Below are positions 1-64,000 of a stretch of 64,000 nucleotides of DNA, one piece after another (position 1 is the stretch's first letter; every line of letters starts with the position of its first letter). The DNA is from SAR86 cluster bacterium SAR86B. Its GTDB lineage: Bacteria; Pseudomonadota; Gammaproteobacteria; Magnimaribacterales; D2472. The stretch lies in assembly GCA_905182885.1 (NCBI GenBank), contig CAJJCW010000001.1:310001-374000 (forward strand), given 5' to 3'. Both the position numbers and the translations under genes were made by a program. Under the pieces are notes generated by a model. The model worked only from the letters and a program-made list of their open reading frames with translations, did not search any database and was not told the DNA's origin.

Positions 1-1479
1 ATCAGCATTTAAAATTACACTAAGAGTTACTTTTGGGAAGTCATGTCCCTTGGCTAACATTTGCGTTCCAACAAGAATGGCAGAATCAGAGGAATGAATT
101 TTTTCCACTATTGCCTCCATAGCGCCAACTTTTTTAGTTGAATCTTGATCAACCCTTATAACAGGTGTATCAATGAATGTATTTTCTAGAACCTCTTCAA
201 CCCTCTCAGTTCCAGCTCCATGCATATGCAGATCTCTGGATGAACATTTTGGGCAGTTAGATGTAACTTTATATGCTGACTCACATCTATGACAAATCAA
301 CCTATCCCTAGATTGATGGAAGACTAGATTTGTATCGCATGCATGACAATCAGCAATCCATCCGCACCCTCCACATTCAAAAAGAGGTGCAAAGCCCCTT
401 CTATTTATAAAAACTAAAACCTGATTTCCTTTTTTAATTGTTGCTTCTATTGCATCTATAGTTTCTAAAGCCATACCGCCAGTTAAAGGGCTATTGTTTA
501 TATCTAAAGTTATTAGTTTGGGTGGCTTCCTTCCATCTACCCTGCTTAATATATCTACTTGGGTAAATTTTTTCTCTCTTACTAATTTTAATGTCTGTAA
601 GGATGGAGTAGCAGAGCCTAAAACAATTGGAATATTTTCCAGTTGGGACCTTTTAATTGCTAGATCCCTTGCTGAGAATTTAAAACCTTCGGATTGTCTA
701 AAGGATTGATCATGCTCCTCATCTATAATTATTAAGCCAATATTTTTTAGAGGCATGAGTACAGATGATCTCGTTCCAATAACAATCCTTATTTCTCCAA
801 ACTTTGCCTTAAGCCAAGTTTTTAGTCTTCTAACTGATGTTTGTCTTGAATGGTATAAGCCTATGTCTCCATTAAACCTATCTTCGAACCTTGAAAATAA
901 TTGAGGGGTTAGATTAATCTCTGGGACAAGAATAAGTAAAGACTTATCCTCTTTAAGACATTGCTCGGCAAGCCTAAGATAAACCTCTGTTTTTCCAGAG
1001 CCAGTCACTCCATAAAGAAGAGAAGGTGAAAAAGTTTTAACTTTTGAAAGTTTTTTTACAGCACTTTCTTGATCAAGTGTTAATTCAAATTTTTTATCAG
1101 ATTCTTTTACTGTATATTCTGAATGACCGCCAATAGGCTTAATAGTTTTTTTATCGACCTTTCTTAGTTCTGTTGGAATAAAGGTATTAAAAACCTCTCC
1201 TATTGGATGTTGGTAATATTCAGATGCCCATATAATTGAATCAAATAATGGTTTTTCAAAGACCGTTTCACTATCTTGAATATTCAAAATACTTTTTATA
1301 GTGCTTTTGCTATCTAAAGCATCAGGCTTTTGAATATTCCTAACAATTACCCCAACCAAAACTCTTTTTCCAAAAGGAACAGCAACTCTAGTTCCTTTTT
1401 TAATCTTTGTATCAAATTTATATGTAAAGCATTGCCTTAAGGGTATTGAGACAGCGATATCATAGTAAAAAATATTCAT
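1..1479 (-). CDS. priA: Primosomal protein N' (replication restart helicase PriA), C-terminus cut by window edge
   Basis: Minus-strand reading from ATG at 1479 gives [22 protein letters not shown]..., Walker [21 protein letters not shown] box and paired Cys zinc motifs ([24 protein letters not shown]). Not in the ORF track because it runs off the window. Confidence 0.93.
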
Positions 1480-1538
1480 TTTTTGATTGTAAAGAGATTG
1501 TTTTTTGTTATAGTTCTCACCCAAATTTTGATTTTATT

Positions 1539-1787
1539 ATGAAAAAAGATATACATCCTGAATACCGAGAAGTTCTATTCCATGACTCTAGTGCTGATAA
1601 GTACTTCCTCATTCGCTCAACTCTGGACACGACTCAAACTAAAGAGTGGGAAGATGGAAAAACTTATCCATATTATGCTCTTGATATTTCTTCTGCCTCT
1701 CATCCTTTTTATACTGGACAGCAGAAAATTATCGATACAGGTGGAAGAGTTCAAAAGTTTGAAGAAAGATTTGGTAAAAAGAAATAA
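1539..1787 (+). CDS. rpmE2: 50S ribosomal protein L31, type B (zinc-independent)
   Basis: [29 protein letters not shown]... is typical L31 type B and lacks CxxC. The tracked ORF start at 1446 is too early; ATG at 1539 is the likely start. Confidence 0.92.
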
Positions 1788-1792
1788 ATTAA

Positions 1793-2248
1793 TCAATTTA
1801 TTCCTGAACTTCCAAAGCCCTTCTCTCCTCTTTGAGTTTCACTAAACTCATCAACGATACTAAATTTTGCTTGTACAACAGGGACAATAATCATCTGGGC
1901 TATTCTATCTCCAGGATTAATCTCAAAATCGACACTAGACCTGTTCCAAGCAGGAACCATTAGCTCTCCTTGATAATCAGAATCAATTAAGCCAACCAAA
2001 TTACCCAATACGATTCCATGCTTTGATCCAAGACCGGATCTTGGTATCACCATAGCTGCAAGTTCTTTATCTTCCAAATACATAGCAAAGCCAATTGGTA
2101 TTAATTGAGACACCCCTGCTTTAAGAGTTATTTTATTTGCTATACATGCTCTAAGATCTAGGCCTGCTGATCCAGGTGTTTCATATTCTGGCAAAGGTAT
2201 TGAAGAACCCATCAAAGGATTAATAATTTTAATTTTTATGTCTTTCAA
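1793..2248 (-). CDS. dut: dUTP diphosphatase
   Basis: Dut motifs [47 protein letters not shown]-terminal [10 protein letters not shown]. Confidence 0.96.
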
Positions 2249-2739
2249 GATTTAAGCTCCTTAGATTTGATAAATGATTTTAACGTACATTTTTTTAAAG
2301 ATAAGTCTTTCCATGTATTTTCTATGCTAATTTCTGCCAAGGAGCATGTCGGAAATTTTTTAATGCTCCTATCTATCAGTCTTTCTAATAAAAGATGCAT
2401 TGTTGGATTATGTCCAATAATTAAAATAGAGGACAATGCCTCATCTAGGTTTTGAATAAAATTTGTGATGGCATCGCAGTTGCCAAAATATAGATCTTCT
2501 GAATAAGTAGCATTCTTTATTGGGAAATTAAATCCATCTGAGCAGATATCAAAAGTTTGCTTGGTTCGAAGCGCACTGCTACATAAAACCTTATCTATTA
2601 AATAATGTTTTTCTTTGATGTGTTTAGACAGTAAATCAGCCTCTTTTATACCCCTTTTCGCTAGAGGCCTATCAAAATCTTGCTGATTAAGGTTGTCCCA
2701 ATCTGACTTGGCATGCCTAAGTAGAAAAATTTGTTTCAT
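2245..2739 (-). CDS. sixA: Phosphohistidine phosphatase SixA-like, histidine phosphatase superfamily
   Basis: RHAKSDW N-terminal RHG-type motif, IGHNPTMH second catalytic His motif. Confidence 0.85.
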
Positions 2740-2784
2740 AATAGTGTTGATTAGTCGGTCAGGGTTCTATAAAATCCTCGGACT

Positions 2785-3021
2785 ATGAGTAAAATATGTC
2801 AAGTAACAGGTAAGATACCACAGTCTGGGAACAATGTTTCTCATGCTAATAACAGAACAAAAAGAAAGTTTTTTCCTAACCTGCACATGCATAAATTCTG
2901 GGTAGAATCAGAAAATAAGTTTGTAAATCTAAAGGTTTCAGCCAAAGGTATGAGAATCATAGACAAAAAAGGTATTAGTGAAGTTCTCAAAGAAATGAGA
3001 GCTAAAGGCCAAAAAGTTTAA
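2785..3021 (+). CDS. rpmB: 50S ribosomal protein L28
   Basis: [33 protein letters not shown]... matches L28. Confidence 0.96.
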
Positions 3022-3022
3022 T

Positions 3023-4183
3023 TTAAATTCTATTAAATCCAGAGGCATGTTTTATAAAAAATGCCTTTATAAACATTGTCTTATTGACTGATTTCAAACC
3101 CCAATTTCTTAAAAGTCTTAGATAAAGGTTTTCACTATTAAAAGTATTAACAAAGAAATCCATGGACTTGAGCATCAGTAAGTTCATTCCCTTTCTTCTT
3201 ATCTCATATTTTTTCAGCACAGCCTTTTCATTAATCGAAATACCTTTTTCATAAGCCTTGATGATCTCTTCACAAAAAATATCTGCATCTGCCAGACCTA
3301 TATTAATTCCTTGACCTGCTAATGGATGAATGGAATGAGCTGCATCGCCAATGAGGACAACCGGACCACTAATATAATTTTTAAAATGATGATTTGATAA
3401 TCCGAATTGTAAGATCTCCGAATCGAGAGCAAGACTTACCTTAAGCTTTGACTCGAAATAAGATAAGTTATCTTTTATGTAATCCATTGCATCCTGATTA
3501 TTTAATTCAGAATTTTTAATAGACCAGACAACGGTATATCTATTAGTTGTTGAATCTTTTTTTGGCATAGGCATAAGGGCAAATATCCCTCGCTCAGAAA
3601 AAACCTGATAAGCTGTCGTTTGATCAGCGCCCTTAACATCAACTATAAATGTTAAAGCTGTTTGCTTATATTCACTGTAACTATTTGGCAGAGAGACAAT
3701 TTTAGCAACATTAGAGTTTCTTCCGTCACATCCAGCAATAATTTTTGTCTTAATGCTTGTACCATCTTTTAGAATGACCTCCGGATCAGATTCTTTATTT
3801 AAATTTTGTATTGATTGAATTTCATTACTAAAGATAGTCTCGTCTCTACACATTCTAAGCAGTTCATTTCTTAAGTCATTAAATAAGACTACGTGGGAGA
3901 GACTCTCTTCACTGATATCTTCTGAGGAAAATTGAATATTACCAGTTCCTTCGCCATCTAGAACTTCAATTTTATTAACATCTGCAGCTTCTACGCTTAG
4001 GTCTACAGCCTTTAGCATTGCCATTGAATGATTGTTAAGGGTTAATGTTCTTATGCCCTCAGGCAAGGCCTGCGAATCTTTTGATTTTTCTATGATAAGA
4101 GACTTTATATGGCTTTTTTTTAATCTTAGAGAAATATAATTACCTATGATTCCGCCGCCAGAAATAGTTATCGGAGCATTCAT
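3023..4183 (-). CDS. ubiH: FAD-dependent ubiquinone biosynthesis hydroxylase (UbiH/VisC family)
   Basis: N-terminal GGGIIGNYISLRL dinucleotide motif, AGCDGRNS, GPVVLIGDAAHSIHPLAGQGINIGLADA. Next to pepP as in many Gammaproteobacteria. Confidence 0.85.
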   Translation of the reverse strand: MNAPITISGGGIIGNYISLRLKKSHIKSLIIEKSKDSQALPEGIRTLTLNNHSMAMLKAVDLSVEAADVNKIEVLDGEGTGNIQFSSEDISEESLSHVVLFNDLRNELLRMCRDETIFSNEIQSIQNLNKESDPEVILKDGTSIKTKIIAGCDGRNSNVAKIVSLPNSYSEYKQTALTFIVDVKGADQTTAYQVFSERGIFALMPMPKKDSTTNRYTVVWSIKNSELNNQDAMDYIKDNLSYFESKLKVSLALDSEILQFGLSNHHFKNYISGPVVLIGDAAHSIHPLAGQGINIGLADADIFCEEIIKAYEKGISINEKAVLKKYEIRRKGMNLLMLKSMDFFVNTFNSENLYLRLLRNWGLKSVNKTMFIKAFFIKHASGFNRI

Positions 4184-4187
4184 AAAT

Positions 4188-5483
4188 TTATGCCATTAAA
4201 GCTTCTATCTCTTGAGGATTTGATGGAACCTTGGCTGTTAAGTTTAGATTCCCAGACTCCGTTACAAGTATGTCATCCTCTATTCTTACGCCTATACCTT
4301 TCCATTTATCATCTACATCCATTGTACTGCTAATATATATACCAGGCTCAATAGTTGTGACCATTCCAGGCTTGAACTTCATGAAATCATCATCTTCCAT
4401 GTAATCACCAACGTCATGCACATCCATACCCAACCAATGGCCTATCTTGTGCATATAGAAATTTTTAAATGCGCCTTCTTTATGAAGGGTGTCTACATCA
4501 CCAGATAAAATTCCCAGCTCTACCAATCCTTCAGTTATAACTTTTTCAGAAATTAACTGAGGTTCCATAATGCTATTGCCTGATTTAACTGCATCAATTG
4601 CTGCAAGATTTGCCTTTAAAACTACGTTGTAGATATCTAGTTGTTCTTTTGAAAACTTGCCTCCAACCGGGAATGTTCTCGTTATATCAGAAGCGTACAT
4701 TTGATATTCACAACCCGCATCTACTAAAATGAGATCAGATCCTTTTAAGTCTTTATCATTTTCAATATAGTGAAGAACGCAGGCGCTTTCACCACCAGCA
4801 ACTATCGGAGTATAAGCCGGAAAACGACCTCCTCTTTTAGCAAATTCATATAGAAACAATGCCTCTACACCTTGCTCGTTATCGCCTGGCTTTATAGATT
4901 TCATAACATCGATGTAAGACTCAGCTGATATATCACAAGCTTTCTTCATAATATCAATCTCATGCTCATCCTTGATTAGTCTCATATTCCCAACTAAAGA
5001 AGAGCCATCAATAATATCTATTGAATTGCTATGTCTATCTTTAGAATTAGCAGCACAAGTCCAATCAATAACCTTTTGATCAAAGCCACTTTTTTTACCA
5101 ATAGAGTAAAAAACTTTTTCCAAGCCTTGAAGTGCTTCTGGCATCAACTCATCAATTTTATTATTTTCGAACCCTTGATCAAAGAGGTATTCATCAACAG
5201 CGCCATCGGGCCCTGCTCTATACCCGTCCCATATTTCTTTAAGTTTATCTTTCTGTGGAACAAAAATTAGGGATTCTATCTTCTCTCCTGAGTTTATTAA
5301 CACCATGACCGATGATGGCTCAGAAAATCCTGAAAAGTAATAAAAGCTACTTTCTTGTCTGAGCGCATAAGATGAATCTGCATTTCTATATTGAAGATCG
5401 GCTCCAGGAATAATTAATGCTGAGTTCTTTGGCAGTTTGTTTTTTAAAGAATTTCTTCGGTTTTTATATATTGATTTATCCAT
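4188..5483 (-). CDS. pepP: Xaa-Pro aminopeptidase
   Basis: M24 metallopeptidase: VDAGCEYQMYASDITRTFPVGGKF, HKIGHWLGMDVHDVG, TIEPGIYI, GIGVRIEDDILVT. Confidence 0.93.
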   Translation of the reverse strand: MDKSIYKNRRNSLKNKLPKNSALIIPGADLQYRNADSSYALRQESSFYYFSGFSEPSSVMVLINSGEKIESLIFVPQKDKLKEIWDGYRAGPDGAVDEYLFDQGFENNKIDELMPEALQGLEKVFYSIGKKSGFDQKVIDWTCAANSKDRHSNSIDIIDGSSLVGNMRLIKDEHEIDIMKKACDISAESYIDVMKSIKPGDNEQGVEALFLYEFAKRGGRFPAYTPIVAGGESACVLHYIENDKDLKGSDLILVDAGCEYQMYASDITRTFPVGGKFSKEQLDIYNVVLKANLAAIDAVKSGNSIMEPQLISEKVITEGLVELGILSGDVDTLHKEGAFKNFYMHKIGHWLGMDVHDVGDYMEDDDFMKFKPGMVTTIEPGIYISSTMDVDDKWKGIGVRIEDDILVTESGNLNLTAKVPSNPQEIEALMA

Positions 5484-5547
5484 AGTTTATTTTACTCTTT
5501 TATTAAAGAAACTTTCCAATTGATTGATGTGCAATTAAACTTATAGG

Positions 5548-5754
5548 ATGTCAGATAATACCGGTTCAAATATAGAAACTCTTAAAGAGAGAATAGATCT
5601 CTTAATTAAGCGCTTTGACGAACAGAAAGGTATTATTAATTCTTATGTTGGAAGAGAAAGAGATTGGAAGCAAAATAAAATCATCCAAAGCAAGGAAATT
5701 TCTGAACTGAAAAATCAAATAGAAATATTAACAACGAAGGTTTCTGATGAGTGA
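5548..5754 (+). CDS. Small coiled-coil protein upstream of ZapA (TIGR02449-like)
   Basis: 68-aa coiled-coil-rich ORF overlapping zapA by 8 nt; gene context and heptad-like composition. Confidence 0.7.
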   Translation: MSDNTGSNIETLKERIDLLIKRFDEQKGIINSYVGRERDWKQNKIIQSKEISELKNQIEILTTKVSDE

Positions 5755-6013
5755 GATGGAAACATTATCTTTGAGAATATTTGGAAGAGACCTTACTCTC
5801 TCCTGCCCAGCTGAGGAAAAGAATCAGCTTATTGAAGCAGCAAATTTTCTTAACAATGAGCTAGACGCCATTGGCGATAAGAATAATGCACTCGTAATTG
5901 TTGGCCTAAGCTTTGCTAATAAACTATTATCAAATCCTTCTTTGCCTCAATCCGGAGATTCTGCAGATTTATTGCCACTAATAAGCAAAATAGAGGCTAT
6001 TTTAGAAAAATAA
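5747..6013 (+). CDS. zapA: Cell division protein ZapA
   Basis: 88 aa, LSLRIFGRDLTLSCPAEEKNQLIEAANFLNNEL; zapA-ssrS-fau synteny. Confidence 0.85.
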   Translation: MSEMETLSLRIFGRDLTLSCPAEEKNQLIEAANFLNNELDAIGDKNNALVIVGLSFANKLLSNPSLPQSGDSADLLPLISKIEAILEK

Positions 6014-6049
6014 ACTTCCACTTGTAATACAACTATTCTATACTTTTTG

Positions 6050-6216
6050 TACATTCTGGTTCATTCGCTAATGTGTTTATAAAATTTGAACCGATAATAT
6101 AAAATAGGTGATATTCCTCTATCATTGTTGTGCAGTACCTAATTAGGGAAGCCTGATCTGATATGAAATTCGCCACCTGACCTTTCGGTTCAGGTATGGC
6201 ACATGGCGGTGATTTG
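6050..6216 (+). ncRNA. ssrS: 6S RNA
   Basis: Located between zapA and fau as in other Gammaproteobacteria. Contains blocks resembling E. coli 6S (GAACCGATAATAT; TTAGGGAAGCCTGATCTG; ACCTGACCTTTCGGTTCAGGT hairpin; GGCACATGGCGG). Closing stem CGC-TA-ATGTG (6066-6075) pairs with CACAT-G-GCG (6200-6208). TATACT at 6039-6044 is a plausible -10. Ends are approximate. Confidence 0.8.
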
Positions 6217-6239
6217 GTTTGTTAGCTTCGGCTCAGTTT

Positions 6240-6821
6240 ATGGAGAAAAATAAAATTAGAAAATTCCTCTTGGAGAAGGGGCATGCTCTTTCTGAAGAGT
6301 TTATTTCTAATTCAAATAAAGCTATTCAAGTTGCGGCATTAGAAATGCTTGATATTTCTCATATAAAAAACATACTTTTGTATTCTCCTTTTAGAAAAGA
6401 GGTTAGATTGGATCTGATCTTAAAAGAGCTGAACAAAACCTCAACAAATATTTATCTTCCTAAGATTCTGCCTAATAAAAATATGTGCTTTAATCTTCTA
6501 GAAGAATCTTCATATATAAAAAAAAATAAATATGGAATCAGCGAGGTTATTAATAAGAATTACCTTGATGCATCTGAATTTGATGTAATGATCATTCCAT
6601 TTGTCGGGGTTGATTCAAACGGCTTGAGATTGGGCTATGGCTCTGGATATTTTGATAGGGCTCTTGAAAATATAAAAGATTTTACTAAGCGTCCTTTGCT
6701 GGTTGGTCTTGGTTATGAATATCAAGTAGCTGATGAGGCTTATGGAGAAGAGCATGATTTAAAATATGATTTAGTCATCACAGAAACTGATATACATGGA
6801 TATGCAAAATCTATAAAATAG
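6240..6821 (+). CDS. fau: 5-formyltetrahydrofolate cyclo-ligase
   Basis: MIIPFVGVDSNGLRLGYGSGYFDRAL motif; follows the 6S locus. ATG at 6240 preferred over the tracked TTG at 6219. Confidence 0.9.
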   Translation: MEKNKIRKFLLEKGHALSEEFISNSNKAIQVAALEMLDISHIKNILLYSPFRKEVRLDLILKELNKTSTNIYLPKILPNKNMCFNLLEESSYIKKNKYGISEVINKNYLDASEFDVMIIPFVGVDSNGLRLGYGSGYFDRALENIKDFTKRPLLVGLGYEYQVADEAYGEEHDLKYDLVITETDIHGYAKSIK

Positions 6822-6834
6822 TCCCTTAAAAATA

Positions 6835-9117
6835 ATGATTAAATATTTATATATCCTGCTTGCTTCTTTCCCTCTTCTATCAGAGGTTATAAGCGTTGAT
6901 GGCTCTCTTGATGAGCCAGAATGGGAGAATGCCCAAGTCATTGACAGATTTTATGAAGTTTCTCCTTACACTCTTCAAGAAAGAGAGGAATCTGAAAGAA
7001 CAATAGCGCTAATCTTTTCAAATAAAGATGGTATCTATGTTGGTTTTAAAAATTATCAAGATTCAGAATCTATGTTGTCTAGAAAATCAATGCGAGATGA
7101 GATGACCTCAATTAGTGAAAAAAACTCTATTAATATAGATTTTGATGGAGACGGCTCAAAAGCATATATCATTGCTGTCTCTTTAGCAGATTCTTTATTT
7201 GACGCCATTAAGGTTCAATCAGGAGGCTTCAAGACAGACTGGGATGGGGATTGGGTAGCAAAAACTAAACAATATGAAGATTATTGGGTTTCAGAAATTT
7301 ATCTACCATGGGATATGGTGTTGATGAATCAACCAGAAGGATCTAAAAGAAAAATTAAGTACTCTGCTCTAAGATACATTGCAAAAGATCAGTCTTGGTT
7401 AAGTAGCGCGGGAACGATGGCCATGCGAGCAGATTATTTTGAAGAGTTAGACACACTTGAAATTGATAACTTTACAAAATCTAGGTTAGATTTCTTCCCC
7501 TACTTGTCCGCGAATGCCAATACTGTAACTAAGGTTGAAGAAAATAAAGTTGGTACAGAGATATTTTATAATACCGGCAAAGGTCAGCAAGTTAATCTAG
7601 CTATTAATCCAGACTTTGGGCAGGCTGAAAGTGATGACGTTGTCATAAATTTTTCAGCACAAGAAACATTTTATTCTGAAAAAAGAGCTTTTTTTTCAGA
7701 AAATCAATCTTTATTTAATATCAGTAATTACGACAGATACTCCGTTATAAACACAAGAAGAATTGGATCTGCTCCGGGATACGATTGTGCATTAGAAACA
7801 GATGAAACAAATTGCAATGAATCTAAAAAAAATTATTCTGATATAGACTTTGCATTAAGGCTCACACAGAAAAAAAATAATAGTGAAGTTGGCTTCTTTG
7901 CTGCGCAAGAAAAGGACGAAGCATATTCATTAGGGAAAGACTATTACGCATTTAGAGCAAGAACTAAAAAAGATGATAAAACAATTGGCTATATGTTGAC
8001 TCAAGTTATAGATAACTTCACCAACACCACCAGTACTGTAAATGTTTTTGATTACATTCAGGTGAGATCTGATAAGTTAAAACTTTATACAGACTTACTT
8101 GCATCAGAAAAAGATAATCAATCTGGTTTAGGATTTAGAACACAATTTGTCTATCAGCCAACTAAATACTCTAAGACATCTGGAAGTATTTTATATTTTG
8201 AAGATGATTTCCAACTTAATGATTTTGGTTATCTCCAAAGAAATGACTGGTTTCATATTGGCCTTGGAGCCGACACTAAAAGAATAGACTTCGATGAACC
8301 ATCAATTATTCTGCAAATAGATAGCGGTATAGATGTAAATTATGATTCTGATACAAAAGGGAATTCAAATCCAATACGGATTGATCAAAGAAATGAAATT
8401 TCATTTAAAGATACTTCAGTATTTGCATTAGATTTTGGATTTAGGTCATCAGGGAAAAATACCACCATAACAAGAAAAGATGAAATCTACTCTTATGTAA
8501 AAGTTAAAAATAAAGTTAGCATCACCGCAGATTATGAGGCGATAAACTATAAATATTGGACCTACGATTGGAGAGTTAGCTTTGATAGAGGGGATAAGTA
8601 CGATACATGGGATTCTAAAGGCAACCACAAGAAGTTCTTTAAAATAGCTGGATCGTTTTTTCCAAATGATTTCATGAAAATTAATACTCAACTTAGGATC
8701 AGAGAAGAGAGTGAGTGGTTAAATTGGATAGATAGCAATAATTTAGCGACTTATGACCTTACACAAAAAACTATTTCAATAGATATGAATTGGTTTAAAG
8801 GCAATAAGCATGAAATTAGATTAAAGAGTCAATTTGTAGCTCTGGAAGCTGATAATCCAAGAAGTCTTGCATCAGATATTAATGGTTATTTAAGCCAGAG
8901 TAATAGTGAAGTTAAATCATTCACCAAAGGCATTGCTTCCTTTCAAATAAGATACAAGTACGAAATAGCTCCTCTCTCATACCTATTTGTAGTCTATTCA
9001 AAGGGAGGCGATGACTATGAAGATGAGACTGACAGAGGTACATCGAGTATTTTAAAAAGCCCTTGGGAAAATCCAAGTGATGAGCTTTTCTCTATTAAAT
9101 TTAGGCTTAAATTCTAG
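6835..9117 (+). CDS. Secreted/outer-membrane protein with N-terminal CBM9-like domain and C-terminal beta-barrel (DUF5916 type)
   Basis: Signal-like N-terminus, VDGSLDEPEWENAQVIDRFYEVSP (CBM9-like opening), alternating amphipathic strands, terminal aromatic strand ELFSIKFRLKF. Confidence 0.75.
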   Translation: MIKYLYILLASFPLLSEVISVDGSLDEPEWENAQVIDRFYEVSPYTLQEREESERTIALIFSNKDGIYVGFKNYQDSESMLSRKSMRDEMTSISEKNSINIDFDGDGSKAYIIAVSLADSLFDAIKVQSGGFKTDWDGDWVAKTKQYEDYWVSEIYLPWDMVLMNQPEGSKRKIKYSALRYIAKDQSWLSSAGTMAMRADYFEELDTLEIDNFTKSRLDFFPYLSANANTVTKVEENKVGTEIFYNTGKGQQVNLAINPDFGQAESDDVVINFSAQETFYSEKRAFFSENQSLFNISNYDRYSVINTRRIGSAPGYDCALETDETNCNESKKNYSDIDFALRLTQKKNNSEVGFFAAQEKDEAYSLGKDYYAFRARTKKDDKTIGYMLTQVIDNFTNTTSTVNVFDYIQVRSDKLKLYTDLLASEKDNQSGLGFRTQFVYQPTKYSKTSGSILYFEDDFQLNDFGYLQRNDWFHIGLGADTKRIDFDEPSIILQIDSGIDVNYDSDTKGNSNPIRIDQRNEISFKDTSVFALDFGFRSSGKNTTITRKDEIYSYVKVKNKVSITADYEAINYKYWTYDWRVSFDRGDKYDTWDSKGNHKKFFKIAGSFFPNDFMKINTQLRIREESEWLNWIDSNNLATYDLTQKTISIDMNWFKGNKHEIRLKSQFVALEADNPRSLASDINGYLSQSNSEVKSFTKGIASFQIRYKYEIAPLSYLFVVYSKGGDDYEDETDRGTSSILKSPWENPSDELFSIKFRLKF

Positions 9118-9121
9118 AATC

Positions 9122-10672
9122 TTATTTTAAGAAGTCTCTATAAGCCTTATTAGAAGTTTCTTCTGTAAAGGTTGTTCCTGACTTGTCTAGATGCTTTATT
9201 AATTTAGATTTATCTTTTTCTTGGTCTTCGATACCAATTAATATTTTTGCAAACGCAGAACCAAGATTTCTATAATGAAAAAGAGAGATATTTCTTTTAC
9301 TTCCAAAGTTTTCTAAAAATGAAAGAAGTGCTCCTGGTTTCTCAGGAAACTCACCTCTAAAAATTCTTTCGTTATTGCCTGAACCTAATTCATTATTACT
9401 TCTTCCTCCAACCATATGCCTTAAGTGATCATTTGAGATCTCATTTCTAGTAAAATCAGTGAAGGTAAATTCTGATTTCTTTAATTTTTGCTTTAATGTA
9501 TTAAATGACTTTTCTGTTTTGGTTCTAATCCCTACCAACACAAAGGCATCTTTTGAATTAGATTTCCTATAATTAAATTCAGTGATCTGGGCATTAGCAA
9601 ACATTCTACATAGGGTTAGAAAGCTACCGGCAATTTCAGGTATTTTAATACTTAATATTTTCTCTCTGTTTTCGCCCAATTCTGATCTATCAACTATAAA
9701 GCTCATTCTCTGGAAATTTACATTTGCCCCAGAACTAATTGCAATTAACGATTTATTTTTTACCTTCTTTGAATATACCTTTAAACCGGCCAAGGCTAGT
9801 GCACCTGCGGGCTCAGAGAGAACTCTAGTGTCTTCAAATATATCTTTGACAGCTGCGCATACCTCATCAACACTTACATTGATGACCTCATCCACGCATT
9901 CTTTAGCTACATCAAAGTTATTTTTTCCAACTTGAGCAACTGCGACACCGTCAGCAAAAAGACCAACCTCTTTTAAAGTAACTCTTTTATTAGCCCTTAC
10001 AGCCTCTGTAAAACAAGCTGAATCTTCAACCTCTACTCCTATAACTTTTATATTCTTTGAATTTTGAGCAATCCAAGCGGAAACTCCAGCCAAGATACCG
10101 CCTCCTCCAACAGGAACAAAAACTACATCAAAATTATTTTTATCTTCTAAAATCTCTTTACCAATTGTTCCTTGGCCAGCAATTGTCAAAGGATCATCAA
10201 ACGGGTGTACGAAAGCTAATTTCTTTTTCTTTGATAGGCTTAAGGCCTCTTTTACAGCTTGATCATAATTATCCCCATGAAGAATTATTTTGGCACCAAA
10301 CCTTTTTACAGCTTTTATTTTTATCTCAGGCGTTGTAACTGGCATAACTATTAAGCAAACAATCTTTAATTTCTTGCATGCACTAGCAACACCTTGAGCA
10401 TGATTTCCAGCTGAAGCTGCGACAACCCCTTTATCCTTCTGTGCTTTTGTTAAATTGACTATTTTGTTATACGCACCCCTATTCTTAAAAGAAAATACGG
10501 GTTGAAGATCTTCACGTTTTAGAAAAATTTTATTATTTTCTTTTGAGGATATATTAGGTGCAAAAGTAATAGGCGTGTTGATTGCTACATCGTAAACAGA
10601 TGAATTATTAATTAGCTCTAGGTATTTTTTTGAATGCTTAAAATTACCAGTTTTTTTTATTTTTAATCTCAA
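9122..10672 (-). CDS. ilvA: Threonine ammonia-lyase, biosynthetic
   Basis: PLP-binding motif FSFKNRGAYNK, AASAGNHAQGVA, GGGGILAGVSAW, two C-terminal ACT-like regulatory segments. Confidence 0.93.
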   Translation of the reverse strand: MRLKIKKTGNFKHSKKYLELINNSSVYDVAINTPITFAPNISSKENNKIFLKREDLQPVFSFKNRGAYNKIVNLTKAQKDKGVVAASAGNHAQGVASACKKLKIVCLIVMPVTTPEIKIKAVKRFGAKIILHGDNYDQAVKEALSLSKKKKLAFVHPFDDPLTIAGQGTIGKEILEDKNNFDVVFVPVGGGGILAGVSAWIAQNSKNIKVIGVEVEDSACFTEAVRANKRVTLKEVGLFADGVAVAQVGKNNFDVAKECVDEVINVSVDEVCAAVKDIFEDTRVLSEPAGALALAGLKVYSKKVKNKSLIAISSGANVNFQRMSFIVDRSELGENREKILSIKIPEIAGSFLTLCRMFANAQITEFNYRKSNSKDAFVLVGIRTKTEKSFNTLKQKLKKSEFTFTDFTRNEISNDHLRHMVGGRSNNELGSGNNERIFRGEFPEKPGALLSFLENFGSKRNISLFHYRNLGSAFAKILIGIEDQEKDKSKLIKHLDKSGTTFTEETSNKAYRDFLK

Positions 10673-10710
10673 TTTATATATCTATTATTATTTTCAAGTA
10701 TTATAACTGC

Positions 10711-11349
10711 ATGAGTGGCTCAAAGATAAATGTTGCTAAACAAGCAATTGATTATATTAAAGATAAATTACATCCCGAGATGATTCTTGGAATAGGAACA
10801 GGCTCGACAGTAAATTTTTTTATCGAAGAATTAAAAGAGTTAAGAAATAATTTTGCCGGTGCAGTTTCAAGCTCTGAGGCTTCCTCAAGACTACTTAGCG
10901 AGAATGGTATAGAAGTATTTAACTTAAATGATATTAGTGAAATTGCTTTTTATATTGATGGCGCTGACGAAGTTGCTCCTAATAAGGAGCTTATCAAAGG
11001 TGGTGGCGGCGCACACACAAGAGAAAAAATAGTAGCCTCTGCCGCAAAAGAATTTATATGCATAGTAGATGATTCAAAAATAGTTACAAAACTTGGAGCC
11101 TTCCCTCTTCCGGTTGAAGTAATCCCAGAAAGCAGAAGCCTAGTCGCGAGAAGAATAGTTTCAATGGGAGGAGTTCCTGAATATAGAGCAGGGTTTACTA
11201 CAGACCAGGGAAACCAAATTCTTGATGTTAAAGAAATTGACATATCAGACCCTGAAGAGCTAGAAACTTTACTAAATACAATACCTGGAGTGGTTGATAA
11301 CGGAATCTTTGCTTTCAATAAGCCAAGTGTTGTTTTGGTATCTAAATAA
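10711..11349 (+). CDS. rpiA: Ribose-5-phosphate isomerase A
   Basis: GIGTGSTVNFFI, YIDGADEV, KGGGGAHTREKIVA. Confidence 0.96.
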   Translation: MSGSKINVAKQAIDYIKDKLHPEMILGIGTGSTVNFFIEELKELRNNFAGAVSSSEASSRLLSENGIEVFNLNDISEIAFYIDGADEVAPNKELIKGGGGAHTREKIVASAAKEFICIVDDSKIVTKLGAFPLPVEVIPESRSLVARRIVSMGGVPEYRAGFTTDQGNQILDVKEIDISDPEELETLLNTIPGVVDNGIFAFNKPSVVLVSK

Positions 11350-11351
11350 AA

Positions 11352-11876
11352 CTATAAAAGTTTTTCGATGTCTGAGATTAACCCAGGAGAGTTAGGCTCA
11401 ACATTCTTTCCATAGGTTGAAACTATACTTCCATCTTTAGAGATTAAGTATTTATTGAAGTTCCAGGATGGCTGAACTCCAGATTCTTTTCTAAGTTTCT
11501 TGTAAAAAGGATGAGCTTTTTTACCTCTAACCTTTGTGGTCGCAAACATTGGAAATGTAACTCCGTATTCTGTTGAACAAAACTCTTTGACATCGCTTTC
11601 ATCAGCTAGCTCTTGTCCAAGAAAATCTCTTGAAGGAACTCCAATAACAACAAAATCTTCGTCTTTATATTTTTTATATAAATTCTGAAGTTCTGCATAT
11701 TGGTATGTATATCCGCATCTGCTAGCAACATTAACAACTAACATCGCCTTGCCCTCAAACTCGCATAAGTTTTTTGTTTCAGCAGAATCTAATAATCTCA
11801 TATCAGTATCAAGAAGATCTGAACAAGCTTCAGAGTAGAATGGAGCCAAACAAAGAATAAGGAGTAATTTTTTCAT
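11352..11876 (-). CDS. Glutathione peroxidase family protein with signal peptide
   Basis: VNVASRCGYTYQYAELQNLYKKYK... and PSWNFNKYLISKDG. Confidence 0.88.
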   Translation of the reverse strand: MKKLLLILCLAPFYSEACSDLLDTDMRLLDSAETKNLCEFEGKAMLVVNVASRCGYTYQYAELQNLYKKYKDEDFVVIGVPSRDFLGQELADESDVKEFCSTEYGVTFPMFATTKVRGKKAHPFYKKLRKESGVQPSWNFNKYLISKDGSIVSTYGKNVEPNSPGLISDIEKLL

Positions 11877-11908
11877 ATGAATATTATATATGAATATTCT
11901 TAAATAAC

Positions 11909-11995
11909 TTATGAGATTGGCGTAATGGCGATTAGTGACGAGATAAAGATGCCCATCAAGGCAACTACTTCTAAATTATCTATATATTTTTTCAT
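11909..11995 (-). CDS. Micro-ORF, 28-aa hydrophobic peptide MKKYIDNLEVVALMGIFISSLIAITPIS
   Basis: ATG at 11995 preceded by TTAGG (weak SD) about 6-10 nt upstream; stop TAA 11909-11911; one predicted TM helix. Follows a two-hairpin leader. Not in the ORF track because of length. Confidence 0.5.
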   Translation of the reverse strand: MKKYIDNLEVVALMGIFISSLIAITPIS

Positions 11996-12015
11996 AAAAA
12001 ACCTAATTGTTAATA

Positions 12016-12090
12016 ATGGAGGGTAGAAACCCTCCATATAATTCCAGAGTATCGGCAAATTCTAATAGGGGGAGAGGAGTGCCGATGCAA
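12016..12090 (-). ncRNA. Structured leader or sRNA candidate with two hairpins upstream of the micro-ORF
   Basis: Stem ATCGGCA/TGCCGAT (12051-12057 with 12080-12086) enclosing a C-rich loop; 9-bp hairpin ATGGAGGGT-TTCT-ACCCTCCAT on the minus strand (about 12016-12037). Confidence 0.5.
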
Positions 12091-12225
12091 TTATTATACA
12101 TACTTATAATATATTATCAATATAAATGATAAAATAAGTTAGAAAGATGCTTGAAATATAAACAATAACTAAAAATACCCCTCTTTTTATGTATAATTTA
12201 GATCTATTTTTATTAGGAGTTTAAA

Positions 12226-14379
12226 TTGAAAGGTACAGTTTTATATGAAGTAAGAGATGGAGTTGCGCTATTGACGGTTGATAACCCTCCTGTAAACCCA
12301 TTAAGTGATGGAGTTAGGGCTGGATTATATGAAGGTCTTGCGAAAGCTGAAGCAGATAGTTCAGTGGTAGGGGTTGTTCTTACTGGAAATGGCCGTGCTT
12401 TTATAGCTGGGGCAGATATCTCTGAGTTTGGCGGTTCTGGTGAAGGTCATGGACTTGCAGAAGTATTTAAAAAATTAGAGTATTGTTCAAAACCCGTAGT
12501 TGCAGCCATAAATGGACTTGCTTTAGGCGGTGGCTTAGAAACAGCTCTATGTTGTAACTATAGAATTGCCTCAAACCAAGCGTTTGTTGGATTACCTGAA
12601 GTTAATTTAGGTCTTTTACCTGGAGCTGGGGGCACACAAAGACTTCCAAGACTTGTAGGGCCTGCAGAAGCATTAAAGATAATGTTATCGGGAGCCCATG
12701 TGCCGGCTAAAAAAGCCCTATCTTTGGGCATTGTTGACTCTTTATCAGACAATGTTGTTGAAGATTCTATTACATTTATTAAAGAAAAGGCTGCTAATTC
12801 AGAGTCTCACCCTCTAGTAAGAGATCTAAATGACAAAGTAATAGAGGCAAGAGGTAATGAAAATATTTTAGTTGAAGCTCAGGCAATGACTGCAAAATCA
12901 AGAAAAGGTCAATTTGCTCCTGGTCAAATTATTAAATGTGTTGAAGCTGCTATTAATCTTGATGATTTTGATGAAGGTCTAAAAAAAGAAACTGATTATT
13001 TTATTGAGTGCTTAGTCCACCCCCAGCGTGAAGCAATGATTCATATATTCTTTGGTGAAAGAGCAGCATCTAAGGTATCTGATGTACCAAAAGATACTCC
13101 TATTATGGATATCAAGAAAGCAGGAATTATAGGTTCAGGAACAATGGGTGGCGGAATAGCAATGTGCTTTGCTAACGCTGGAATACCCGTTCATATAATT
13201 GATCAGGATGCTGACAACCTAAAAAGAGGAATCTCTGTAATTGAAAAAAATTATGAATTTATGGTCAATAGAGGAAGAATTACTACTGAGCAAAAGGATT
13301 TTGTTTTTGGGTTAGTGACCTCAAGTCTTGACTACAATGATGTTCATGATTGTGACATTGTTATAGAGGCAGTATATGAAAATCTTGAATTGAAAACAAA
13401 GATTTTTAAGTCTCTTGATGAAGCTGTTAAGCCAGGAGCAATCCTCGCAAGTAATACTTCTGGTCTTGATATAGATTCTATAGCTAACTCTACTAGTAGA
13501 CCTGAGCTGGTAGTGGGCACTCACTTTTTTAGTCCAGCAAATATAATGAAGCTACTGGAGGTTGTTAGAGGAGATCAAACTTCTAATGAAGCGTTAGCAA
13601 CGGTAATGTCTGTTAGTAAGAAGCTTAAAAAGGCAGCTGTTGTATCTTTAAACGCTCCTGGATTTATTGGTAATAGAATGTTTTTTGGTTATACAGCTCA
13701 AGCAAATATGCTTCTTCTTGAAGGTGCCCTTCCTCATCAAGTAGACCAAGCAATGGAGTCATTTGGTTTAAATATGGGTCCGTTTAGAACTATGGATTTA
13801 ATAGGACTTGATTTGGGTTGGAGAGCGAGAAAGCTTGGAGGCATGGCATCACCTTTACATGCAAAGATTGGCGATGAGCTTTGTGAGCAAGACAGGTTCG
13901 GTCAGAAAAATCAAAAGGGTTACTACAATTATTCTGAAGGATCTAGAGCTCCAAACCCTGCTCCAGAAAATGAATCAATATATGAAAGAATATCTTCTGA
14001 AAATGGCTTTACTAGAAGAGAGATATCAGATGAAGAGATCGTGGATAGATGTATGCTTGCCTTAATTAATGAAGGGGCTGATATATTGTCCGAGGGAGTA
14101 GCTCAAAGAGCCGCTGATATAGATGTTGTTTATATTAATGGTTATGGCTTCCCTATTTGGAGAGGCGGTCCAATGCATCATGCAAATGCTATGGGTCTTG
14201 ATGTTGTATTAGAAAAACTAGCTAAATATAAAGATCTAACTGGAAGCGATGTATTTGCTGCAAGTAGTCTATTGATTGAGTTAGCTGAAAAAGGTGGAAA
14301 ACTTACTGACGCTCCATCTAAAGATGATAGAAGAGAGAGATTGAGTTTTGAGAAATCATCTGTAGCTAATAATTTCTAG
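12226..14379 (+). CDS. Multifunctional fatty-acid oxidation protein: enoyl-CoA hydratase / 3-hydroxyacyl-CoA dehydrogenase
   Basis: N-terminal crotonase (GRAFIAGADISEF, NGLALGGGLETALCCNYRIA) and C-terminal HAD (KAGIIGSGTMGGGIAMCFANAG). TTG start. Confidence 0.92.
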   Translation: MKGTVLYEVRDGVALLTVDNPPVNPLSDGVRAGLYEGLAKAEADSSVVGVVLTGNGRAFIAGADISEFGGSGEGHGLAEVFKKLEYCSKPVVAAINGLALGGGLETALCCNYRIASNQAFVGLPEVNLGLLPGAGGTQRLPRLVGPAEALKIMLSGAHVPAKKALSLGIVDSLSDNVVEDSITFIKEKAANSESHPLVRDLNDKVIEARGNENILVEAQAMTAKSRKGQFAPGQIIKCVEAAINLDDFDEGLKKETDYFIECLVHPQREAMIHIFFGERAASKVSDVPKDTPIMDIKKAGIIGSGTMGGGIAMCFANAGIPVHIIDQDADNLKRGISVIEKNYEFMVNRGRITTEQKDFVFGLVTSSLDYNDVHDCDIVIEAVYENLELKTKIFKSLDEAVKPGAILASNTSGLDIDSIANSTSRPELVVGTHFFSPANIMKLLEVVRGDQTSNEALATVMSVSKKLKKAAVVSLNAPGFIGNRMFFGYTAQANMLLLEGALPHQVDQAMESFGLNMGPFRTMDLIGLDLGWRARKLGGMASPLHAKIGDELCEQDRFGQKNQKGYYNYSEGSRAPNPAPENESIYERISSENGFTRREISDEEIVDRCMLALINEGADILSEGVAQRAADIDVVYINGYGFPIWRGGPMHHANAMGLDVVLEKLAKYKDLTGSDVFAASSLLIELAEKGGKLTDAPSKDDRRERLSFEKSSVANNF

Positions 14380-14392
14380 AAAATATAATTAT

Positions 14393-14435
14393 AAAAAGGG
14401 ACTAAGTTCTTATTTGAACTTTTGTCCCTTTTTTT
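14393..14435. terminator. Bidirectional rho-independent terminator between the fadB-like gene and the L,D-transpeptidase
   Basis: AAAAAGGGAC...AAGTTC-TTATTT-GAACTT..GTCCCTTTTTTT: long stem with flanking A and T tracts; overlaps the 3' end of the minus-strand CDS. Confidence 0.8.
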
Positions 14436-14941
14436 ACAACATTGAAAAGGTCAATAGCATCTGAATTAAACATTCTTATGCAGCCATGAGATGCCTTTAG
14501 GCCTATTAAGCCCTCCTCATGAGTTCCGTGGATGTATATGTATCTATTGAATGAATCTATCCCCTTCCCCTTATTAATACCTGGCTCTATACCGTCTAGC
14601 CACATTATTCTTGATGTTACGTAGTCATCATCTGAGTCTAAAGGATGGTCAATAATCTCAGCCTGGCGTGAAGTATTAATCCTAGATTTAAAAATAGTAT
14701 TAATTTTGGCTCCATCGCCTATCATTTCTTTTATAACGTGATCTCCTAGGGGTGTTTTGAACGAATTTGCTGTGCTGCCTTCACCGTATTCAGAGGATGA
14801 GATTGGATAACTGGATAGAATCCCATTATCCTTCATTACATATAGTCTTTGTTCAGATATATCTATTTCTAAAGCAACCTCTGAGGAAGCAAGATTAAGT
14901 GAAATGCTTAAGAAAAAAATTATAAATGTCTTTTGATACAT
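14402..14941 (-). CDS. L,D-transpeptidase (YkuD family)
   Basis: Catalytic motif YIHGTHEEGLIGLKASHGCIRM; N-terminal signal peptide. Confidence 0.9.
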   Translation of the reverse strand: MYQKTFIIFFLSISLNLASSEVALEIDISEQRLYVMKDNGILSSYPISSSEYGEGSTANSFKTPLGDHVIKEMIGDGAKINTIFKSRINTSRQAEIIDHPLDSDDDYVTSRIMWLDGIEPGINKGKGIDSFNRYIYIHGTHEEGLIGLKASHGCIRMFNSDAIDLFNVVKKGTKVQIRT

Positions 14942-16407
14942 AAATTTATTATAGCTGATATAAAAACTAACATTAGAGCAAGGTAATAAGGTATGAAGTA
15001 ACCTCCTGTTGTATAAGGCGTAGCAGGTTTGTAGACCGTATCTATTGAGCTATTTAAAACACCAGATACACCTTTGTCTAATTTATCAACAATTGTTCCT
15101 TTATTTGATATTACTGCTGAAAAACCATCATTAGTTGCCCTGATTACCCACTTATCATTCTCTAAAGCTCTAACTCTGGCTATGGATAGGTGATGATATG
15201 GACCAATAGAATTACCAAACCAAGTATCATTACTTATATTAATAATAAAATCAGAACTTATATTGCTTTTTCGTACTGTATTTCCAAAAGCTATGTCATA
15301 GCAGATTAAAGGAGAAATACTATATTTTTGCTCATTATGAATAAAATCTATATTAGCTTGGTTGTCTTTGCCGTGACTTACATTGGACATTGGCATATCG
15401 AAGAAATCTATCAAGCCACGTAAAGATGGAATAAACGGTATATATTCTCCAAATGGGACTAAATGCTGTTTGTTATATATTTGATTAGTCTTAAGATTAA
15501 CCATTGAGTTAAATAGCTGACTTCCCTCAAAATGCCATGACCCTGAAATAATAGTCTTTGAATTTACTAATCTATCTCTAAATAATGAAAACTCTCTGCT
15601 TTCAAATGCATAAGGAAGTTCAGCCTCAGGAAAAATTACTAAATCTGTATTCTTATCAATCTCCTCACTTAGTCTTATAAGATTATTTTCAATCTTTTCT
15701 TTATAGCTGTTTTCATATTTCAAAAAAGGATTTGTTGAGGGCTGAACTATTGAAATATTTAAGGTGGAGGGGGCATGTCTCTCTATTGGCTTTTCAGATG
15801 CAGGTATCAATAATAGGAAAATAAAACCTAGCGTTATAGCTGAGATCTTCTTATTTTTTTCCCATGACAATCCTAGAATTGTTGACGCTATATAAATAAT
15901 ATATGAACCTCCGGCAACGCCCAAAATAGGGAAGAGGGATTGGCTAATTGTATCTAAAAATATTACCCCAGGTATGAGCCAAGGAACTCCATTTAATAAA
16001 GAGTACATAGACCATTCATTGAGAATAAATATGCTACTTACATATAAAACAGTATATAAATTTCTATAGGTTAAATTATTAAATAAGTTTATTTTTAGAA
16101 GTAATAGTGGAGCTGAAAAAACTAAGGTAAGAATAGCAATAAGTAATAAAAATATTAGCAAAGATACTGCTATGTTTGTATTTCCATAATAGTAAACGCT
16201 CACTATTAACCATGACATTCCAAATCCCCAGTGGCCTATAGACCAATAAAATAATTTATTAAATGAGTCTTTGTTATTTCTTAAAAGCCCGTTAATAAGG
16301 TAGGCATAAGATAGAAAAATTAAGGGCTTAATAGAGAAGGGCGCAAACGATAATATGCCAATTAAACCAAATATAAATGGAGTTAAGTATCTCTTTATTT
16401 GCATCAA
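14920..16407 (-). CDS. lnt: Apolipoprotein N-acyltransferase
   Basis: N-terminal TM segments, nitrilase-like IVQPSTNPFLKYE, VIFPEAELPYAFES, PLICYDIAFGN, NISNDTWFGNSIGPYHHLSIARVRALEN. Confidence 0.93.
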   Translation of the reverse strand: MMQIKRYLTPFIFGLIGILSFAPFSIKPLIFLSYAYLINGLLRNNKDSFNKLFYWSIGHWGFGMSWLIVSVYYYGNTNIAVSLLIFLLLIAILTLVFSAPLLLLKINLFNNLTYRNLYTVLYVSSIFILNEWSMYSLLNGVPWLIPGVIFLDTISQSLFPILGVAGGSYIIYIASTILGLSWEKNKKISAITLGFIFLLLIPASEKPIERHAPSTLNISIVQPSTNPFLKYENSYKEKIENNLIRLSEEIDKNTDLVIFPEAELPYAFESREFSLFRDRLVNSKTIISGSWHFEGSQLFNSMVNLKTNQIYNKQHLVPFGEYIPFIPSLRGLIDFFDMPMSNVSHGKDNQANIDFIHNEQKYSISPLICYDIAFGNTVRKSNISSDFIINISNDTWFGNSIGPYHHLSIARVRALENDKWVIRATNDGFSAVISNKGTIVDKLDKGVSGVLNSSIDTVYKPATPYTTGGYFIPYYLALMLVFISAIINLCIKRHL

Positions 16408-17258
16408 GTTTTTGTTATTGAAACCTTATCAATTTTTCTTTTGTCTGCATGAGTAACTTCAATATTTAAGTTCTCTACTTTAAGCTTATCTCCAACGCTT
16501 GGGAGTATTCCAAATTGACTAATAATAAATCCTCCAAGGGTCTCAGCATCTACTCCCATTGGATCGATTTTTAATTCAAAGAATTCTATAAATTCTTCAA
16601 TTTCAACTTTGGCATCTGCAGAATAAAGACCTTCGGAAATTCTTACTATCTCCTCTTCATCGACATCGTGCTCATCTTCAATTTCGCCTACCAGTTCTTC
16701 CAATATATCTTCAATTGTAACCAGACCTGATATTGAACCGTATTCATCTATTGCAACTGCTAAATGAGATCTGTCCTTTTTAAATTCCTCAAGCAAAGAG
16801 TCTGCTTTTTTTGTTTCTGGAACAATATTTGGCTCTCTAAGCATTTCTAGTACGTTAAAGTTATTATTACCGGATACTATTTTAGGAAGAATATCTTTAG
16901 CGAGAAGAATTCCCATAACCTCATCTCTCTCATCACCTAAAACGGGATATCTTGAATGCCCTGATTCAATGATCCTTTCTATGATCACGCTAGTTTCCTC
17001 TCCTAGGCTTATAGTTACCATATCTACCTTAGGTACCATTATTTCTTTAATTGTTGTTTTGCCAAGCCTTATCGCCTTGTTGGCTATTGATTCAGCTTCC
17101 TTATCAATAATATTTAGATCAACTGCATCTTTTAAAAAATCTGTTATCTCTGAAACAGATTGAGTTTTTATAAAAAAGGGGTTTCTAAAATATTTTTTTA
17201 TTTTGGTTAAAATTCCCGACGGGGGGTGGCTATCTTCGTTTTCTGATTTTTTATTCAT
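16404..17258 (-). CDS. corC: CBS/CorC-domain transporter-associated protein
   Basis: VMGILLAKDILP, EYGSISGLVTIEDILEELVGEIEDEHD; synteny lnt-corC-ybeY-phoH-miaB. Confidence 0.9.
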   Translation of the reverse strand: MNKKSENEDSHPPSGILTKIKKYFRNPFFIKTQSVSEITDFLKDAVDLNIIDKEAESIANKAIRLGKTTIKEIMVPKVDMVTISLGEETSVIIERIIESGHSRYPVLGDERDEVMGILLAKDILPKIVSGNNNFNVLEMLREPNIVPETKKADSLLEEFKKDRSHLAVAIDEYGSISGLVTIEDILEELVGEIEDEHDVDEEEIVRISEGLYSADAKVEIEEFIEFFELKIDPMGVDAETLGGFIISQFGILPSVGDKLKVENLNIEVTHADKRKIDKVSITKT

Positions 17259-17262
17259 TTCT

Positions 17263-17715
17263 TCAATTATATGGGTTTTTAATATGTAATTTTTCTAATA
17301 TGTTTATTTCTTTAGATTCCATTATGCTCGCCATGGCTTCATCTGCGTGATCATAGCCTAATATATGATATACACCATGAGCTAACATGTGAATTAAGTG
17401 GTCATCAAAATTTTTATGCTCTTCTTTTGCTTCTTGCAACACAAAATCATAACTAATGGCTATATCACCAATGTTGTTTGTTTTTTCTATAGAAATATCA
17501 TCATTAACAAAAGATAGTACATTGGTTGTTTTATCTTTATCTCTAAACTGTTTGTTAAGTTCCTGTATTTTTGCATTACCCAGGATTCTTAAATTTATCG
17601 AACTTTCTTCTGCCTCTTTTTCTTCAGTAAAGATAAGTTTGGTTATGTCTTGAAGTTTTTTTGAAAGTCCCTCATTGATTGAAAAGCCTTCCTGAAAAGA
17701 TATTACTAGGCTCAC
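17263..17715 (-). CDS. ybeY: rRNA maturation RNase YbeY
   Basis: TTNVLSF, HMLAHGVYHILGYDHADEA metal-binding motif. Confidence 0.93.
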   Translation of the reverse strand: MSLVISFQEGFSINEGLSKKLQDITKLIFTEEKEAEESSINLRILGNAKIQELNKQFRDKDKTTNVLSFVNDDISIEKTNNIGDIAISYDFVLQEAKEEHKNFDDHLIHMLAHGVYHILGYDHADEAMASIMESKEINILEKLHIKNPYN

Positions 17716-18701
17716 TTAGCTATTTTTTCTTCAAATGCTTGATAGGCATCAATAATTTTTCTTACCAAGGGATGTCTTACAACATCTTGAGATGAAAATT
17801 CAGTAAAGCCTATGCCTTTGGTTTCTGCTAGCACCTGCATGACATGGTCTAGCCCTGAGGTAATGTGTTTTGGTAGGTCTGTTTGGGTAAGATCTCCATT
17901 GATTACGGCATAGGAGCCAAAGCCCATTCTAGTAAGAACCATCTTCATCTGATCAACTGTTGTATTTTGACTTTCATCCATAATGATAAATGAATTATTC
18001 AAAGTTCTTCCTCTTAAATAGGCTAAAGGAGCAATTTCAATAGCTTCTTTTTCAATTAATTTACCTACTCTTTCAGCTCCAACCATTTCATATAAGGCGT
18101 CATACAATGGTCTTAGATAAGGATCTACTTTTTGTGACATATCTCCTGGCAGAAATCCGAGCTTCTCACCAGCCTCAACAGCAGGTCTAATCAAGATTAT
18201 TCTTTGAACCTTATCAGTCAATAATGCATCTATTGCTGCAGCCACTGCTATATATGTCTTACCTGTTCCAGCCGGGCCAATTCCAAAATTTAGTTCATAT
18301 TTTGAAATTCTTCTCATGTAATCTTGTTGATTTTTACCTCTTGCTCTAATAATTTTTTTTGGTGTCTGTATCTTAATTTCAGTCTTTTGGATATCTTCTC
18401 CGCTATGCCTGGCAAGACTTAAGTTCAGATGTGATTGGATGGTTAAATGAACTGCTTCTTTAGTAAGCTCAATATTCTTCTTTGTTAAATTATATAAATC
18501 CAGAATAGCATCAGAGGCGTGCTTAATATTTTGATCGCTACCAGTAATATTAATTTGGCTACCTTTATGAAAAACTTTTACAGAAAATGTTTTTTCAATG
18601 AGTTTTAGGTTCCCATTAAGCTCTCCAACAAAAATTGCTATTCTGTCTGCGCTCGATGGTTTTAAAGAAATGTTTTTAAGAGCAGTTTGTATTTCTTGCA
18701 T
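17712..18701 (-). CDS. ybeZ: PhoH family ATPase
   Basis: FGIGPAGTGKTYIAVAAA Walker A, FIIMDESQNTT Walker B, GDLTQTDLP. Confidence 0.93.
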   Translation of the reverse strand: MQEIQTALKNISLKPSSADRIAIFVGELNGNLKLIEKTFSVKVFHKGSQINITGSDQNIKHASDAILDLYNLTKKNIELTKEAVHLTIQSHLNLSLARHSGEDIQKTEIKIQTPKKIIRARGKNQQDYMRRISKYELNFGIGPAGTGKTYIAVAAAIDALLTDKVQRIILIRPAVEAGEKLGFLPGDMSQKVDPYLRPLYDALYEMVGAERVGKLIEKEAIEIAPLAYLRGRTLNNSFIIMDESQNTTVDQMKMVLTRMGFGSYAVINGDLTQTDLPKHITSGLDHVMQVLAETKGIGFTEFSSQDVVRHPLVRKIIDAYQAFEEKIAK

Positions 18702-18707
18702 TAAAAA

Positions 18708-20048
18708 TTAATTTTGTCCTGTTGAGTTATGCAACGTGCCTAGTAAAGAATAAGAAAAAGTCTCATCAATACTTATATCTACTAATTTACCTATAAAACC
18801 AATATTTTGGAAGTCAAAATTAACAACTCTATTACATTCTGTTCTTGCTTGAAGCTGGTGCGCACTTTTCTTTGATAAGCCAGTAACTAAACATCTTTGT
18901 ATTGAGCCTATCATGCTCATACTATGCTCCTTGTGATGCTTATTTAGTTGTGCCTGAAGAATATCAAGCCTTTCTTTTTTCTCAGCCATTGGAGTATTGT
19001 CATCTAATTTTGATGCAGGGGTGCCTGGCCTTTTTGAATAGATAAAACTGTAAGAAGAATCAAATTTTATTTGATTCACTAAATCCATAGTGTCATTAAA
19101 ATCTTTTTCTGTCTCACCCGGGAACCCAACTATAAAATCAGAGGACACTCTAAGATCTGGCCTGTGGGATCTAATTCTCTCAAGCGCATCTGTGAAAATA
19201 TCAACTGTGTAATTTCTTTTCATCTTTTCTAAAATTCTATTAGATCCGGATTGAACGGGAAGATGAAGCTGGCTAACAAGTTGAGGAACATACTGATATA
19301 CATCAATAAGATCATCGGTCATATCGAGGGGATGAGATGTTGTAAACCTAATTCTTTCTACTCCGTCTATATGACTAATTATTTCTATTAGGTCTGAAAG
19401 TCTAAGGATTCTATCCTTATAGGGCATTTTGTATGAATTAACATTCTGGCCAATAAATGTAATTTCTGAAACGCCTTGCTCTGCAAGCCTAGCAACCTCG
19501 TCAAAGATCTGGTCGGGCTTTCTACTTACCTCATCGCCCCTGGTATATGGAACAACACAAAAAGAACAATATTTAGAACATCCTTCCATTATTGCAACAA
19601 AACTGGAAGGGCCTGCTGAGGTTGGGGAGGGTAGTGAATCAAATTTTTCTTCTATTGGAAAGGTAATGTCTATTGCCTTGATACCTTTGCTTTGGTCTAT
19701 ATCTAAAAGGTCTGACACTCTATGAAGGGTTTGCGGTCCGTATATTAAGTCTACATAAGGTGCTCTTTTTTTAATATTAAGTCCTTCTTGGGTTGCGACA
19801 CAGCCACCGACTCCAATTTTTAGATTAGGGTTTTTTACTTTGAGTTTATTTAGCCTTCCTAGTTCTGAGAATACCTTTGCCTCAGCTTTATCCCTTATAG
19901 AACATGTATTTAATAAGATAATATCTGCTTCTTCTATATTACTTGTAACTTCAATACCTCTCTTCTCTTTAAGGATATCTACTGTCTTTTCGGAGTCATA
20001 TTCATTCATTTGACATCCGTAAGTTTTAATATAAAGTTTTGTTCCCAT
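18708..20048 (-). CDS. miaB: tRNA-2-methylthio-N6-dimethylallyladenosine synthase MiaB
   Basis: YIKTYGCQMNEYDS, radical SAM MEGCSKYCSFCVVPYTRG, TRAM region at C-terminus. Confidence 0.95.
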   Translation of the reverse strand: MGTKLYIKTYGCQMNEYDSEKTVDILKEKRGIEVTSNIEEADIILLNTCSIRDKAEAKVFSELGRLNKLKVKNPNLKIGVGGCVATQEGLNIKKRAPYVDLIYGPQTLHRVSDLLDIDQSKGIKAIDITFPIEEKFDSLPSPTSAGPSSFVAIMEGCSKYCSFCVVPYTRGDEVSRKPDQIFDEVARLAEQGVSEITFIGQNVNSYKMPYKDRILRLSDLIEIISHIDGVERIRFTTSHPLDMTDDLIDVYQYVPQLVSQLHLPVQSGSNRILEKMKRNYTVDIFTDALERIRSHRPDLRVSSDFIVGFPGETEKDFNDTMDLVNQIKFDSSYSFIYSKRPGTPASKLDDNTPMAEKKERLDILQAQLNKHHKEHSMSMIGSIQRCLVTGLSKKSAHQLQARTECNRVVNFDFQNIGFIGKLVDISIDETFSYSLLGTLHNSTGQN

Positions 20049-20061
20049 ATAATTAAGTATT

Positions 20062-20388
20062 ATGAAAATAAAGAGTGTTTACAAGATAATTTTTATGCAG
20101 CTTGGCGAAATCTATGAGGTTTTTGCTAATCAAATATATCAAAGTGAGATGTACGGTTTTATTGAAGTTGAGGATTATATATTTAACAAGGATAAACAGC
20201 TAGTTGTTGACCCTGCCGCTGAAAAACTTAAGAATGAATTTGCAAAAGTTGAGAGAAGCTATATACCGATTAATTCTATAATAAGGATAGATGAGGTCCA
20301 GGAATCTGGCGAGGCAAAGATAAAAGAAAATAAAAATAAAATTAGTCCTATCCCTCTAAATATTCACCCTATAAATAGCTCTGATTAG
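20062..20388 (+). CDS. DUF1820 family protein
   Basis: VYKIIFMQLGEIYEVFANQIYQSEMYGFIEVEDYIF...VVDPAAEKLKNEF; divergent from miaB. Confidence 0.75.
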   Translation: MKIKSVYKIIFMQLGEIYEVFANQIYQSEMYGFIEVEDYIFNKDKQLVVDPAAEKLKNEFAKVERSYIPINSIIRIDEVQESGEAKIKENKNKISPIPLNIHPINSSD

Positions 20389-20940
20389 CTATCCTTCTGG
20401 TAAGAATAACTTTTTATAGAACTTTAGCTCTCCTACTGAATCCTTAATATCTCCCATGGCCCTATGTGATCCTTGTTTTTCATAGACCTGAGCTTCATTC
20501 ATCCACCTAACTGCAACCTCTTTGAATGAAGAGACGTCGATATGCCTATAATTAAAATAAGATTCTAGTCGAGGCATGTACTTAATTAAGAAACGTCTGT
20601 CATGCGAAACAGTGTTGCCACACATAGGTGATTTATTTTGCCCTACGTATTTAGAAATAAATTCGAGGGTCTCAATTTCTGCCATTTGCTCTGTTACTAC
20701 ACTTTTCTTAACAGAATCAATCAAGCCAGATGATCCATGCTGATTTTGATTCCAGTCATCCATTCCTTCAAGAAGAGACTTGGGCTGACTGACAATAATA
20801 TTTGGACCTTCAGCTAAAATATTTAGTTGGGAGTCGGTTACTAAAGTGGCTATTTCTATGATTCTTTCTTTTTCTGGATCCAATCCGGTCATCTCTAGAT
20901 CTATCCAAATTAAGTTTTCTCTTGATTGTTGGCTCTTCAT
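20389..20940 (-). CDS. orn: Oligoribonuclease
   Basis: DEDD exonuclease: LIWIDLEMTGLDPEKERIIEIA, MCGNTVSHDRRFL, HRAMGDIKDS. Confidence 0.96.
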   Translation of the reverse strand: MKSQQSRENLIWIDLEMTGLDPEKERIIEIATLVTDSQLNILAEGPNIIVSQPKSLLEGMDDWNQNQHGSSGLIDSVKKSVVTEQMAEIETLEFISKYVGQNKSPMCGNTVSHDRRFLIKYMPRLESYFNYRHIDVSSFKEVAVRWMNEAQVYEKQGSHRAMGDIKDSVGELKFYKKLFLPEG

Positions 20941-20963
20941 AACTTTTTATATTCCTTCCTTTA

Positions 20964-21851
20964 GTGTATTTTGTGCTTTATATGGAAAAAGTTCAAACTG
21001 GGTTGGTAATAGAATTCTACTCTAATAGCTGCTTGGTGCGAACCAAAGACGCAGATATTAGCTGTATTGCCATAAAAGATGTAGTAGTTGGAGATATTGT
21101 TAAAATTGAAATAATCCAAGATAGCAAAAAAATAAAAGGATTAATTCTTTCAAGAGAGCCTAGATTTTCTATTTTAGAAAAAAAAGAGGTCTTAAAATCT
21201 AAGGTTGTTGCTGCCAATGTAACCCATGTCGGTATTCTCGTTACGCCCGAGCCCAAGACAAGCACTGATTTTATTGATAAGTGGGTTCTAACTGCTAACT
21301 TATCTAATATAACTCCATTCATTATTAATAATAAAATTGATCTAGTTCAAAATGAAGAATATTTAACTAAGCTAGAAATCTATAAAAATCTTAAAATTGA
21401 TTTCATTGATATTTCAGCAAAAAGTAATCAAAACCTTGGCCAGGTCTCTGATTATTTAAAAGGTAAATGTGTGGTTTTTGTAGGTAACTCTGGGGCTGGG
21501 AAATCAACTCTAACGACATCCTTGACTGGGAAAGATATTAAAACAAATGTTCTTTCTAATAATCAAGGTGTTCATACTACTTCGATCTCTACGCTTTATG
21601 AAATTGATAACGATACAAAAATTATTGATTCTCCAGGTGTTCGAGATCTATATATAACTGGATGGGATGATAAAGATATTATAAAAGGTTTCTCTGAAAT
21701 CTATGCATTTTCAAGGTATTGCAAATTTAACGATTGCAATCATATTAATAATGACGGATGTCATGTGACAGAAAAACTAATTAATGGAGAAATAAACCAA
21801 AGCAGATACAATAATTTTATTAAATTTAGAGACAGAGAGGAAGATGAATAA
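20964..21851 (+). CDS. rsgA: Ribosome small subunit-dependent GTPase A
   Basis: Circularly permuted GTPase: NKIDL, VGNSGAGKSTL, DSPGVRDL, C-terminal CKFNDCNHINNDGCHV zinc knuckle. Start may be ATG at 20982. Confidence 0.94.
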   Translation: MYFVLYMEKVQTGLVIEFYSNSCLVRTKDADISCIAIKDVVVGDIVKIEIIQDSKKIKGLILSREPRFSILEKKEVLKSKVVAANVTHVGILVTPEPKTSTDFIDKWVLTANLSNITPFIINNKIDLVQNEEYLTKLEIYKNLKIDFIDISAKSNQNLGQVSDYLKGKCVVFVGNSGAGKSTLTTSLTGKDIKTNVLSNNQGVHTTSISTLYEIDNDTKIIDSPGVRDLYITGWDDKDIIKGFSEIYAFSRYCKFNDCNHINNDGCHVTEKLINGEINQSRYNNFIKFRDREEDE

Positions 21852-22584
21852 AAAAACTCATTTTGGCTTCACAGAAGTAGACGCAAAAGATAAAAGTGCT
21901 CATGTTGGTGAGGTTTTTACCTCGGTAGCTGGGAGCTACGATGTTATGAATGATGCAATGTCGATGGGAATGCACCGATTATGGAAAAAAATTCTTGTTG
22001 AGCTAGCTGGGGTTTCCGATCATGACACTATTCTTGATATTGCTAGTGGTACAGGCGATATAGCTAAACTAATAGCTAAAGAATATCCCAATACAGAAAT
22101 CTATATGTCAGATATTAATATGGATATGTTGGCTGAGGGAAGAAATAGAGCCATAAATGAGAGCTTTTCATCTAATACACATTTTTGTCAGTTAAGCGGA
22201 GAAACTATTCCTTTTGCAGATAACACCTTTAATTTAATTACTATTGGTTTTGGTTTAAGAAACTTTACTGATAAAGAAAAAGGCCTTAAGGAGATGAAAA
22301 GATGTCTAAAAGAAGATGGCAGATTACTTATCTTAGAATTTTCAAAACCTATCAACCCATTATTTTCAAAAGTTTACGACTGGTACTCATTTAATATATT
22401 GCCAAAGCTTGGAGCAATATTAGCTAATGATTCAGAAAGTTATAAGTATCTAGCGGAGTCAATCAGGATGCATCCTGGGCAAGAGGCTCTTCAAGAAATG
22501 GTTGTTGAGGCAGGGTTTGAAAAATGTAAGTTTTATAACTTACTTAATGGCATCGTAGCTATTCATGTTGCATATGGAAAATAG
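21844..22584 (+). CDS. ubiE: Demethylmenaquinone/2-polyprenyl-6-methoxy-1,4-benzoquinol methylase
   Basis: HFGFTEV, YDVMNDAMSMGMHRLWK, LDIASGTGDIA, ITIGFGLRNF. Confidence 0.96.
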   Translation: MNKKTHFGFTEVDAKDKSAHVGEVFTSVAGSYDVMNDAMSMGMHRLWKKILVELAGVSDHDTILDIASGTGDIAKLIAKEYPNTEIYMSDINMDMLAEGRNRAINESFSSNTHFCQLSGETIPFADNTFNLITIGFGLRNFTDKEKGLKEMKRCLKEDGRLLILEFSKPINPLFSKVYDWYSFNILPKLGAILANDSESYKYLAESIRMHPGQEALQEMVVEAGFEKCKFYNLLNGIVAIHVAYGK

Positions 22585-23077
22585 TCTTAGTCAAATTTTA
22601 TCTAATCTTTTAAATGACATAGAAGAAGCTTCTCCTAATTCAAGAGGTTCGCTTTATAGCATTTACCCCATTAATTTTGTTCTAGCATTAAAGGGGCATA
22701 AAAGGATTCATGTTCATCTTTCAGAAGATCATAAAAGAATTTCCTTTAAAGAGCTTGCTTCGCCAAATTTTAAAATCCAAGCTAATGTGACAGAGATTCT
22801 TCAACTTATTTTTACAAAGAAAATAAAAAAGAGCATGCTTTCAGGAGATGTTGAATTAGCCACAGTGATGATGAGTATTTTAATGAAAGCTGATATAGAT
22901 TTTATATTCCTAATAGATAAATATTTTGGGAATATTCCTGCTGTTTCAGCTCACCTTCTTAAAGAAAGGTTGTCTGCAAGAAAAAATGTTAATAGAAACC
23001 AAACCAATGAACTGCAGACTAGGTTGAGGAGCCTAGGAATAAGAGTTGATAGACTAGAGGCTATAAATAGCTTATGA
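22565..23077 (+). CDS. ubiJ: Ubiquinone biosynthesis accessory factor (SCP2 domain)
   Basis: SCP2-like ORF between ubiE and ubiB; C-terminal coiled coil LQTRLRSLGIRVDRLEAI. Confidence 0.85.
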   Translation: MLHMENSLSQILSNLLNDIEEASPNSRGSLYSIYPINFVLALKGHKRIHVHLSEDHKRISFKELASPNFKIQANVTEILQLIFTKKIKKSMLSGDVELATVMMSILMKADIDFIFLIDKYFGNIPAVSAHLLKERLSARKNVNRNQTNELQTRLRSLGIRVDRLEAINSL

Positions 23078-24555
23078 ATATAATTATTCTTATTTATCAG
23101 GGTCTAAAGATGTCTTTCTTAGGAATGAAGTTTGGGATTTTTAAAAATCCTGATGGCAAAAAACTAGCTAAATTTCTTGAATCGCTAGGTCCTATTTTTA
23201 TAAAATTTGGTCAGCTACTATCCACTCGGACAGATATCCTAGATGTAGAAACAGCTAAAAATTTACAAGGGCTTACAGATAGTTGTATGCCATTTCCAGT
23301 GGCTACTTTAAGAGCAATTGTTGAAAAAGAGCTTGGTGATTCTATAGAGAACCTTTTCGATGACTTCGATGATAATCCTCTTGCTGCAGCTTCTCTTGCT
23401 CAAGTTCATTCTGCAAAATTGAAAAATGGTAAAGAAATTGTTATCAAGGTTTTAAGGCCTAATATTGAAAAAGAAGTTAAGAAGAACATTAGGCTTCTTA
23501 GAGCAGCTGCAAAATTTTGTACTTATGTTTATTCAGAAAGCCACAGATTAAGACCACTTGAGGTTGTGAGAGATTATGAGACCACTATTCTTAGAGAATT
23601 AGATTTAAAGCTTGAGGCGGCTAATACAAACCTGACTAGAAAGAACTTTGCTAATTCAGAAGAACTTTATATACCAGAAGTCTTTTGGGATATGACCACC
23701 AACAAAGTCATGGTTCTAGAAAGAATTGATGGGATACCTTGTACGGATATTGAGCAAATAGAAAAATATGGGATAAACAAAAAAAGACTTGCTGAAAATG
23801 GAGTAAAGATTTTTCTTAATCAAGTATTCAGAGATAATTTTTTTCATGCCGATATGCATCCTGGAAATATTTTTGTATCCAAGGAGCATCCGGAAACGCC
23901 AGGCTACATAGCAATTGACTGTGCAATAACTGGTTCCTTGTCAAATGATGAGAGATATATGCTTGCAAGAATGCTACAAGCAGTTCTAAAACAAAAATAT
24001 AAATCTTTAGCTCAGTTATTTATTGGCTCAGGCTGGGTCAATAGTGATACAAACATTAATGAGCTTGAAAATACCTTAAGAGCTTGTTGTGAGCCTATTT
24101 TTGAAAAGCCATTATCTGAAATTGAATTTGGTAAATTGCTCTTATACCTCTTCCAAAGTACTAGACCTTATGGCCTATCTCTTCAACCATCCTTAGTACT
24201 TCTTCAAAAAACATTAATTCATATTGAGGGCATGGGGAGACAGATATACCCTGAATTAGACTTCTGGGGAATAGCAGAACCTTATCTTGATAATTGGCTT
24301 AAAGAACAATTTAGCCCACTCAAACTTAAGGATTTTATTGTTGATAATAAAGAGGATCTACTACTTAAAGCATCTGAGATGCCTGGATTTATATATGAAG
24401 CTCTTGATGAGCTTAGAGGCTATTCACATAATAGAAAATCCAATGACGATAAGCTTCATAAAATGGAACTACAGTTACAAAAACAAAAATACATCATATG
24501 GTTCTTTGGAGTTGGTATAATGATGGCATGGGGTATATTTATAATACTTTCATAG
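23074..24555 (+). CDS. ubiB: Atypical kinase/ATPase UbiB (ABC1/ADCK family)
   Basis: LGPIFIKFGQLLSTRTD (KxGQ), AAASLAQVHSA (A-rich loop), HADMHPGNIFV, C-terminal TM. Confidence 0.95.
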   Translation: MNIIILIYQGLKMSFLGMKFGIFKNPDGKKLAKFLESLGPIFIKFGQLLSTRTDILDVETAKNLQGLTDSCMPFPVATLRAIVEKELGDSIENLFDDFDDNPLAAASLAQVHSAKLKNGKEIVIKVLRPNIEKEVKKNIRLLRAAAKFCTYVYSESHRLRPLEVVRDYETTILRELDLKLEAANTNLTRKNFANSEELYIPEVFWDMTTNKVMVLERIDGIPCTDIEQIEKYGINKKRLAENGVKIFLNQVFRDNFFHADMHPGNIFVSKEHPETPGYIAIDCAITGSLSNDERYMLARMLQAVLKQKYKSLAQLFIGSGWVNSDTNINELENTLRACCEPIFEKPLSEIEFGKLLLYLFQSTRPYGLSLQPSLVLLQKTLIHIEGMGRQIYPELDFWGIAEPYLDNWLKEQFSPLKLKDFIVDNKEDLLLKASEMPGFIYEALDELRGYSHNRKSNDDKLHKMELQLQKQKYIIWFFGVGIMMAWGIFIILS

Positions 24556-24564
24556 GAGATTCAT

Positions 24565-24729
24565 ATGGGCTTTGGTGGAATAAGTGTATGGCAACTACTA
24601 ATAATTTTAGTCGTCGTTCTTTTAATTTTTGGAAGCGGTAAATTAAAATCTTTGGGCTCTGATCTTGGGGCGAGTCTTAAGGGTTTTAAAAAAGCTGTGA
24701 AAGAAGAAGAAAAAGAAAAAGACGAATAA
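24565..24729 (+). CDS. tatA: Sec-independent translocase TatA, 54 aa
   Basis: [61 protein letters not shown] upstream. Missing from the ORF track because of length. Confidence 0.95.
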
Positions 24730-24732
24730 CAA

Positions 24733-24981
24733 TTGTTTCAAATAGGCTTTCTAGAAATTGCGGTAATCCTTATCTTAGGGCTCATCATTGTTGGTCCGGC
24801 CAGACTTCCTGAGCTCATAAAAACTTGGCTCAAATTTTATAAGAAAATTCAAAAACAAATTTCTAATTTTCAAAAAGATATTGAAACAGAAATTGGTACC
24901 GATGAAATTAAAAAAGATGTATTTAATGAGATGCGAATGGAAGAGTTAGATCTTTCTGGAGAATCTAATAAAGATGAATAA
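24733..24981 (+). CDS. tatB: Sec-independent translocase TatB
   Basis: TTG start; FQIGFLEIAVILILGLIIVGPARLPELIKTW; between tatA and tatC. Confidence 0.93.
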   Translation: MFQIGFLEIAVILILGLIIVGPARLPELIKTWLKFYKKIQKQISNFQKDIETEIGTDEIKKDVFNEMRMEELDLSGESNKDE

Positions 24982-25675
24982 AGAATCCATCTCAAGTCAC
25001 CTCTTAGAACTTCGCACTAGACTCATCAGAGTCCTAATCTGCTTAGGGATCCTATCAGTTGCTGGAATACCTTTTGCATCTCAAATATATGCTTTTGTAG
25101 CTTCGCCACTGCTAGATATTCTTCCAGCGGGCAGCTCTATGATTGCCACTCAAGTAACTTCACCTTTTATGGCGCCATTAAAGTTAGTTCTCTTTTCTGC
25201 GCTACTAATAACTATGCCTTATCTATTTTATGAAATATGGATGTTCATGTCCCCTGGGCTTTATAAGAATGAAAAGTCATTTGTAGCTCCATTGATGGTT
25301 TCAACAATTCTATTATTTTCAGCAGGGGTGGCTTTTGCTTACTTAATAGTACTTCCAATAATCTTTAAATTTTTTATTGGTGTTGCACCAGAATCTATAC
25401 AAGTAATGACAGATATCAATCAGTACTTGAGCTTTGTGATTAAGCTCATTTTTGCTTTTGGAATAGCATTTGAGATTCCAATAGCTACTTTTTTGCTCAT
25501 TAGAACCGGGATTGCAAAAAAAGAATCTTTGATTAAGGCAAGGCCTTATCTTATTATTCTGTTCTTTGTAATTGGAATGCTGCTAACTCCACCAGATATT
25601 TTTTCACAGCTATTTCTCGCTATACCAATGTGGATATTGTTTGAGCTTGGTTTGTTATTCTCAAAAAATAAATAA
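24974..25675 (+). CDS. tatC: Sec-independent translocase TatC
   Basis: SSHLLELRTRLIRVL, FYEIWMFMSPGLYKNEK, six TM segments, LTPPDIFSQ. Confidence 0.96.
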   Translation: MNKESISSHLLELRTRLIRVLICLGILSVAGIPFASQIYAFVASPLLDILPAGSSMIATQVTSPFMAPLKLVLFSALLITMPYLFYEIWMFMSPGLYKNEKSFVAPLMVSTILLFSAGVAFAYLIVLPIIFKFFIGVAPESIQVMTDINQYLSFVIKLIFAFGIAFEIPIATFLLIRTGIAKKESLIKARPYLIILFFVIGMLLTPPDIFSQLFLAIPMWILFELGLLFSKNK

Positions 25676-25689
25676 TTCTGAGTTAGACT

Positions 25690-26271
25690 TTAAAGTCCTA
25701 TTCTATTGGTCCAATCGTCGTCCGATGGCCTTTTATTATTAATAACTCTATCAAGCAAGTCTTCACAAGAATCAGAGATAATTAAATCACTAAAGTTTGC
25801 TTGAGATATAAATCCTTCCCCAACTGCTTTTTCCATCCATGCAATCAGATGATCATAGTATCCAGCTGTATTTAGCAGCGCTACTGGCTTGTTTATCAAA
25901 CCCAGCTGATTACTTGCCATAATTTCAGCAAGCTCGTCTAAGGAGCCTACACCACCAGGAAGGACTATAAAAGCATCAGACCTTTCCATGAATTCATCTT
26001 TTCTATCAAGAAGAGTGTTAGTAACAATAACTTCTTTTACTCTAGGATTTACTAGCTCGAGATCAACTAGAGATTTTAAGGATATCGCAATAGCATCTGC
26101 TCCATTATCCATCGCTGTATTAGAAACTACGCCCATTAATCCGACCTCGCCTCCACCAAATACAACGTTAATTCCTTTTTTTGCCATTAACTCTGCCATT
26201 TTTTTTGCTTCTTGAGCGTATATAGGGTTATTGCCTAAGTGAGCACCACAAAAAACTGAAATATTTTTCAT
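25690..26271 (-). CDS. LOG family protein (TIGR00730)
   Basis: ISVFCGAHLGNNPIY, VFGGGEVGLMGVVSNTA, LPGGVGSLDELAE (variant of PGGxGTxxE). Confidence 0.9.
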   Translation of the reverse strand: MKNISVFCGAHLGNNPIYAQEAKKMAELMAKKGINVVFGGGEVGLMGVVSNTAMDNGADAIAISLKSLVDLELVNPRVKEVIVTNTLLDRKDEFMERSDAFIVLPGGVGSLDELAEIMASNQLGLINKPVALLNTAGYYDHLIAWMEKAVGEGFISQANFSDLIISDSCEDLLDRVINNKRPSDDDWTNRIGL

Positions 26272-26272
26272 A

Positions 26273-27283
26273 CTAATCCTCTAATCCTTTATCCCACTGC
26301 CCAAGAGCAGCCAGTTGATTCATCTTAGCCCTATGAGACAAAGCGTCTTGTGCTATAAAAATATTCTCTGGTTTTCCCATCCAAGCCTTAAGCGTTGGTG
26401 CTTGAAGTGCTCTCCCGTATGAAAAGCTTAACTTCCAATCAAAGCCACCAATTTTGTTCATAGCGTCTAAATGAGCTGTGGCAAGAAGCTCTGACTGTCC
26501 ACCTGATAAAAAAGTTATTGCTGGAAGTTCTGATGGAACATTAGCTTTTAAACACTCTAAAGTTTGTTGAGCTACTTCATCTATGCTTGCTTGATTAGAG
26601 CAAGTTGACCCCGATGTAACCATATTAGGTTTCAATATTGTTCCTTTAATATTTACTCCATTTTCTTTTAAATGATGAAAAAGGGACTTTAAAGATCTTT
26701 CACTTGCTGCGAAGCATTCTTCTATGGAATGATCGCCTTCCATTAAAACTTCAGGCTCAACCATAGGAACCATTCCATTATCTTGAACAACCTTAGCGTA
26801 ATCAGCCAAGGCCTTCATGTTTGCATCGATACAATTATCAGTAGGTAAATTATTACCAATCTTTATAACAGCTCTCCACTTAGTAAATTTTGCTCCAAGC
26901 AAAGAGTACTCTTTAAGTCTTTCATCTAGACCTTCCAAGCCAACGGTAACTGTCTCATCTGAATCTCCTATAGGCTGAAGTCCTTTATCTACCTTTATTC
27001 CAGGTAATGCGCCTTGGGAGTTCATAAGGTCTACTAGAGAAGTTCCGTCTTTAGCATTTTGTCTAATGGTTTCATCAAAAAGTATTACGCCTCCGATATT
27101 ACCTTGGATGCCGCTTGATCTGAAAAGCATCTCTCTGTAATCTCTTCTGCTCTCTTCTGTTGACTCTACTCCGATAGTATCGAATCTTTTGGTACAGGTT
27201 GGGTTGCTCTCATCTGCAGCAAGAATTCCCTTACCATCTGAGACTATGTAAGAGGCTATTTCTTCTAAAGTATTTAATGACAT
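26273..27283 (-). CDS. Fructose-bisphosphate aldolase, class I
   Basis: KGILAADESNPTCTKRF, KWRAVIKIG, VEPEVLMEGDHSIEEC, KGTILKPNMVTSG, FLSGGQSE. Confidence 0.94.
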   Translation of the reverse strand: MSLNTLEEIASYIVSDGKGILAADESNPTCTKRFDTIGVESTEESRRDYREMLFRSSGIQGNIGGVILFDETIRQNAKDGTSLVDLMNSQGALPGIKVDKGLQPIGDSDETVTVGLEGLDERLKEYSLLGAKFTKWRAVIKIGNNLPTDNCIDANMKALADYAKVVQDNGMVPMVEPEVLMEGDHSIEECFAASERSLKSLFHHLKENGVNIKGTILKPNMVTSGSTCSNQASIDEVAQQTLECLKANVPSELPAITFLSGGQSELLATAHLDAMNKIGGFDWKLSFSYGRALQAPTLKAWMGKPENIFIAQDALSHRAKMNQLAALGQWDKGLED

Positions 27284-27296
27284 TTTTTTCTCCTTT

Positions 27297-28442
27297 CTAA
27301 TTCTTTAACTTTAAGGCTTTAATAGAAGGTAGATCTCTTCCTTCCATGAACTCTAAGAAAGCTCCTCCGCCCGTTGAACAGTATGATACATCATCTGAAT
27401 TGATAAACTTATTAATGGCGGATACAGTCTCACCGCCACCTGCAATAGAAAATGCTTTCGATTGCGCTATTGCCAATGAGAGCTCTTTTGTTCCTTGTTC
27501 AAATAAAGAGTTTTCAAAGACGCCCAGAGGACCATTCCATAATATGGTTTTTGAAGTATTGATTATTTGTAACATTTCTTCGCTAAGAAGTTGGTCTAAT
27601 ATCATTTCATCTTTTTGTACTTCGTTGATATTTTTTTTGGCGACTTCGCTGCCCTCAAAAGTAAGGGAAGTAACAACTTTTTGTGGAAGAATAATTTTGC
27701 CTCCATCTAATAACTCCTTGGCTATACCCAGCATGGATTCTTCAAATAAAGATATTCCCACTTCAAATCCAGCAGCTTTAATGAATGTATTGGCAATCCC
27801 TCCACCAACGACTATATGGTCCGCCTTAGTATTAATATTTTTTATAAGCTCTAGTTTTGTGGATACCTTTGAGCCTCCTATGACTGCAGTATATGGACCC
27901 TCATATTTATTTAACGCCTTAGTTAAAGAGGCAATTTCGTTCTGGAGTAAAATTCCTGCACATGCTTCATTTGAATAAGTAATTGCGGAGTGAGTAGATG
28001 CTTGTTCACGATGCGAAGTGCCAAAAGCATCAAATACGTAAATATCACACAAGGATCCCAGCAGCTTTCCTAGGGCAGGGCTATTTGATTTCTCCCCGTC
28101 AAAAAATCGTATATTTTCAAGAACTTGTATTCTTGCCTTGCTGTTAAAAATGGAAGGATCATGAGGGCTGGCTATTAGGTCGACTTCCTCTTCAACTATA
28201 TTTTTTAAAGATTCCACCACCGGTCTTAAAGATAATTTTTCATCAAAAACACCTTCTTTGGGTCTTCCAAGATGGGAGACTAAAAGAACTTTAGCTCCTT
28301 GCTCTAAAGCATGATTAACAGTTGGCATAGATGCCAAGATTCTTGTCCTATCATAAACAGCGCCATCTTTAATGGGCACATTCATATCAACTCTTATAAT
28401 AAGGTTTTTATTATTTAGATTTAAATCTAAAAGATTATTCAT
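27297..28442 (-). CDS. pgk: Phosphoglycerate kinase
   Basis: IRVDMNVPIKDG, LVSHLGRPK, AVIGGSKVSTKLELI, GGGETVSAI, STGGGAFLEFMEG. Confidence 0.96.
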   Translation of the reverse strand: MNNLLDLNLNNKNLIIRVDMNVPIKDGAVYDRTRILASMPTVNHALEQGAKVLLVSHLGRPKEGVFDEKLSLRPVVESLKNIVEEEVDLIASPHDPSIFNSKARIQVLENIRFFDGEKSNSPALGKLLGSLCDIYVFDAFGTSHREQASTHSAITYSNEACAGILLQNEIASLTKALNKYEGPYTAVIGGSKVSTKLELIKNINTKADHIVVGGGIANTFIKAAGFEVGISLFEESMLGIAKELLDGGKIILPQKVVTSLTFEGSEVAKKNINEVQKDEMILDQLLSEEMLQIINTSKTILWNGPLGVFENSLFEQGTKELSLAIAQSKAFSIAGGGETVSAINKFINSDDVSYCSTGGGAFLEFMEGRDLPSIKALKLKN

Positions 28443-30423
28443 CTAATAATGATTTCGCCATTTTAATAACGTTTGGAGTAGTAAAACCAAAATGGTCTAA
28501 TAAGATATTAGCAGGCGCTGATTCGCCGAAAGTCTCTATACCCAAGACCTTGTCTGTTTTATTTAATAACTTATACCAAGAATTGGGATGTGCTAATTCA
28601 GCAACCAATATTGGAAGATCTTTTTTTACAATTGAAGATTGGTACTCGTCTGAACTAGCTAAAAATATATCCAAGCAAGGCATGGATACAACATTAGAAA
28701 CTATACCCTCTTCGTTAAGAGCATCCGCGGCATCTAGCATCATCTGTAACTCGCTTCCAGAGGCCATTAAGGTTATCTGGGCCTCTGCGCTCTCCCTAAT
28801 AAAATATCCACCTTTTTTAATATCAGAAATTTGATTAGCATTTCTTGTTATAGGCGATGTATTTTGTCTACTGAAGATTAAGCATGTAGGAGTATTTGTT
28901 GAAGTAACAGCATTTTCCCAAGCAACAGCTGTCTCTACTAGGTCTGCAGGCCTCCAATTGTTAAGATTAGGTGTCGATCTTAAGGTAACCATGTGCTCAA
29001 CAGGCTGATGGGTTGGGCCGTCCTCGCCAAGAGCTATTGAATCATGTGTGTATACAAAAATATTTGGTATACCCATAAGAGCTGAAAGCCTAATAGCATT
29101 TCTTGCATAGTCAGTGAATACTAAAAATGTAGCCCCATAGGGCTTAATGCCGCCATGAAGAACCATTCCATTCATAATTGCTGACATTCCAAACTCTCTA
29201 ACTCCATAATTAATATGGTTGCCCGTAGGGTTTTCATTTGAGAATGTGGTACTTGATTTTGAGAAAGTATTATTTGAAGGTGTTAAATCAGCAGAGCCTC
29301 CGACAAGCTCTGGCATTTCTTTTACAAAAAAATCTAAACATACTTGAGATGCTTTTCTTGTAGCCATTGAAGCATTTTCTGTATCGCAATGCTGGAGAAA
29401 ATCATTATATTTTTTTTCAAAATCTTCAGGCAGGTCTCCAGATATTCTTCTAGATAATTCATTATATTTTGCTAGATTCTCTTCTTTCAAAGAAGCCATA
29501 ATAGAATCCCATTCATTGTTTTTACTCTGGCCATCTGAAACTGCATTCCAAGACTCGTAGATAGATCCTGGAATATCAAAAGGCTGGTGTATCCAACCAA
29601 GAGCCTCTCTTGTCTTTAAAATTTCTTCATCGCCCAATGGGGAGCCATGAGCATCAGAGGTTCCAGATTTATTTGGAGACCCAAATCCAATGGTTGTTTT
29701 ACAAAAAATCATCGTAGGCATTGCACTTTCTTCTTTCGCTAATTCAATGGCGGAACTTATTGCATCTACATCGTGGCCATCTACACTTATAGTCTGCCAA
29801 CCGTAACTATCGAATCTTTTTACCGTATCATCAGTGAACCAATTCTCAATTTCTCCATCAATAGAAATTCCATTCTGGTCATAGAAACAAATTAATTTTC
29901 CAAGCTGATGGGTCCCAGCAAAAGAACAGGCCTCATGGGATATACCCTCCATTAAGCATCCGTCCCCCAAGAAAGTATATGTATAGTGATCTATTGGGTT
30001 TAAGTTTGACGTGTTGAACTCTGCTGCTAGCATTTTTTCAGAAATAGCCATTCCAACTGCGTTAGCTATGCCCTGGCCAAGTGGGCCAGTGGTTGTCTCA
30101 ATGCCGAGATCTAAATCAAACTCTGGATGGCCTGGGGTTTTTGATTTAAGTTGCCTGAAATTTTTTAGGTCATCTATAGATATGTCATACCCGGTTAGAT
30201 GCAGCAAGCTATATAAAAGCATGGAGCCATGGCCGTTAGATAGAACAAATCTGTCTCTGTTAAACCAGTGTGGATTAGATGGATTGTGGTTTAAATGTTC
30301 TTTCCATAAAGCGGTGGCAATTTCTGCCATACCCATAGGCATTCCAGGATGACCTGAGTTGGCTCTTTGGACGCCATCGATTGAAAGAAATCTTAAAGCA
30401 TTGATTTGATCTGGATTGTTCAA
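28435..30423 (-). CDS. tkt: Transketolase
   Basis: ANSGHPGMPMGMAEIA, GDGCLMEGISHEA, EDGPTHQPVEHM. Confidence 0.96.
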   Translation of the reverse strand: MNNPDQINALRFLSIDGVQRANSGHPGMPMGMAEIATALWKEHLNHNPSNPHWFNRDRFVLSNGHGSMLLYSLLHLTGYDISIDDLKNFRQLKSKTPGHPEFDLDLGIETTTGPLGQGIANAVGMAISEKMLAAEFNTSNLNPIDHYTYTFLGDGCLMEGISHEACSFAGTHQLGKLICFYDQNGISIDGEIENWFTDDTVKRFDSYGWQTISVDGHDVDAISSAIELAKEESAMPTMIFCKTTIGFGSPNKSGTSDAHGSPLGDEEILKTREALGWIHQPFDIPGSIYESWNAVSDGQSKNNEWDSIMASLKEENLAKYNELSRRISGDLPEDFEKKYNDFLQHCDTENASMATRKASQVCLDFFVKEMPELVGGSADLTPSNNTFSKSSTTFSNENPTGNHINYGVREFGMSAIMNGMVLHGGIKPYGATFLVFTDYARNAIRLSALMGIPNIFVYTHDSIALGEDGPTHQPVEHMVTLRSTPNLNNWRPADLVETAVAWENAVTSTNTPTCLIFSRQNTSPITRNANQISDIKKGGYFIRESAEAQITLMASGSELQMMLDAADALNEEGIVSNVVSMPCLDIFLASSDEYQSSIVKKDLPILVAELAHPNSWYKLLNKTDKVLGIETFGESAPANILLDHFGFTTPNVIKMAKSLLDE

Positions 30424-30607
30424 TTTTTTTCCTAGAGTTTGCCTGGTTGATTGAATAATAATGTTTTAATAGAGATAAATATAGGTGTTTTATGTGTTTT
30501 TAAGATAAAATGCTCGAAATGTGATTTTCTAATTTTTTGCATACATCTATACTGCTAAAAAATTCTTAAATATTCATCGTTTAAAGCTTTTATTTTGGAG
30601 AGAAAAA

Positions 30608-31762
30608 ATGAGTTATATATTTACATCTGAGTCAGTTTCTGGAGGTCACCCAGATAAAGTTTGTGATCAAATATCTGATGCAGTGCTTGATGCCTACTTA
30701 GCTGAAGATCCTAATAGCAGGGTTGCTTGCGAAACAATGATTAAAAATAATATGGTCTTTATTGCTGGGGAGATAACCTCTCTTGGGAATCCAGATCTTG
30801 AGCCTGTTGTTAGAAAAACAATTAGTGATATTGGTTACAACACAGATGAATATGGCTTTAATGGCGATACGTGTGAGTTTACAAACCTTGTATTCCAACA
30901 ATCTCCTGATATTGCTCAGGGTGTTAACGAAGGCGAAGGAGAAAATTTAGAACAAGGTGCCGGCGATCAGGGTCTTATGTTTGGGTATGCTTGTAAAGAA
31001 ACTGAATCCTTAATGCCTCTTCCAATAGATCTATCACACAAACTTGTGAAGAGACAAGCTGATGCAATGAAGAGTGGAGAAATCTCATGGCTTAGACCTG
31101 ATGCAAAAAGTCAGGTTAGCGTTATATATTCTGATGATGGCAAAACAATTGAGGGTCTTTCTGCGGTAGTTCTTTCAACACAACATGATGAAGATGTAAC
31201 CCAAGAAGAAATAAAAGCAGAAATAATGGATAAAATTATTAAGCCAGTAGTTCCTGAAGAATGGATTCTAGATTCTACTAATATTTACATCAACCCAACC
31301 GGCAAGTTTGTTATTGGTGGTCCAGTTGGCGACTGTGGTCTTACTGGAAGAAAAATTATTGTCGATACTTATGGAGGCATGGCGCGTCATGGGGGCGGTG
31401 CTTTTTCTGGAAAGGACCCTTCAAAAGTAGATAGATCAGCTGCATATGCATCTAGATACGTTGCTAAAAATATCGTTGCTGCTGGTCTAGCAGACTATTG
31501 CGAAATTCAAGTTTCTTATGCAATTGGTGTCGCAAAACCAACATCTATAAATGTTAATACATTTAATAGTGAAAAAATCTCAAAAGCTGCCATTGAAAAA
31601 ATAGTTGAAGAGCACTTTGATCTTAGACCTAAAAGTCTTATCAATATGCTAGACCTGAAGAGACCTATTTATCTTCCAACTGCTGCCTATGGACATTTTG
31701 GAAGAACGGACATTGATCTTAGTTGGGAAAAGACTGATAAAGCTTCAGAAATCTCACAATAA
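30608..31762 (+). CDS. metK: S-adenosylmethionine synthase
   Basis: [54 protein letters not shown]. Confidence 0.97.
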
Positions 31763-31786
31763 ATAAAAACATAAAAAGGAAATAAA

Positions 31787-33180
31787 ATGGAAAACGATTA
31801 TAAAGTAGCTGATATGAGTCTTGCAGATTTTGGTAGAAGAGAAATCTCTCTTGCTGAAAATGAAATGCCTGCACTTATGGCATTAAGAGATAAATACAGA
31901 GCGGACCAGCCTCTAGCTGGTGCAAAGATTATGGGATGCATCCATATGACGATACAAACAGCAGTTCTAATGGAGACTCTGATTGATTTAGGGGCTGAGC
32001 TGAGATGGTCATCTTGTAATATCTTTTCAACTCAGGATCATGCAGCAGCGGCAATGGCAGCTAATGGAATACCAACATTTGCATGGAAAGGTGAAACAGA
32101 AGAAGAGTTTGAATGGTGTATAGAACAAACTATTCTTAAGGACGGCGTGCCATGGGAAGCAAATATGATTCTTGATGATGGTAGTGATCTAACTGCTATG
32201 GTTCATGAGAAATTTCCAGAAATGCTGGAAGCTATTCATGGAGTATCTGAAGAAACAACAACTGGTATTCATAGATTAAAAGATATGCTTTTAAAGGGAG
32301 AATTAAAAATACCTGCTATTAATGTAAATGACTCTGTAACAAAAGCTAAAAACGATAATAAATATGGATGTAGACACAGTCTTAATGATGCTCTCAAAAG
32401 AGGTACAGATATGCTTCTTTCAGGTAAAAGAGGTTTAGTTATTGGTTACGGTGATGTTGGTAAAGGTTCTGCTGCCAGTCTTGCTCAAGAAGGAATGATT
32501 GTAAGTGTTGTTGAGTCAGATCCAATATGCGCAATGCAAGCATGCATGGATGGTTTTGCAGTTGTCTCATGTTACAAAGATGGCGTTGTAACTAGAAACG
32601 AGGCTGACATCAATATGCAAGTTATGGGACAAACTGACTTAATTGTGACAACAACTGGTAATGTAAATGTTTGCGATTCAGCGATGCTTAATACTCTTAA
32701 AAATTGTGCAGTAGTTTGTAATATTGGTCATTTTGATAACGAAATTGATACAGCTTATATGAGAGAAGCATTCTATTGGGATGAAGTGAAACCCCAAGTT
32801 CATAGAATTTTTAGAGATACAAACCAGATGGGACTCCTAACCTTTCAAGTAAAAATTTCCTTATCCTTCTAGCTGAAGGAAGGCTTGTTAACCTAGGTAA
32901 CGCTACAGGACATCCAAGTAGAATTATGGATGGTTCTTTTGCTAACCAAGTATTAGCTCAAATTCATTTATATAAACAAGGTTTTGCAAATATTAATGAT
33001 GCTGACACAAAAGCTGAAATGATTACTGTAGAAGTCCTACCTAAGAAGCTAGATGAAGAAGTAGCAGCATTAATGGTTGCAGGTTTTGGAGGGGTTGTAA
33101 CTCAACTTACTCAAGATCAAGCTGACTATATTAATGTTCCTCAAGAAGGCCCTTTCAAAGAAGACGCCTACAAATATTAG
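31787..33180 (+). CDS. ahcY: Adenosylhomocysteinase, apparently frameshifted near 32825
   Basis: 31787..32872 and 32926..33180 are consecutive parts of AhcY ([46 protein letters not shown]). A one-base shift restores ...[29 protein letters not shown].... Confidence 0.92.
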
Positions 33181-33189
33181 TCTAAAATT

Positions 33190-33224
33190 GTGCATTTATG
33201 GGCATTATTGCCCATAATGTGCAC
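33190..33224 (+). repeat. Strong inverted repeat between ahcY and lptM
   Basis: GTGCATTTATGGGCA-TTAT-TGCCCATAATGTGCAC, near-complete palindrome with one bulge and one mismatch. Confidence 0.75.
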
Positions 33225-33225
33225 T

Positions 33226-33327
33226 ATGAAAATAGTCCGAATCATAGTTTGTGTATTTACTAGTGCATCCTTAGTGGGCTGTGGTGTGAAAGGGCCAATT
33301 ATTAATTCAATCATTAATATCTTATAA
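33226..33327 (+). CDS. lptM: LPS translocon maturation chaperone LptM (YifL-like lipoprotein), 33 aa
   Basis: MKIVRIIVCVFTSASLVGCGVKGPIINSIINIL*: lipobox plus CGxKGP motif; directly upstream of lysA-dapF. Missing from the ORF track. Confidence 0.85.
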   Translation: MKIVRIIVCVFTSASLVGCGVKGPIINSIINIL

Positions 33328-34569
33328 ATGGATTTTTTTAACTACAAAGACGGCAAGCTATTTTGTGAAGGCGTAGACCTTTCGCTTATTTCAAAAACAT
33401 TTGATACACCTGCTTATGTATATTCAAAAAAAACTCTTGAAAGGCATATAGATGCATATATCGAATCTTTTACATCCTCTAATAATTTAGTCTGCTTTGC
33501 TGTTAAGTCATTGAGCAATATTTCAATTCTTAAGATACTTAAAGATAAGGGTTGCGGCTTTGACATTGTTTCAGGAGGTGAGTTACATCGGGTCATGTTG
33601 GCAGGCGCTGATCCTAAAAAAATAATATTTTCAGGTGTCGGTAAATCCAAGAGTGAGATAGCTTTGGGAATAAAAAATGATGTCTTATCGTTTAATATCG
33701 AGTCTTCATCAGAGCTTTATAGAATAGAAAAGGTTGCTAAAGATCTAGGAAAGATTGCTCCAGTATCAATTAGATTCAATCCTGACGTAGACTCAGGCGG
33801 GCATGATTACATTACAACGGGTAGAAAGGGAGATAAGTTTGGAATTTCCTCAATTGAAGATATTTTGAATCTAAGTAATCATATTTCAAACTCTGACAGT
33901 CTAAAAATTGTCGGTGTTGCCTGTCATATAGGATCTCAGATACTTGGATTGGATAGTTATAAAGCTGCGGCTAGAAAAACTATTGAGCTTGCAGATAAAT
34001 TGCTTGACCTTGGTATTGAGCTTGATTTTTTAGACTTAGGTGGTGGCTTGGGTGTCCCCTACAATGGCGAAACACCTCCGTCTCCAAATGAATTGGTTGC
34101 CTGTCTTGAAAGTGAGCTATCAGAAAGAAAAGAAAGAATCATAATAGAGCCAGGAAGAAGTATCTCTGCTAATGCCGGAATACTTCTTACCAAGGTTGAG
34201 TACATTAAAGATGAATTTTTAATAGTAGATGCGGCAATGAATGATCTTCTTAGGCCAGCATTATATAAAGCAGAACATGATGTATGGAATCTAGATAAGA
34301 ATAACGCCCAAGAAACTAAAGTTTGGAATATTGTAGGTCCTATTTGTGAATCCTCAGATTTCTTAGCAAGGAATATTAGCATTCCTGCTAAAGAAGAAGA
34401 TGTACTAGCAATAAAATCGGCTGGAGCATATGGCTTTGTGATGTCTTCAAATTATAATTCCAGGCCAAGATGTCCTGAAATTCTTGTAGATGAAGATAAG
34501 TTTAAGCTTATAAGAAAAAGAGAAAGTTTAGATGATCTTGTTCGTTCTGAGATAAATCCGGATGATTAG
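33328..34569 (+). CDS. lysA: Diaminopimelate decarboxylase
   Basis: YVYSKKTLERH, CFAVKSLSN, HIGSQI, LDLGGGLGVPY, EPGRSISANAG. Confidence 0.95.
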   Translation: MDFFNYKDGKLFCEGVDLSLISKTFDTPAYVYSKKTLERHIDAYIESFTSSNNLVCFAVKSLSNISILKILKDKGCGFDIVSGGELHRVMLAGADPKKIIFSGVGKSKSEIALGIKNDVLSFNIESSSELYRIEKVAKDLGKIAPVSIRFNPDVDSGGHDYITTGRKGDKFGISSIEDILNLSNHISNSDSLKIVGVACHIGSQILGLDSYKAAARKTIELADKLLDLGIELDFLDLGGGLGVPYNGETPPSPNELVACLESELSERKERIIIEPGRSISANAGILLTKVEYIKDEFLIVDAAMNDLLRPALYKAEHDVWNLDKNNAQETKVWNIVGPICESSDFLARNISIPAKEEDVLAIKSAGAYGFVMSSNYNSRPRCPEILVDEDKFKLIRKRESLDDLVRSEINPDD

Positions 34570-35344
34570 TTTTGATAAAATGCACGGTAATGGTAATGAT
34601 TTCATTATCTTAAATTCTATTGAGAAAGATTTTGCGCCCTCAAAAGTATTTATTAAAAAAAATTCGGACAGAAAATTTGGAATAGGATTTGATCAGCTAA
34701 TTTTAGTAAAGCTGCCTAATAAAGAAGATTCAGATTTCTTTATTAAGTTTTATAATGCCGATGGCGGAGAGGCTGATATGTGCCTTAATGGAATAAGGTG
34801 CGCTGTTTCGTATATTTGGAAACATAGGTTTGCCCCAAAAGGACCCTTAGTTCTTGAAACAAATAAAAAAACAGTAATCTGCAAGCCTTCTGGAAAAAAT
34901 ATTCAAGCATCATTTCAAATGCCGCTAGAGGTTAGTAATGACAAGCTTCACTCATCTATTAAAAAACACCTTAAAGATGAAAAATTTTTTATAGTAGATG
35001 CTGGAAACAAGCATTTATGTATTAAGAAAAGAAATATTAAAAAAGAAGATCTAAATTTACTTTATTCAAAATTAGAAAAAATAATTAAGCCCTATAAGAT
35101 TAATTTATCAATCTTTAAACAGAGCAAAGAGCTTGTGGAAATAAGAACATATGAGAATGGTGTTGGAGAAACTCTTTCCTGCGGTTCGGCATCTGCATCA
35201 GTATCGTCTTTGTGTCTTGGTGGTAAGATAAATAAAGTTACTGTTGTATCCTCTGGTGGAGAAATAAAGTTTACCAAATCTAACCATGATATTTTAATGA
35301 CTGGGCCATCGGCTCATATATTTTCAGGAGATATTGATGAGTAA
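34562..35344 (+). CDS. dapF: Diaminopimelate epimerase
   Basis: FDKMHGNGNDFIIL, GGEADMCLNGIRC, GETLSCGSASAS. Confidence 0.94.
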   Translation: MISFDKMHGNGNDFIILNSIEKDFAPSKVFIKKNSDRKFGIGFDQLILVKLPNKEDSDFFIKFYNADGGEADMCLNGIRCAVSYIWKHRFAPKGPLVLETNKKTVICKPSGKNIQASFQMPLEVSNDKLHSSIKKHLKDEKFFIVDAGNKHLCIKKRNIKKEDLNLLYSKLEKIIKPYKINLSIFKQSKELVEIRTYENGVGETLSCGSASASVSSLCLGGKINKVTVVSSGGEIKFTKSNHDILMTGPSAHIFSGDIDE

Positions 35345-35966
35345 AAAGCTAGATCCAAAAGATGTGGAATTATTTCTCTTAGATAATATAGATTTTTTTG
35401 AATCGAGGGAGTCTCTAGTTGGTGAGCTTAAGTTTAAGCACTCATCAAGTTCTGCATCTTCTTTGTTAGAACGTCAAATTATGAAATTAAGAGATGAGCA
35501 AAAAGACCTTATGGATCTTCTTTCATCTTTTATAAAAACGGCATCGCTTAATGAAGATTTATTTAATAAATCAAAAGATTTAACTCTTTCGATACTAGGA
35601 TCATCCACCAAGGAAGAGGTTATTAGTAAGGTTCAGGATGATTTCATGAAAAACTTTAGTGTTGATAACTGTATCCTTGAATTTCTTGAAAATACAAAGA
35701 TGGATGAAGTTGAAAGCAAAACGGGAATGTCTTTTCACAAAGGAGCAATTTTTTGTGGATCGTATTCTAACGAAAAAATGGAACTCCTCTTCGGTGACAG
35801 TAAAGTAGAATCAATGGCGATCGCAGTAATAGCAGGGGGCAAAGATCTAGCCCTTTTAAAATTAGGAAGTTATGAGCGAACTAGATATCTCGGAGATGAA
35901 GATACTACTTTCATAGAATACATAAGAGATATTTTAGATAAGAAATTTTCCTCTTTTGATGTCTAG
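35337..35966 (+). CDS. DUF484 family protein (YigA-like)
   Basis: Between dapF and xerC; GAF-like FxxNxDFF N-terminal pattern (FLLDNIDFFESRESLV). Confidence 0.85.
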   Translation: MSKKLDPKDVELFLLDNIDFFESRESLVGELKFKHSSSSASSLLERQIMKLRDEQKDLMDLLSSFIKTASLNEDLFNKSKDLTLSILGSSTKEEVISKVQDDFMKNFSVDNCILEFLENTKMDEVESKTGMSFHKGAIFCGSYSNEKMELLFGDSKVESMAIAVIAGGKDLALLKLGSYERTRYLGDEDTTFIEYIRDILDKKFSSFDV

Positions 35967-36855
35967 CGACTATTTTGTCTCGAAAGATGTAAAGCTTTAC
36001 ATCGATTATATTTCTGAAGTTAAGAATCTTTCAATTAATACAAGCTCTTCCTACAACCGAGATCTTCAAAAACTAATTAAATATCTTCAATTAATAAATA
36101 TTACGAACTATTCTGACATATCAGATGATGTCTGCTCTGGCTGGATTGGTAATTTATACTCTCTGGATATCAACCCAAGAAGTATCCAAAGACATCTATC
36201 TTCTGGCAAAGGTTTTTTTAGGTTTCTAAAAAAAAATCATAGAATAGATGCTTCTCCATTTGAACTTGTTAAGGCTCCTAAAACTCCCAGCTATCTTCCG
36301 GAAGTTCTTTCTCCTGAAAGTGTAGAGCAATTATTAAACTTTAAGCCAGACGGACCTCTTGAATTGAGAGATCTTGCTATTGTGGAGCTAATGTATTCAT
36401 CGGGATTGCGTGTATCAGAAACTGCAGGCGTTGACTTAGATCATTTTGAAGAGGAAATGTCATTTCTAAGGATTTTGGGCAAAGGCTCAAAAACAAGACT
36501 AGTGCCCCTTGGCAGATATGCAATAAATGCCATCAAAAATTGGGTATATGAAAGATCTAAATATTCTGGGGAATCTGGTGCTCTTTTTATAAATCTTAAG
36601 GGCTCTAGACTAACTGTAAGAAGCATCCAGTTAAGATTAAAAAGACTGGCAACAAAGCAAGGACTTCCTCCAATACACCCGCACATGCTTCGACATAGTT
36701 TTGCTACGCATATGCTAGAGTCGAGTGGTGATCTTAGAACAATTCAGGAATTACTAGGTCATAGCTCACTCTCTACAACACAAATTTATACTAAATTAGA
36801 TTATCAACATTTAGTTAAGATTTACGATAAGGCACACCCAAGGGCAAAAAAATGA
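35956..36855 (+). CDS. xerC: Tyrosine recombinase XerC
   Basis: LMYSSGLRVSETAGVDL, HPHMLRHSFATHMLESSGDLRTIQELLGHSSLSTTQIYTKLD (R-HxxR-H-Y). Confidence 0.95.
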   Translation: MMSSDYFVSKDVKLYIDYISEVKNLSINTSSSYNRDLQKLIKYLQLINITNYSDISDDVCSGWIGNLYSLDINPRSIQRHLSSGKGFFRFLKKNHRIDASPFELVKAPKTPSYLPEVLSPESVEQLLNFKPDGPLELRDLAIVELMYSSGLRVSETAGVDLDHFEEEMSFLRILGKGSKTRLVPLGRYAINAIKNWVYERSKYSGESGALFINLKGSRLTVRSIQLRLKRLATKQGLPPIHPHMLRHSFATHMLESSGDLRTIQELLGHSSLSTTQIYTKLDYQHLVKIYDKAHPRAKK

Positions 36856-37563
36856 AAGATATTAAGTTAATAACCTTTGATCTTGATGATACTTTTTGGG
36901 ATATTGAGCCAGTCATTATTAAGGCTGAAATGGAAACAAGACATTGGCTTGAGGAAAGGGTTGGTGTTGTTGAATGGGGTTCTATGAAAGATCTCCTTAG
37001 CTTCAGGAAGGAACTCATTTTAAAAAATCCTATTTTAGAATGGGATATAAGCCTTCTTAGAAAAGAAATTTATAGAGATAAGCTAAAAAATATTATTACA
37101 GATGATTTAGAAAGAGAGGAGGTAGTCGAAGAATCTTATAAAATTTTTATAGATAAAAGACATGATGTAACTTTTTATGAAGGTGTATTTGATGCAATCA
37201 AGCAACTTTCTAAAAGATACCCTTTAGGAGTTTTAACTAATCGGCAACGCTGATATATTTAAATTTGATATTGGTAGGTATTTTGATTTTTCTATTTGCT
37301 CTTCAGATGTACAAAGTAATAAGCCTGGAAAAGCACACTTCATTAAAGCGTTGGAAGGCTATAAAAATATAACTTTTAATGAGGTTGTTCATATTGGTGA
37401 TGATCAGGTGAACGATGTTTGTGGTGCTCAAGATCTAGGAATTAATGCTTTATGGTTTAATAATAAAAATGCAAAATGGGACCAAGATAATGCTGTGCCT
37501 ATTGAATTTAATCAGTGGAACAAATGCATAGATATAATAGAGAAAATTAATGAGTCAAAGTGA
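36852..37563 (+). CDS. HAD-superfamily hydrolase (YigB-like), apparently frameshifted near 37242
   Basis: ITFDLDDTFWD motif I; first ORF ends ...GVLTNRQR*. Removing one C gives GVLTNGNADIFKFDIGRYFDFSICSSD...HIGDDQVNDVCGAQ. Follows xerC as yigB does in E. coli. Confidence 0.88.
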
Positions 37564-37783
37564 AGTTACAGAAGCTATTTTAAATATTCTAAAAAAGGAA
37601 GTTGGTGCGCTAGAAAAGCTTTTGCCATCTGATATTTTAAAATCTCTGGAAGAAAAGATTAATCCAGAAGTAAATAGAATTATTGAGGGGAGCGGTTATA
37701 TCAAAAAGACAAAGTATGAGGCTCTTAAAAATAACATAGACAAGCTAGAAAAAAGAATTATAGACTTGGAAAAAGAATTATAA
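37550..37783 (+). CDS. ubiK: Ubiquinone biosynthesis accessory factor UbiK-like (YqiC/BMFP)
   Basis: 77 aa, amphipathic N-terminus, YIKKTKYEALKNNIDKLEKRIIDLEKEL C-terminal coiled coil typical of BMFP proteins. Confidence 0.65.
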   Translation: MSQSEVTEAILNILKKEVGALEKLLPSDILKSLEEKINPEVNRIIEGSGYIKKTKYEALKNNIDKLEKRIIDLEKEL

Positions 37784-38182
37784 AGTAACTATATATTTTG
37801 ATAGGTCTTTAATATCTTTATCAGACAAGGCTGCCGCCTGAGCGTACATCAAAGCACTTTGGGCGCCCCTTTCTTCTTTGTTTTTGTATTGAACAAGAGC
37901 AGCTGCTATATATTCACTCTTTGAGCCTTTAAAGGATGGGCCAATGCCGCCTTCTCCTTGAGCTCCATGACATGCAATACATCCAGCATATAGCTTAGTT
38001 ACTTTAGAGTCAGTTCCTGATGAGGCCTGAGCAATTGCCGCCGAAGAGCCACAGTCCTGACCCTCAACACAAATATTTACTTTAAGACTAAGTCTTTGTA
38101 TAACTGAGTCATCGTACTTCTTTCCATTAAATAAAAAGAGTGCGCATAGAGGTAAAATATAAAGATAGTATTTATTTTTCAT
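37778..38182 (-). CDS. Monoheme c-type cytochrome (c5-like)
   Basis: CIACHGAQGEGGIGPSF; signal peptide beginning MKNKYYLYILPLCALF. ATG at 38182 preferred over 38230. Confidence 0.85.
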   Translation of the reverse strand: MKNKYYLYILPLCALFLFNGKKYDDSVIQRLSLKVNICVEGQDCGSSAAIAQASSGTDSKVTKLYAGCIACHGAQGEGGIGPSFKGSKSEYIAAALVQYKNKEERGAQSALMYAQAAALSDKDIKDLSKYIVTL

Positions 38183-38189
38183 TTTATTC

Positions 38190-38815
38190 CTAAGAGTTTG
38201 GTCTTTGTAATTCAACAACGTGATCAACAACTTTTAACATATCAGCAAGGCTTCCTTTCGACTCAATAATATATGTACCATCAACTACAATCATGGGTAC
38301 CGATGAGATCTTAAGTTGCCTTGCATACTTAATACTCCTATTAACTTTTTGCTTTACTGTAAAAGATTCTAAATATTGAGCCGTTACTTCTGGAGCAATG
38401 CCGAATTTAGATAAGAAATCTTGAATGGCTTTTGGGCTTTGGAGGAAATTACCTTCTTTATGAATAGTTACAAAAACAGCAGAATGAGTAGCCTGGATCT
38501 AGTTTTAATGCCTCTATAGTATAAGAATAATGCTGCATGAAGCTGGTGAATTGGGCCCCATGTTATCGGCATTTTAATTAATATAGTATCGTCTGCTTGC
38601 CTGGCTTCCCAAGAATTTATTGAGGGCTCAAAAGAGTAGCAATGTGTACAGCCATACCAAAATGACTCAGTTACTTCTACTATGCCATCTCTTTTAACCG
38701 GAAGAGGGTTGTCAACTAAGCGATAATCTTTTCCCAGCTTATATTCGGCACTTACCGAAACTGCAAAAAAAGCTATTAGAAATAATTTAGAGAATTTTTT
38801 TAAATATAATGTCAT
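38190..38815 (-). CDS. dsbA: Thiol:disulfide interchange protein DsbA, apparently with two frameshifts
   Basis: ESFWYGCTHCYSFEP (CxxC). Correcting one base near 38515 and one near 38493 gives ...LFLYYEALKLDPATHSAVFVTIHKEGNF...KISSVPMIVVDGTYIIESKG...QRPNS* with the cis-Pro loop. Confidence 0.85.
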
Positions 38816-39477
38816 TTGTATAGTCCGTGCATGTAGTTTGATAAAGCATCAATTTCTTTATCGGTTAAATTTTCAGCAATTGATTGCATGACAAGGGCTT
38901 GTTCGCCTGCATTCCTTTCCTTTGATCTATATGCTTTTAATGTGGATGTAAGATAACCAACTTGCTGTCCTGCAAGTGATGGGAATCCTGCAAGACTATT
39001 ACCGTCCCCATAAACTGAATGACATGCTGTACATGCTGGAATAGCTTTTTTCATATTGCCTGATCTGTATAAACTTTCACCAAGGGCAAGAAGCTCTTCG
39101 TCGTTCTTGGCTTTGCCAACTGTTGCCTCTTGTGAAGAATAAAATGCTGCTATATTTAATAAATCATCATCCTTAAGAGATTGAAGGTATGGGGTAACTG
39201 ACATCATAAGAGCATTATTTCTTTCGCCATCTTTAAAATATTGAAGTTGTTCGTATACATATCTCTGGTTTTGACCAGCTAATTTTGGCCAGTCAGAATT
39301 TATACTATTACCATCTGATCCGTGACATGCAGAACAAGTTGCAACAAGTTCGCTTCCTTTGTCTGCATTACCTAGTTTAAAGCCATGAGGCATGTCTTCA
39401 GAATGCGACGCATTCTCAGCTGCGCTGATATTAAATGTCATGCTGAAAGATGTAATGATTACGAGAAGTAATTTCAT
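38812..39477 (-). CDS. Diheme cytochrome c4
   Basis: CSACHGSDGNS and CTACHSVYGDG heme motifs; signal peptide. Confidence 0.9.
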   Translation of the reverse strand: MKLLLVIITSFSMTFNISAAENASHSEDMPHGFKLGNADKGSELVATCSACHGSDGNSINSDWPKLAGQNQRYVYEQLQYFKDGERNNALMMSVTPYLQSLKDDDLLNIAAFYSSQEATVGKAKNDEELLALGESLYRSGNMKKAIPACTACHSVYGDGNSLAGFPSLAGQQVGYLTSTLKAYRSKERNAGEQALVMQSIAENLTDKEIDALSNYMHGLYK

Positions 39478-39545
39478 ATGTTTTAAATAAGTATGTCTTA
39501 GTGATGTGTATTATAAACATAGGTTGGTATGATATAAACGTTTAA

Positions 39546-40124
39546 ATGAAAAACCTTTTTAAAGAATCCGAATTCATGCTTGGTGTAACCAAGTTCAAAA
39601 ATCTTCCTGAAGATGAAGGTGTGGAAATATTATTGGCTGGGAGATCTAATGCTGGTAAGTCTAGCGCTCTAAACGCACTTACTGAGAACCCCAAGCTTGC
39701 ACGAATAAGTAAGACTCCTGGAAGAACTACTGAAATAAATTACTTTAGAGTAAATGAAACTTTAAAGTTTGTTGACTTGCCTGGCTATGGTTTTGCTAAA
39801 TCAAGTTTTCATAAAAGAAAGGATTGGGCGCCTCTTTTAGAAGAGTATTTTGCAAAGAGGCAGTCCTTTAAGGCCGTAGTTATTTTTATGGATATTCGAC
39901 ACCCGCTTAAAGACAGTGACAGAGATTTAATTGATTTGTGCAATAACTCAGATGTTGCTTTTATCCCTGTACTAACAAAAAGTGACAAGCTATCAAACAA
40001 TCAAAAAGCAAAAGCAGTTGCTGCAGTTAATAGACAGATGCAGGATTGTGAAGCTATAGCTGTTTCTTCTAAAGATATTGTGGGCTTTGACAAGTTAACA
40101 AGGGCCATATTAGAATTCTGTTAA
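39546..40124 (+). CDS. engB: Ribosome biogenesis GTP-binding protein EngB/YihA
   Basis: LLAGRSNAGKSSALNAL, TPGRTTEINYF, VDLPGYGFAKS, LTKSDKL. Confidence 0.95.
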   Translation: MKNLFKESEFMLGVTKFKNLPEDEGVEILLAGRSNAGKSSALNALTENPKLARISKTPGRTTEINYFRVNETLKFVDLPGYGFAKSSFHKRKDWAPLLEEYFAKRQSFKAVVIFMDIRHPLKDSDRDLIDLCNNSDVAFIPVLTKSDKLSNNQKAKAVAAVNRQMQDCEAIAVSSKDIVGFDKLTRAILEFC

Positions 40125-40639
40125 TGCTTGAATATCAAAAACAGGACTGCAGCTTAACTATAGCTGAAGGTCTAGAGTGCTATTACAATTCATTCCCCAA
40201 ATCTAAAGAGGTTTTTAAAGACAATCCTCAATCAGGGACTTTGCTAAGAGACCATGACTGCACACATGTTATTTTTGGCTTAGATATAAGCCTAGAACAT
40301 GAGGCTGTCCTCGATTCTTGGGTGCTTTGGGGCTGTTCGTTTAAATGGAAATATTTACTAGGTTATAACAAGCTTCCTGAGCTGAAAGAACTGAATAAAA
40401 GACTTTTCAAGGAACTTGGTGTCATTGGTTTCATAAAGCTTTATTGGAAGGTCGGTGCAATTAAAAGAAAGGTAATTTATAGAACTTTTAAAATGCAAAA
40501 GAAATGGCCATTTAAAGTTCCTGAACAATATTTATCTATGAAGATATCTGACCTTAGAAAAATGCACGGAATTAAAATTCTTCTTCAAGAAGAGATGAAT
40601 TACGAACCAACAAAATGGTCTGGGTCTATAAATAACTGA
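40124..40639 (+). CDS. Coq4-like protein, putative ubiquinone biosynthesis
   Basis: HDCTHVIFGLDISLEHE fits the Coq4 zinc motif HDxxHx11E; overall length is short (171 aa). Confidence 0.55.
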   Translation: MLEYQKQDCSLTIAEGLECYYNSFPKSKEVFKDNPQSGTLLRDHDCTHVIFGLDISLEHEAVLDSWVLWGCSFKWKYLLGYNKLPELKELNKRLFKELGVIGFIKLYWKVGAIKRKVIYRTFKMQKKWPFKVPEQYLSMKISDLRKMHGIKILLQEEMNYEPTKWSGSINN

Positions 40640-40707
40640 TAAGAATTAGGTTTGTGCCACCTTGAATAATTAAAGAAAAATTAATTAATAATAAAGTTAT
40701 CCAAATT

Positions 40708-43428
40708 TTAGTGCGCTTCATTCCAATTAACTCCTATAGCTGCATCGGCAATTAGAGGAATATCAAGCTTTACAGCTTTTTCCATCATTGCCTTCATTGT
40801 TGATAGAACTTCTTCAGCATTTTCTTTGGGTGCCTCAAATATTAATTCATCATGCACCTGCATAATTACCTTAACTTTTGGCATTTCTTTCTCAAGAAAC
40901 TCCTGAATATCGATCATAGCCTTCTTGATAATATCAGCAGCTGAACCTTGAAGAGGCGCGTTAATAGCTGCCCTTTCTGCCGCCTGTCTTCTTAATCCAT
41001 TGCCTGCATTAATCTCGTTTAGGTATAGCCTTCTTCCCATTATTGTTTCAACAAACATATCTTCTTTTGCCTGAGCCTTGGTATTGGCTATATAGTCCTT
41101 AACTCCGGTATATCTTTCAAAATATGTATCAAGGTATTTTTGAGCCTCTGCTCTTGGTATATCTAGCTGGCGAGTTAAGCCAAAGGCTGACATTCCATAC
41201 ATTAAGCCAAAGTTAATAGCCTTGGCACTTCTTCTTTGGTCTTGGGTAACATCCTCAAGACTCACACCAAAAACCTCAGCTGCAGTCGCGGAGTGAATAT
41301 CCAAGTTATTATTAAAGGCATGCGTTAGGTTTTTATCTTTTGATAGATGAGCCATGATTCTTAATTCAATTTGAGAGTAGTCTGCAGAAATAAGAACATT
41401 CCCTTTCTCAGGCACAAATGCCTCTCTTATCCTTCTTCCTTCAGCAGTTCTAATTGGAATATTTTGGAGGTTTGGCTCTGTTGATGAAAGCCTTCCCGTT
41501 GAAGTTACTGCTTGTTGATAAGAAGTATGGATTCTCTTCGTCAAAGGGTTTTCTATTTTTATTAAGCTATCTGTGTAAGTAGACTTTAATTTAGCAAGCG
41601 TTCTGTATTGTAAGATTATGCCTGGAAGTTCGTATTCCTCTGAAAGCCTTTGGAGGGTTTCCTCATTCGTAGATGGCTGGCCTTTAGGTGTTTTTTTGAG
41701 AATTGGCAGCTTAAGCTTTTCATATAAAATTTCTAGCAATTGTTTTGGTGAATCTAGATTAAATTCTTCACCAGAAATAACAAAAGCCTGTGCTGATAAA
41801 TCAGCTATTTTTTCTGAAAGTTCTTTTGAATGTTCGGCTAGTTTCTCTTTATCTATTTTTGCTCCGTTTTGCTCTATCTTCGAAAGAACATGAACTAAGG
41901 GATATTCAATGTCATTTAATAATTTTAATTGTGTTGGCTTATCTTTTAAGAGATCTTCTAGTTTATTAAATAGTCTCAATGTGATGTCTGCATCTTCAGC
42001 CGCATAATTAGATGCAACCTCTATCTCAACTGCAGAAAAATTTATTTGCTTGGAAGCTGTCCCTGTTACCTCTTTATATTTAACAGTGGTGTAATTTAAA
42101 TAAAACTCCGCCAGCTTATCCATTCCATGTCTTGTTGCAGTACTGTTAAGAACATAGGACATAAGCATGGTATCGGCATGAAAAGTATCTAGAGCTATCC
42201 CATGTCTAGCTAAGATTGGTATATCAAACTTAAGATTTTGGCCTACAGCTTTGTGTTTATTTTGCTCTATAGAAGACCCAATAATGCTTACTGCTAATTC
42301 AAGATCTATTTGAATGGGACAGCCTTCATACTCATGCTTTAGTGGGATATAGCAACCTTCTCCCTCTTTAACTGATAATGATATTCCAACTAAATTTGCT
42401 GATACTGTGTTTAGTGAGTCTGTTTCTGTATCGATTGCAAAAACCTTACAAGCATCTAATTTTTCTGACCATTCCTCTAAATCTTTTTTGTTTAGAATTG
42501 TTTTGTAAGCTCCTATGGGTTTAGAGGTGGCTAGATTCTGAGCGACCTCTTGTACATTAACAACTTTTTTATCTTCTTTGTTGGCGGGTTTCTTTTTAGG
42601 CTTCTTAAATTCTAAGTCTGCAAAAAGCTCATCGAGTGTTTCTTGGTTTCCATTGAGCTGCAAAAGGCTCTCAAATGTAACGCCAATATCAACATCATTT
42701 TTAAGGGAAACCAATTCAACATTTCTATCTAGATCGTTTAGCGAGTTTCTTAAATTCTCTCCCACTACTCCCTTTATTGAATCTGCATTAGATTTAATAC
42801 CTTCGAGGTCTCTAAATTCGTTCAGCCATTTTGCTGCTGTCTTTTGGCCAACTTTTGGTACTCCGGGGATGTTGTCTGAGGTGTCTCCTGTTAGAGCAAG
42901 CATATCTCTTATTTGATTTGGCTTAACACCAAATTTTTCAAATACTTTTTCCTCATCAAATATTTGATGAGTCATAGTGTTCATCATTTTTGCAGAAGGG
43001 TCTTCAACTAACTGCATTAAATCCTTATCCAAAGATGAAATAACGCTTTTGAAATTATTTTCCTTAGCAATTCTTACTAATGTTGCGATAACATCATCTG
43101 CTTCGACTCCCTCAATCTCTATCAAAGGAAAGCCTATAGCCCTACAAACATTTTTTAGCGGGACTAGTTGTTCTCGCAAGTCATCTGGCATTGGTGGTCT
43201 ATTTGCTTTATACGAATCATATATATCGTTTCTAAACGTCTTTCCTTTGGCATCAAATGTAACAATGATTGGAGAGCCTTCGCTATCCTTTTTTAAAGTC
43301 ATCAGCATGTTTGTTACGCCTTTAATAGCGCCTGTTGGTCTACCATCCGAAGTAGTTAGTGGTGGCATGGCATGATATGCCCTATAGAGGTAGGAAGAGC
43401 CGTCAATTATAAAAATTCTATCTTTCAT
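40708..43428 (-). CDS. polA: DNA polymerase I
   Basis: 5' nuclease (IDGSSYLYRAYHAM), 3'-5' exonuclease (FAIDTETDSL), polymerase (ISADYSQIELRIMAHLS, RRSAKAINFGLMYGMS, QVHDELIFE). Confidence 0.97.
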   Translation of the reverse strand: MKDRIFIIDGSSYLYRAYHAMPPLTTSDGRPTGAIKGVTNMLMTLKKDSEGSPIIVTFDAKGKTFRNDIYDSYKANRPPMPDDLREQLVPLKNVCRAIGFPLIEIEGVEADDVIATLVRIAKENNFKSVISSLDKDLMQLVEDPSAKMMNTMTHQIFDEEKVFEKFGVKPNQIRDMLALTGDTSDNIPGVPKVGQKTAAKWLNEFRDLEGIKSNADSIKGVVGENLRNSLNDLDRNVELVSLKNDVDIGVTFESLLQLNGNQETLDELFADLEFKKPKKKPANKEDKKVVNVQEVAQNLATSKPIGAYKTILNKKDLEEWSEKLDACKVFAIDTETDSLNTVSANLVGISLSVKEGEGCYIPLKHEYEGCPIQIDLELAVSIIGSSIEQNKHKAVGQNLKFDIPILARHGIALDTFHADTMLMSYVLNSTATRHGMDKLAEFYLNYTTVKYKEVTGTASKQINFSAVEIEVASNYAAEDADITLRLFNKLEDLLKDKPTQLKLLNDIEYPLVHVLSKIEQNGAKIDKEKLAEHSKELSEKIADLSAQAFVISGEEFNLDSPKQLLEILYEKLKLPILKKTPKGQPSTNEETLQRLSEEYELPGIILQYRTLAKLKSTYTDSLIKIENPLTKRIHTSYQQAVTSTGRLSSTEPNLQNIPIRTAEGRRIREAFVPEKGNVLISADYSQIELRIMAHLSKDKNLTHAFNNNLDIHSATAAEVFGVSLEDVTQDQRRSAKAINFGLMYGMSAFGLTRQLDIPRAEAQKYLDTYFERYTGVKDYIANTKAQAKEDMFVETIMGRRLYLNEINAGNGLRRQAAERAAINAPLQGSAADIIKKAMIDIQEFLEKEMPKVKVIMQVHDELIFEAPKENAEEVLSTMKAMMEKAVKLDIPLIADAAIGVNWNEAH

Positions 43429-43498
43429 ATTTATCTTTATTTATATGTATTATGGCATGGGGTTTTTATATACTATATAAAGAAAATAACCCAAAGAT

Positions 43499-44014
43499 AT
43501 GATTAGACATCTTATTAACTTTATTAAAACAGTTTATCAAAACTATTTTGAAATAGCGTCCTGTTTAGGAGCAATTTCTATAATCTTATTAGCTATCTTA
43601 ATGGATAATCTTCTTGGTCTAGAGGCTTGTCCTATGTGCATAATGACTAGATATGCCTTTGGGGCAATTGCTATAGTTTCTTTTCTTGGGATAGTCACAA
43701 AAAAACTTTTTAGATTGAATAAGTTTTTAGTTGTCCTGTCTTCCTTAGCTGGTATAGCCGTTACTGCAAAGCAAGTGTATCTTCAGAATCTTAGTCCCGA
43801 GGAAATTGCTAACCTTGCTATGGGTTGTGGCATGCCATTAGAAACTCAAATAGAATATTTTGGCTTAATTGGAGGTATTGCGAACGCATATAAAGGGGGT
43901 CCTACATGTGCTGCAGAGAATTGGAGGTTTATTTTCAATTTTGCAGAATGGGGATTAATATTCTTTATTATTTTCTTCTTATCTTCAGCTTCCAAGCTCA
44001 TAAAGGGTAAATAA
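43499..44014 (+). CDS. dsbB: Disulfide bond formation protein DsbB
   Basis: LEACPMCIMTRYAFG (CxxC in first periplasmic loop), multiple TM segments, later Cys pair. Confidence 0.88.
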   Translation: MIRHLINFIKTVYQNYFEIASCLGAISIILLAILMDNLLGLEACPMCIMTRYAFGAIAIVSFLGIVTKKLFRLNKFLVVLSSLAGIAVTAKQVYLQNLSPEEIANLAMGCGMPLETQIEYFGLIGGIANAYKGGPTCAAENWRFIFNFAEWGLIFFIIFFLSSASKLIKGK

Positions 44015-44208
44015 GCTACTTTCTGTAATAAAACTACATATAAATACCTTTAAAAGTACTGTTCTTATAATATAAATTGATTTTATTGACTTTTTTATGC
44101 TGATATATTTTACTTCACTACATGAATATGTAAATTTTTAACAAAAACTTATAATTGTTTCTATATAATAACCTCCCTAAATACTTTAAATAGCTAACTT
44201 TAAAAAAT

Positions 44209-45753
44209 ATGAACGACCAAAATCACACCTCTCAAGTCTTTGAACTTTCAACAGAGGAATTAATAAAAAAAGCTGTTGAAAATGGTGAAGGAGTTATAGC
44301 CAGCAATGGTGCTTTTTCTGCTATTACTGGAGAGAGAACTGGCAGAAGCCCAAATGATAGATTTATAGTTCAAGAATCAGGATCTTCTGATTTAATAGAT
44401 TGGGGCTCTGTTAATAAGCCTTTTGATGTTGATAAATTTGATAAGCTATGGAATAAGGTTGAATCATACATAGCTGAAAAAAATAGATATGTCTCTAAGG
44501 TTCATGTTGGCTCTCATGTCGATCATTACCTTCCCGTGAAAGTTACTACTGAAACAGCTTGGCATGGCTTGTTTGCTAGATTGATCTTTGTTGTTCCTGA
44601 GGTCCATAATCCTTCAAATAAAGACCAGTGGGAAATTTTAAGTGCTGCAAATTATGAATGTAATCCTCATGAAGATGGAACTAATTCAGAGGGATGTGTA
44701 ATCATCAACTTTGCTCAAAGAAAGGTTTTACTTGCAGGAATGAAATATGCAGGAGAAATGAAAAAATCTATGTTTTCTGCACAAAACTTTTTATTACCAG
44801 CTAAAGATGTCCTTCCTATGCATTGTTCTGCAAATGTTAATGCCGATGGAAACGTAGCATTATTTTTTGGTCTCTCTGGAACAGGCAAAACAACTTTATC
44901 TGCAGATCCTAGTTGTTCACTTATAGGTGATGATGAGCATGGCTGGGGCAAGGACTCAGTCTTTAATTTTGAAGGTGGCTGTTATGCCAAAACAATTGAT
45001 CTATCAGAGAAAAATGAACCTGTGATATTTAAGGCCATCAAGCACGGCAGTGTAATTGAGAATGTTTTCCTAGATGAAGCTGGAGTGCCTGACTATTCGA
45101 ATACTTCTTTGTCAGAAAATGGGAGATGTTGCTACCCAAGATCACATATAGATGATGCAATTGATGAGAATGCAGCAGGAGAACCTGAAACTGTAATCTT
45201 TCTGACTTGCGATTTAACTGGTCTTATTCCTCCTGTGTCTATTCTTTCAAAAGAAGCTGCTGCTTATCATTTCCTGAGTGGATACACAGCAAAAGTTGGA
45301 TCAACAGAAATGGGTTCTAACTCGGCTATTGAATCAACATTTTCAACATGTTTTGGAGCGCCTTTCTTTCCAAGACCAGCTGGAATTTATGCTGATCTGT
45401 TAATGAAAAGAATTGAAGGCTTTGGCTCAAAAGTATTTTTAGTAAATACTGGCTGGACTGGTGGTCCGTATGGGGTAGGAACAAGGTTTAGTATTCCTAC
45501 AACTAGAAGAGTTGTTAATGCCATTCAAAATGGTGAGCTTAATAATGTTGAGACTCAGCATATACCGGGTTTAAATCTTGAAGTTCCTCTCTCCATAGAG
45601 GGTGTTGACCAAAATCTTCTTAATCCGGTTAAGACTTGGGGAAGTGAAGAGGAATATCAAAACTACCTTGCAGAACTTGTTACTAAATTCAATAATAATT
45701 TTGAAAAATTTGATGTAAAAGCTGATATAGTCTCCGCAGGACCGAACCTATAG
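44209..45753 (+). CDS. pckA: Phosphoenolpyruvate carboxykinase (ATP)
   Basis: [54 protein letters not shown]. Confidence 0.97.
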
Positions 45754-45761
45754 GGAGTAAT

Positions 45762-47258
45762 GTGGATTTCCACAATCAGCTACAAAAACTTAAAGATAAA
45801 AAATTCTTTGCCACACTTGGTATAGAGAGAGGTATAGAAAAAGAATCTTTAAGAGTTACAAGTGATGGCTTTATATCTGAAAAAGCTCATCCATCTTCTT
45901 TAGGTGCATCATTTACCAATCCTTCTATCACAACGGATTTTGCCGAATCACTTATTGAGGTTGTGACTCCTGTTTTTACTAATGTTGATGATCTTTATGA
46001 ATATTTATTAGGTCTCCATATTTTTATTGCTGATGGGTTAGAGGACAATGAATTGCTTTGGCCATTTTCAATGCCTCCAGAAATTACCGATCCATCAAAA
46101 ATAAATATAGCCACGTATTCAGATACAAATATTGGCAAACTTAAGCATATATACAGAAAAGGCCTTGCGATTAGATATGGCAAAACCATGCAATGTGTTT
46201 CAGGAGTTCACTTTAATTTTTCACTAACTGATAATTCGTTGGCAATAATATCTGGATCAAGCGCTCAAAAAGATATTGATAATACTTACCTTGGCCTAAT
46301 CAGAAACTTTAAAAGACTATTTTGGTTTGTTCTTTACGAGTTTGGACATTCCTCTGTAGTTGATAAATCTTTCGTTGATGGAAGAGATAATGATCTAGAG
46401 CCTTTAAATAATTCTGATCTATTTAAAGAGGGTGCAACTTCTTTGAGAATGAGTGAGATTGGATATCAAAGCAAAGCACAGGAAAATTTAAACATAAAAT
46501 ATAACAATCTAGATGAGTTTTTAGAGGAAGTTAAATCTGCAATTAAAACTCCGTATCCAGAGTTTGAAAATTTAGGGCTTAAAGATTCAGAAGGAGACTT
46601 TCATCAAATATCTAGCGGCATACTTCAAATTGAAAATGAGCTATATGACTGTATAAGACCAAAGAGAGCAGGCTCAAGCGGTGAAAGACCATATGAGCTC
46701 TTAAAAAAAGAAGGTATAAAATATTTAGAAGTTAGGGGTATTGATCTAGACCCAGATGATGTAGCTGGTATATCAAAAGATAAAATTCTTTTACTCGATT
46801 TAATTATGCTTTATTGCGCTATTAAACCAAGCTCTTTGATGAGCGATGCAGAAAAATCTATTATTGAGAGCAATGATATTGCAACTATTAAAAATGGAAG
46901 ATTGCCGGAGACGATGATCTCATATAAAGATCAACCAACCTCCATAAGTGAATCAAGAATAGATGTAATAAAAGATCTAATGCAGCTAGCCACTGCAATG
47001 AATGACCCTAAATATATAGAAGTTGTTTCAAGTATAAATAGTAGAGTTAATATATTTAATCCTGATAAATCATTCCATAGCTTAGGGTTAGAAAAAGCGC
47101 GTGAAAACGCACTAGATCTTAAATCTAATAAAGAAATTGATACTCTTAAGTTTAAGGAAGAGGCGGAGACATCCTTGTTAAAATTTGAAAAAATTCAAGC
47201 AACGGCAAATTTTGATAAGATAGATGAATTCATGAATTCATATAACACTAAAATATAG
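45762..47258 (+). CDS. gshA: Glutamate-cysteine ligase
   Basis: RGIEKESLRV, DFAESLIEVVTP, MQCVSGVHFNFS, KEGATSLRMSEIGYQS, YLEVRGIDLDP. GTG start. Confidence 0.95.
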   Translation: MDFHNQLQKLKDKKFFATLGIERGIEKESLRVTSDGFISEKAHPSSLGASFTNPSITTDFAESLIEVVTPVFTNVDDLYEYLLGLHIFIADGLEDNELLWPFSMPPEITDPSKINIATYSDTNIGKLKHIYRKGLAIRYGKTMQCVSGVHFNFSLTDNSLAIISGSSAQKDIDNTYLGLIRNFKRLFWFVLYEFGHSSVVDKSFVDGRDNDLEPLNNSDLFKEGATSLRMSEIGYQSKAQENLNIKYNNLDEFLEEVKSAIKTPYPEFENLGLKDSEGDFHQISSGILQIENELYDCIRPKRAGSSGERPYELLKKEGIKYLEVRGIDLDPDDVAGISKDKILLLDLIMLYCAIKPSSLMSDAEKSIIESNDIATIKNGRLPETMISYKDQPTSISESRIDVIKDLMQLATAMNDPKYIEVVSSINSRVNIFNPDKSFHSLGLEKARENALDLKSNKEIDTLKFKEEAETSLLKFEKIQATANFDKIDEFMNSYNTKI

Positions 47259-47270
47259 GTAGGATAAATT

Positions 47271-48268
47271 ATGAGAGCTTTGCAATGCACAGAATTGGGT
47301 GGGCCAGATAAACTTGAAATAAATGAGGTTGAATCTCCATCAGCCATTCCGGGGAATGTTGTCATAGATGTTAAGTCAGGCAGTATAAACTTTCCTGATG
47401 TTTTGATGATTCAAGGACTTTATCAATATCAACCTCCTCTACCTTTTACTCCAGGCGGTGAATCAGCAGGAATCATTTCAGAAATCGGAGAAGGTGTAAC
47501 TAAATTTAAAGTTGGTGATAAAGTTTTTGCTATGACTGGGACCGGAGCTTTTGCAGAAAAGATATTGGCTCATGAGGGTAGCTGCACAATAATACCGGAC
47601 TCAATGGATTTTGATTCAGCAGCCGCTCTGTCAATGACCTATGGAACTAGTCTGTATGCGCTTAAGCAAAGAGCAAATATTCAACCGGGTGAGACTTTGC
47701 TTGTTCTCGGTGCCTCAGGTGGAGTGGGTATAGCCGCTATAGAACTTGGGAAAGCTATGGGTGCAAAAGTAATTGCAGCCGCATCCACTCAAGATAAAAT
47801 TGATATGTGTATGGCTCATGGAGCTGATGAGGGTTTTATATATCCAAGTGGTAATCTTGATAGAGATCAGCAAAAGCAACTGTCAAATAAGATTAAAGAA
47901 TTAACAGGGGAATGGGCGCAAATGTTGTTTATGACCCAGTTGGCGATAGTTATGCCGAACCCTGCCTTAGGGCAACTGCTTGGGAAGGTAGATATCTGGT
48001 TATTGGGTTTGCTGCAGGCGAAATACCAAAAATTCCTCTGAATATCACTCTTTTAAAAGGATGTCAGATCGTTGGCGTTTTTTGGGGAGCATGGGTTGGC
48101 CTATTCCCAGATGAAAATAAAAAGAATTTTGATGAGTTATTTAAATTACATGCAGAAGGAAAAATAAATCCAGAAGTTTCGCAAAGATTTGCCTTAGAAG
48201 ACTCTGCTGAAGCCTTCTCGCATTTAGCAAATAGAAAAGCTAAAGGGAAAGTAATAATTAATATCTAG
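47271..48268 (+). CDS. NADPH:quinone oxidoreductase (zinc-independent MDR family), apparently frameshifted near 47910
   Basis: GGESAGIISEIGEGV, LGASGGVGIAAIELGKAMGAKVIA. ORFs 47271..48041 and 47912..48268 join as ELTGGMGANVVYDPVGD if GGGG at 47907-47910 had one more G. Confidence 0.9.
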
Positions 48269-48924
48269 TCTTGGGTAACAGATTGATAGGTCAGGGAAAG
48301 TCTTGAGATATCGAATGGCGGTCTAAATATTCCTGCAAAATCTCCGTCTGGATTTAATAAGATAATATTATTAGCATGGTTATCTAAATGTTTATGTTCC
48401 ATGCCATGGCTATTGCTAGGCATAACATTATTTACAGATAATTGAGTTGCGAGACTCAATAACATAGGTCTTGTATTAGAAACGCCTATAAAATCCTCAT
48501 CAAAGCCTTTGGCATAGTTATCTATAATCTTTGGGCTATCTCTTTCTGGATCTATGGAAACAAGAACCCACTGCTTATTGTCTAATTGGTAGTTTTTTTC
48601 TTTTAATACCTTAATTAGCTTTGAAAGTTGATACATTGTTGTGGGGCATTCGTCTGGACATCTACTAAACCCAAAATACATTAACGTCCATTTCCCAATT
48701 AGGTCAGATTTTGTAAAAGAAGAGTCAGAGGAAAAGAATTCGAAATCAGATATCTGCTTAGGCTTCTCAAATAAAAATAGTCCATTTACTAAAAGCTCAT
48801 TATTATTTAGTACTCGTGGTGTAGTGAGCTTGCTTATAAATAAGCTCATTACAATAATAATAAATAGAGCAATTAAAATAAGATTTCTATTTATAGCGTT
48901 CATTGAATGAGATAGTGGTCGCAT
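48265..48924 (-). CDS. SCO1/SenC family copper chaperone
   Basis: GKWTLMYFGFSRCPDECPTTMYQLS, VLVSIDPERDSPKII. Confidence 0.93.
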   Translation of the reverse strand: MRPLSHSMNAINRNLILIALFIIIVMSLFISKLTTPRVLNNNELLVNGLFLFEKPKQISDFEFFSSDSSFTKSDLIGKWTLMYFGFSRCPDECPTTMYQLSKLIKVLKEKNYQLDNKQWVLVSIDPERDSPKIIDNYAKGFDEDFIGVSNTRPMLLSLATQLSVNNVMPSNSHGMEHKHLDNHANNIILLNPDGDFAGIFRPPFDISRLSLTYQSVTQD

Positions 48925-49772
48925 AGCAGGGCTACGAATATTAAGAATATATAATATATTGAGAAGTTAAATGTCTTCATTGCATAAGAGTCGTCATCGC
49001 TTAAATAAAGCCTGATTGAATAATACATAAATATTGAACTTAAGATAACTGCCGAGATTAAATATATAGCTCCTGACATTAAAACAATATAAGGAAGTAT
49101 GCTTACTATAAATAGAATGATTGTATAAAGAACTATCTGCAATTTTGTGAAGGCAACTCCATGGGTAACTGGCAGCATAGGAATTGATTCCTTTGCATAT
49201 TCATCTTTTCTATATATTGCCAAGGCCCAAAAATGAGGCGGAGTCCATGCAAAGATTATTAGAACAAGAAGAAGGGCGAAAGGTTCAATAGTGTTACTAA
49301 TTGCTGCCCATCCTAAGAGTGGGGGCGCGGCTCCTGCGAGTCCACCTATAACAATATTCTGAGGTGTGGCCCTTTTAAGATAAATTGTATAGATAAAGGC
49401 ATATCCGATAAGAGAGGCTAGTGTTAGTAACATTGTTAAAGTATTAACAAAGAAATATAAGATAAGCGCTCCCATTAGGCCAATAACAAAAGCAAAACAT
49501 GACGCATGAAATGGGCTTAACTCTCCTTGGGGAAGAGGCCTTTGGTCGGTTCTAGTCATTGATGCATCTGCCTTCCTATCAACAACTTGATTTATAGCTG
49601 CAGCAGAGCCTGAGCATAATGCTATACCCAATAAAGATATAATTATGTTGCTAACCGAGCTAACGGAGTCCTCTGCTAGAAGCATTCCAACTAAGGCACA
49701 TATCAGCATCATATAAACAACATTGGGCTTACATAAGATGTAATAACTTTTTAAAAGTTTCACTTTTTCCAT
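48900..49772 (-). CDS. cyoE: Protoheme IX farnesyltransferase
   Basis: NQVVDRKADASMTRTDQRPLP, multiple TMs, YRKDEYAKESIPMLPV. Confidence 0.95.
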   Translation of the reverse strand: MEKVKLLKSYYILCKPNVVYMMLICALVGMLLAEDSVSSVSNIIISLLGIALCSGSAAAINQVVDRKADASMTRTDQRPLPQGELSPFHASCFAFVIGLMGALILYFFVNTLTMLLTLASLIGYAFIYTIYLKRATPQNIVIGGLAGAAPPLLGWAAISNTIEPFALLLVLIIFAWTPPHFWALAIYRKDEYAKESIPMLPVTHGVAFTKLQIVLYTIILFIVSILPYIVLMSGAIYLISAVILSSIFMYYSIRLYLSDDDSYAMKTFNFSIYYIFLIFVALLCDHYLIQ

Positions 49773-50734
49773 GCCAAATAATTAACCATAAATATGGTTG
49801 CTAACAATGTTGCCGCAATTAAGTTGTGAGCAATGGCAATGTACAAAGGAAGTACATATACGACGTTTATAATACCTAGGCTAATTTGAGTTAAAAGAAG
49901 GACTCCAAGAGTAGATGCTAAAGGTGCTGCAGGTGAAAACCAAAGCTTGGACATTAAAATTACAAAAACTATTGTTACCAATATTGCAGTAACTCTATGC
50001 GAGTAATGAATTGCAACTCTTGCTGGATTATCCAGCAAGCCATATAAATAATTTGGTCCCACTTCTTGAGCCATATTAAAACCATTTTTAAAATCCATTT
50101 CAGGAAAATAAGTACCCTGGCATGTGGGGAAGTCCGCGCAAGCCAAAGATGCATAATTTGTACTTGTCCAAACCCCAAGAAATATTTGAATCGCTAAAAT
50201 TATAAATGCGAGTGCGGCAATGCCTTTTAAATTAGGTATTCGCATAACCTCCAAGCTTTTAAAATTACCGGACATTAAGAATATATAAAAGAATAATATC
50301 AACGTTGTGAAACCACCAAAGAGATGGCCTGTAACTATAATTGGTAACAGTTTTAGACTAACGGTTAAATAGCCGAACAGCCCCTGGCAGCAAATAAATG
50401 CTAACAGACCGATAGACCATCTTCTTATAGACTTGTTTTCATTTTGCTTAAAAGATAGATAAACCATAATGATTGCTACAAGACCGAGCGTTGCTGCAAA
50501 GTATCTGTGAACAACTTCTGGGATGGCTTTATTAATATCATATGGGAAAGTAGGAAATCTACTTTCAGCTACGACTATATCCATTTCACTGGTAGGAAAA
50601 ACGATGAAGCCATAACAGCCAGGCCAATCAGGGCAGCCCAAGCCAGCATCTACAAGCCTAGTCCAAGCACCAAGTGCTATAACAACAAAAGCAAGGCATA
50701 TTGCAAAGAACGATAAATTTCTAATATTAGTCAT
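49760..50734 (-). CDS. ctaA: Heme A synthase
   Basis: LGAWTRLVDAGLGCPDWPGCYGF, EVVHRYFA, GHLFGG, HYSHRVTAIL. Confidence 0.94.
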   Translation of the reverse strand: MTNIRNLSFFAICLAFVVIALGAWTRLVDAGLGCPDWPGCYGFIVFPTSEMDIVVAESRFPTFPYDINKAIPEVVHRYFAATLGLVAIIMVYLSFKQNENKSIRRWSIGLLAFICCQGLFGYLTVSLKLLPIIVTGHLFGGFTTLILFFYIFLMSGNFKSLEVMRIPNLKGIAALAFIILAIQIFLGVWTSTNYASLACADFPTCQGTYFPEMDFKNGFNMAQEVGPNYLYGLLDNPARVAIHYSHRVTAILVTIVFVILMSKLWFSPAAPLASTLGVLLLTQISLGIINVVYVLPLYIAIAHNLIAATLLATIFMVNYLAWKK

Positions 50735-51282
50735 TAAATTAACACCTTAAGATCTTTTAATATTTTTTTAGGGTCCATATTGGGCTTAAAGTACATAACA
50801 GCTCTTCCATATGGATCAATGATAAAAATTGGATTTTCATTGTTCATATCAATTTTAGAATTTTTTTGAAGTACATTAAGCAGGATACTATTGCTATCAT
50901 TAATTAGCTCTGTTCTTGGATACTCAGTTATAAGGTTTTGTACATCATCTTTAATTAACTCATTTGAGTAAAATGCGACTCTTTTAACTCTGTATATGTC
51001 TCTATTTAGAGCAACATTTAACTGCCTCATTAGATATAAAGATTCTGATGATTTATCGGGATTGGTTATGTAGACCCCCATAACCCACTTCCCGTCTTCA
51101 AACTCAAGTAAAGATTTTTTTTCATTGCCTTTAAACTGGTCGAAATTAAAATAGCTCTTAAAAAAAGTTCCATTATTCTTGGTGCCCTCTGGGGACATCC
51201 CAGTCGTAAAATACAAAGAGGAGAATGTAACCACTAAAATAGGAGTTAATAATATTATTGCGAGAAAAATTTTATTCTTCAT
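50734..51282 (-). CDS. Cytochrome oxidase cluster membrane-anchored protein of unknown function (SCO/thioredoxin-like, no CxxxC)
   Basis: N-terminal TM, WVMGVYITNPDKSSESLYLMRQLNVALNRD, C-terminal IFIIDPYGRAVMYFKPNMDPKKILKDLKVLI; between ctaA and surf1. Confidence 0.6.
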   Translation of the reverse strand: MKNKIFLAIILLTPILVVTFSSLYFTTGMSPEGTKNNGTFFKSYFNFDQFKGNEKKSLLEFEDGKWVMGVYITNPDKSSESLYLMRQLNVALNRDIYRVKRVAFYSNELIKDDVQNLITEYPRTELINDSNSILLNVLQKNSKIDMNNENPIFIIDPYGRAVMYFKPNMDPKKILKDLKVLI

Positions 51283-51993
51283 TTTTTTTGAATCCTAACC
51301 AGATATACATTAAACATAAAACTAGAAACATCGTGAACCATTGAGCTGAATAACCATAATGTTTTGAAGGCAGCATGTTGGTAGGAATAATTTTTATATA
51401 TTCCAGGCTATCTTTAAGAACTGGGTCAGCGACTAAAATAAAAGGTTCTATAGTCGATATTATATTCTTTACTAACTACATTTAGGTGTTTTGTTTGCGA
51501 GATTTTTGGCCAAGTTGACGTAACCAAGTTATCAGATAGTACGAACCCAAGCTCTGGATTTTCAAGAATGCCGCTAACTGAAATTTCATTTTTTTGAACA
51601 TCAATATCTGGCAATTCATTCCTAAATATATTTTGGGCAATCCATCCTCTATCTACTAATATTACTCTGTCATCATCTTTGATTTTAAGAGGGGTTAAAA
51701 CCTTGAAGCCTGCCACCCCTCTGTTAATACTGTTATCTACTAATATCTGTTTTGACTCATCCCAAGTTCCATCTACAAAGACTCTGTCCCACTTTTTTAG
51801 AAGTGTCTGAAAGATAGGAGGGATCTTGATTTAGATTGTTATTAAAATCTGCAATTAACTTAGCTTTAGCTTGGCCTCTTTCTATTTGCCAAAGACCTAA
51901 AAGAAAAAAAAGCGAGGCAAAAAATATAAAAAATATACTAATTTGCTTTCCTGGTTTAAATTTACTTAATTTCATATCTATAAATCCATGCAT
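51272..51993 (-). CDS. SURF1 family cytochrome oxidase assembly protein, apparently with two frameshifts
   Basis: ORFs 51757..51993 and 51426..51716 plus an untracked tail. Correcting one base near 51792 (SKKWDRVFVDGTWDES) and one near 51449 (DYEPFILVADPVLKD) gives continuous SURF1 ending GYSAQWFTMFLVLCLMYIWLGFKKNEE*. Confidence 0.88.
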
Positions 51994-52009
51994 GCCCTAA
52001 AATTACTCA

Positions 52010-52228
52010 ATGATAAAAACCCTTATATACATTGATGTATTTCTAATAATAATATCACTTGCGAGCGGTCTTGTTTTTCTGCTTATTGATCAAGGAAAAA
52101 AAGATAGCAAGAGAACAACTTACAGCCTGGGTATTAGGGTTGCATTGGCTGTAATACTAATTATCTTAATTGTGATCGGTCTTATAACTGGTGAGCTTGG
52201 TAATAGCGTCCCCTGGGACGGTTCTTGA
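52010..52228 (+). CDS. DUF2909 family twin-TM protein
   Basis: 72 aa, two predicted TM helices, embedded in the cox cluster on the opposite strand. Confidence 0.65.
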   Translation: MIKTLIYIDVFLIIISLASGLVFLLIDQGKKDSKRTTYSLGIRVALAVILIILIVIGLITGELGNSVPWDGS

Positions 52229-53143
52229 CTACAGTATATAAACAAATAAGAAAAGCATTACCCAAACAACATCAACAAAATGCCAGTACCATGATGCTGC
52301 TTCGAATCCAAAGTGGTCATGAACCTCAAAGTGCCCTGCAAAAACTGATCTAGCTAGCATTATCGCAAGCATAATACCGCCCATCATCACATGGAAGCCA
52401 TGGAAGCCAGTCAACATAAAGAAAGTAGATCCATAAATACCAGAATTTAGCGTCAAGCCATAATGAGCATATGCTTCATAATATTCAGCTGCTTGAAGCC
52501 CAACAAATATAAGTGCCAATGAAACAGTAATTCCTAAGAATAAATTGAATTGCTTTTTATTTCCATTTTTTAAACCTAAATGGGCAAAGTGAACTGTAAC
52601 GCTAGAGCTTAAAAGAACAATAGTGTTCCACATTGGAAGCCACTCTAATGCGTGACCCCAGCCAGGCCAGGCCATACTTTTATCTGCTAATTCATAAGAC
52701 ACGCCTTGATCTGGAGTAGAGATAACAGGCCATGTTGATTCAAAGCCTTTCCATAACTCTATAGCCGCAACTCCAACACCTTTTTCACCTTCACCAGCCA
52801 GCCATGGCACAGCAAAAGTTCTTACGTAGAAAAGAGCACCAAAGAAAGCAGCAAAAAACATAACTTCTGAAAAAATAAACCAAGCCATGCCATAAACATA
52901 AGATGTTTTTAACTGATTGCTATCCAATCCTGCAATGTGTTCTTGTATGACCTGTCTAAACCAGAAAAATAAGGTTGTAAATAGACAAGCAAAGCCAATG
53001 TAAAGGATATAAACAGAATTGCTTTCAGCATTTCCTAAGTTATTAATAGTGCTTGAAGCACCCATAACTAATAGAAAAAGTGAGAAAGCAATAAAAATAG
53101 GAAACCTACTTTGATCAGGTACGTAATAGTTTTGTGTGCTCAT
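52229..53143 (-). CDS. coxC: Cytochrome c oxidase subunit III
   Basis: SEVMFFAAFFGALFYVRTFAVPW, GFHGFHVMMGGI, FEAASWYWHFVDVVWVMLFLFVYIL. Confidence 0.96.
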   Translation of the reverse strand: MSTQNYYVPDQSRFPIFIAFSLFLLVMGASSTINNLGNAESNSVYILYIGFACLFTTLFFWFRQVIQEHIAGLDSNQLKTSYVYGMAWFIFSEVMFFAAFFGALFYVRTFAVPWLAGEGEKGVGVAAIELWKGFESTWPVISTPDQGVSYELADKSMAWPGWGHALEWLPMWNTIVLLSSSVTVHFAHLGLKNGNKKQFNLFLGITVSLALIFVGLQAAEYYEAYAHYGLTLNSGIYGSTFFMLTGFHGFHVMMGGIMLAIMLARSVFAGHFEVHDHFGFEAASWYWHFVDVVWVMLFLFVYIL

Positions 53144-53149
53144 AGTATT

Positions 53150-53734
53150 TTAGTGCTGTCCGCCGTGATTATTCATGTTTTCGTGATTCATTTCGTTATT
53201 TGCCAATGAGTCATCTTCATATTCTGTGATATCAAAAATTGTATACGAAAGGATTATATTTTTAATATTCTTAGGTAGCTCATTAGAAACAAGTAATTTA
53301 ACTGGGAGCAAAGCCTCTTCCCCTGGCATTAATACTTGCTGCTCAAAACAAAAACATTCTAATTTTTTAAGATGAGATGCGGCATTTGAGGGCGCAACAC
53401 TAGGAACTGCCTGAGCAGTCATTTTTTTATTCGTTGTGTTTTTTACATAGAATGTGGCTGTGTAATATTTCCCAGTGGAAATTGTCATAACCTCTTCAGA
53501 AGGAGTAAATACCCAAGGCATATTCTCATTGTTAGTTGAGATAAATTGAAGTCCTATTGGTCTTCCGTCCTCGATAACTAATTTTTCAACATCTTTTGAT
53601 TGAAAAACTTTACCGTTTATTCCAGTAACTTCACAAAAAACATCATATAAAGGAACAAGAGCAAAACCAAATGCAAACATTAAAGGGACTGCAACAAGCA
53701 GTCTTTTTAGGGTTTTTTTAGCTCCTTCGTTCAT
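53150..53734 (-). CDS. ctaG: Cytochrome c oxidase assembly protein Cox11/CtaG
   Basis: FGFALVPLYDVFCEVTGINGK, KKLECFCFEQQVLMPGEEALLPV. Real start ATG at 53734, not 53818. Confidence 0.93.
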   Translation of the reverse strand: MNEGAKKTLKRLLVAVPLMFAFGFALVPLYDVFCEVTGINGKVFQSKDVEKLVIEDGRPIGLQFISTNNENMPWVFTPSEEVMTISTGKYYTATFYVKNTTNKKMTAQAVPSVAPSNAASHLKKLECFCFEQQVLMPGEEALLPVKLLVSNELPKNIKNIILSYTIFDITEYEDDSLANNEMNHENMNNHGGQH

Positions 53735-55317
53735 TAGTCTATTTTTGGAGGAGTTGTGAATGTATGGTACGGGGCTGGTGATGCAACAGTCCATTCCAGT
53801 CCTCTTGCTCCTTCCCAAACCTGATCAGTTGCTTTTTTACCGCCCATTACTGTCTTAATGACAATGAATAAGAAGAATACTTGCGATAGTCCAAATAAGA
53901 ATGCTCCAACACTTGATACCATGTTCCAATCTGCAAACTGCAGTGCGTAATCTGGAACCCTTCTAGGCATACCTGCTAATCCAATAAAATGCTGAGGGAA
54001 GAAAGTAACGTTCACTCCAATAAATGAAAGCCAGAAATGTAACTTTCCAAGTCTTTCGTCGTACATATTACCTGTCCATTTAGGTATCCAATAGTAGACT
54101 GCAGCCATGATAGAAAAAATAGCACCAGGAACAAGAACATAGTGAAAATGCGCAACAACAAAATATGTATCATGATATTGAAAGTCTGCAGGTGTTATAG
54201 CTAACATTAGTCCCGAGAAACCTCCCATTGTGAATAAGACCACAAAGGCGATGGCAAACAACATTGGGGTTTCAAATGTTATTGAGCCTCTAAACATTGT
54301 CGCTATCCAATTAAATACTTTAACTCCAGTTGGAACAGCAATTAACATTGTTGCCCACATAAAGAATAATTCAGCTGCGAGAGGAAGCCCAACTGTGAAC
54401 ATGTGGTGAGCCCAAACAACAAAAGATAGGATTGCAATTGAAAGCATAGCCCAGACCATTGAGGCATAACCAAAGAGCTGCTTTCTAGAAAATGTTTCTA
54501 TAATATGCGAGACAATTCCAAACGCTGGAAGAATCATTATATAAACCTCTGGGTGACCAAAGAACCAAAATATATGCTGGAAAAGAACTGGGTCGCCGCC
54601 ACCAGCTGCATTAAAGAAACTTGTGCCAAAATGTATGTCCATTAACATCATTGTTACTGCTCCTGCCAAAACAGGCATAACAGCGATAAGAAGATATGCG
54701 GTAATCAGCCAAGACCAAACAAATAAAGGCATTTTCATAAGGCCTACACCGGGGGCTCTCATGTTCATAATAGTTACAACAATATTAATGGCTCCCATAA
54801 TAGAAGAAGCTCCCATGATGTGGACTGAAAAAATAAAGAAAGTAACACTTGGAGGTGCATAAGTTGTAGAGAGAGGTGCGTAGAATGTCCATCCAAAATT
54901 TGGAGCTCCGCCTTCCATAAATAATGAAGAAAGAAGAATGAAGAAAGCAAAAGGTAGTATCCAGAAACTTAAATTATTCATTCTTGGAAGCGCCATATCT
55001 GGTGCCCCAATCATCATTGGCACTAACCAGTTTGCCAAGCCTACGAAAGCTGGCATTACTCCACCAAAAATCATTATCAGACCATGAAGGGTAATCATCT
55101 GATTATAAAACTCTGGTTCTATTATTTGCATACCTGGCTGAAATAGCTCAGCCCTAATGACCATAGCCATAGCTCCACCGATTAGGAACATTGCAAAACT
55201 AAACCATAGATATAGAGTGCCTATGTCTTTATGGTTTGTTGTATATAACCATCTTGATAGTCCTTTTGCTGGGCCATGATGATGATCTTCGTGATGATTT
55301 TCTATTACTGCGCTCAT
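53734..55317 (-). CDS. coxA: Cytochrome c oxidase subunit I
   Basis: HGLIMIFGGVMPAFVGLANW, WFFGHPEVYIMILPAFGI, VWAHHMFTVG, HFHYVLVPGAIF. Confidence 0.97.
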   Translation of the reverse strand: MSAVIENHHEDHHHGPAKGLSRWLYTTNHKDIGTLYLWFSFAMFLIGGAMAMVIRAELFQPGMQIIEPEFYNQMITLHGLIMIFGGVMPAFVGLANWLVPMMIGAPDMALPRMNNLSFWILPFAFFILLSSLFMEGGAPNFGWTFYAPLSTTYAPPSVTFFIFSVHIMGASSIMGAINIVVTIMNMRAPGVGLMKMPLFVWSWLITAYLLIAVMPVLAGAVTMMLMDIHFGTSFFNAAGGGDPVLFQHIFWFFGHPEVYIMILPAFGIVSHIIETFSRKQLFGYASMVWAMLSIAILSFVVWAHHMFTVGLPLAAELFFMWATMLIAVPTGVKVFNWIATMFRGSITFETPMLFAIAFVVLFTMGGFSGLMLAITPADFQYHDTYFVVAHFHYVLVPGAIFSIMAAVYYWIPKWTGNMYDERLGKLHFWLSFIGVNVTFFPQHFIGLAGMPRRVPDYALQFADWNMVSSVGAFLFGLSQVFFLFIVIKTVMGGKKATDQVWEGARGLEWTVASPAPYHTFTTPPKID

Positions 55318-55338
55318 AATTATCTTTCCTTTCTACTA

Positions 55339-56484
55339 TTAAATCTTTGGTTTTTTGTAATCTACAATATCTTTCGGTATTACTATCTCGCCATCTCCGC
55401 TTTCAGCATTACCCCAAGCCTGTCTTGTGTATGTAATTACAGCTGCAAGCTCAACTTCTGAGAGATAGTCAAATGAGTTCATGGCCGCTCCTTGAACTCC
55501 TTCCATTAGTATTTCGATGTGTCTTGCTTTGTTATTTAGAGCAATATCACTTCCGGCAAGTGCTGGAAAGATTCCAGGTATTCCTTGCCCTGCAGTTTGA
55601 TGACAGGCAACGCAGTTAAGTGCATAAACATCCTCACCCCTAGAGACAAGCTCTTCAACACTCCAGTCTTTGGTTGTTAATTCTGCCATTTTAAAAGCTG
55701 CTTCTTTTTTTTCTCCAACCCATTCATCATATTCATCTTGCTCTACAACCTTTACTACTATGGGCATAAAACCATGATTCTTTCCACAAAGCTCTGTACA
55801 TTTACCACGATAAATACCTGGCTTGTCTACTATAGTCCATGCTGTATTTACAAACCCTGGGATTGCGTCTTGCTTAATAGCAAATGCAGGCATCCACCAT
55901 GAATGGATAACGTCATTGGCCGTAATTAGAAATCTTATTTTTTTGCCGACAGGGATTAGAACCATCTCATCAACTTCTTGCAGATAGTTTTCACCCTTGG
56001 GAACTAAATTGTAAATCTCATCTAAATCAGTAGCTGGATTTGCAAAAAAACTAATATCATCCTCTAAATATCTATACTGCCATTTCCACTGATACCCAGT
56101 AACTTGAATATTAACGTCGCCAGCTTCGTCATCATAAATACTTACTAAAGTTTTTGATGCCGGGATCGCCATAGCAATCAAGATTAGAAAAGGGATAATT
56201 GTCCAAGCAATCTCTATCTTTGTATTCTCGTGAAAAGTAGCTGCTACTGGATTTTTCTTTTTAGTATGTGCATACATTGAATAAAACATTACTGAGAAAA
56301 CAACTACTCCAATAGCAACGCAGATCCAAAAAATAAGCATGTGCAATTCGAATACTTCATTACTTATATCAGTAACCCCTCTTGTCATATTCAAAGCAAA
56401 CCAATCGGCTTTAGCTGAATTTGTAAAAAGAATGAATATAAAAAATAATTTGTTTGGGAAATTCTTTAAAGATTTTAGTGTCAT
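55339..56484 (-). CDS. coxB: Cytochrome c oxidase subunit II with fused C-terminal cytochrome c domain
   Basis: CuA site GKCTELCGKNHGFMPI; C-terminal NCVACHQTAGQG. Confidence 0.95.
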   Translation of the reverse strand: MTLKSLKNFPNKLFFIFILFTNSAKADWFALNMTRGVTDISNEVFELHMLIFWICVAIGVVVFSVMFYSMYAHTKKKNPVAATFHENTKIEIAWTIIPFLILIAMAIPASKTLVSIYDDEAGDVNIQVTGYQWKWQYRYLEDDISFFANPATDLDEIYNLVPKGENYLQEVDEMVLIPVGKKIRFLITANDVIHSWWMPAFAIKQDAIPGFVNTAWTIVDKPGIYRGKCTELCGKNHGFMPIVVKVVEQDEYDEWVGEKKEAAFKMAELTTKDWSVEELVSRGEDVYALNCVACHQTAGQGIPGIFPALAGSDIALNNKARHIEILMEGVQGAAMNSFDYLSEVELAAVITYTRQAWGNAESGDGEIVIPKDIVDYKKPKI

Positions 56485-56608
56485 ATTTCTAACCTGTGAA
56501 AGTGCTGAATAAAATAAATTTTGCGTATAACTTATTATAAGCTATTTATATAGTACAAACAAAAAAATTTAGTAATTAATTTTGTGCGTATGATATCTTT
56601 TTGTTGGG

Positions 56609-56815
56609 TTATTTACTAGTTTTTGGCTTTGAAAAATCTTGGATATTTACAGCCTTAATTGCATTGTTTTCCCTACTTATTGCTTGTGGTCTTTTTTCAA
56701 AAAAATCACACTTTACACAATAAATCTCATCATCATCTGAATTAATCGCAATGGTATCTTGCGCCTTGCAAGATGGACATATTGCTCCTGCGATAAATTG
56801 AACTAATTTTTTCAT
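56609..56815 (-). CDS. YheV-like putative zinc ribbon protein
   Basis: MKKLVQFIAGAICPSCKAQDTIAINSDDDEIYCVKCDFF: two CxxC pairs. ATG at 56815 preferred over 56875; overlaps the aroE stop. Confidence 0.75.
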   Translation of the reverse strand: MKKLVQFIAGAICPSCKAQDTIAINSDDDEIYCVKCDFFEKRPQAISRENNAIKAVNIQDFSKPKTSK

Positions 56816-57627
56816 TTGTTTAAATTTTGAATATCTTGAAAAATATATTCCGTTGATGGGGCTTCCCCAAACCAAAGCTTAAATGATTGTGCTGCTTGAT
56901 ATATAAGCATTCCAATTCCATCAAAAACTTGCGAAGAATGCTCTTTGGCCCAACTGCAGAAAGGGGTAGATTCAAGTGAGTAATTCAAATCATAAAAGCA
57001 AGTTGAGTTAGATAAATTTATTCCCTCTGGGGCGATGAATTCTCCTGTTAAACCAGCAGAGGTTCCATTGATAATAAGGTCATAATGGATATCCTCTTTT
57101 AAACATGATCCTAGGCTTGTATATTCAACGTATTTTTCAACCAAGGTTTCCGCCTTGTCTTGAGATCTATTTAGAATAGATATTGTATTTGGATTTCCAG
57201 TTACTAGTTTGTATAAAATACTTTGAACGGCTGCTCCTGCTCCTAGTATTAAAATATTCTTACCTATAATATCTATTTTTTTTGATCTTAAATCTTCCAT
57301 AAATCCCACCCCGTCAGTGGAGTCAAGAGACAAGGCGCCATCGATCTTTGTTATAGTATTAACTGCTTGAAGATGTTTTGCTTCCTTAGATATATTACCC
57401 GCTATCTGTGCTGCAAGATTTTTTAAAGGTAGGGTTATATTTAAACCCCTAGCAAGTGGATCAGAAAAGAAATCAACAATAAATTCATTAAAATTGTCAG
57501 GTTCTACTCTATATGGCATATAACTTAAATTAATTTTTTCCTGTTTTGCAAAACGCGAGTGGATAAAAGGAGATAGAGAATGCTCAATTGGATTTCCTGC
57601 TACACCTAATTTATATTTATTAGGCAT
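56812..57627 (-). CDS. aroE: Shikimate dehydrogenase
   Basis: LGVAGNPIEHSLSPFIHSRF, GLNITLPLK, LILGAGAAVQSI, DGIGMLIYQAAQSFKLW. Confidence 0.93.
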   Translation of the reverse strand: MPNKYKLGVAGNPIEHSLSPFIHSRFAKQEKINLSYMPYRVEPDNFNEFIVDFFSDPLARGLNITLPLKNLAAQIAGNISKEAKHLQAVNTITKIDGALSLDSTDGVGFMEDLRSKKIDIIGKNILILGAGAAVQSILYKLVTGNPNTISILNRSQDKAETLVEKYVEYTSLGSCLKEDIHYDLIINGTSAGLTGEFIAPEGINLSNSTCFYDLNYSLESTPFCSWAKEHSSQVFDGIGMLIYQAAQSFKLWFGEAPSTEYIFQDIQNLNK

Positions 57628-58525
57628 TCCAGTCCTTGCCGATATATTTTAAGACTTCTTTTTCCATCTTTATATAATTCTTATCTTTTTTATAGGACCA
57701 TTTAACGTCTTTTGGCAACGATGCCAATATAGATTCTATTCTTCCATTAGACTGAAGACCAAAAGCAGTGCCCCTGTCGTAAATTAAGTTAAATTCAGCA
57801 TATCTTCCCCGTCTAAGTAACTGAAACTCTTTTTGCTCTTTAGTGAATTTACTAGTCTTTCTTTTAGAAATAATGGATTGATAAGACTCTAAATAGGTAT
57901 TTGCTATGCCTGAAAGCATATTTGTACTTTTTTCAAGGGTCATATTGCTAAGATTATCAAAGAAAAGCCCACCGATCCCCCTTCTCTCTTTTCTATGGGG
58001 TATATAAAAATACTCGTTACAATTTTTAGAAAAATTCTTATAAAAACTTTTATTGTATAAATCTAGGTTTTCTTTTGCTTCTTTATGCCAGTTAATGCAG
58101 TCATCTTTGAAGGGAAGGTAGGGTGTTAGATCATATCCACCTCCAATCCACCATTTTTTAATTGTGTTATTAATTCCCATTACGCAAAACAATCTGATAT
58201 TCATATGACTAGTTGGAATAAAAGGGTTTTTAGGGTGGGCAATAACCGAAACTCCCATTGCGCGATATCCATATTTTGATGACTGTGATATTGATTTTCC
58301 CAAAGCTGCTTTTGGTAATTTTTTACCTGCTATTGAAGAAAAATTAACTGCACAATTATCAAAAAAATTTCCATCTTGGATAACAAAAGTATGACCTCCT
58401 CCACCCTCATCTCTTTTCCATTTGTCAGATGTAATAATTGATTTATTAGATTTCTCTAAGGAGGTAAAGGCATCCATAATTTTTGCGTGACTGCCTATGA
58501 AAATATTTTCTAAATCTTTAATCAT
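57620..58525 (-). CDS. hemF: Oxygen-dependent coproporphyrinogen III oxidase
   Basis: KWKRDEGGGGHTFVI, VSVIAHPKNPFIPTSHMNIRLF, WIGGGYDLTPY, RKERRGIGGLFFDN, GRYAEFNLIYDRGTAFGLQ. Confidence 0.96.
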   Translation of the reverse strand: MIKDLENIFIGSHAKIMDAFTSLEKSNKSIITSDKWKRDEGGGGHTFVIQDGNFFDNCAVNFSSIAGKKLPKAALGKSISQSSKYGYRAMGVSVIAHPKNPFIPTSHMNIRLFCVMGINNTIKKWWIGGGYDLTPYLPFKDDCINWHKEAKENLDLYNKSFYKNFSKNCNEYFYIPHRKERRGIGGLFFDNLSNMTLEKSTNMLSGIANTYLESYQSIISKRKTSKFTKEQKEFQLLRRGRYAEFNLIYDRGTAFGLQSNGRIESILASLPKDVKWSYKKDKNYIKMEKEVLKYIGKDWNA

Positions 58526-58526
58526 A

Positions 58527-59087
58527 TTATTCTCTAATAACCTTTCTTGATTCTAAATCTATGATTGAAGAAGGCTTTGTTTTTTCTCCAGATAGCGCAT
58601 CATAATATGCTAAATCTATATCATCAAAAGTATCTATTATTTGATTGGGGTTTTGTAGATTCTTTTGGCCTGATATATTTGCTGATGTTGATATCATAAA
58701 ACCATTAAAACCTTTCAATAGTTGTTTTATAGGTAAGTGATTACTTACTCTTATAGCTATCTTGCCGTTATCATTACATAGGTGACTAGGTAAATTTTTA
58801 TTGTATTTAACTAATACAGTTGTGTGGCCAGGCCATATTTTATTAAGAAAATTTAAGTCCTCTTTAGACAAGGCTATGAGGTATTTTTTAATGCTGAGGA
58901 TTGAAGGAATTAATAAAATAAAACTTTTATTTTGTGGTCTTTTTTTCAAATCATATATCTTAGAGAAGCTACTTTTATTTAGAGCATCACACCCTAAACC
59001 CCAAATTCCCTCTGTAGGATGTGCTAGAATTTTACCAGCAGAAAGCCACTCAATTGATGAGTAAATATCTAAGGATTTTTTTTGCAA
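58527..59087 (-). CDS. tsaC: Threonylcarbamoyl-AMP synthase (YrdC/Sua5 domain)
   Basis: ILAHPTEGIWGLGCDA, YDLKKRPQNKSFILL, STSANISGQ. Confidence 0.92.
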   Translation of the reverse strand: MQKKSLDIYSSIEWLSAGKILAHPTEGIWGLGCDALNKSSFSKIYDLKKRPQNKSFILLIPSILSIKKYLIALSKEDLNFLNKIWPGHTTVLVKYNKNLPSHLCNDNGKIAIRVSNHLPIKQLLKGFNGFMISTSANISGQKNLQNPNQIIDTFDDIDLAYYDALSGEKTKPSSIIDLESRKVIRE

Positions 59088-59588
59088 TTAGGAGTTAAGA
59101 GCTTGATCTTTTTTAAGCACTTCTTCCCTCATGTTATTTTTATAATCATGAAGTTTTTGAGCAAACTCTTTGTCAGATGTTGCAAGTATTTGAACGGCTA
59201 AAATGGCGCTATTTTTGGCACCACTTTTTCCAACTGCAACTGTTGCGACTGGAACTCCTGGCGGCATCATTACAGTAGAAAGTAATGAGTCTAATCCACC
59301 CATTCCACCTGACTCAATTGGTATGCCTATTACTGGACGAATGGAATGAGCGGCAACTGCTCCTGCTAGATGCGCCGCCATTCCAGCCGCTGCGATAAAT
59401 ACTTTACAGCCATTTGTTTCTGAGGTTTTAATCAGCTCCATTACTTCGTGCGGGGTTCTGTGTGCTGACATTACATTTTTTGTGTATTTCACACCGAAAG
59501 AGTCCAAAACAGAGAAACATGCCTCAACAATAGGAAGGTCTGAGTCTGAGCCCATTATTATTGCTACATCTATAGTTTGATTTGTCAT
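59088..59588 (-). CDS. purE: N5-carboxyaminoimidazole ribonucleotide mutase
   Basis: VAIIMGSDSDLPIVEAC, VMSAHRTPHEVMELI, AAAGMAAHLAGAVAAHS. Confidence 0.96.
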   Translation of the reverse strand: MTNQTIDVAIIMGSDSDLPIVEACFSVLDSFGVKYTKNVMSAHRTPHEVMELIKTSETNGCKVFIAAAGMAAHLAGAVAAHSIRPVIGIPIESGGMGGLDSLLSTVMMPPGVPVATVAVGKSGAKNSAILAVQILATSDKEFAQKLHDYKNNMREEVLKKDQALNS

Positions 59589-59661
59589 AATTTATTTATT
59601 GTATATGTGAATGTGGATTATAATAGGTTAATTATAATGTATTTATGAAGATATCCAAAAG

Positions 59662-60159
59662 ATGAAAGATGAAAAACTAAAAATCTTGAAATTTCCAGAT
59701 CCTCGTCTGAGGACTGTTGCTGTAAAGGTTGATAAATTCGACAAAAGTCTCGAAAACCTTGCCAAAGGAATGCTAGCCCTTATGTATAAAGAAAATGGCA
59801 TTGGATTAGCAGCCTCTCAAGTAGATAAACACATAAGATTGATTGCTATGGATCTAAGCGAGGAGCGTAATGAACCAATGTTTTTTGTTAACCCTGAATA
59901 TAAGATTGTAGATAACCACAGTACTGATTCTTATGAAGAAGGTTGTTTATCAGTGCCTGGTTTTAATGAAACGATAACTCGTCCTGATCAAATTGAGCTT
60001 TCATGGCAAGATCTAAAAGGAAATCACCACAACATAGTACCTACTGGTCTCTTAACTATCTGTATACAGCATGAAATGGACCATTTAGAGGGCAAGTTAA
60101 TGGTTGACTACATAAGTCCTTTAAAGAGGGATAGGATAAGAAAAAAGTTATCTAAGTAG
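59662..60159 (+). CDS. def: Peptide deformylase
   Basis: GIGLAASQV, EEGCLSVPG, IQHEMDHLEG. Confidence 0.97.
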   Translation: MKDEKLKILKFPDPRLRTVAVKVDKFDKSLENLAKGMLALMYKENGIGLAASQVDKHIRLIAMDLSEERNEPMFFVNPEYKIVDNHSTDSYEEGCLSVPGFNETITRPDQIELSWQDLKGNHHNIVPTGLLTICIQHEMDHLEGKLMVDYISPLKRDRIRKKLSK

Positions 60160-60206
60160 ATATTTAACAGATTATAAACGAATATAGAGGTATTTTAACT
60201 GATTTT

Positions 60207-61127
60207 ATGAACATTTTATTTGCGGGCACCCCAGATCCATCTGGTAAAATACTTGAGTATTTAGCAAGTAGTTCTGTATATAACGTAAAAGGAGTTGTAA
60301 CTCAGCCTGATAAACCGCAAAAGAGAGGTAATAAAATCCTAGAGTCGAGCGTATCTAAGATATCCCAGAAGTATGAATTTCCAGTTTTTAAACCCACAAA
60401 CCTAAACGACCCTGACTTTATTAAAGATATTGAAGGTATTGATTTTGATTTTCTTGTGGTCGCTGCTTATGGAAAAATTATTCCAAACTGGTTGCTTCTC
60501 TCTCCGAGCAAAATACCAGTAAATGTTCACTATTCAATTTTGCCATCTTATAGGGGAGCTTCTCCAATTCAAACATCTCTTTTAAATGGAGATAATTTGT
60601 CAGGTGTTACTTTTATGGAAATGACTGAAGGCCTGGATGAAGGAAAAATTATTAAGATTTTTACCCTAGATATTGTTAAAACTCACAATAAAGTTTCTTT
60701 AGAAAATGATCTTTGTGATCTTGCTATAAAAAATATTGATGATGTTTTAGATTTACTGTTCTCAGATAATATTTTGCTCAACGCCCAGGACGATTCAAAA
60801 GCATCTTACTGTTCCAAGATTAAAAAATCTGATTCAATTATCGATTTTGCAGAAAATGCAGAGGTGATTATAAATAAATATAGGGCTTATTCTGAGTGGC
60901 CTGGCTTGTCTTTTATGCACAAGGACGTGTTAATAAAAATACATGGTATGCGTCTATATCATGAAGATTTGTCGGGGATACCTGGCACAATTATTAAGTT
61001 TGATAAAACTGGTATCTATTATAAAACAAGCTTAGGAACTATAGTGATTACTTACTTACAATTACCTAATAAAAATAAAATTAGTTCTGCTGATGCTTAT
61101 AATGCGTACAGAGGTTTTTTTGTATAA
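60207..61127 (+). CDS. fmt: Methionyl-tRNA formyltransferase
   Basis: LFAGTPDPSGKILEYL, VTQPDKPQKRG, NVHYSILPSYRGASPIQTSLLNG. Confidence 0.95.
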   Translation: MNILFAGTPDPSGKILEYLASSSVYNVKGVVTQPDKPQKRGNKILESSVSKISQKYEFPVFKPTNLNDPDFIKDIEGIDFDFLVVAAYGKIIPNWLLLSPSKIPVNVHYSILPSYRGASPIQTSLLNGDNLSGVTFMEMTEGLDEGKIIKIFTLDIVKTHNKVSLENDLCDLAIKNIDDVLDLLFSDNILLNAQDDSKASYCSKIKKSDSIIDFAENAEVIINKYRAYSEWPGLSFMHKDVLIKIHGMRLYHEDLSGIPGTIIKFDKTGIYYKTSLGTIVITYLQLPNKNKISSADAYNAYRGFFV

Positions 61128-61185
61128 TTATTTTATTTGCTCTAGAAGCTTTTAATTGTATTAAAAGAGGTTTAATTTACTCTTT

Positions 61186-62541
61186 ATGAAAATAGTAATT
61201 TTAGGTGCGGGGAAAGTTGGCGGCAGTCTTGCAAGAAATTTATCAAATAGTGACTATCAGGTTTCTATAGTTGACGAGGATAAATCAAAACTTTCTGCCC
61301 TTGAAGAAAGGCTGGACATAATGACGGTTGAGGGTCATGCGGCAAAGCCCAATTCAATAATGAAGGCTGGTGCTGATGAAGACACAATAGTAATTGCTGT
61401 AACATCCAATGATGAAGTTAATATCATTGCCTGTCAGATTGCTAAGAATATGTTTAATGTTAAGAAGACAATATGTAGATTTAAAGATACTTCTTATTTG
61501 GAGCATTACAAAATTTTTGGAGAGGGTATTATTGATATTCCTATCTGCCCAGAAAATGAAGTTACATCTCATCTTAAAGAGCTTATAAACCATCCAGGTG
61601 CAGATCAAATTGAGCACTTTGCTGGTGATAAAGTTAAATTAGTTTCTGTTAAGGCTAGGAAAAAAGGAAAGCTTGTTGGCAGGGAGTTAAAGTATATCAA
61701 GGATGATATGCCAAATGTTGAGGCATATGTCCCATCCATCTATAGAAAAGGTAAGCCCTTCATACCAGAAGGCGATACTGTTATAAAAGAAAATGATGAG
61801 GTCTACTTTGTATCATCTGCAGAACACATTGGCTCAATCGTGGATGAGTTTAGAGACCACGAGGATGCTTATTCAAGAATTATGATAGTAGGAGGCGGGA
61901 GAGTCGGATTCTCATTAGCTAGAGACCTAGAAAAGACATATAAAGTTAAATTAATAGAATCTAATATAGATAAATGTAACTTATTGTCGAAAGAGCTAGA
62001 AAAAACTATAGTCTTAAATGGATCAGCAACTGACGAAGAGTTGTTAAAAAGTGAAAATATATCAAATATAGATATATTTTGTGCTTTAACTGATGATGAT
62101 GAGACAAATGTCATGTCTTCGCTACTGGCAAAAAAAATGGGCGCTAAGAAAACAATGATTATCTTAAATAATCCCTCTTATCTTGGTTTAGTGCCTGGTT
62201 TTATAGATATCTATATAGCTCCTTACAGGTTAACTGTATCCTCTGTACTTCAAGACTTAAGAGAAGGTGATGTTGCTCAAGATGTTATGCTAAAAATGGA
62301 TGCGGGGGCAGAGGCAATAGAAGGAATAGTTCATGCCAATGAGTTCACATCCAAGCTTTTTGACAAGCCTATAAAAGATATTCCCCTCCCAGAGGGAGCC
62401 TGTATTGCAGCTATTGTCAGACACGGGGAAGTTATAATGCCCAGCTCTTCTGTTGAGCTCTGTCTGAATGACCACTTAATTATATTTCTGGCCGATAAAA
62501 AGGCTGTTAGCGAAGTAGAGAAACTCTTTAAATCAAATTAA
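61186..62541 (+). CDS. trkA: Trk potassium uptake NAD-binding protein TrkA
   Basis: Two Rossmann/TrkA_C repeats: ILGAGKVGGSLARNLS and IVGGGRVGFSLARDLE. Confidence 0.95.
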   Translation: MKIVILGAGKVGGSLARNLSNSDYQVSIVDEDKSKLSALEERLDIMTVEGHAAKPNSIMKAGADEDTIVIAVTSNDEVNIIACQIAKNMFNVKKTICRFKDTSYLEHYKIFGEGIIDIPICPENEVTSHLKELINHPGADQIEHFAGDKVKLVSVKARKKGKLVGRELKYIKDDMPNVEAYVPSIYRKGKPFIPEGDTVIKENDEVYFVSSAEHIGSIVDEFRDHEDAYSRIMIVGGGRVGFSLARDLEKTYKVKLIESNIDKCNLLSKELEKTIVLNGSATDEELLKSENISNIDIFCALTDDDETNVMSSLLAKKMGAKKTMIILNNPSYLGLVPGFIDIYIAPYRLTVSSVLQDLREGDVAQDVMLKMDAGAEAIEGIVHANEFTSKLFDKPIKDIPLPEGACIAAIVRHGEVIMPSSSVELCLNDHLIIFLADKKAVSEVEKLFKSN

Positions 62542-63974
62542 TGAACCCAAAAGCGATAATTAGTCTATTTAGTATCCTGGTGATGTTTTTTAGCGCCTCT
62601 TTCGTGCTGCCTATAGCTGTATCTCTAATATTTAAAGACTCAGCTCTAATGATCTTTGTTAGCACTTTTTGTCTAGTTTTCGGGCTAGGTTTAATGGGAT
62701 GGCTTTTTTCTAGGGGAGATAATGACGAACTAGGTCAAAAAGACGGCTTTATTATCATTACTTTCTTTTGGTTGATATTGGCTATTGCCGGGTCAATACC
62801 TTTTGCTTTAAGTGGCATGCCTTTTGTTGACGCTTTTTTTGAATCAATGTCTGGCATCACGACAACAGGGGCAACTGTTATATCAGGACTCGATAGCATG
62901 CCGCAGTCACTTCTATTTTACAGACAGCTACTTCAATGGATGGGGGGAATGGGTTTAATTGTTTTAGCCATAGCTGTTATGCCCTTGCTTGGTATAGGAG
63001 GCGGCCAGCTCTATAAAGCGGAAATACCTGGTGCAATGAATGACCAGAAACTAACGCCTAGAATAAAAGAAACAGCTCAGGCCCTTTGGGCTATATACCT
63101 TGGGTTAACTATTGTGTGCGCTTTTTTATATTATATTGGTGGAATGTCTGGCTTTGATGCTATTTCACACAGCCTCAGCACTGTCTCTATTGGAGGATTT
63201 TCAACCCATGACCAAAGTATTGGTTATTTCAATAGCGGTTTTATTGAGTTTGTATGCATAGTGTTTATGGTACTTTCAGCTCTAAGCTTCACCCTTCATT
63301 ACTTTGCTATCTATATGCGCAAGCCGCTCAAATATCTTGCAGATCCGGAGCTCCGTTTTTTTATATCCATATTAACTATAATTTTTTTACTTTCTGTTTG
63401 CATAAGCTTATTTTCAAAGTCTGGGGATATTTCAATTAGGGAGCTTTTATTTCATTCTGTTTCAATAGTAACTACCACAGGTTTCTCCATAGGTGATTCT
63501 GGTGATTGGCCTATTTCTATTGGCTTCTTATTTCTTTTAGGAGCTTTTATTGGAGCTTGTTCTGGATCAGTCGGTGGAGGCATTAAGTCATGGAGAGTGT
63601 TAATTATGATTAACTATGCCTATATAAATCTTATGAAGCTTGTTCACCCAAATGGTGTTTTCTCTTTAAAAATTGGATCTAAGACTGTTGAGGAGGATGT
63701 TGCTTCTTCCGTTTGGGGATTCTTTTCTATATATGTAATTTCATTTGTTATCCTGCTTTTGGCTTTGCTTGTAACTGGCTTAGATTTTGAATCTGCCTTT
63801 TCTGCAATTGGCGCTTGTTTAAATAATCTGGGCCCAGGTCTCGGCGATGTCTCTCAGACATATGAAAGCGTTACTCCATTTGGAAAGGCTATATTAGCCT
63901 TCGCAATGATACTTGGAAGATTAGAAATATTTACATTGCTTGTTTTATTTATGCCTATTTTTTGGGATAAGTAA
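62541..63974 (+). CDS. trkH: Trk potassium uptake transporter TrkH/TrkG
   Basis: SGITTTGATVI, QWMGGMGLIVLAIAV, IGGFSTHDQS, GACSGSVGGGIKSWR; four P-loop-like repeats. Confidence 0.94.
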   Translation: MNPKAIISLFSILVMFFSASFVLPIAVSLIFKDSALMIFVSTFCLVFGLGLMGWLFSRGDNDELGQKDGFIIITFFWLILAIAGSIPFALSGMPFVDAFFESMSGITTTGATVISGLDSMPQSLLFYRQLLQWMGGMGLIVLAIAVMPLLGIGGGQLYKAEIPGAMNDQKLTPRIKETAQALWAIYLGLTIVCAFLYYIGGMSGFDAISHSLSTVSIGGFSTHDQSIGYFNSGFIEFVCIVFMVLSALSFTLHYFAIYMRKPLKYLADPELRFFISILTIIFLLSVCISLFSKSGDISIRELLFHSVSIVTTTGFSIGDSGDWPISIGFLFLLGAFIGACSGSVGGGIKSWRVLIMINYAYINLMKLVHPNGVFSLKIGSKTVEEDVASSVWGFFSIYVISFVILLLALLVTGLDFESAFSAIGACLNNLGPGLGDVSQTYESVTPFGKAILAFAMILGRLEIFTLLVLFMPIFWDK

Positions 63975-64000
63975 TTAAATATTTAGGTAGGGATTGCTTA

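Follow-up and report, generated by a model that had tools for sequence, protein, structure and literature searches.

CcsR/cuckoo RNAs are small RNAs with a C-rich loop. They share a transcription unit with a small DUF1127 protein (PMC10253847). sX13 of Xanthomonas is Hfq-independent and its C-rich loops act on G-motifs at ribosome-binding sites (PMC3771888), while RepG of Helicobacter pylori (HPnc5490), with a loop core of UCCCCCU (PMC3771888), has a G-repeat of the tlpB leader as its target (PMC8295292).

The RNA described here was identified on the minus strand of a 64,000-nucleotide stretch of the genome of SAR86 cluster bacterium SAR86B (the window). SAR86 is among the most abundant bacterial groups of the surface ocean, and proteorhodopsin was first described from it. 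A literature search found no report on SAR86 small RNAs or on small-RNA control of proteorhodopsin. Searching the RNA segment against Rfam 15 gave no family at or above its gathering threshold and no relevant match even at E<=10. This agrees with the sequence-only reading, which had recognised no named Rfam family here, and the RNA is a previously uncatalogued small RNA of SAR86. The sole Rfam match in the window is a 6S RNA at 6050-6224 (plus strand, 52.9 bits, above the Rfam gathering score).

In common with sX13, the SAR86 RNA has a C-rich apical loop, predicted pairing with G-rich motifs near translation starts, a proposed independence of Hfq and a gene of its own; sX13, however, is 115 nt in length with three stem-loops, is located at the polA locus in hosts possessing hfq and has no micro-protein. 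RepG has a loop core identical to that of the SAR86 RNA and targets the G-run of an mRNA leader, as is predicted for the SAR86 RNA, but the G-repeat of its tlpB target is variable in length, and its sequence, locus and lineage are unrelated. The CcsR/cuckoo likeness is that a small C-rich-loop RNA and a small protein are encoded in one transcription unit. In those loci the protein, an RNA-binding DUF1127 protein of 71 aa, lies upstream of tandem RNAs, whereas in SAR86 a 28-aa membrane peptide lies downstream of a single RNA. The DUF1127 association that characterises a cuckoo RNA/CIN1 locus was not found, the micro-protein being without a Pfam or NCBIfam match and the downstream neighbour being a glutathione peroxidase. 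Type I toxin-antitoxin loci likewise place a short hydrophobic peptide with a single helix next to a small RNA, but the SAR86 module is fixed and vertically inherited, and its RNA lacks complementarity to the peptide start in the family of the window (f1) and also occurs free of the peptide. An apical C-rich loop, unpaired in predicted folds, and complementary G-runs near the translation starts of putative targets were both identified, as for RNAs of the sX13/RepG type. By the logic of its sequence the SAR86 RNA would thus work like sX13 and RepG, a resemblance of kind and not of homology family.

Architecture of the locus and selection on its structure

The features of the locus, all on the minus strand, are the following (evidence in brackets):

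12093..12120, promoter-like box: -35 TTGATA (12120-12115), 16-nt spacer, -10 TATAAT (12098-12093) (sequence)
12011..12086, small RNA gene, approximately 76 nt (covariation, distribution, stand-alone second copy)
12051..12086, hairpin 1: stem 1 ATCGGCA/TGCCGAT (12086-12080 / 12057-12051) with a large unpaired loop (fold, covariation)
12062..12079, C-rich loop CTCCTCTCCCCCTATTAG, proposed antisense seed (conservation, unpaired in folds, covariation with target leader)
Between hairpins 1 and 2, short spacer ACTCTGGAATTAT (sequence)
12016..12037, hairpin 2: ATGGAGGGT-TTCT-ACCCTCCAT, intrinsic-terminator-like (sequence, covariation)
11909..11995, 28-aa single-pass membrane micro-protein MKKYIDNLEVVALMGIFISSLIAITPIS, 28 aa plus stop (90 loci, purifying selection)
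11352..11876, secreted glutathione peroxidase gene directly downstream (Pfam PF00255, E 1.5e-30; conserved order)

Read along the minus strand from 12120 to 11909, the promoter-like box is followed by hairpin 1, the spacer, hairpin 2 and the ATG-initiated 28-aa ORF, and then by the peroxidase gene. The -35 hexamer is unchanged in 29/29 aligned copies from families f1 and f4, among which the -10 box is also strongly conserved. Both ends of the small RNA are estimates, the start being placed about 7 nt past the -10 box and the end within the tract after hairpin 2. The loop of hairpin 1 exposes CUCCUCUCCCCCUAUUAG. The arms of stem 2 lie at 12037-12029 and 12024-12016, and the T-tract that follows is weak in the window copy (TATTAAC) and better in many relatives; judged by its form, hairpin 2 is the terminator of the small RNA.

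The sequence-only reading had described two stems and a 28-aa ORF on the minus strand, and these were found at the positions it gave. Folding of the 82-nt segment yields -24.1 kcal/mol; dinucleotide shuffles give -13.6 +/- 2.7 (z = -3.85), and 1/200 of them reached the same stability. The same reading held the module to be a selected element rather than spacer, naming compensatory changes in both stems and conservation of the peptide among relatives as support, and both were found. Among 25 f1 sequences, both partners have changed in seven of 15 pairs. On addition of f4 this is seen for 10/12 pairs, five of six tested in each hairpin, with 34 cells against 6.7 +/- 2.1 in shuffled data (0/500), and the signal is lost when the pairing partner is slid by 1-3 columns. 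This covariation shows an RNA under selection for structure. Its most conserved stretch is the C-rich loop, the C-run of which is almost invariant; in the predicted fold of almost every copy this loop stays open. The sequence-only reading overlooked the promoter-like box (12120-12093) and was unaware of a second copy in the same genome and of the downstream glutathione peroxidase in conserved order.

Distribution of the RNA and its micro-protein

A combined promoter and RNA model (E<=1e-4) was run against 204 genomes of the order, and matches were obtained in 115: 95/108 in f1 and 20 in f4, with no match in families f2 or f3. As most of these genomes are incomplete assemblies from single cells or metagenomes, absence from a single genome means little; the family-wide absences from f2 and f3 mean more. 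The label of orphan given in the sequence-only reading does not hold, the module being a two-part gene in nearly all genomes of f1 and in the 20 of f4. Using an earlier model on a class-wide sample, no convincing match was found elsewhere, the one weak match being a bare terminator. Matches of that model in G296 (L102), L080 and L081 were rejected as RNA copies, being bare terminators.

The second copy in the genome of the window (G000:C3:14023-14101) possesses the same promoter and C-rich loop without the peptide, and ends in a clean terminator, ATGGAGAGCC-TA-GGCTCTCCATTTTTCTTTT. It sits between tRNA-Val and a convergent sbcB, with no gene downstream on its strand. More than one RNA copy per genome occurs in some genera, and since an sbcB-adjacent copy without the peptide is present in some, the RNA is, on this distribution, a stand-alone one. 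The two hairpins are read as a small-RNA gene that has both a promoter and a terminator to itself; because it is also found without the peptide, they are not merely the leader of a micro-ORF. That this is an RNA gene is almost certain. At L067 (G015:C10) a third copy was found in an unrelated neighbourhood with neither peptide nor sbcB. In G009, the closest relative (L004, L071), the loop of the peptide-side copy has decayed (GTTCTTACCCCTATAAG) and the sbcB copy retains the C-run, possibly a hand-over between RNA copies.

The micro-protein is carried by 90 loci, which amount to 62 different sequences as DNA and 48 as protein. Without correction for saturation its pN/pS is 0.40; of 828 pairs, 98% have pN<pS, and by this measure the ORF is a real gene under purifying selection. 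The proteins possess a charged start, a conserved Glu and one hydrophobic helix, with a Pro near the end in f1. At L076, L077, L171 and L184, all in f4, the RNA and this micro-protein are separated by another conserved one, approximately 35 aa long (e.g. MSKHISDIAEFLKQYPLWGCAFFGCGYLIGLSIS).

The peroxidase neighbours every examined locus of the first RNA copy, the one found in the window. The order in f1 is fixed, with RNA, peptide and peroxidase lying between a fadJ-like gene and rpiA. In f4 the same three follow an L,D-transpeptidase gene, the flanking proteins sharing only approximately 40-50% identity with their counterparts in the window, and at L075, L078 and L171 the micro-ORF overlaps the peroxidase start. 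In f2 and f3 the transpeptidase gene immediately precedes that of the peroxidase, and both RNA and peptide are absent; the RNA-peptide module therefore sits exactly between genes that are neighbours elsewhere. In the window, the L,D-transpeptidase (14402-14941) and the peroxidase (11352-11876) are separated by the fadJ-like gene and the module. TATATAAT precedes the ATG of many f1 peroxidase genes by about 7 nt (11900-11876 on the minus strand in the window, and related loci), which suggests a leaderless peroxidase mRNA from its own promoter, beginning just past the peptide gene.

Predicted targets of the C-rich loop

The loops of G000 and G018, genomes of different genera, were scanned against all 5' regions (approximately 1180 and 1240 ORFs; 861 orthologue pairs). 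The best shared predicted target was proteorhodopsin (ranks 2 and 1), followed by a 71/72-aa membrane protein adjoining pnp (ranks 3 and 4). Shortening the loop to 19 nt put proteorhodopsin at rank 1 in both genomes and the 71-aa protein at ranks 17 and 4; of 60 shuffled loops, one performed equally well genome-wide. The motif GGGGG is rare within 70 nt upstream of a gene (18/1183 and 14/1238) and, tRNA and terminator cases aside, is common to both genomes only at proteorhodopsin and the 71-aa gene.

The loop and the leader of the 71-aa gene were found to change together. In genera g1 and g2 (g5 being close), loop CCCCCUAUUAG corresponds to leader CUAAUAGGGGG; in g8, loop CUCCCCCUAUUUAG to leader CUAAAUAGGGGGAG, the match in G031 being perfect over 14 nt; in g7, g9 and g10, loop CCCCCUAUG to leader CAUAGGGGG; and in family f4, loop CCCCCAUGA to leader UCAUGGGGG. 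Predicted pairing within the own clade averages -20.3 kcal/mol, versus -17.8 +/- 0.55 for permuted clades (11 clades, p = 5e-5), where the clades share ancestry and are not independent, such that about four matched changes are counted, not eleven. The genome of G024 contains the 9-mer AATAGGGGG at just two sites, one opposite the RNA and the other within the 71-aa leader. Counting against this target, two f3 genomes without the RNA also show GGGGG at the Shine-Dalgarno of the 71-aa gene. The predicted pairing covers the Shine-Dalgarno sequence of the 71-aa mRNA, making repression the natural reading. On these data the 71-aa mRNA is the best-supported target of the RNA, and a likely one. Its product has no relative in Pfam, NCBIfam or PDB. 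At G000:C1:112615-113123 it forms part of a tandem of small hydrophobic proteins (71 and 77 aa) adjoining pnp, a pair widespread in SAR86.

For proteorhodopsin, a leader GGGGG was identified in 26/31 genomes of f1, 4/6 of f4, 0/7 of f2 and 0/6 of f3, that is, in 30/37 carriers of the RNA versus 0/13 non-carriers. Mean pairing with the reference loop is -20.9 (f1), -15.2 (f4), -12.1 (f2) and -12.8 (f3) kcal/mol. Many f1 leaders are predicted to pair in two parts, UCCCCC with the G-run and ACUCCU with the AGGAGU Shine-Dalgarno, the mRNA between the two sites being able to fold as a hairpin. In genera g3, g4 and g10 proteorhodopsin lacks the G-run though the RNA is present. The f4 pairing, which is short (about -14 kcal/mol), is not claimed, and a simple Shine-Dalgarno switch in this leader was set aside, folding showing one in some genomes only. 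Proteorhodopsin mRNA is a plausible second target, less certain than the first.

Proposed mechanism and alternative readings

We consider it probable that the locus encodes a stand-alone, Hfq-independent, trans-acting antisense RNA that blocks ribosome-binding sites in the manner of sX13 and RepG, with read-through expressing the micro-protein. Hairpin 1 would display the unpaired C-rich loop and hairpin 2 would end transcription. The loop would base-pair with G-runs at ribosome-binding regions and so lower translation, over the Shine-Dalgarno itself in the 71-aa mRNA, and at a G-run about 45 nt upstream in proteorhodopsin mRNA, where it could also touch the AGGAGU Shine-Dalgarno. Transcripts passing hairpin 2 would yield the 28-aa micro-protein and probably also the peroxidase. 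The RNA gene, covarying stems, conserved peptide and loop-leader covariation are read from the sequences. That the RNA is transcribed, pairs with its targets in cells and represses them, that read-through reaches the peptide, and that light or oxidative stress is in any way involved, is what we infer. No Hfq was detected in 31 genomes of the order and no ProQ in 26 (0/31 and 0/26; E. coli controls positive), hence any action of the RNA must be Hfq-independent. A leaky terminator at peptide-bearing loci was not supported, as the 8-nt tract after hairpin 2 does not differ in its number of Ts between loci with and without the peptide (5.0 and 5.3).

The order of RNA, peptide and peroxidase kept in f1 and f4, and the overlap of peptide and peroxidase start in f4, could also be read as those of a mainly cis-acting leader, in which hairpin 2 is an attenuator whose regulated read-through controls micro-protein and peroxidase. 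Every aligned copy has a purine-rich 5' arm in hairpin 2, and the C-rich loop could pair with this arm as an antiterminator; this match, however, is just 4-6 bp (by eye) against the 8-9 bp of the terminator stem. Downstream of the sbcB-adjacent copy there is no gene on the same strand to control, and the loop sequence tracks the leader of another gene, that of the 71-aa protein, leaving such a leader an unlikely main function. A small single-helix peptide beside a small RNA would fit a type I toxin-antitoxin pair, the peptide being the toxin and the RNA its antitoxin, and at two f4 loci (L075, L078) the peptide leader contains GGAGAGG, a 7-nt complement of the loop. We give this reading very little weight, as f1 peptide leaders have no G-rich complement, the module is inherited vertically at a single fixed location in approximately 90% of genomes, and RNA copies exist without any peptide. 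The almost invariant C-run would also suit a decoy binding protein or ribosome instead of mRNAs, but the bases 3' of it vary together with the 71-aa leader. No such coupling would be needed in a protein decoy, and it is thus highly improbable that the loop serves in this way. A chance spacer or mobile repeat, for which the multiple copies per genome in some genera might speak, is refuted by synteny fixed across 40-50% protein divergence, covarying stems and purifying selection on the peptide.

Under the trans-acting antisense reading, one C-loop RNA may tune the translation of proteorhodopsin together with that of a conserved small membrane protein, the same unit supplying the micro-protein and a periplasmic peroxidase; such a riboregulated light/redox membrane programme in SAR86, without detectable Hfq or ProQ, is put forward only tentatively. 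The locus indicates that a spacer of about 190 nt in a streamlined genome can hold a regulatory RNA as well as a conserved micro-protein gene. With a family-wide RNA and a target leader that covaries with it, post-transcriptional control becomes directly testable in a streamlined, Hfq-less ocean bacterium.
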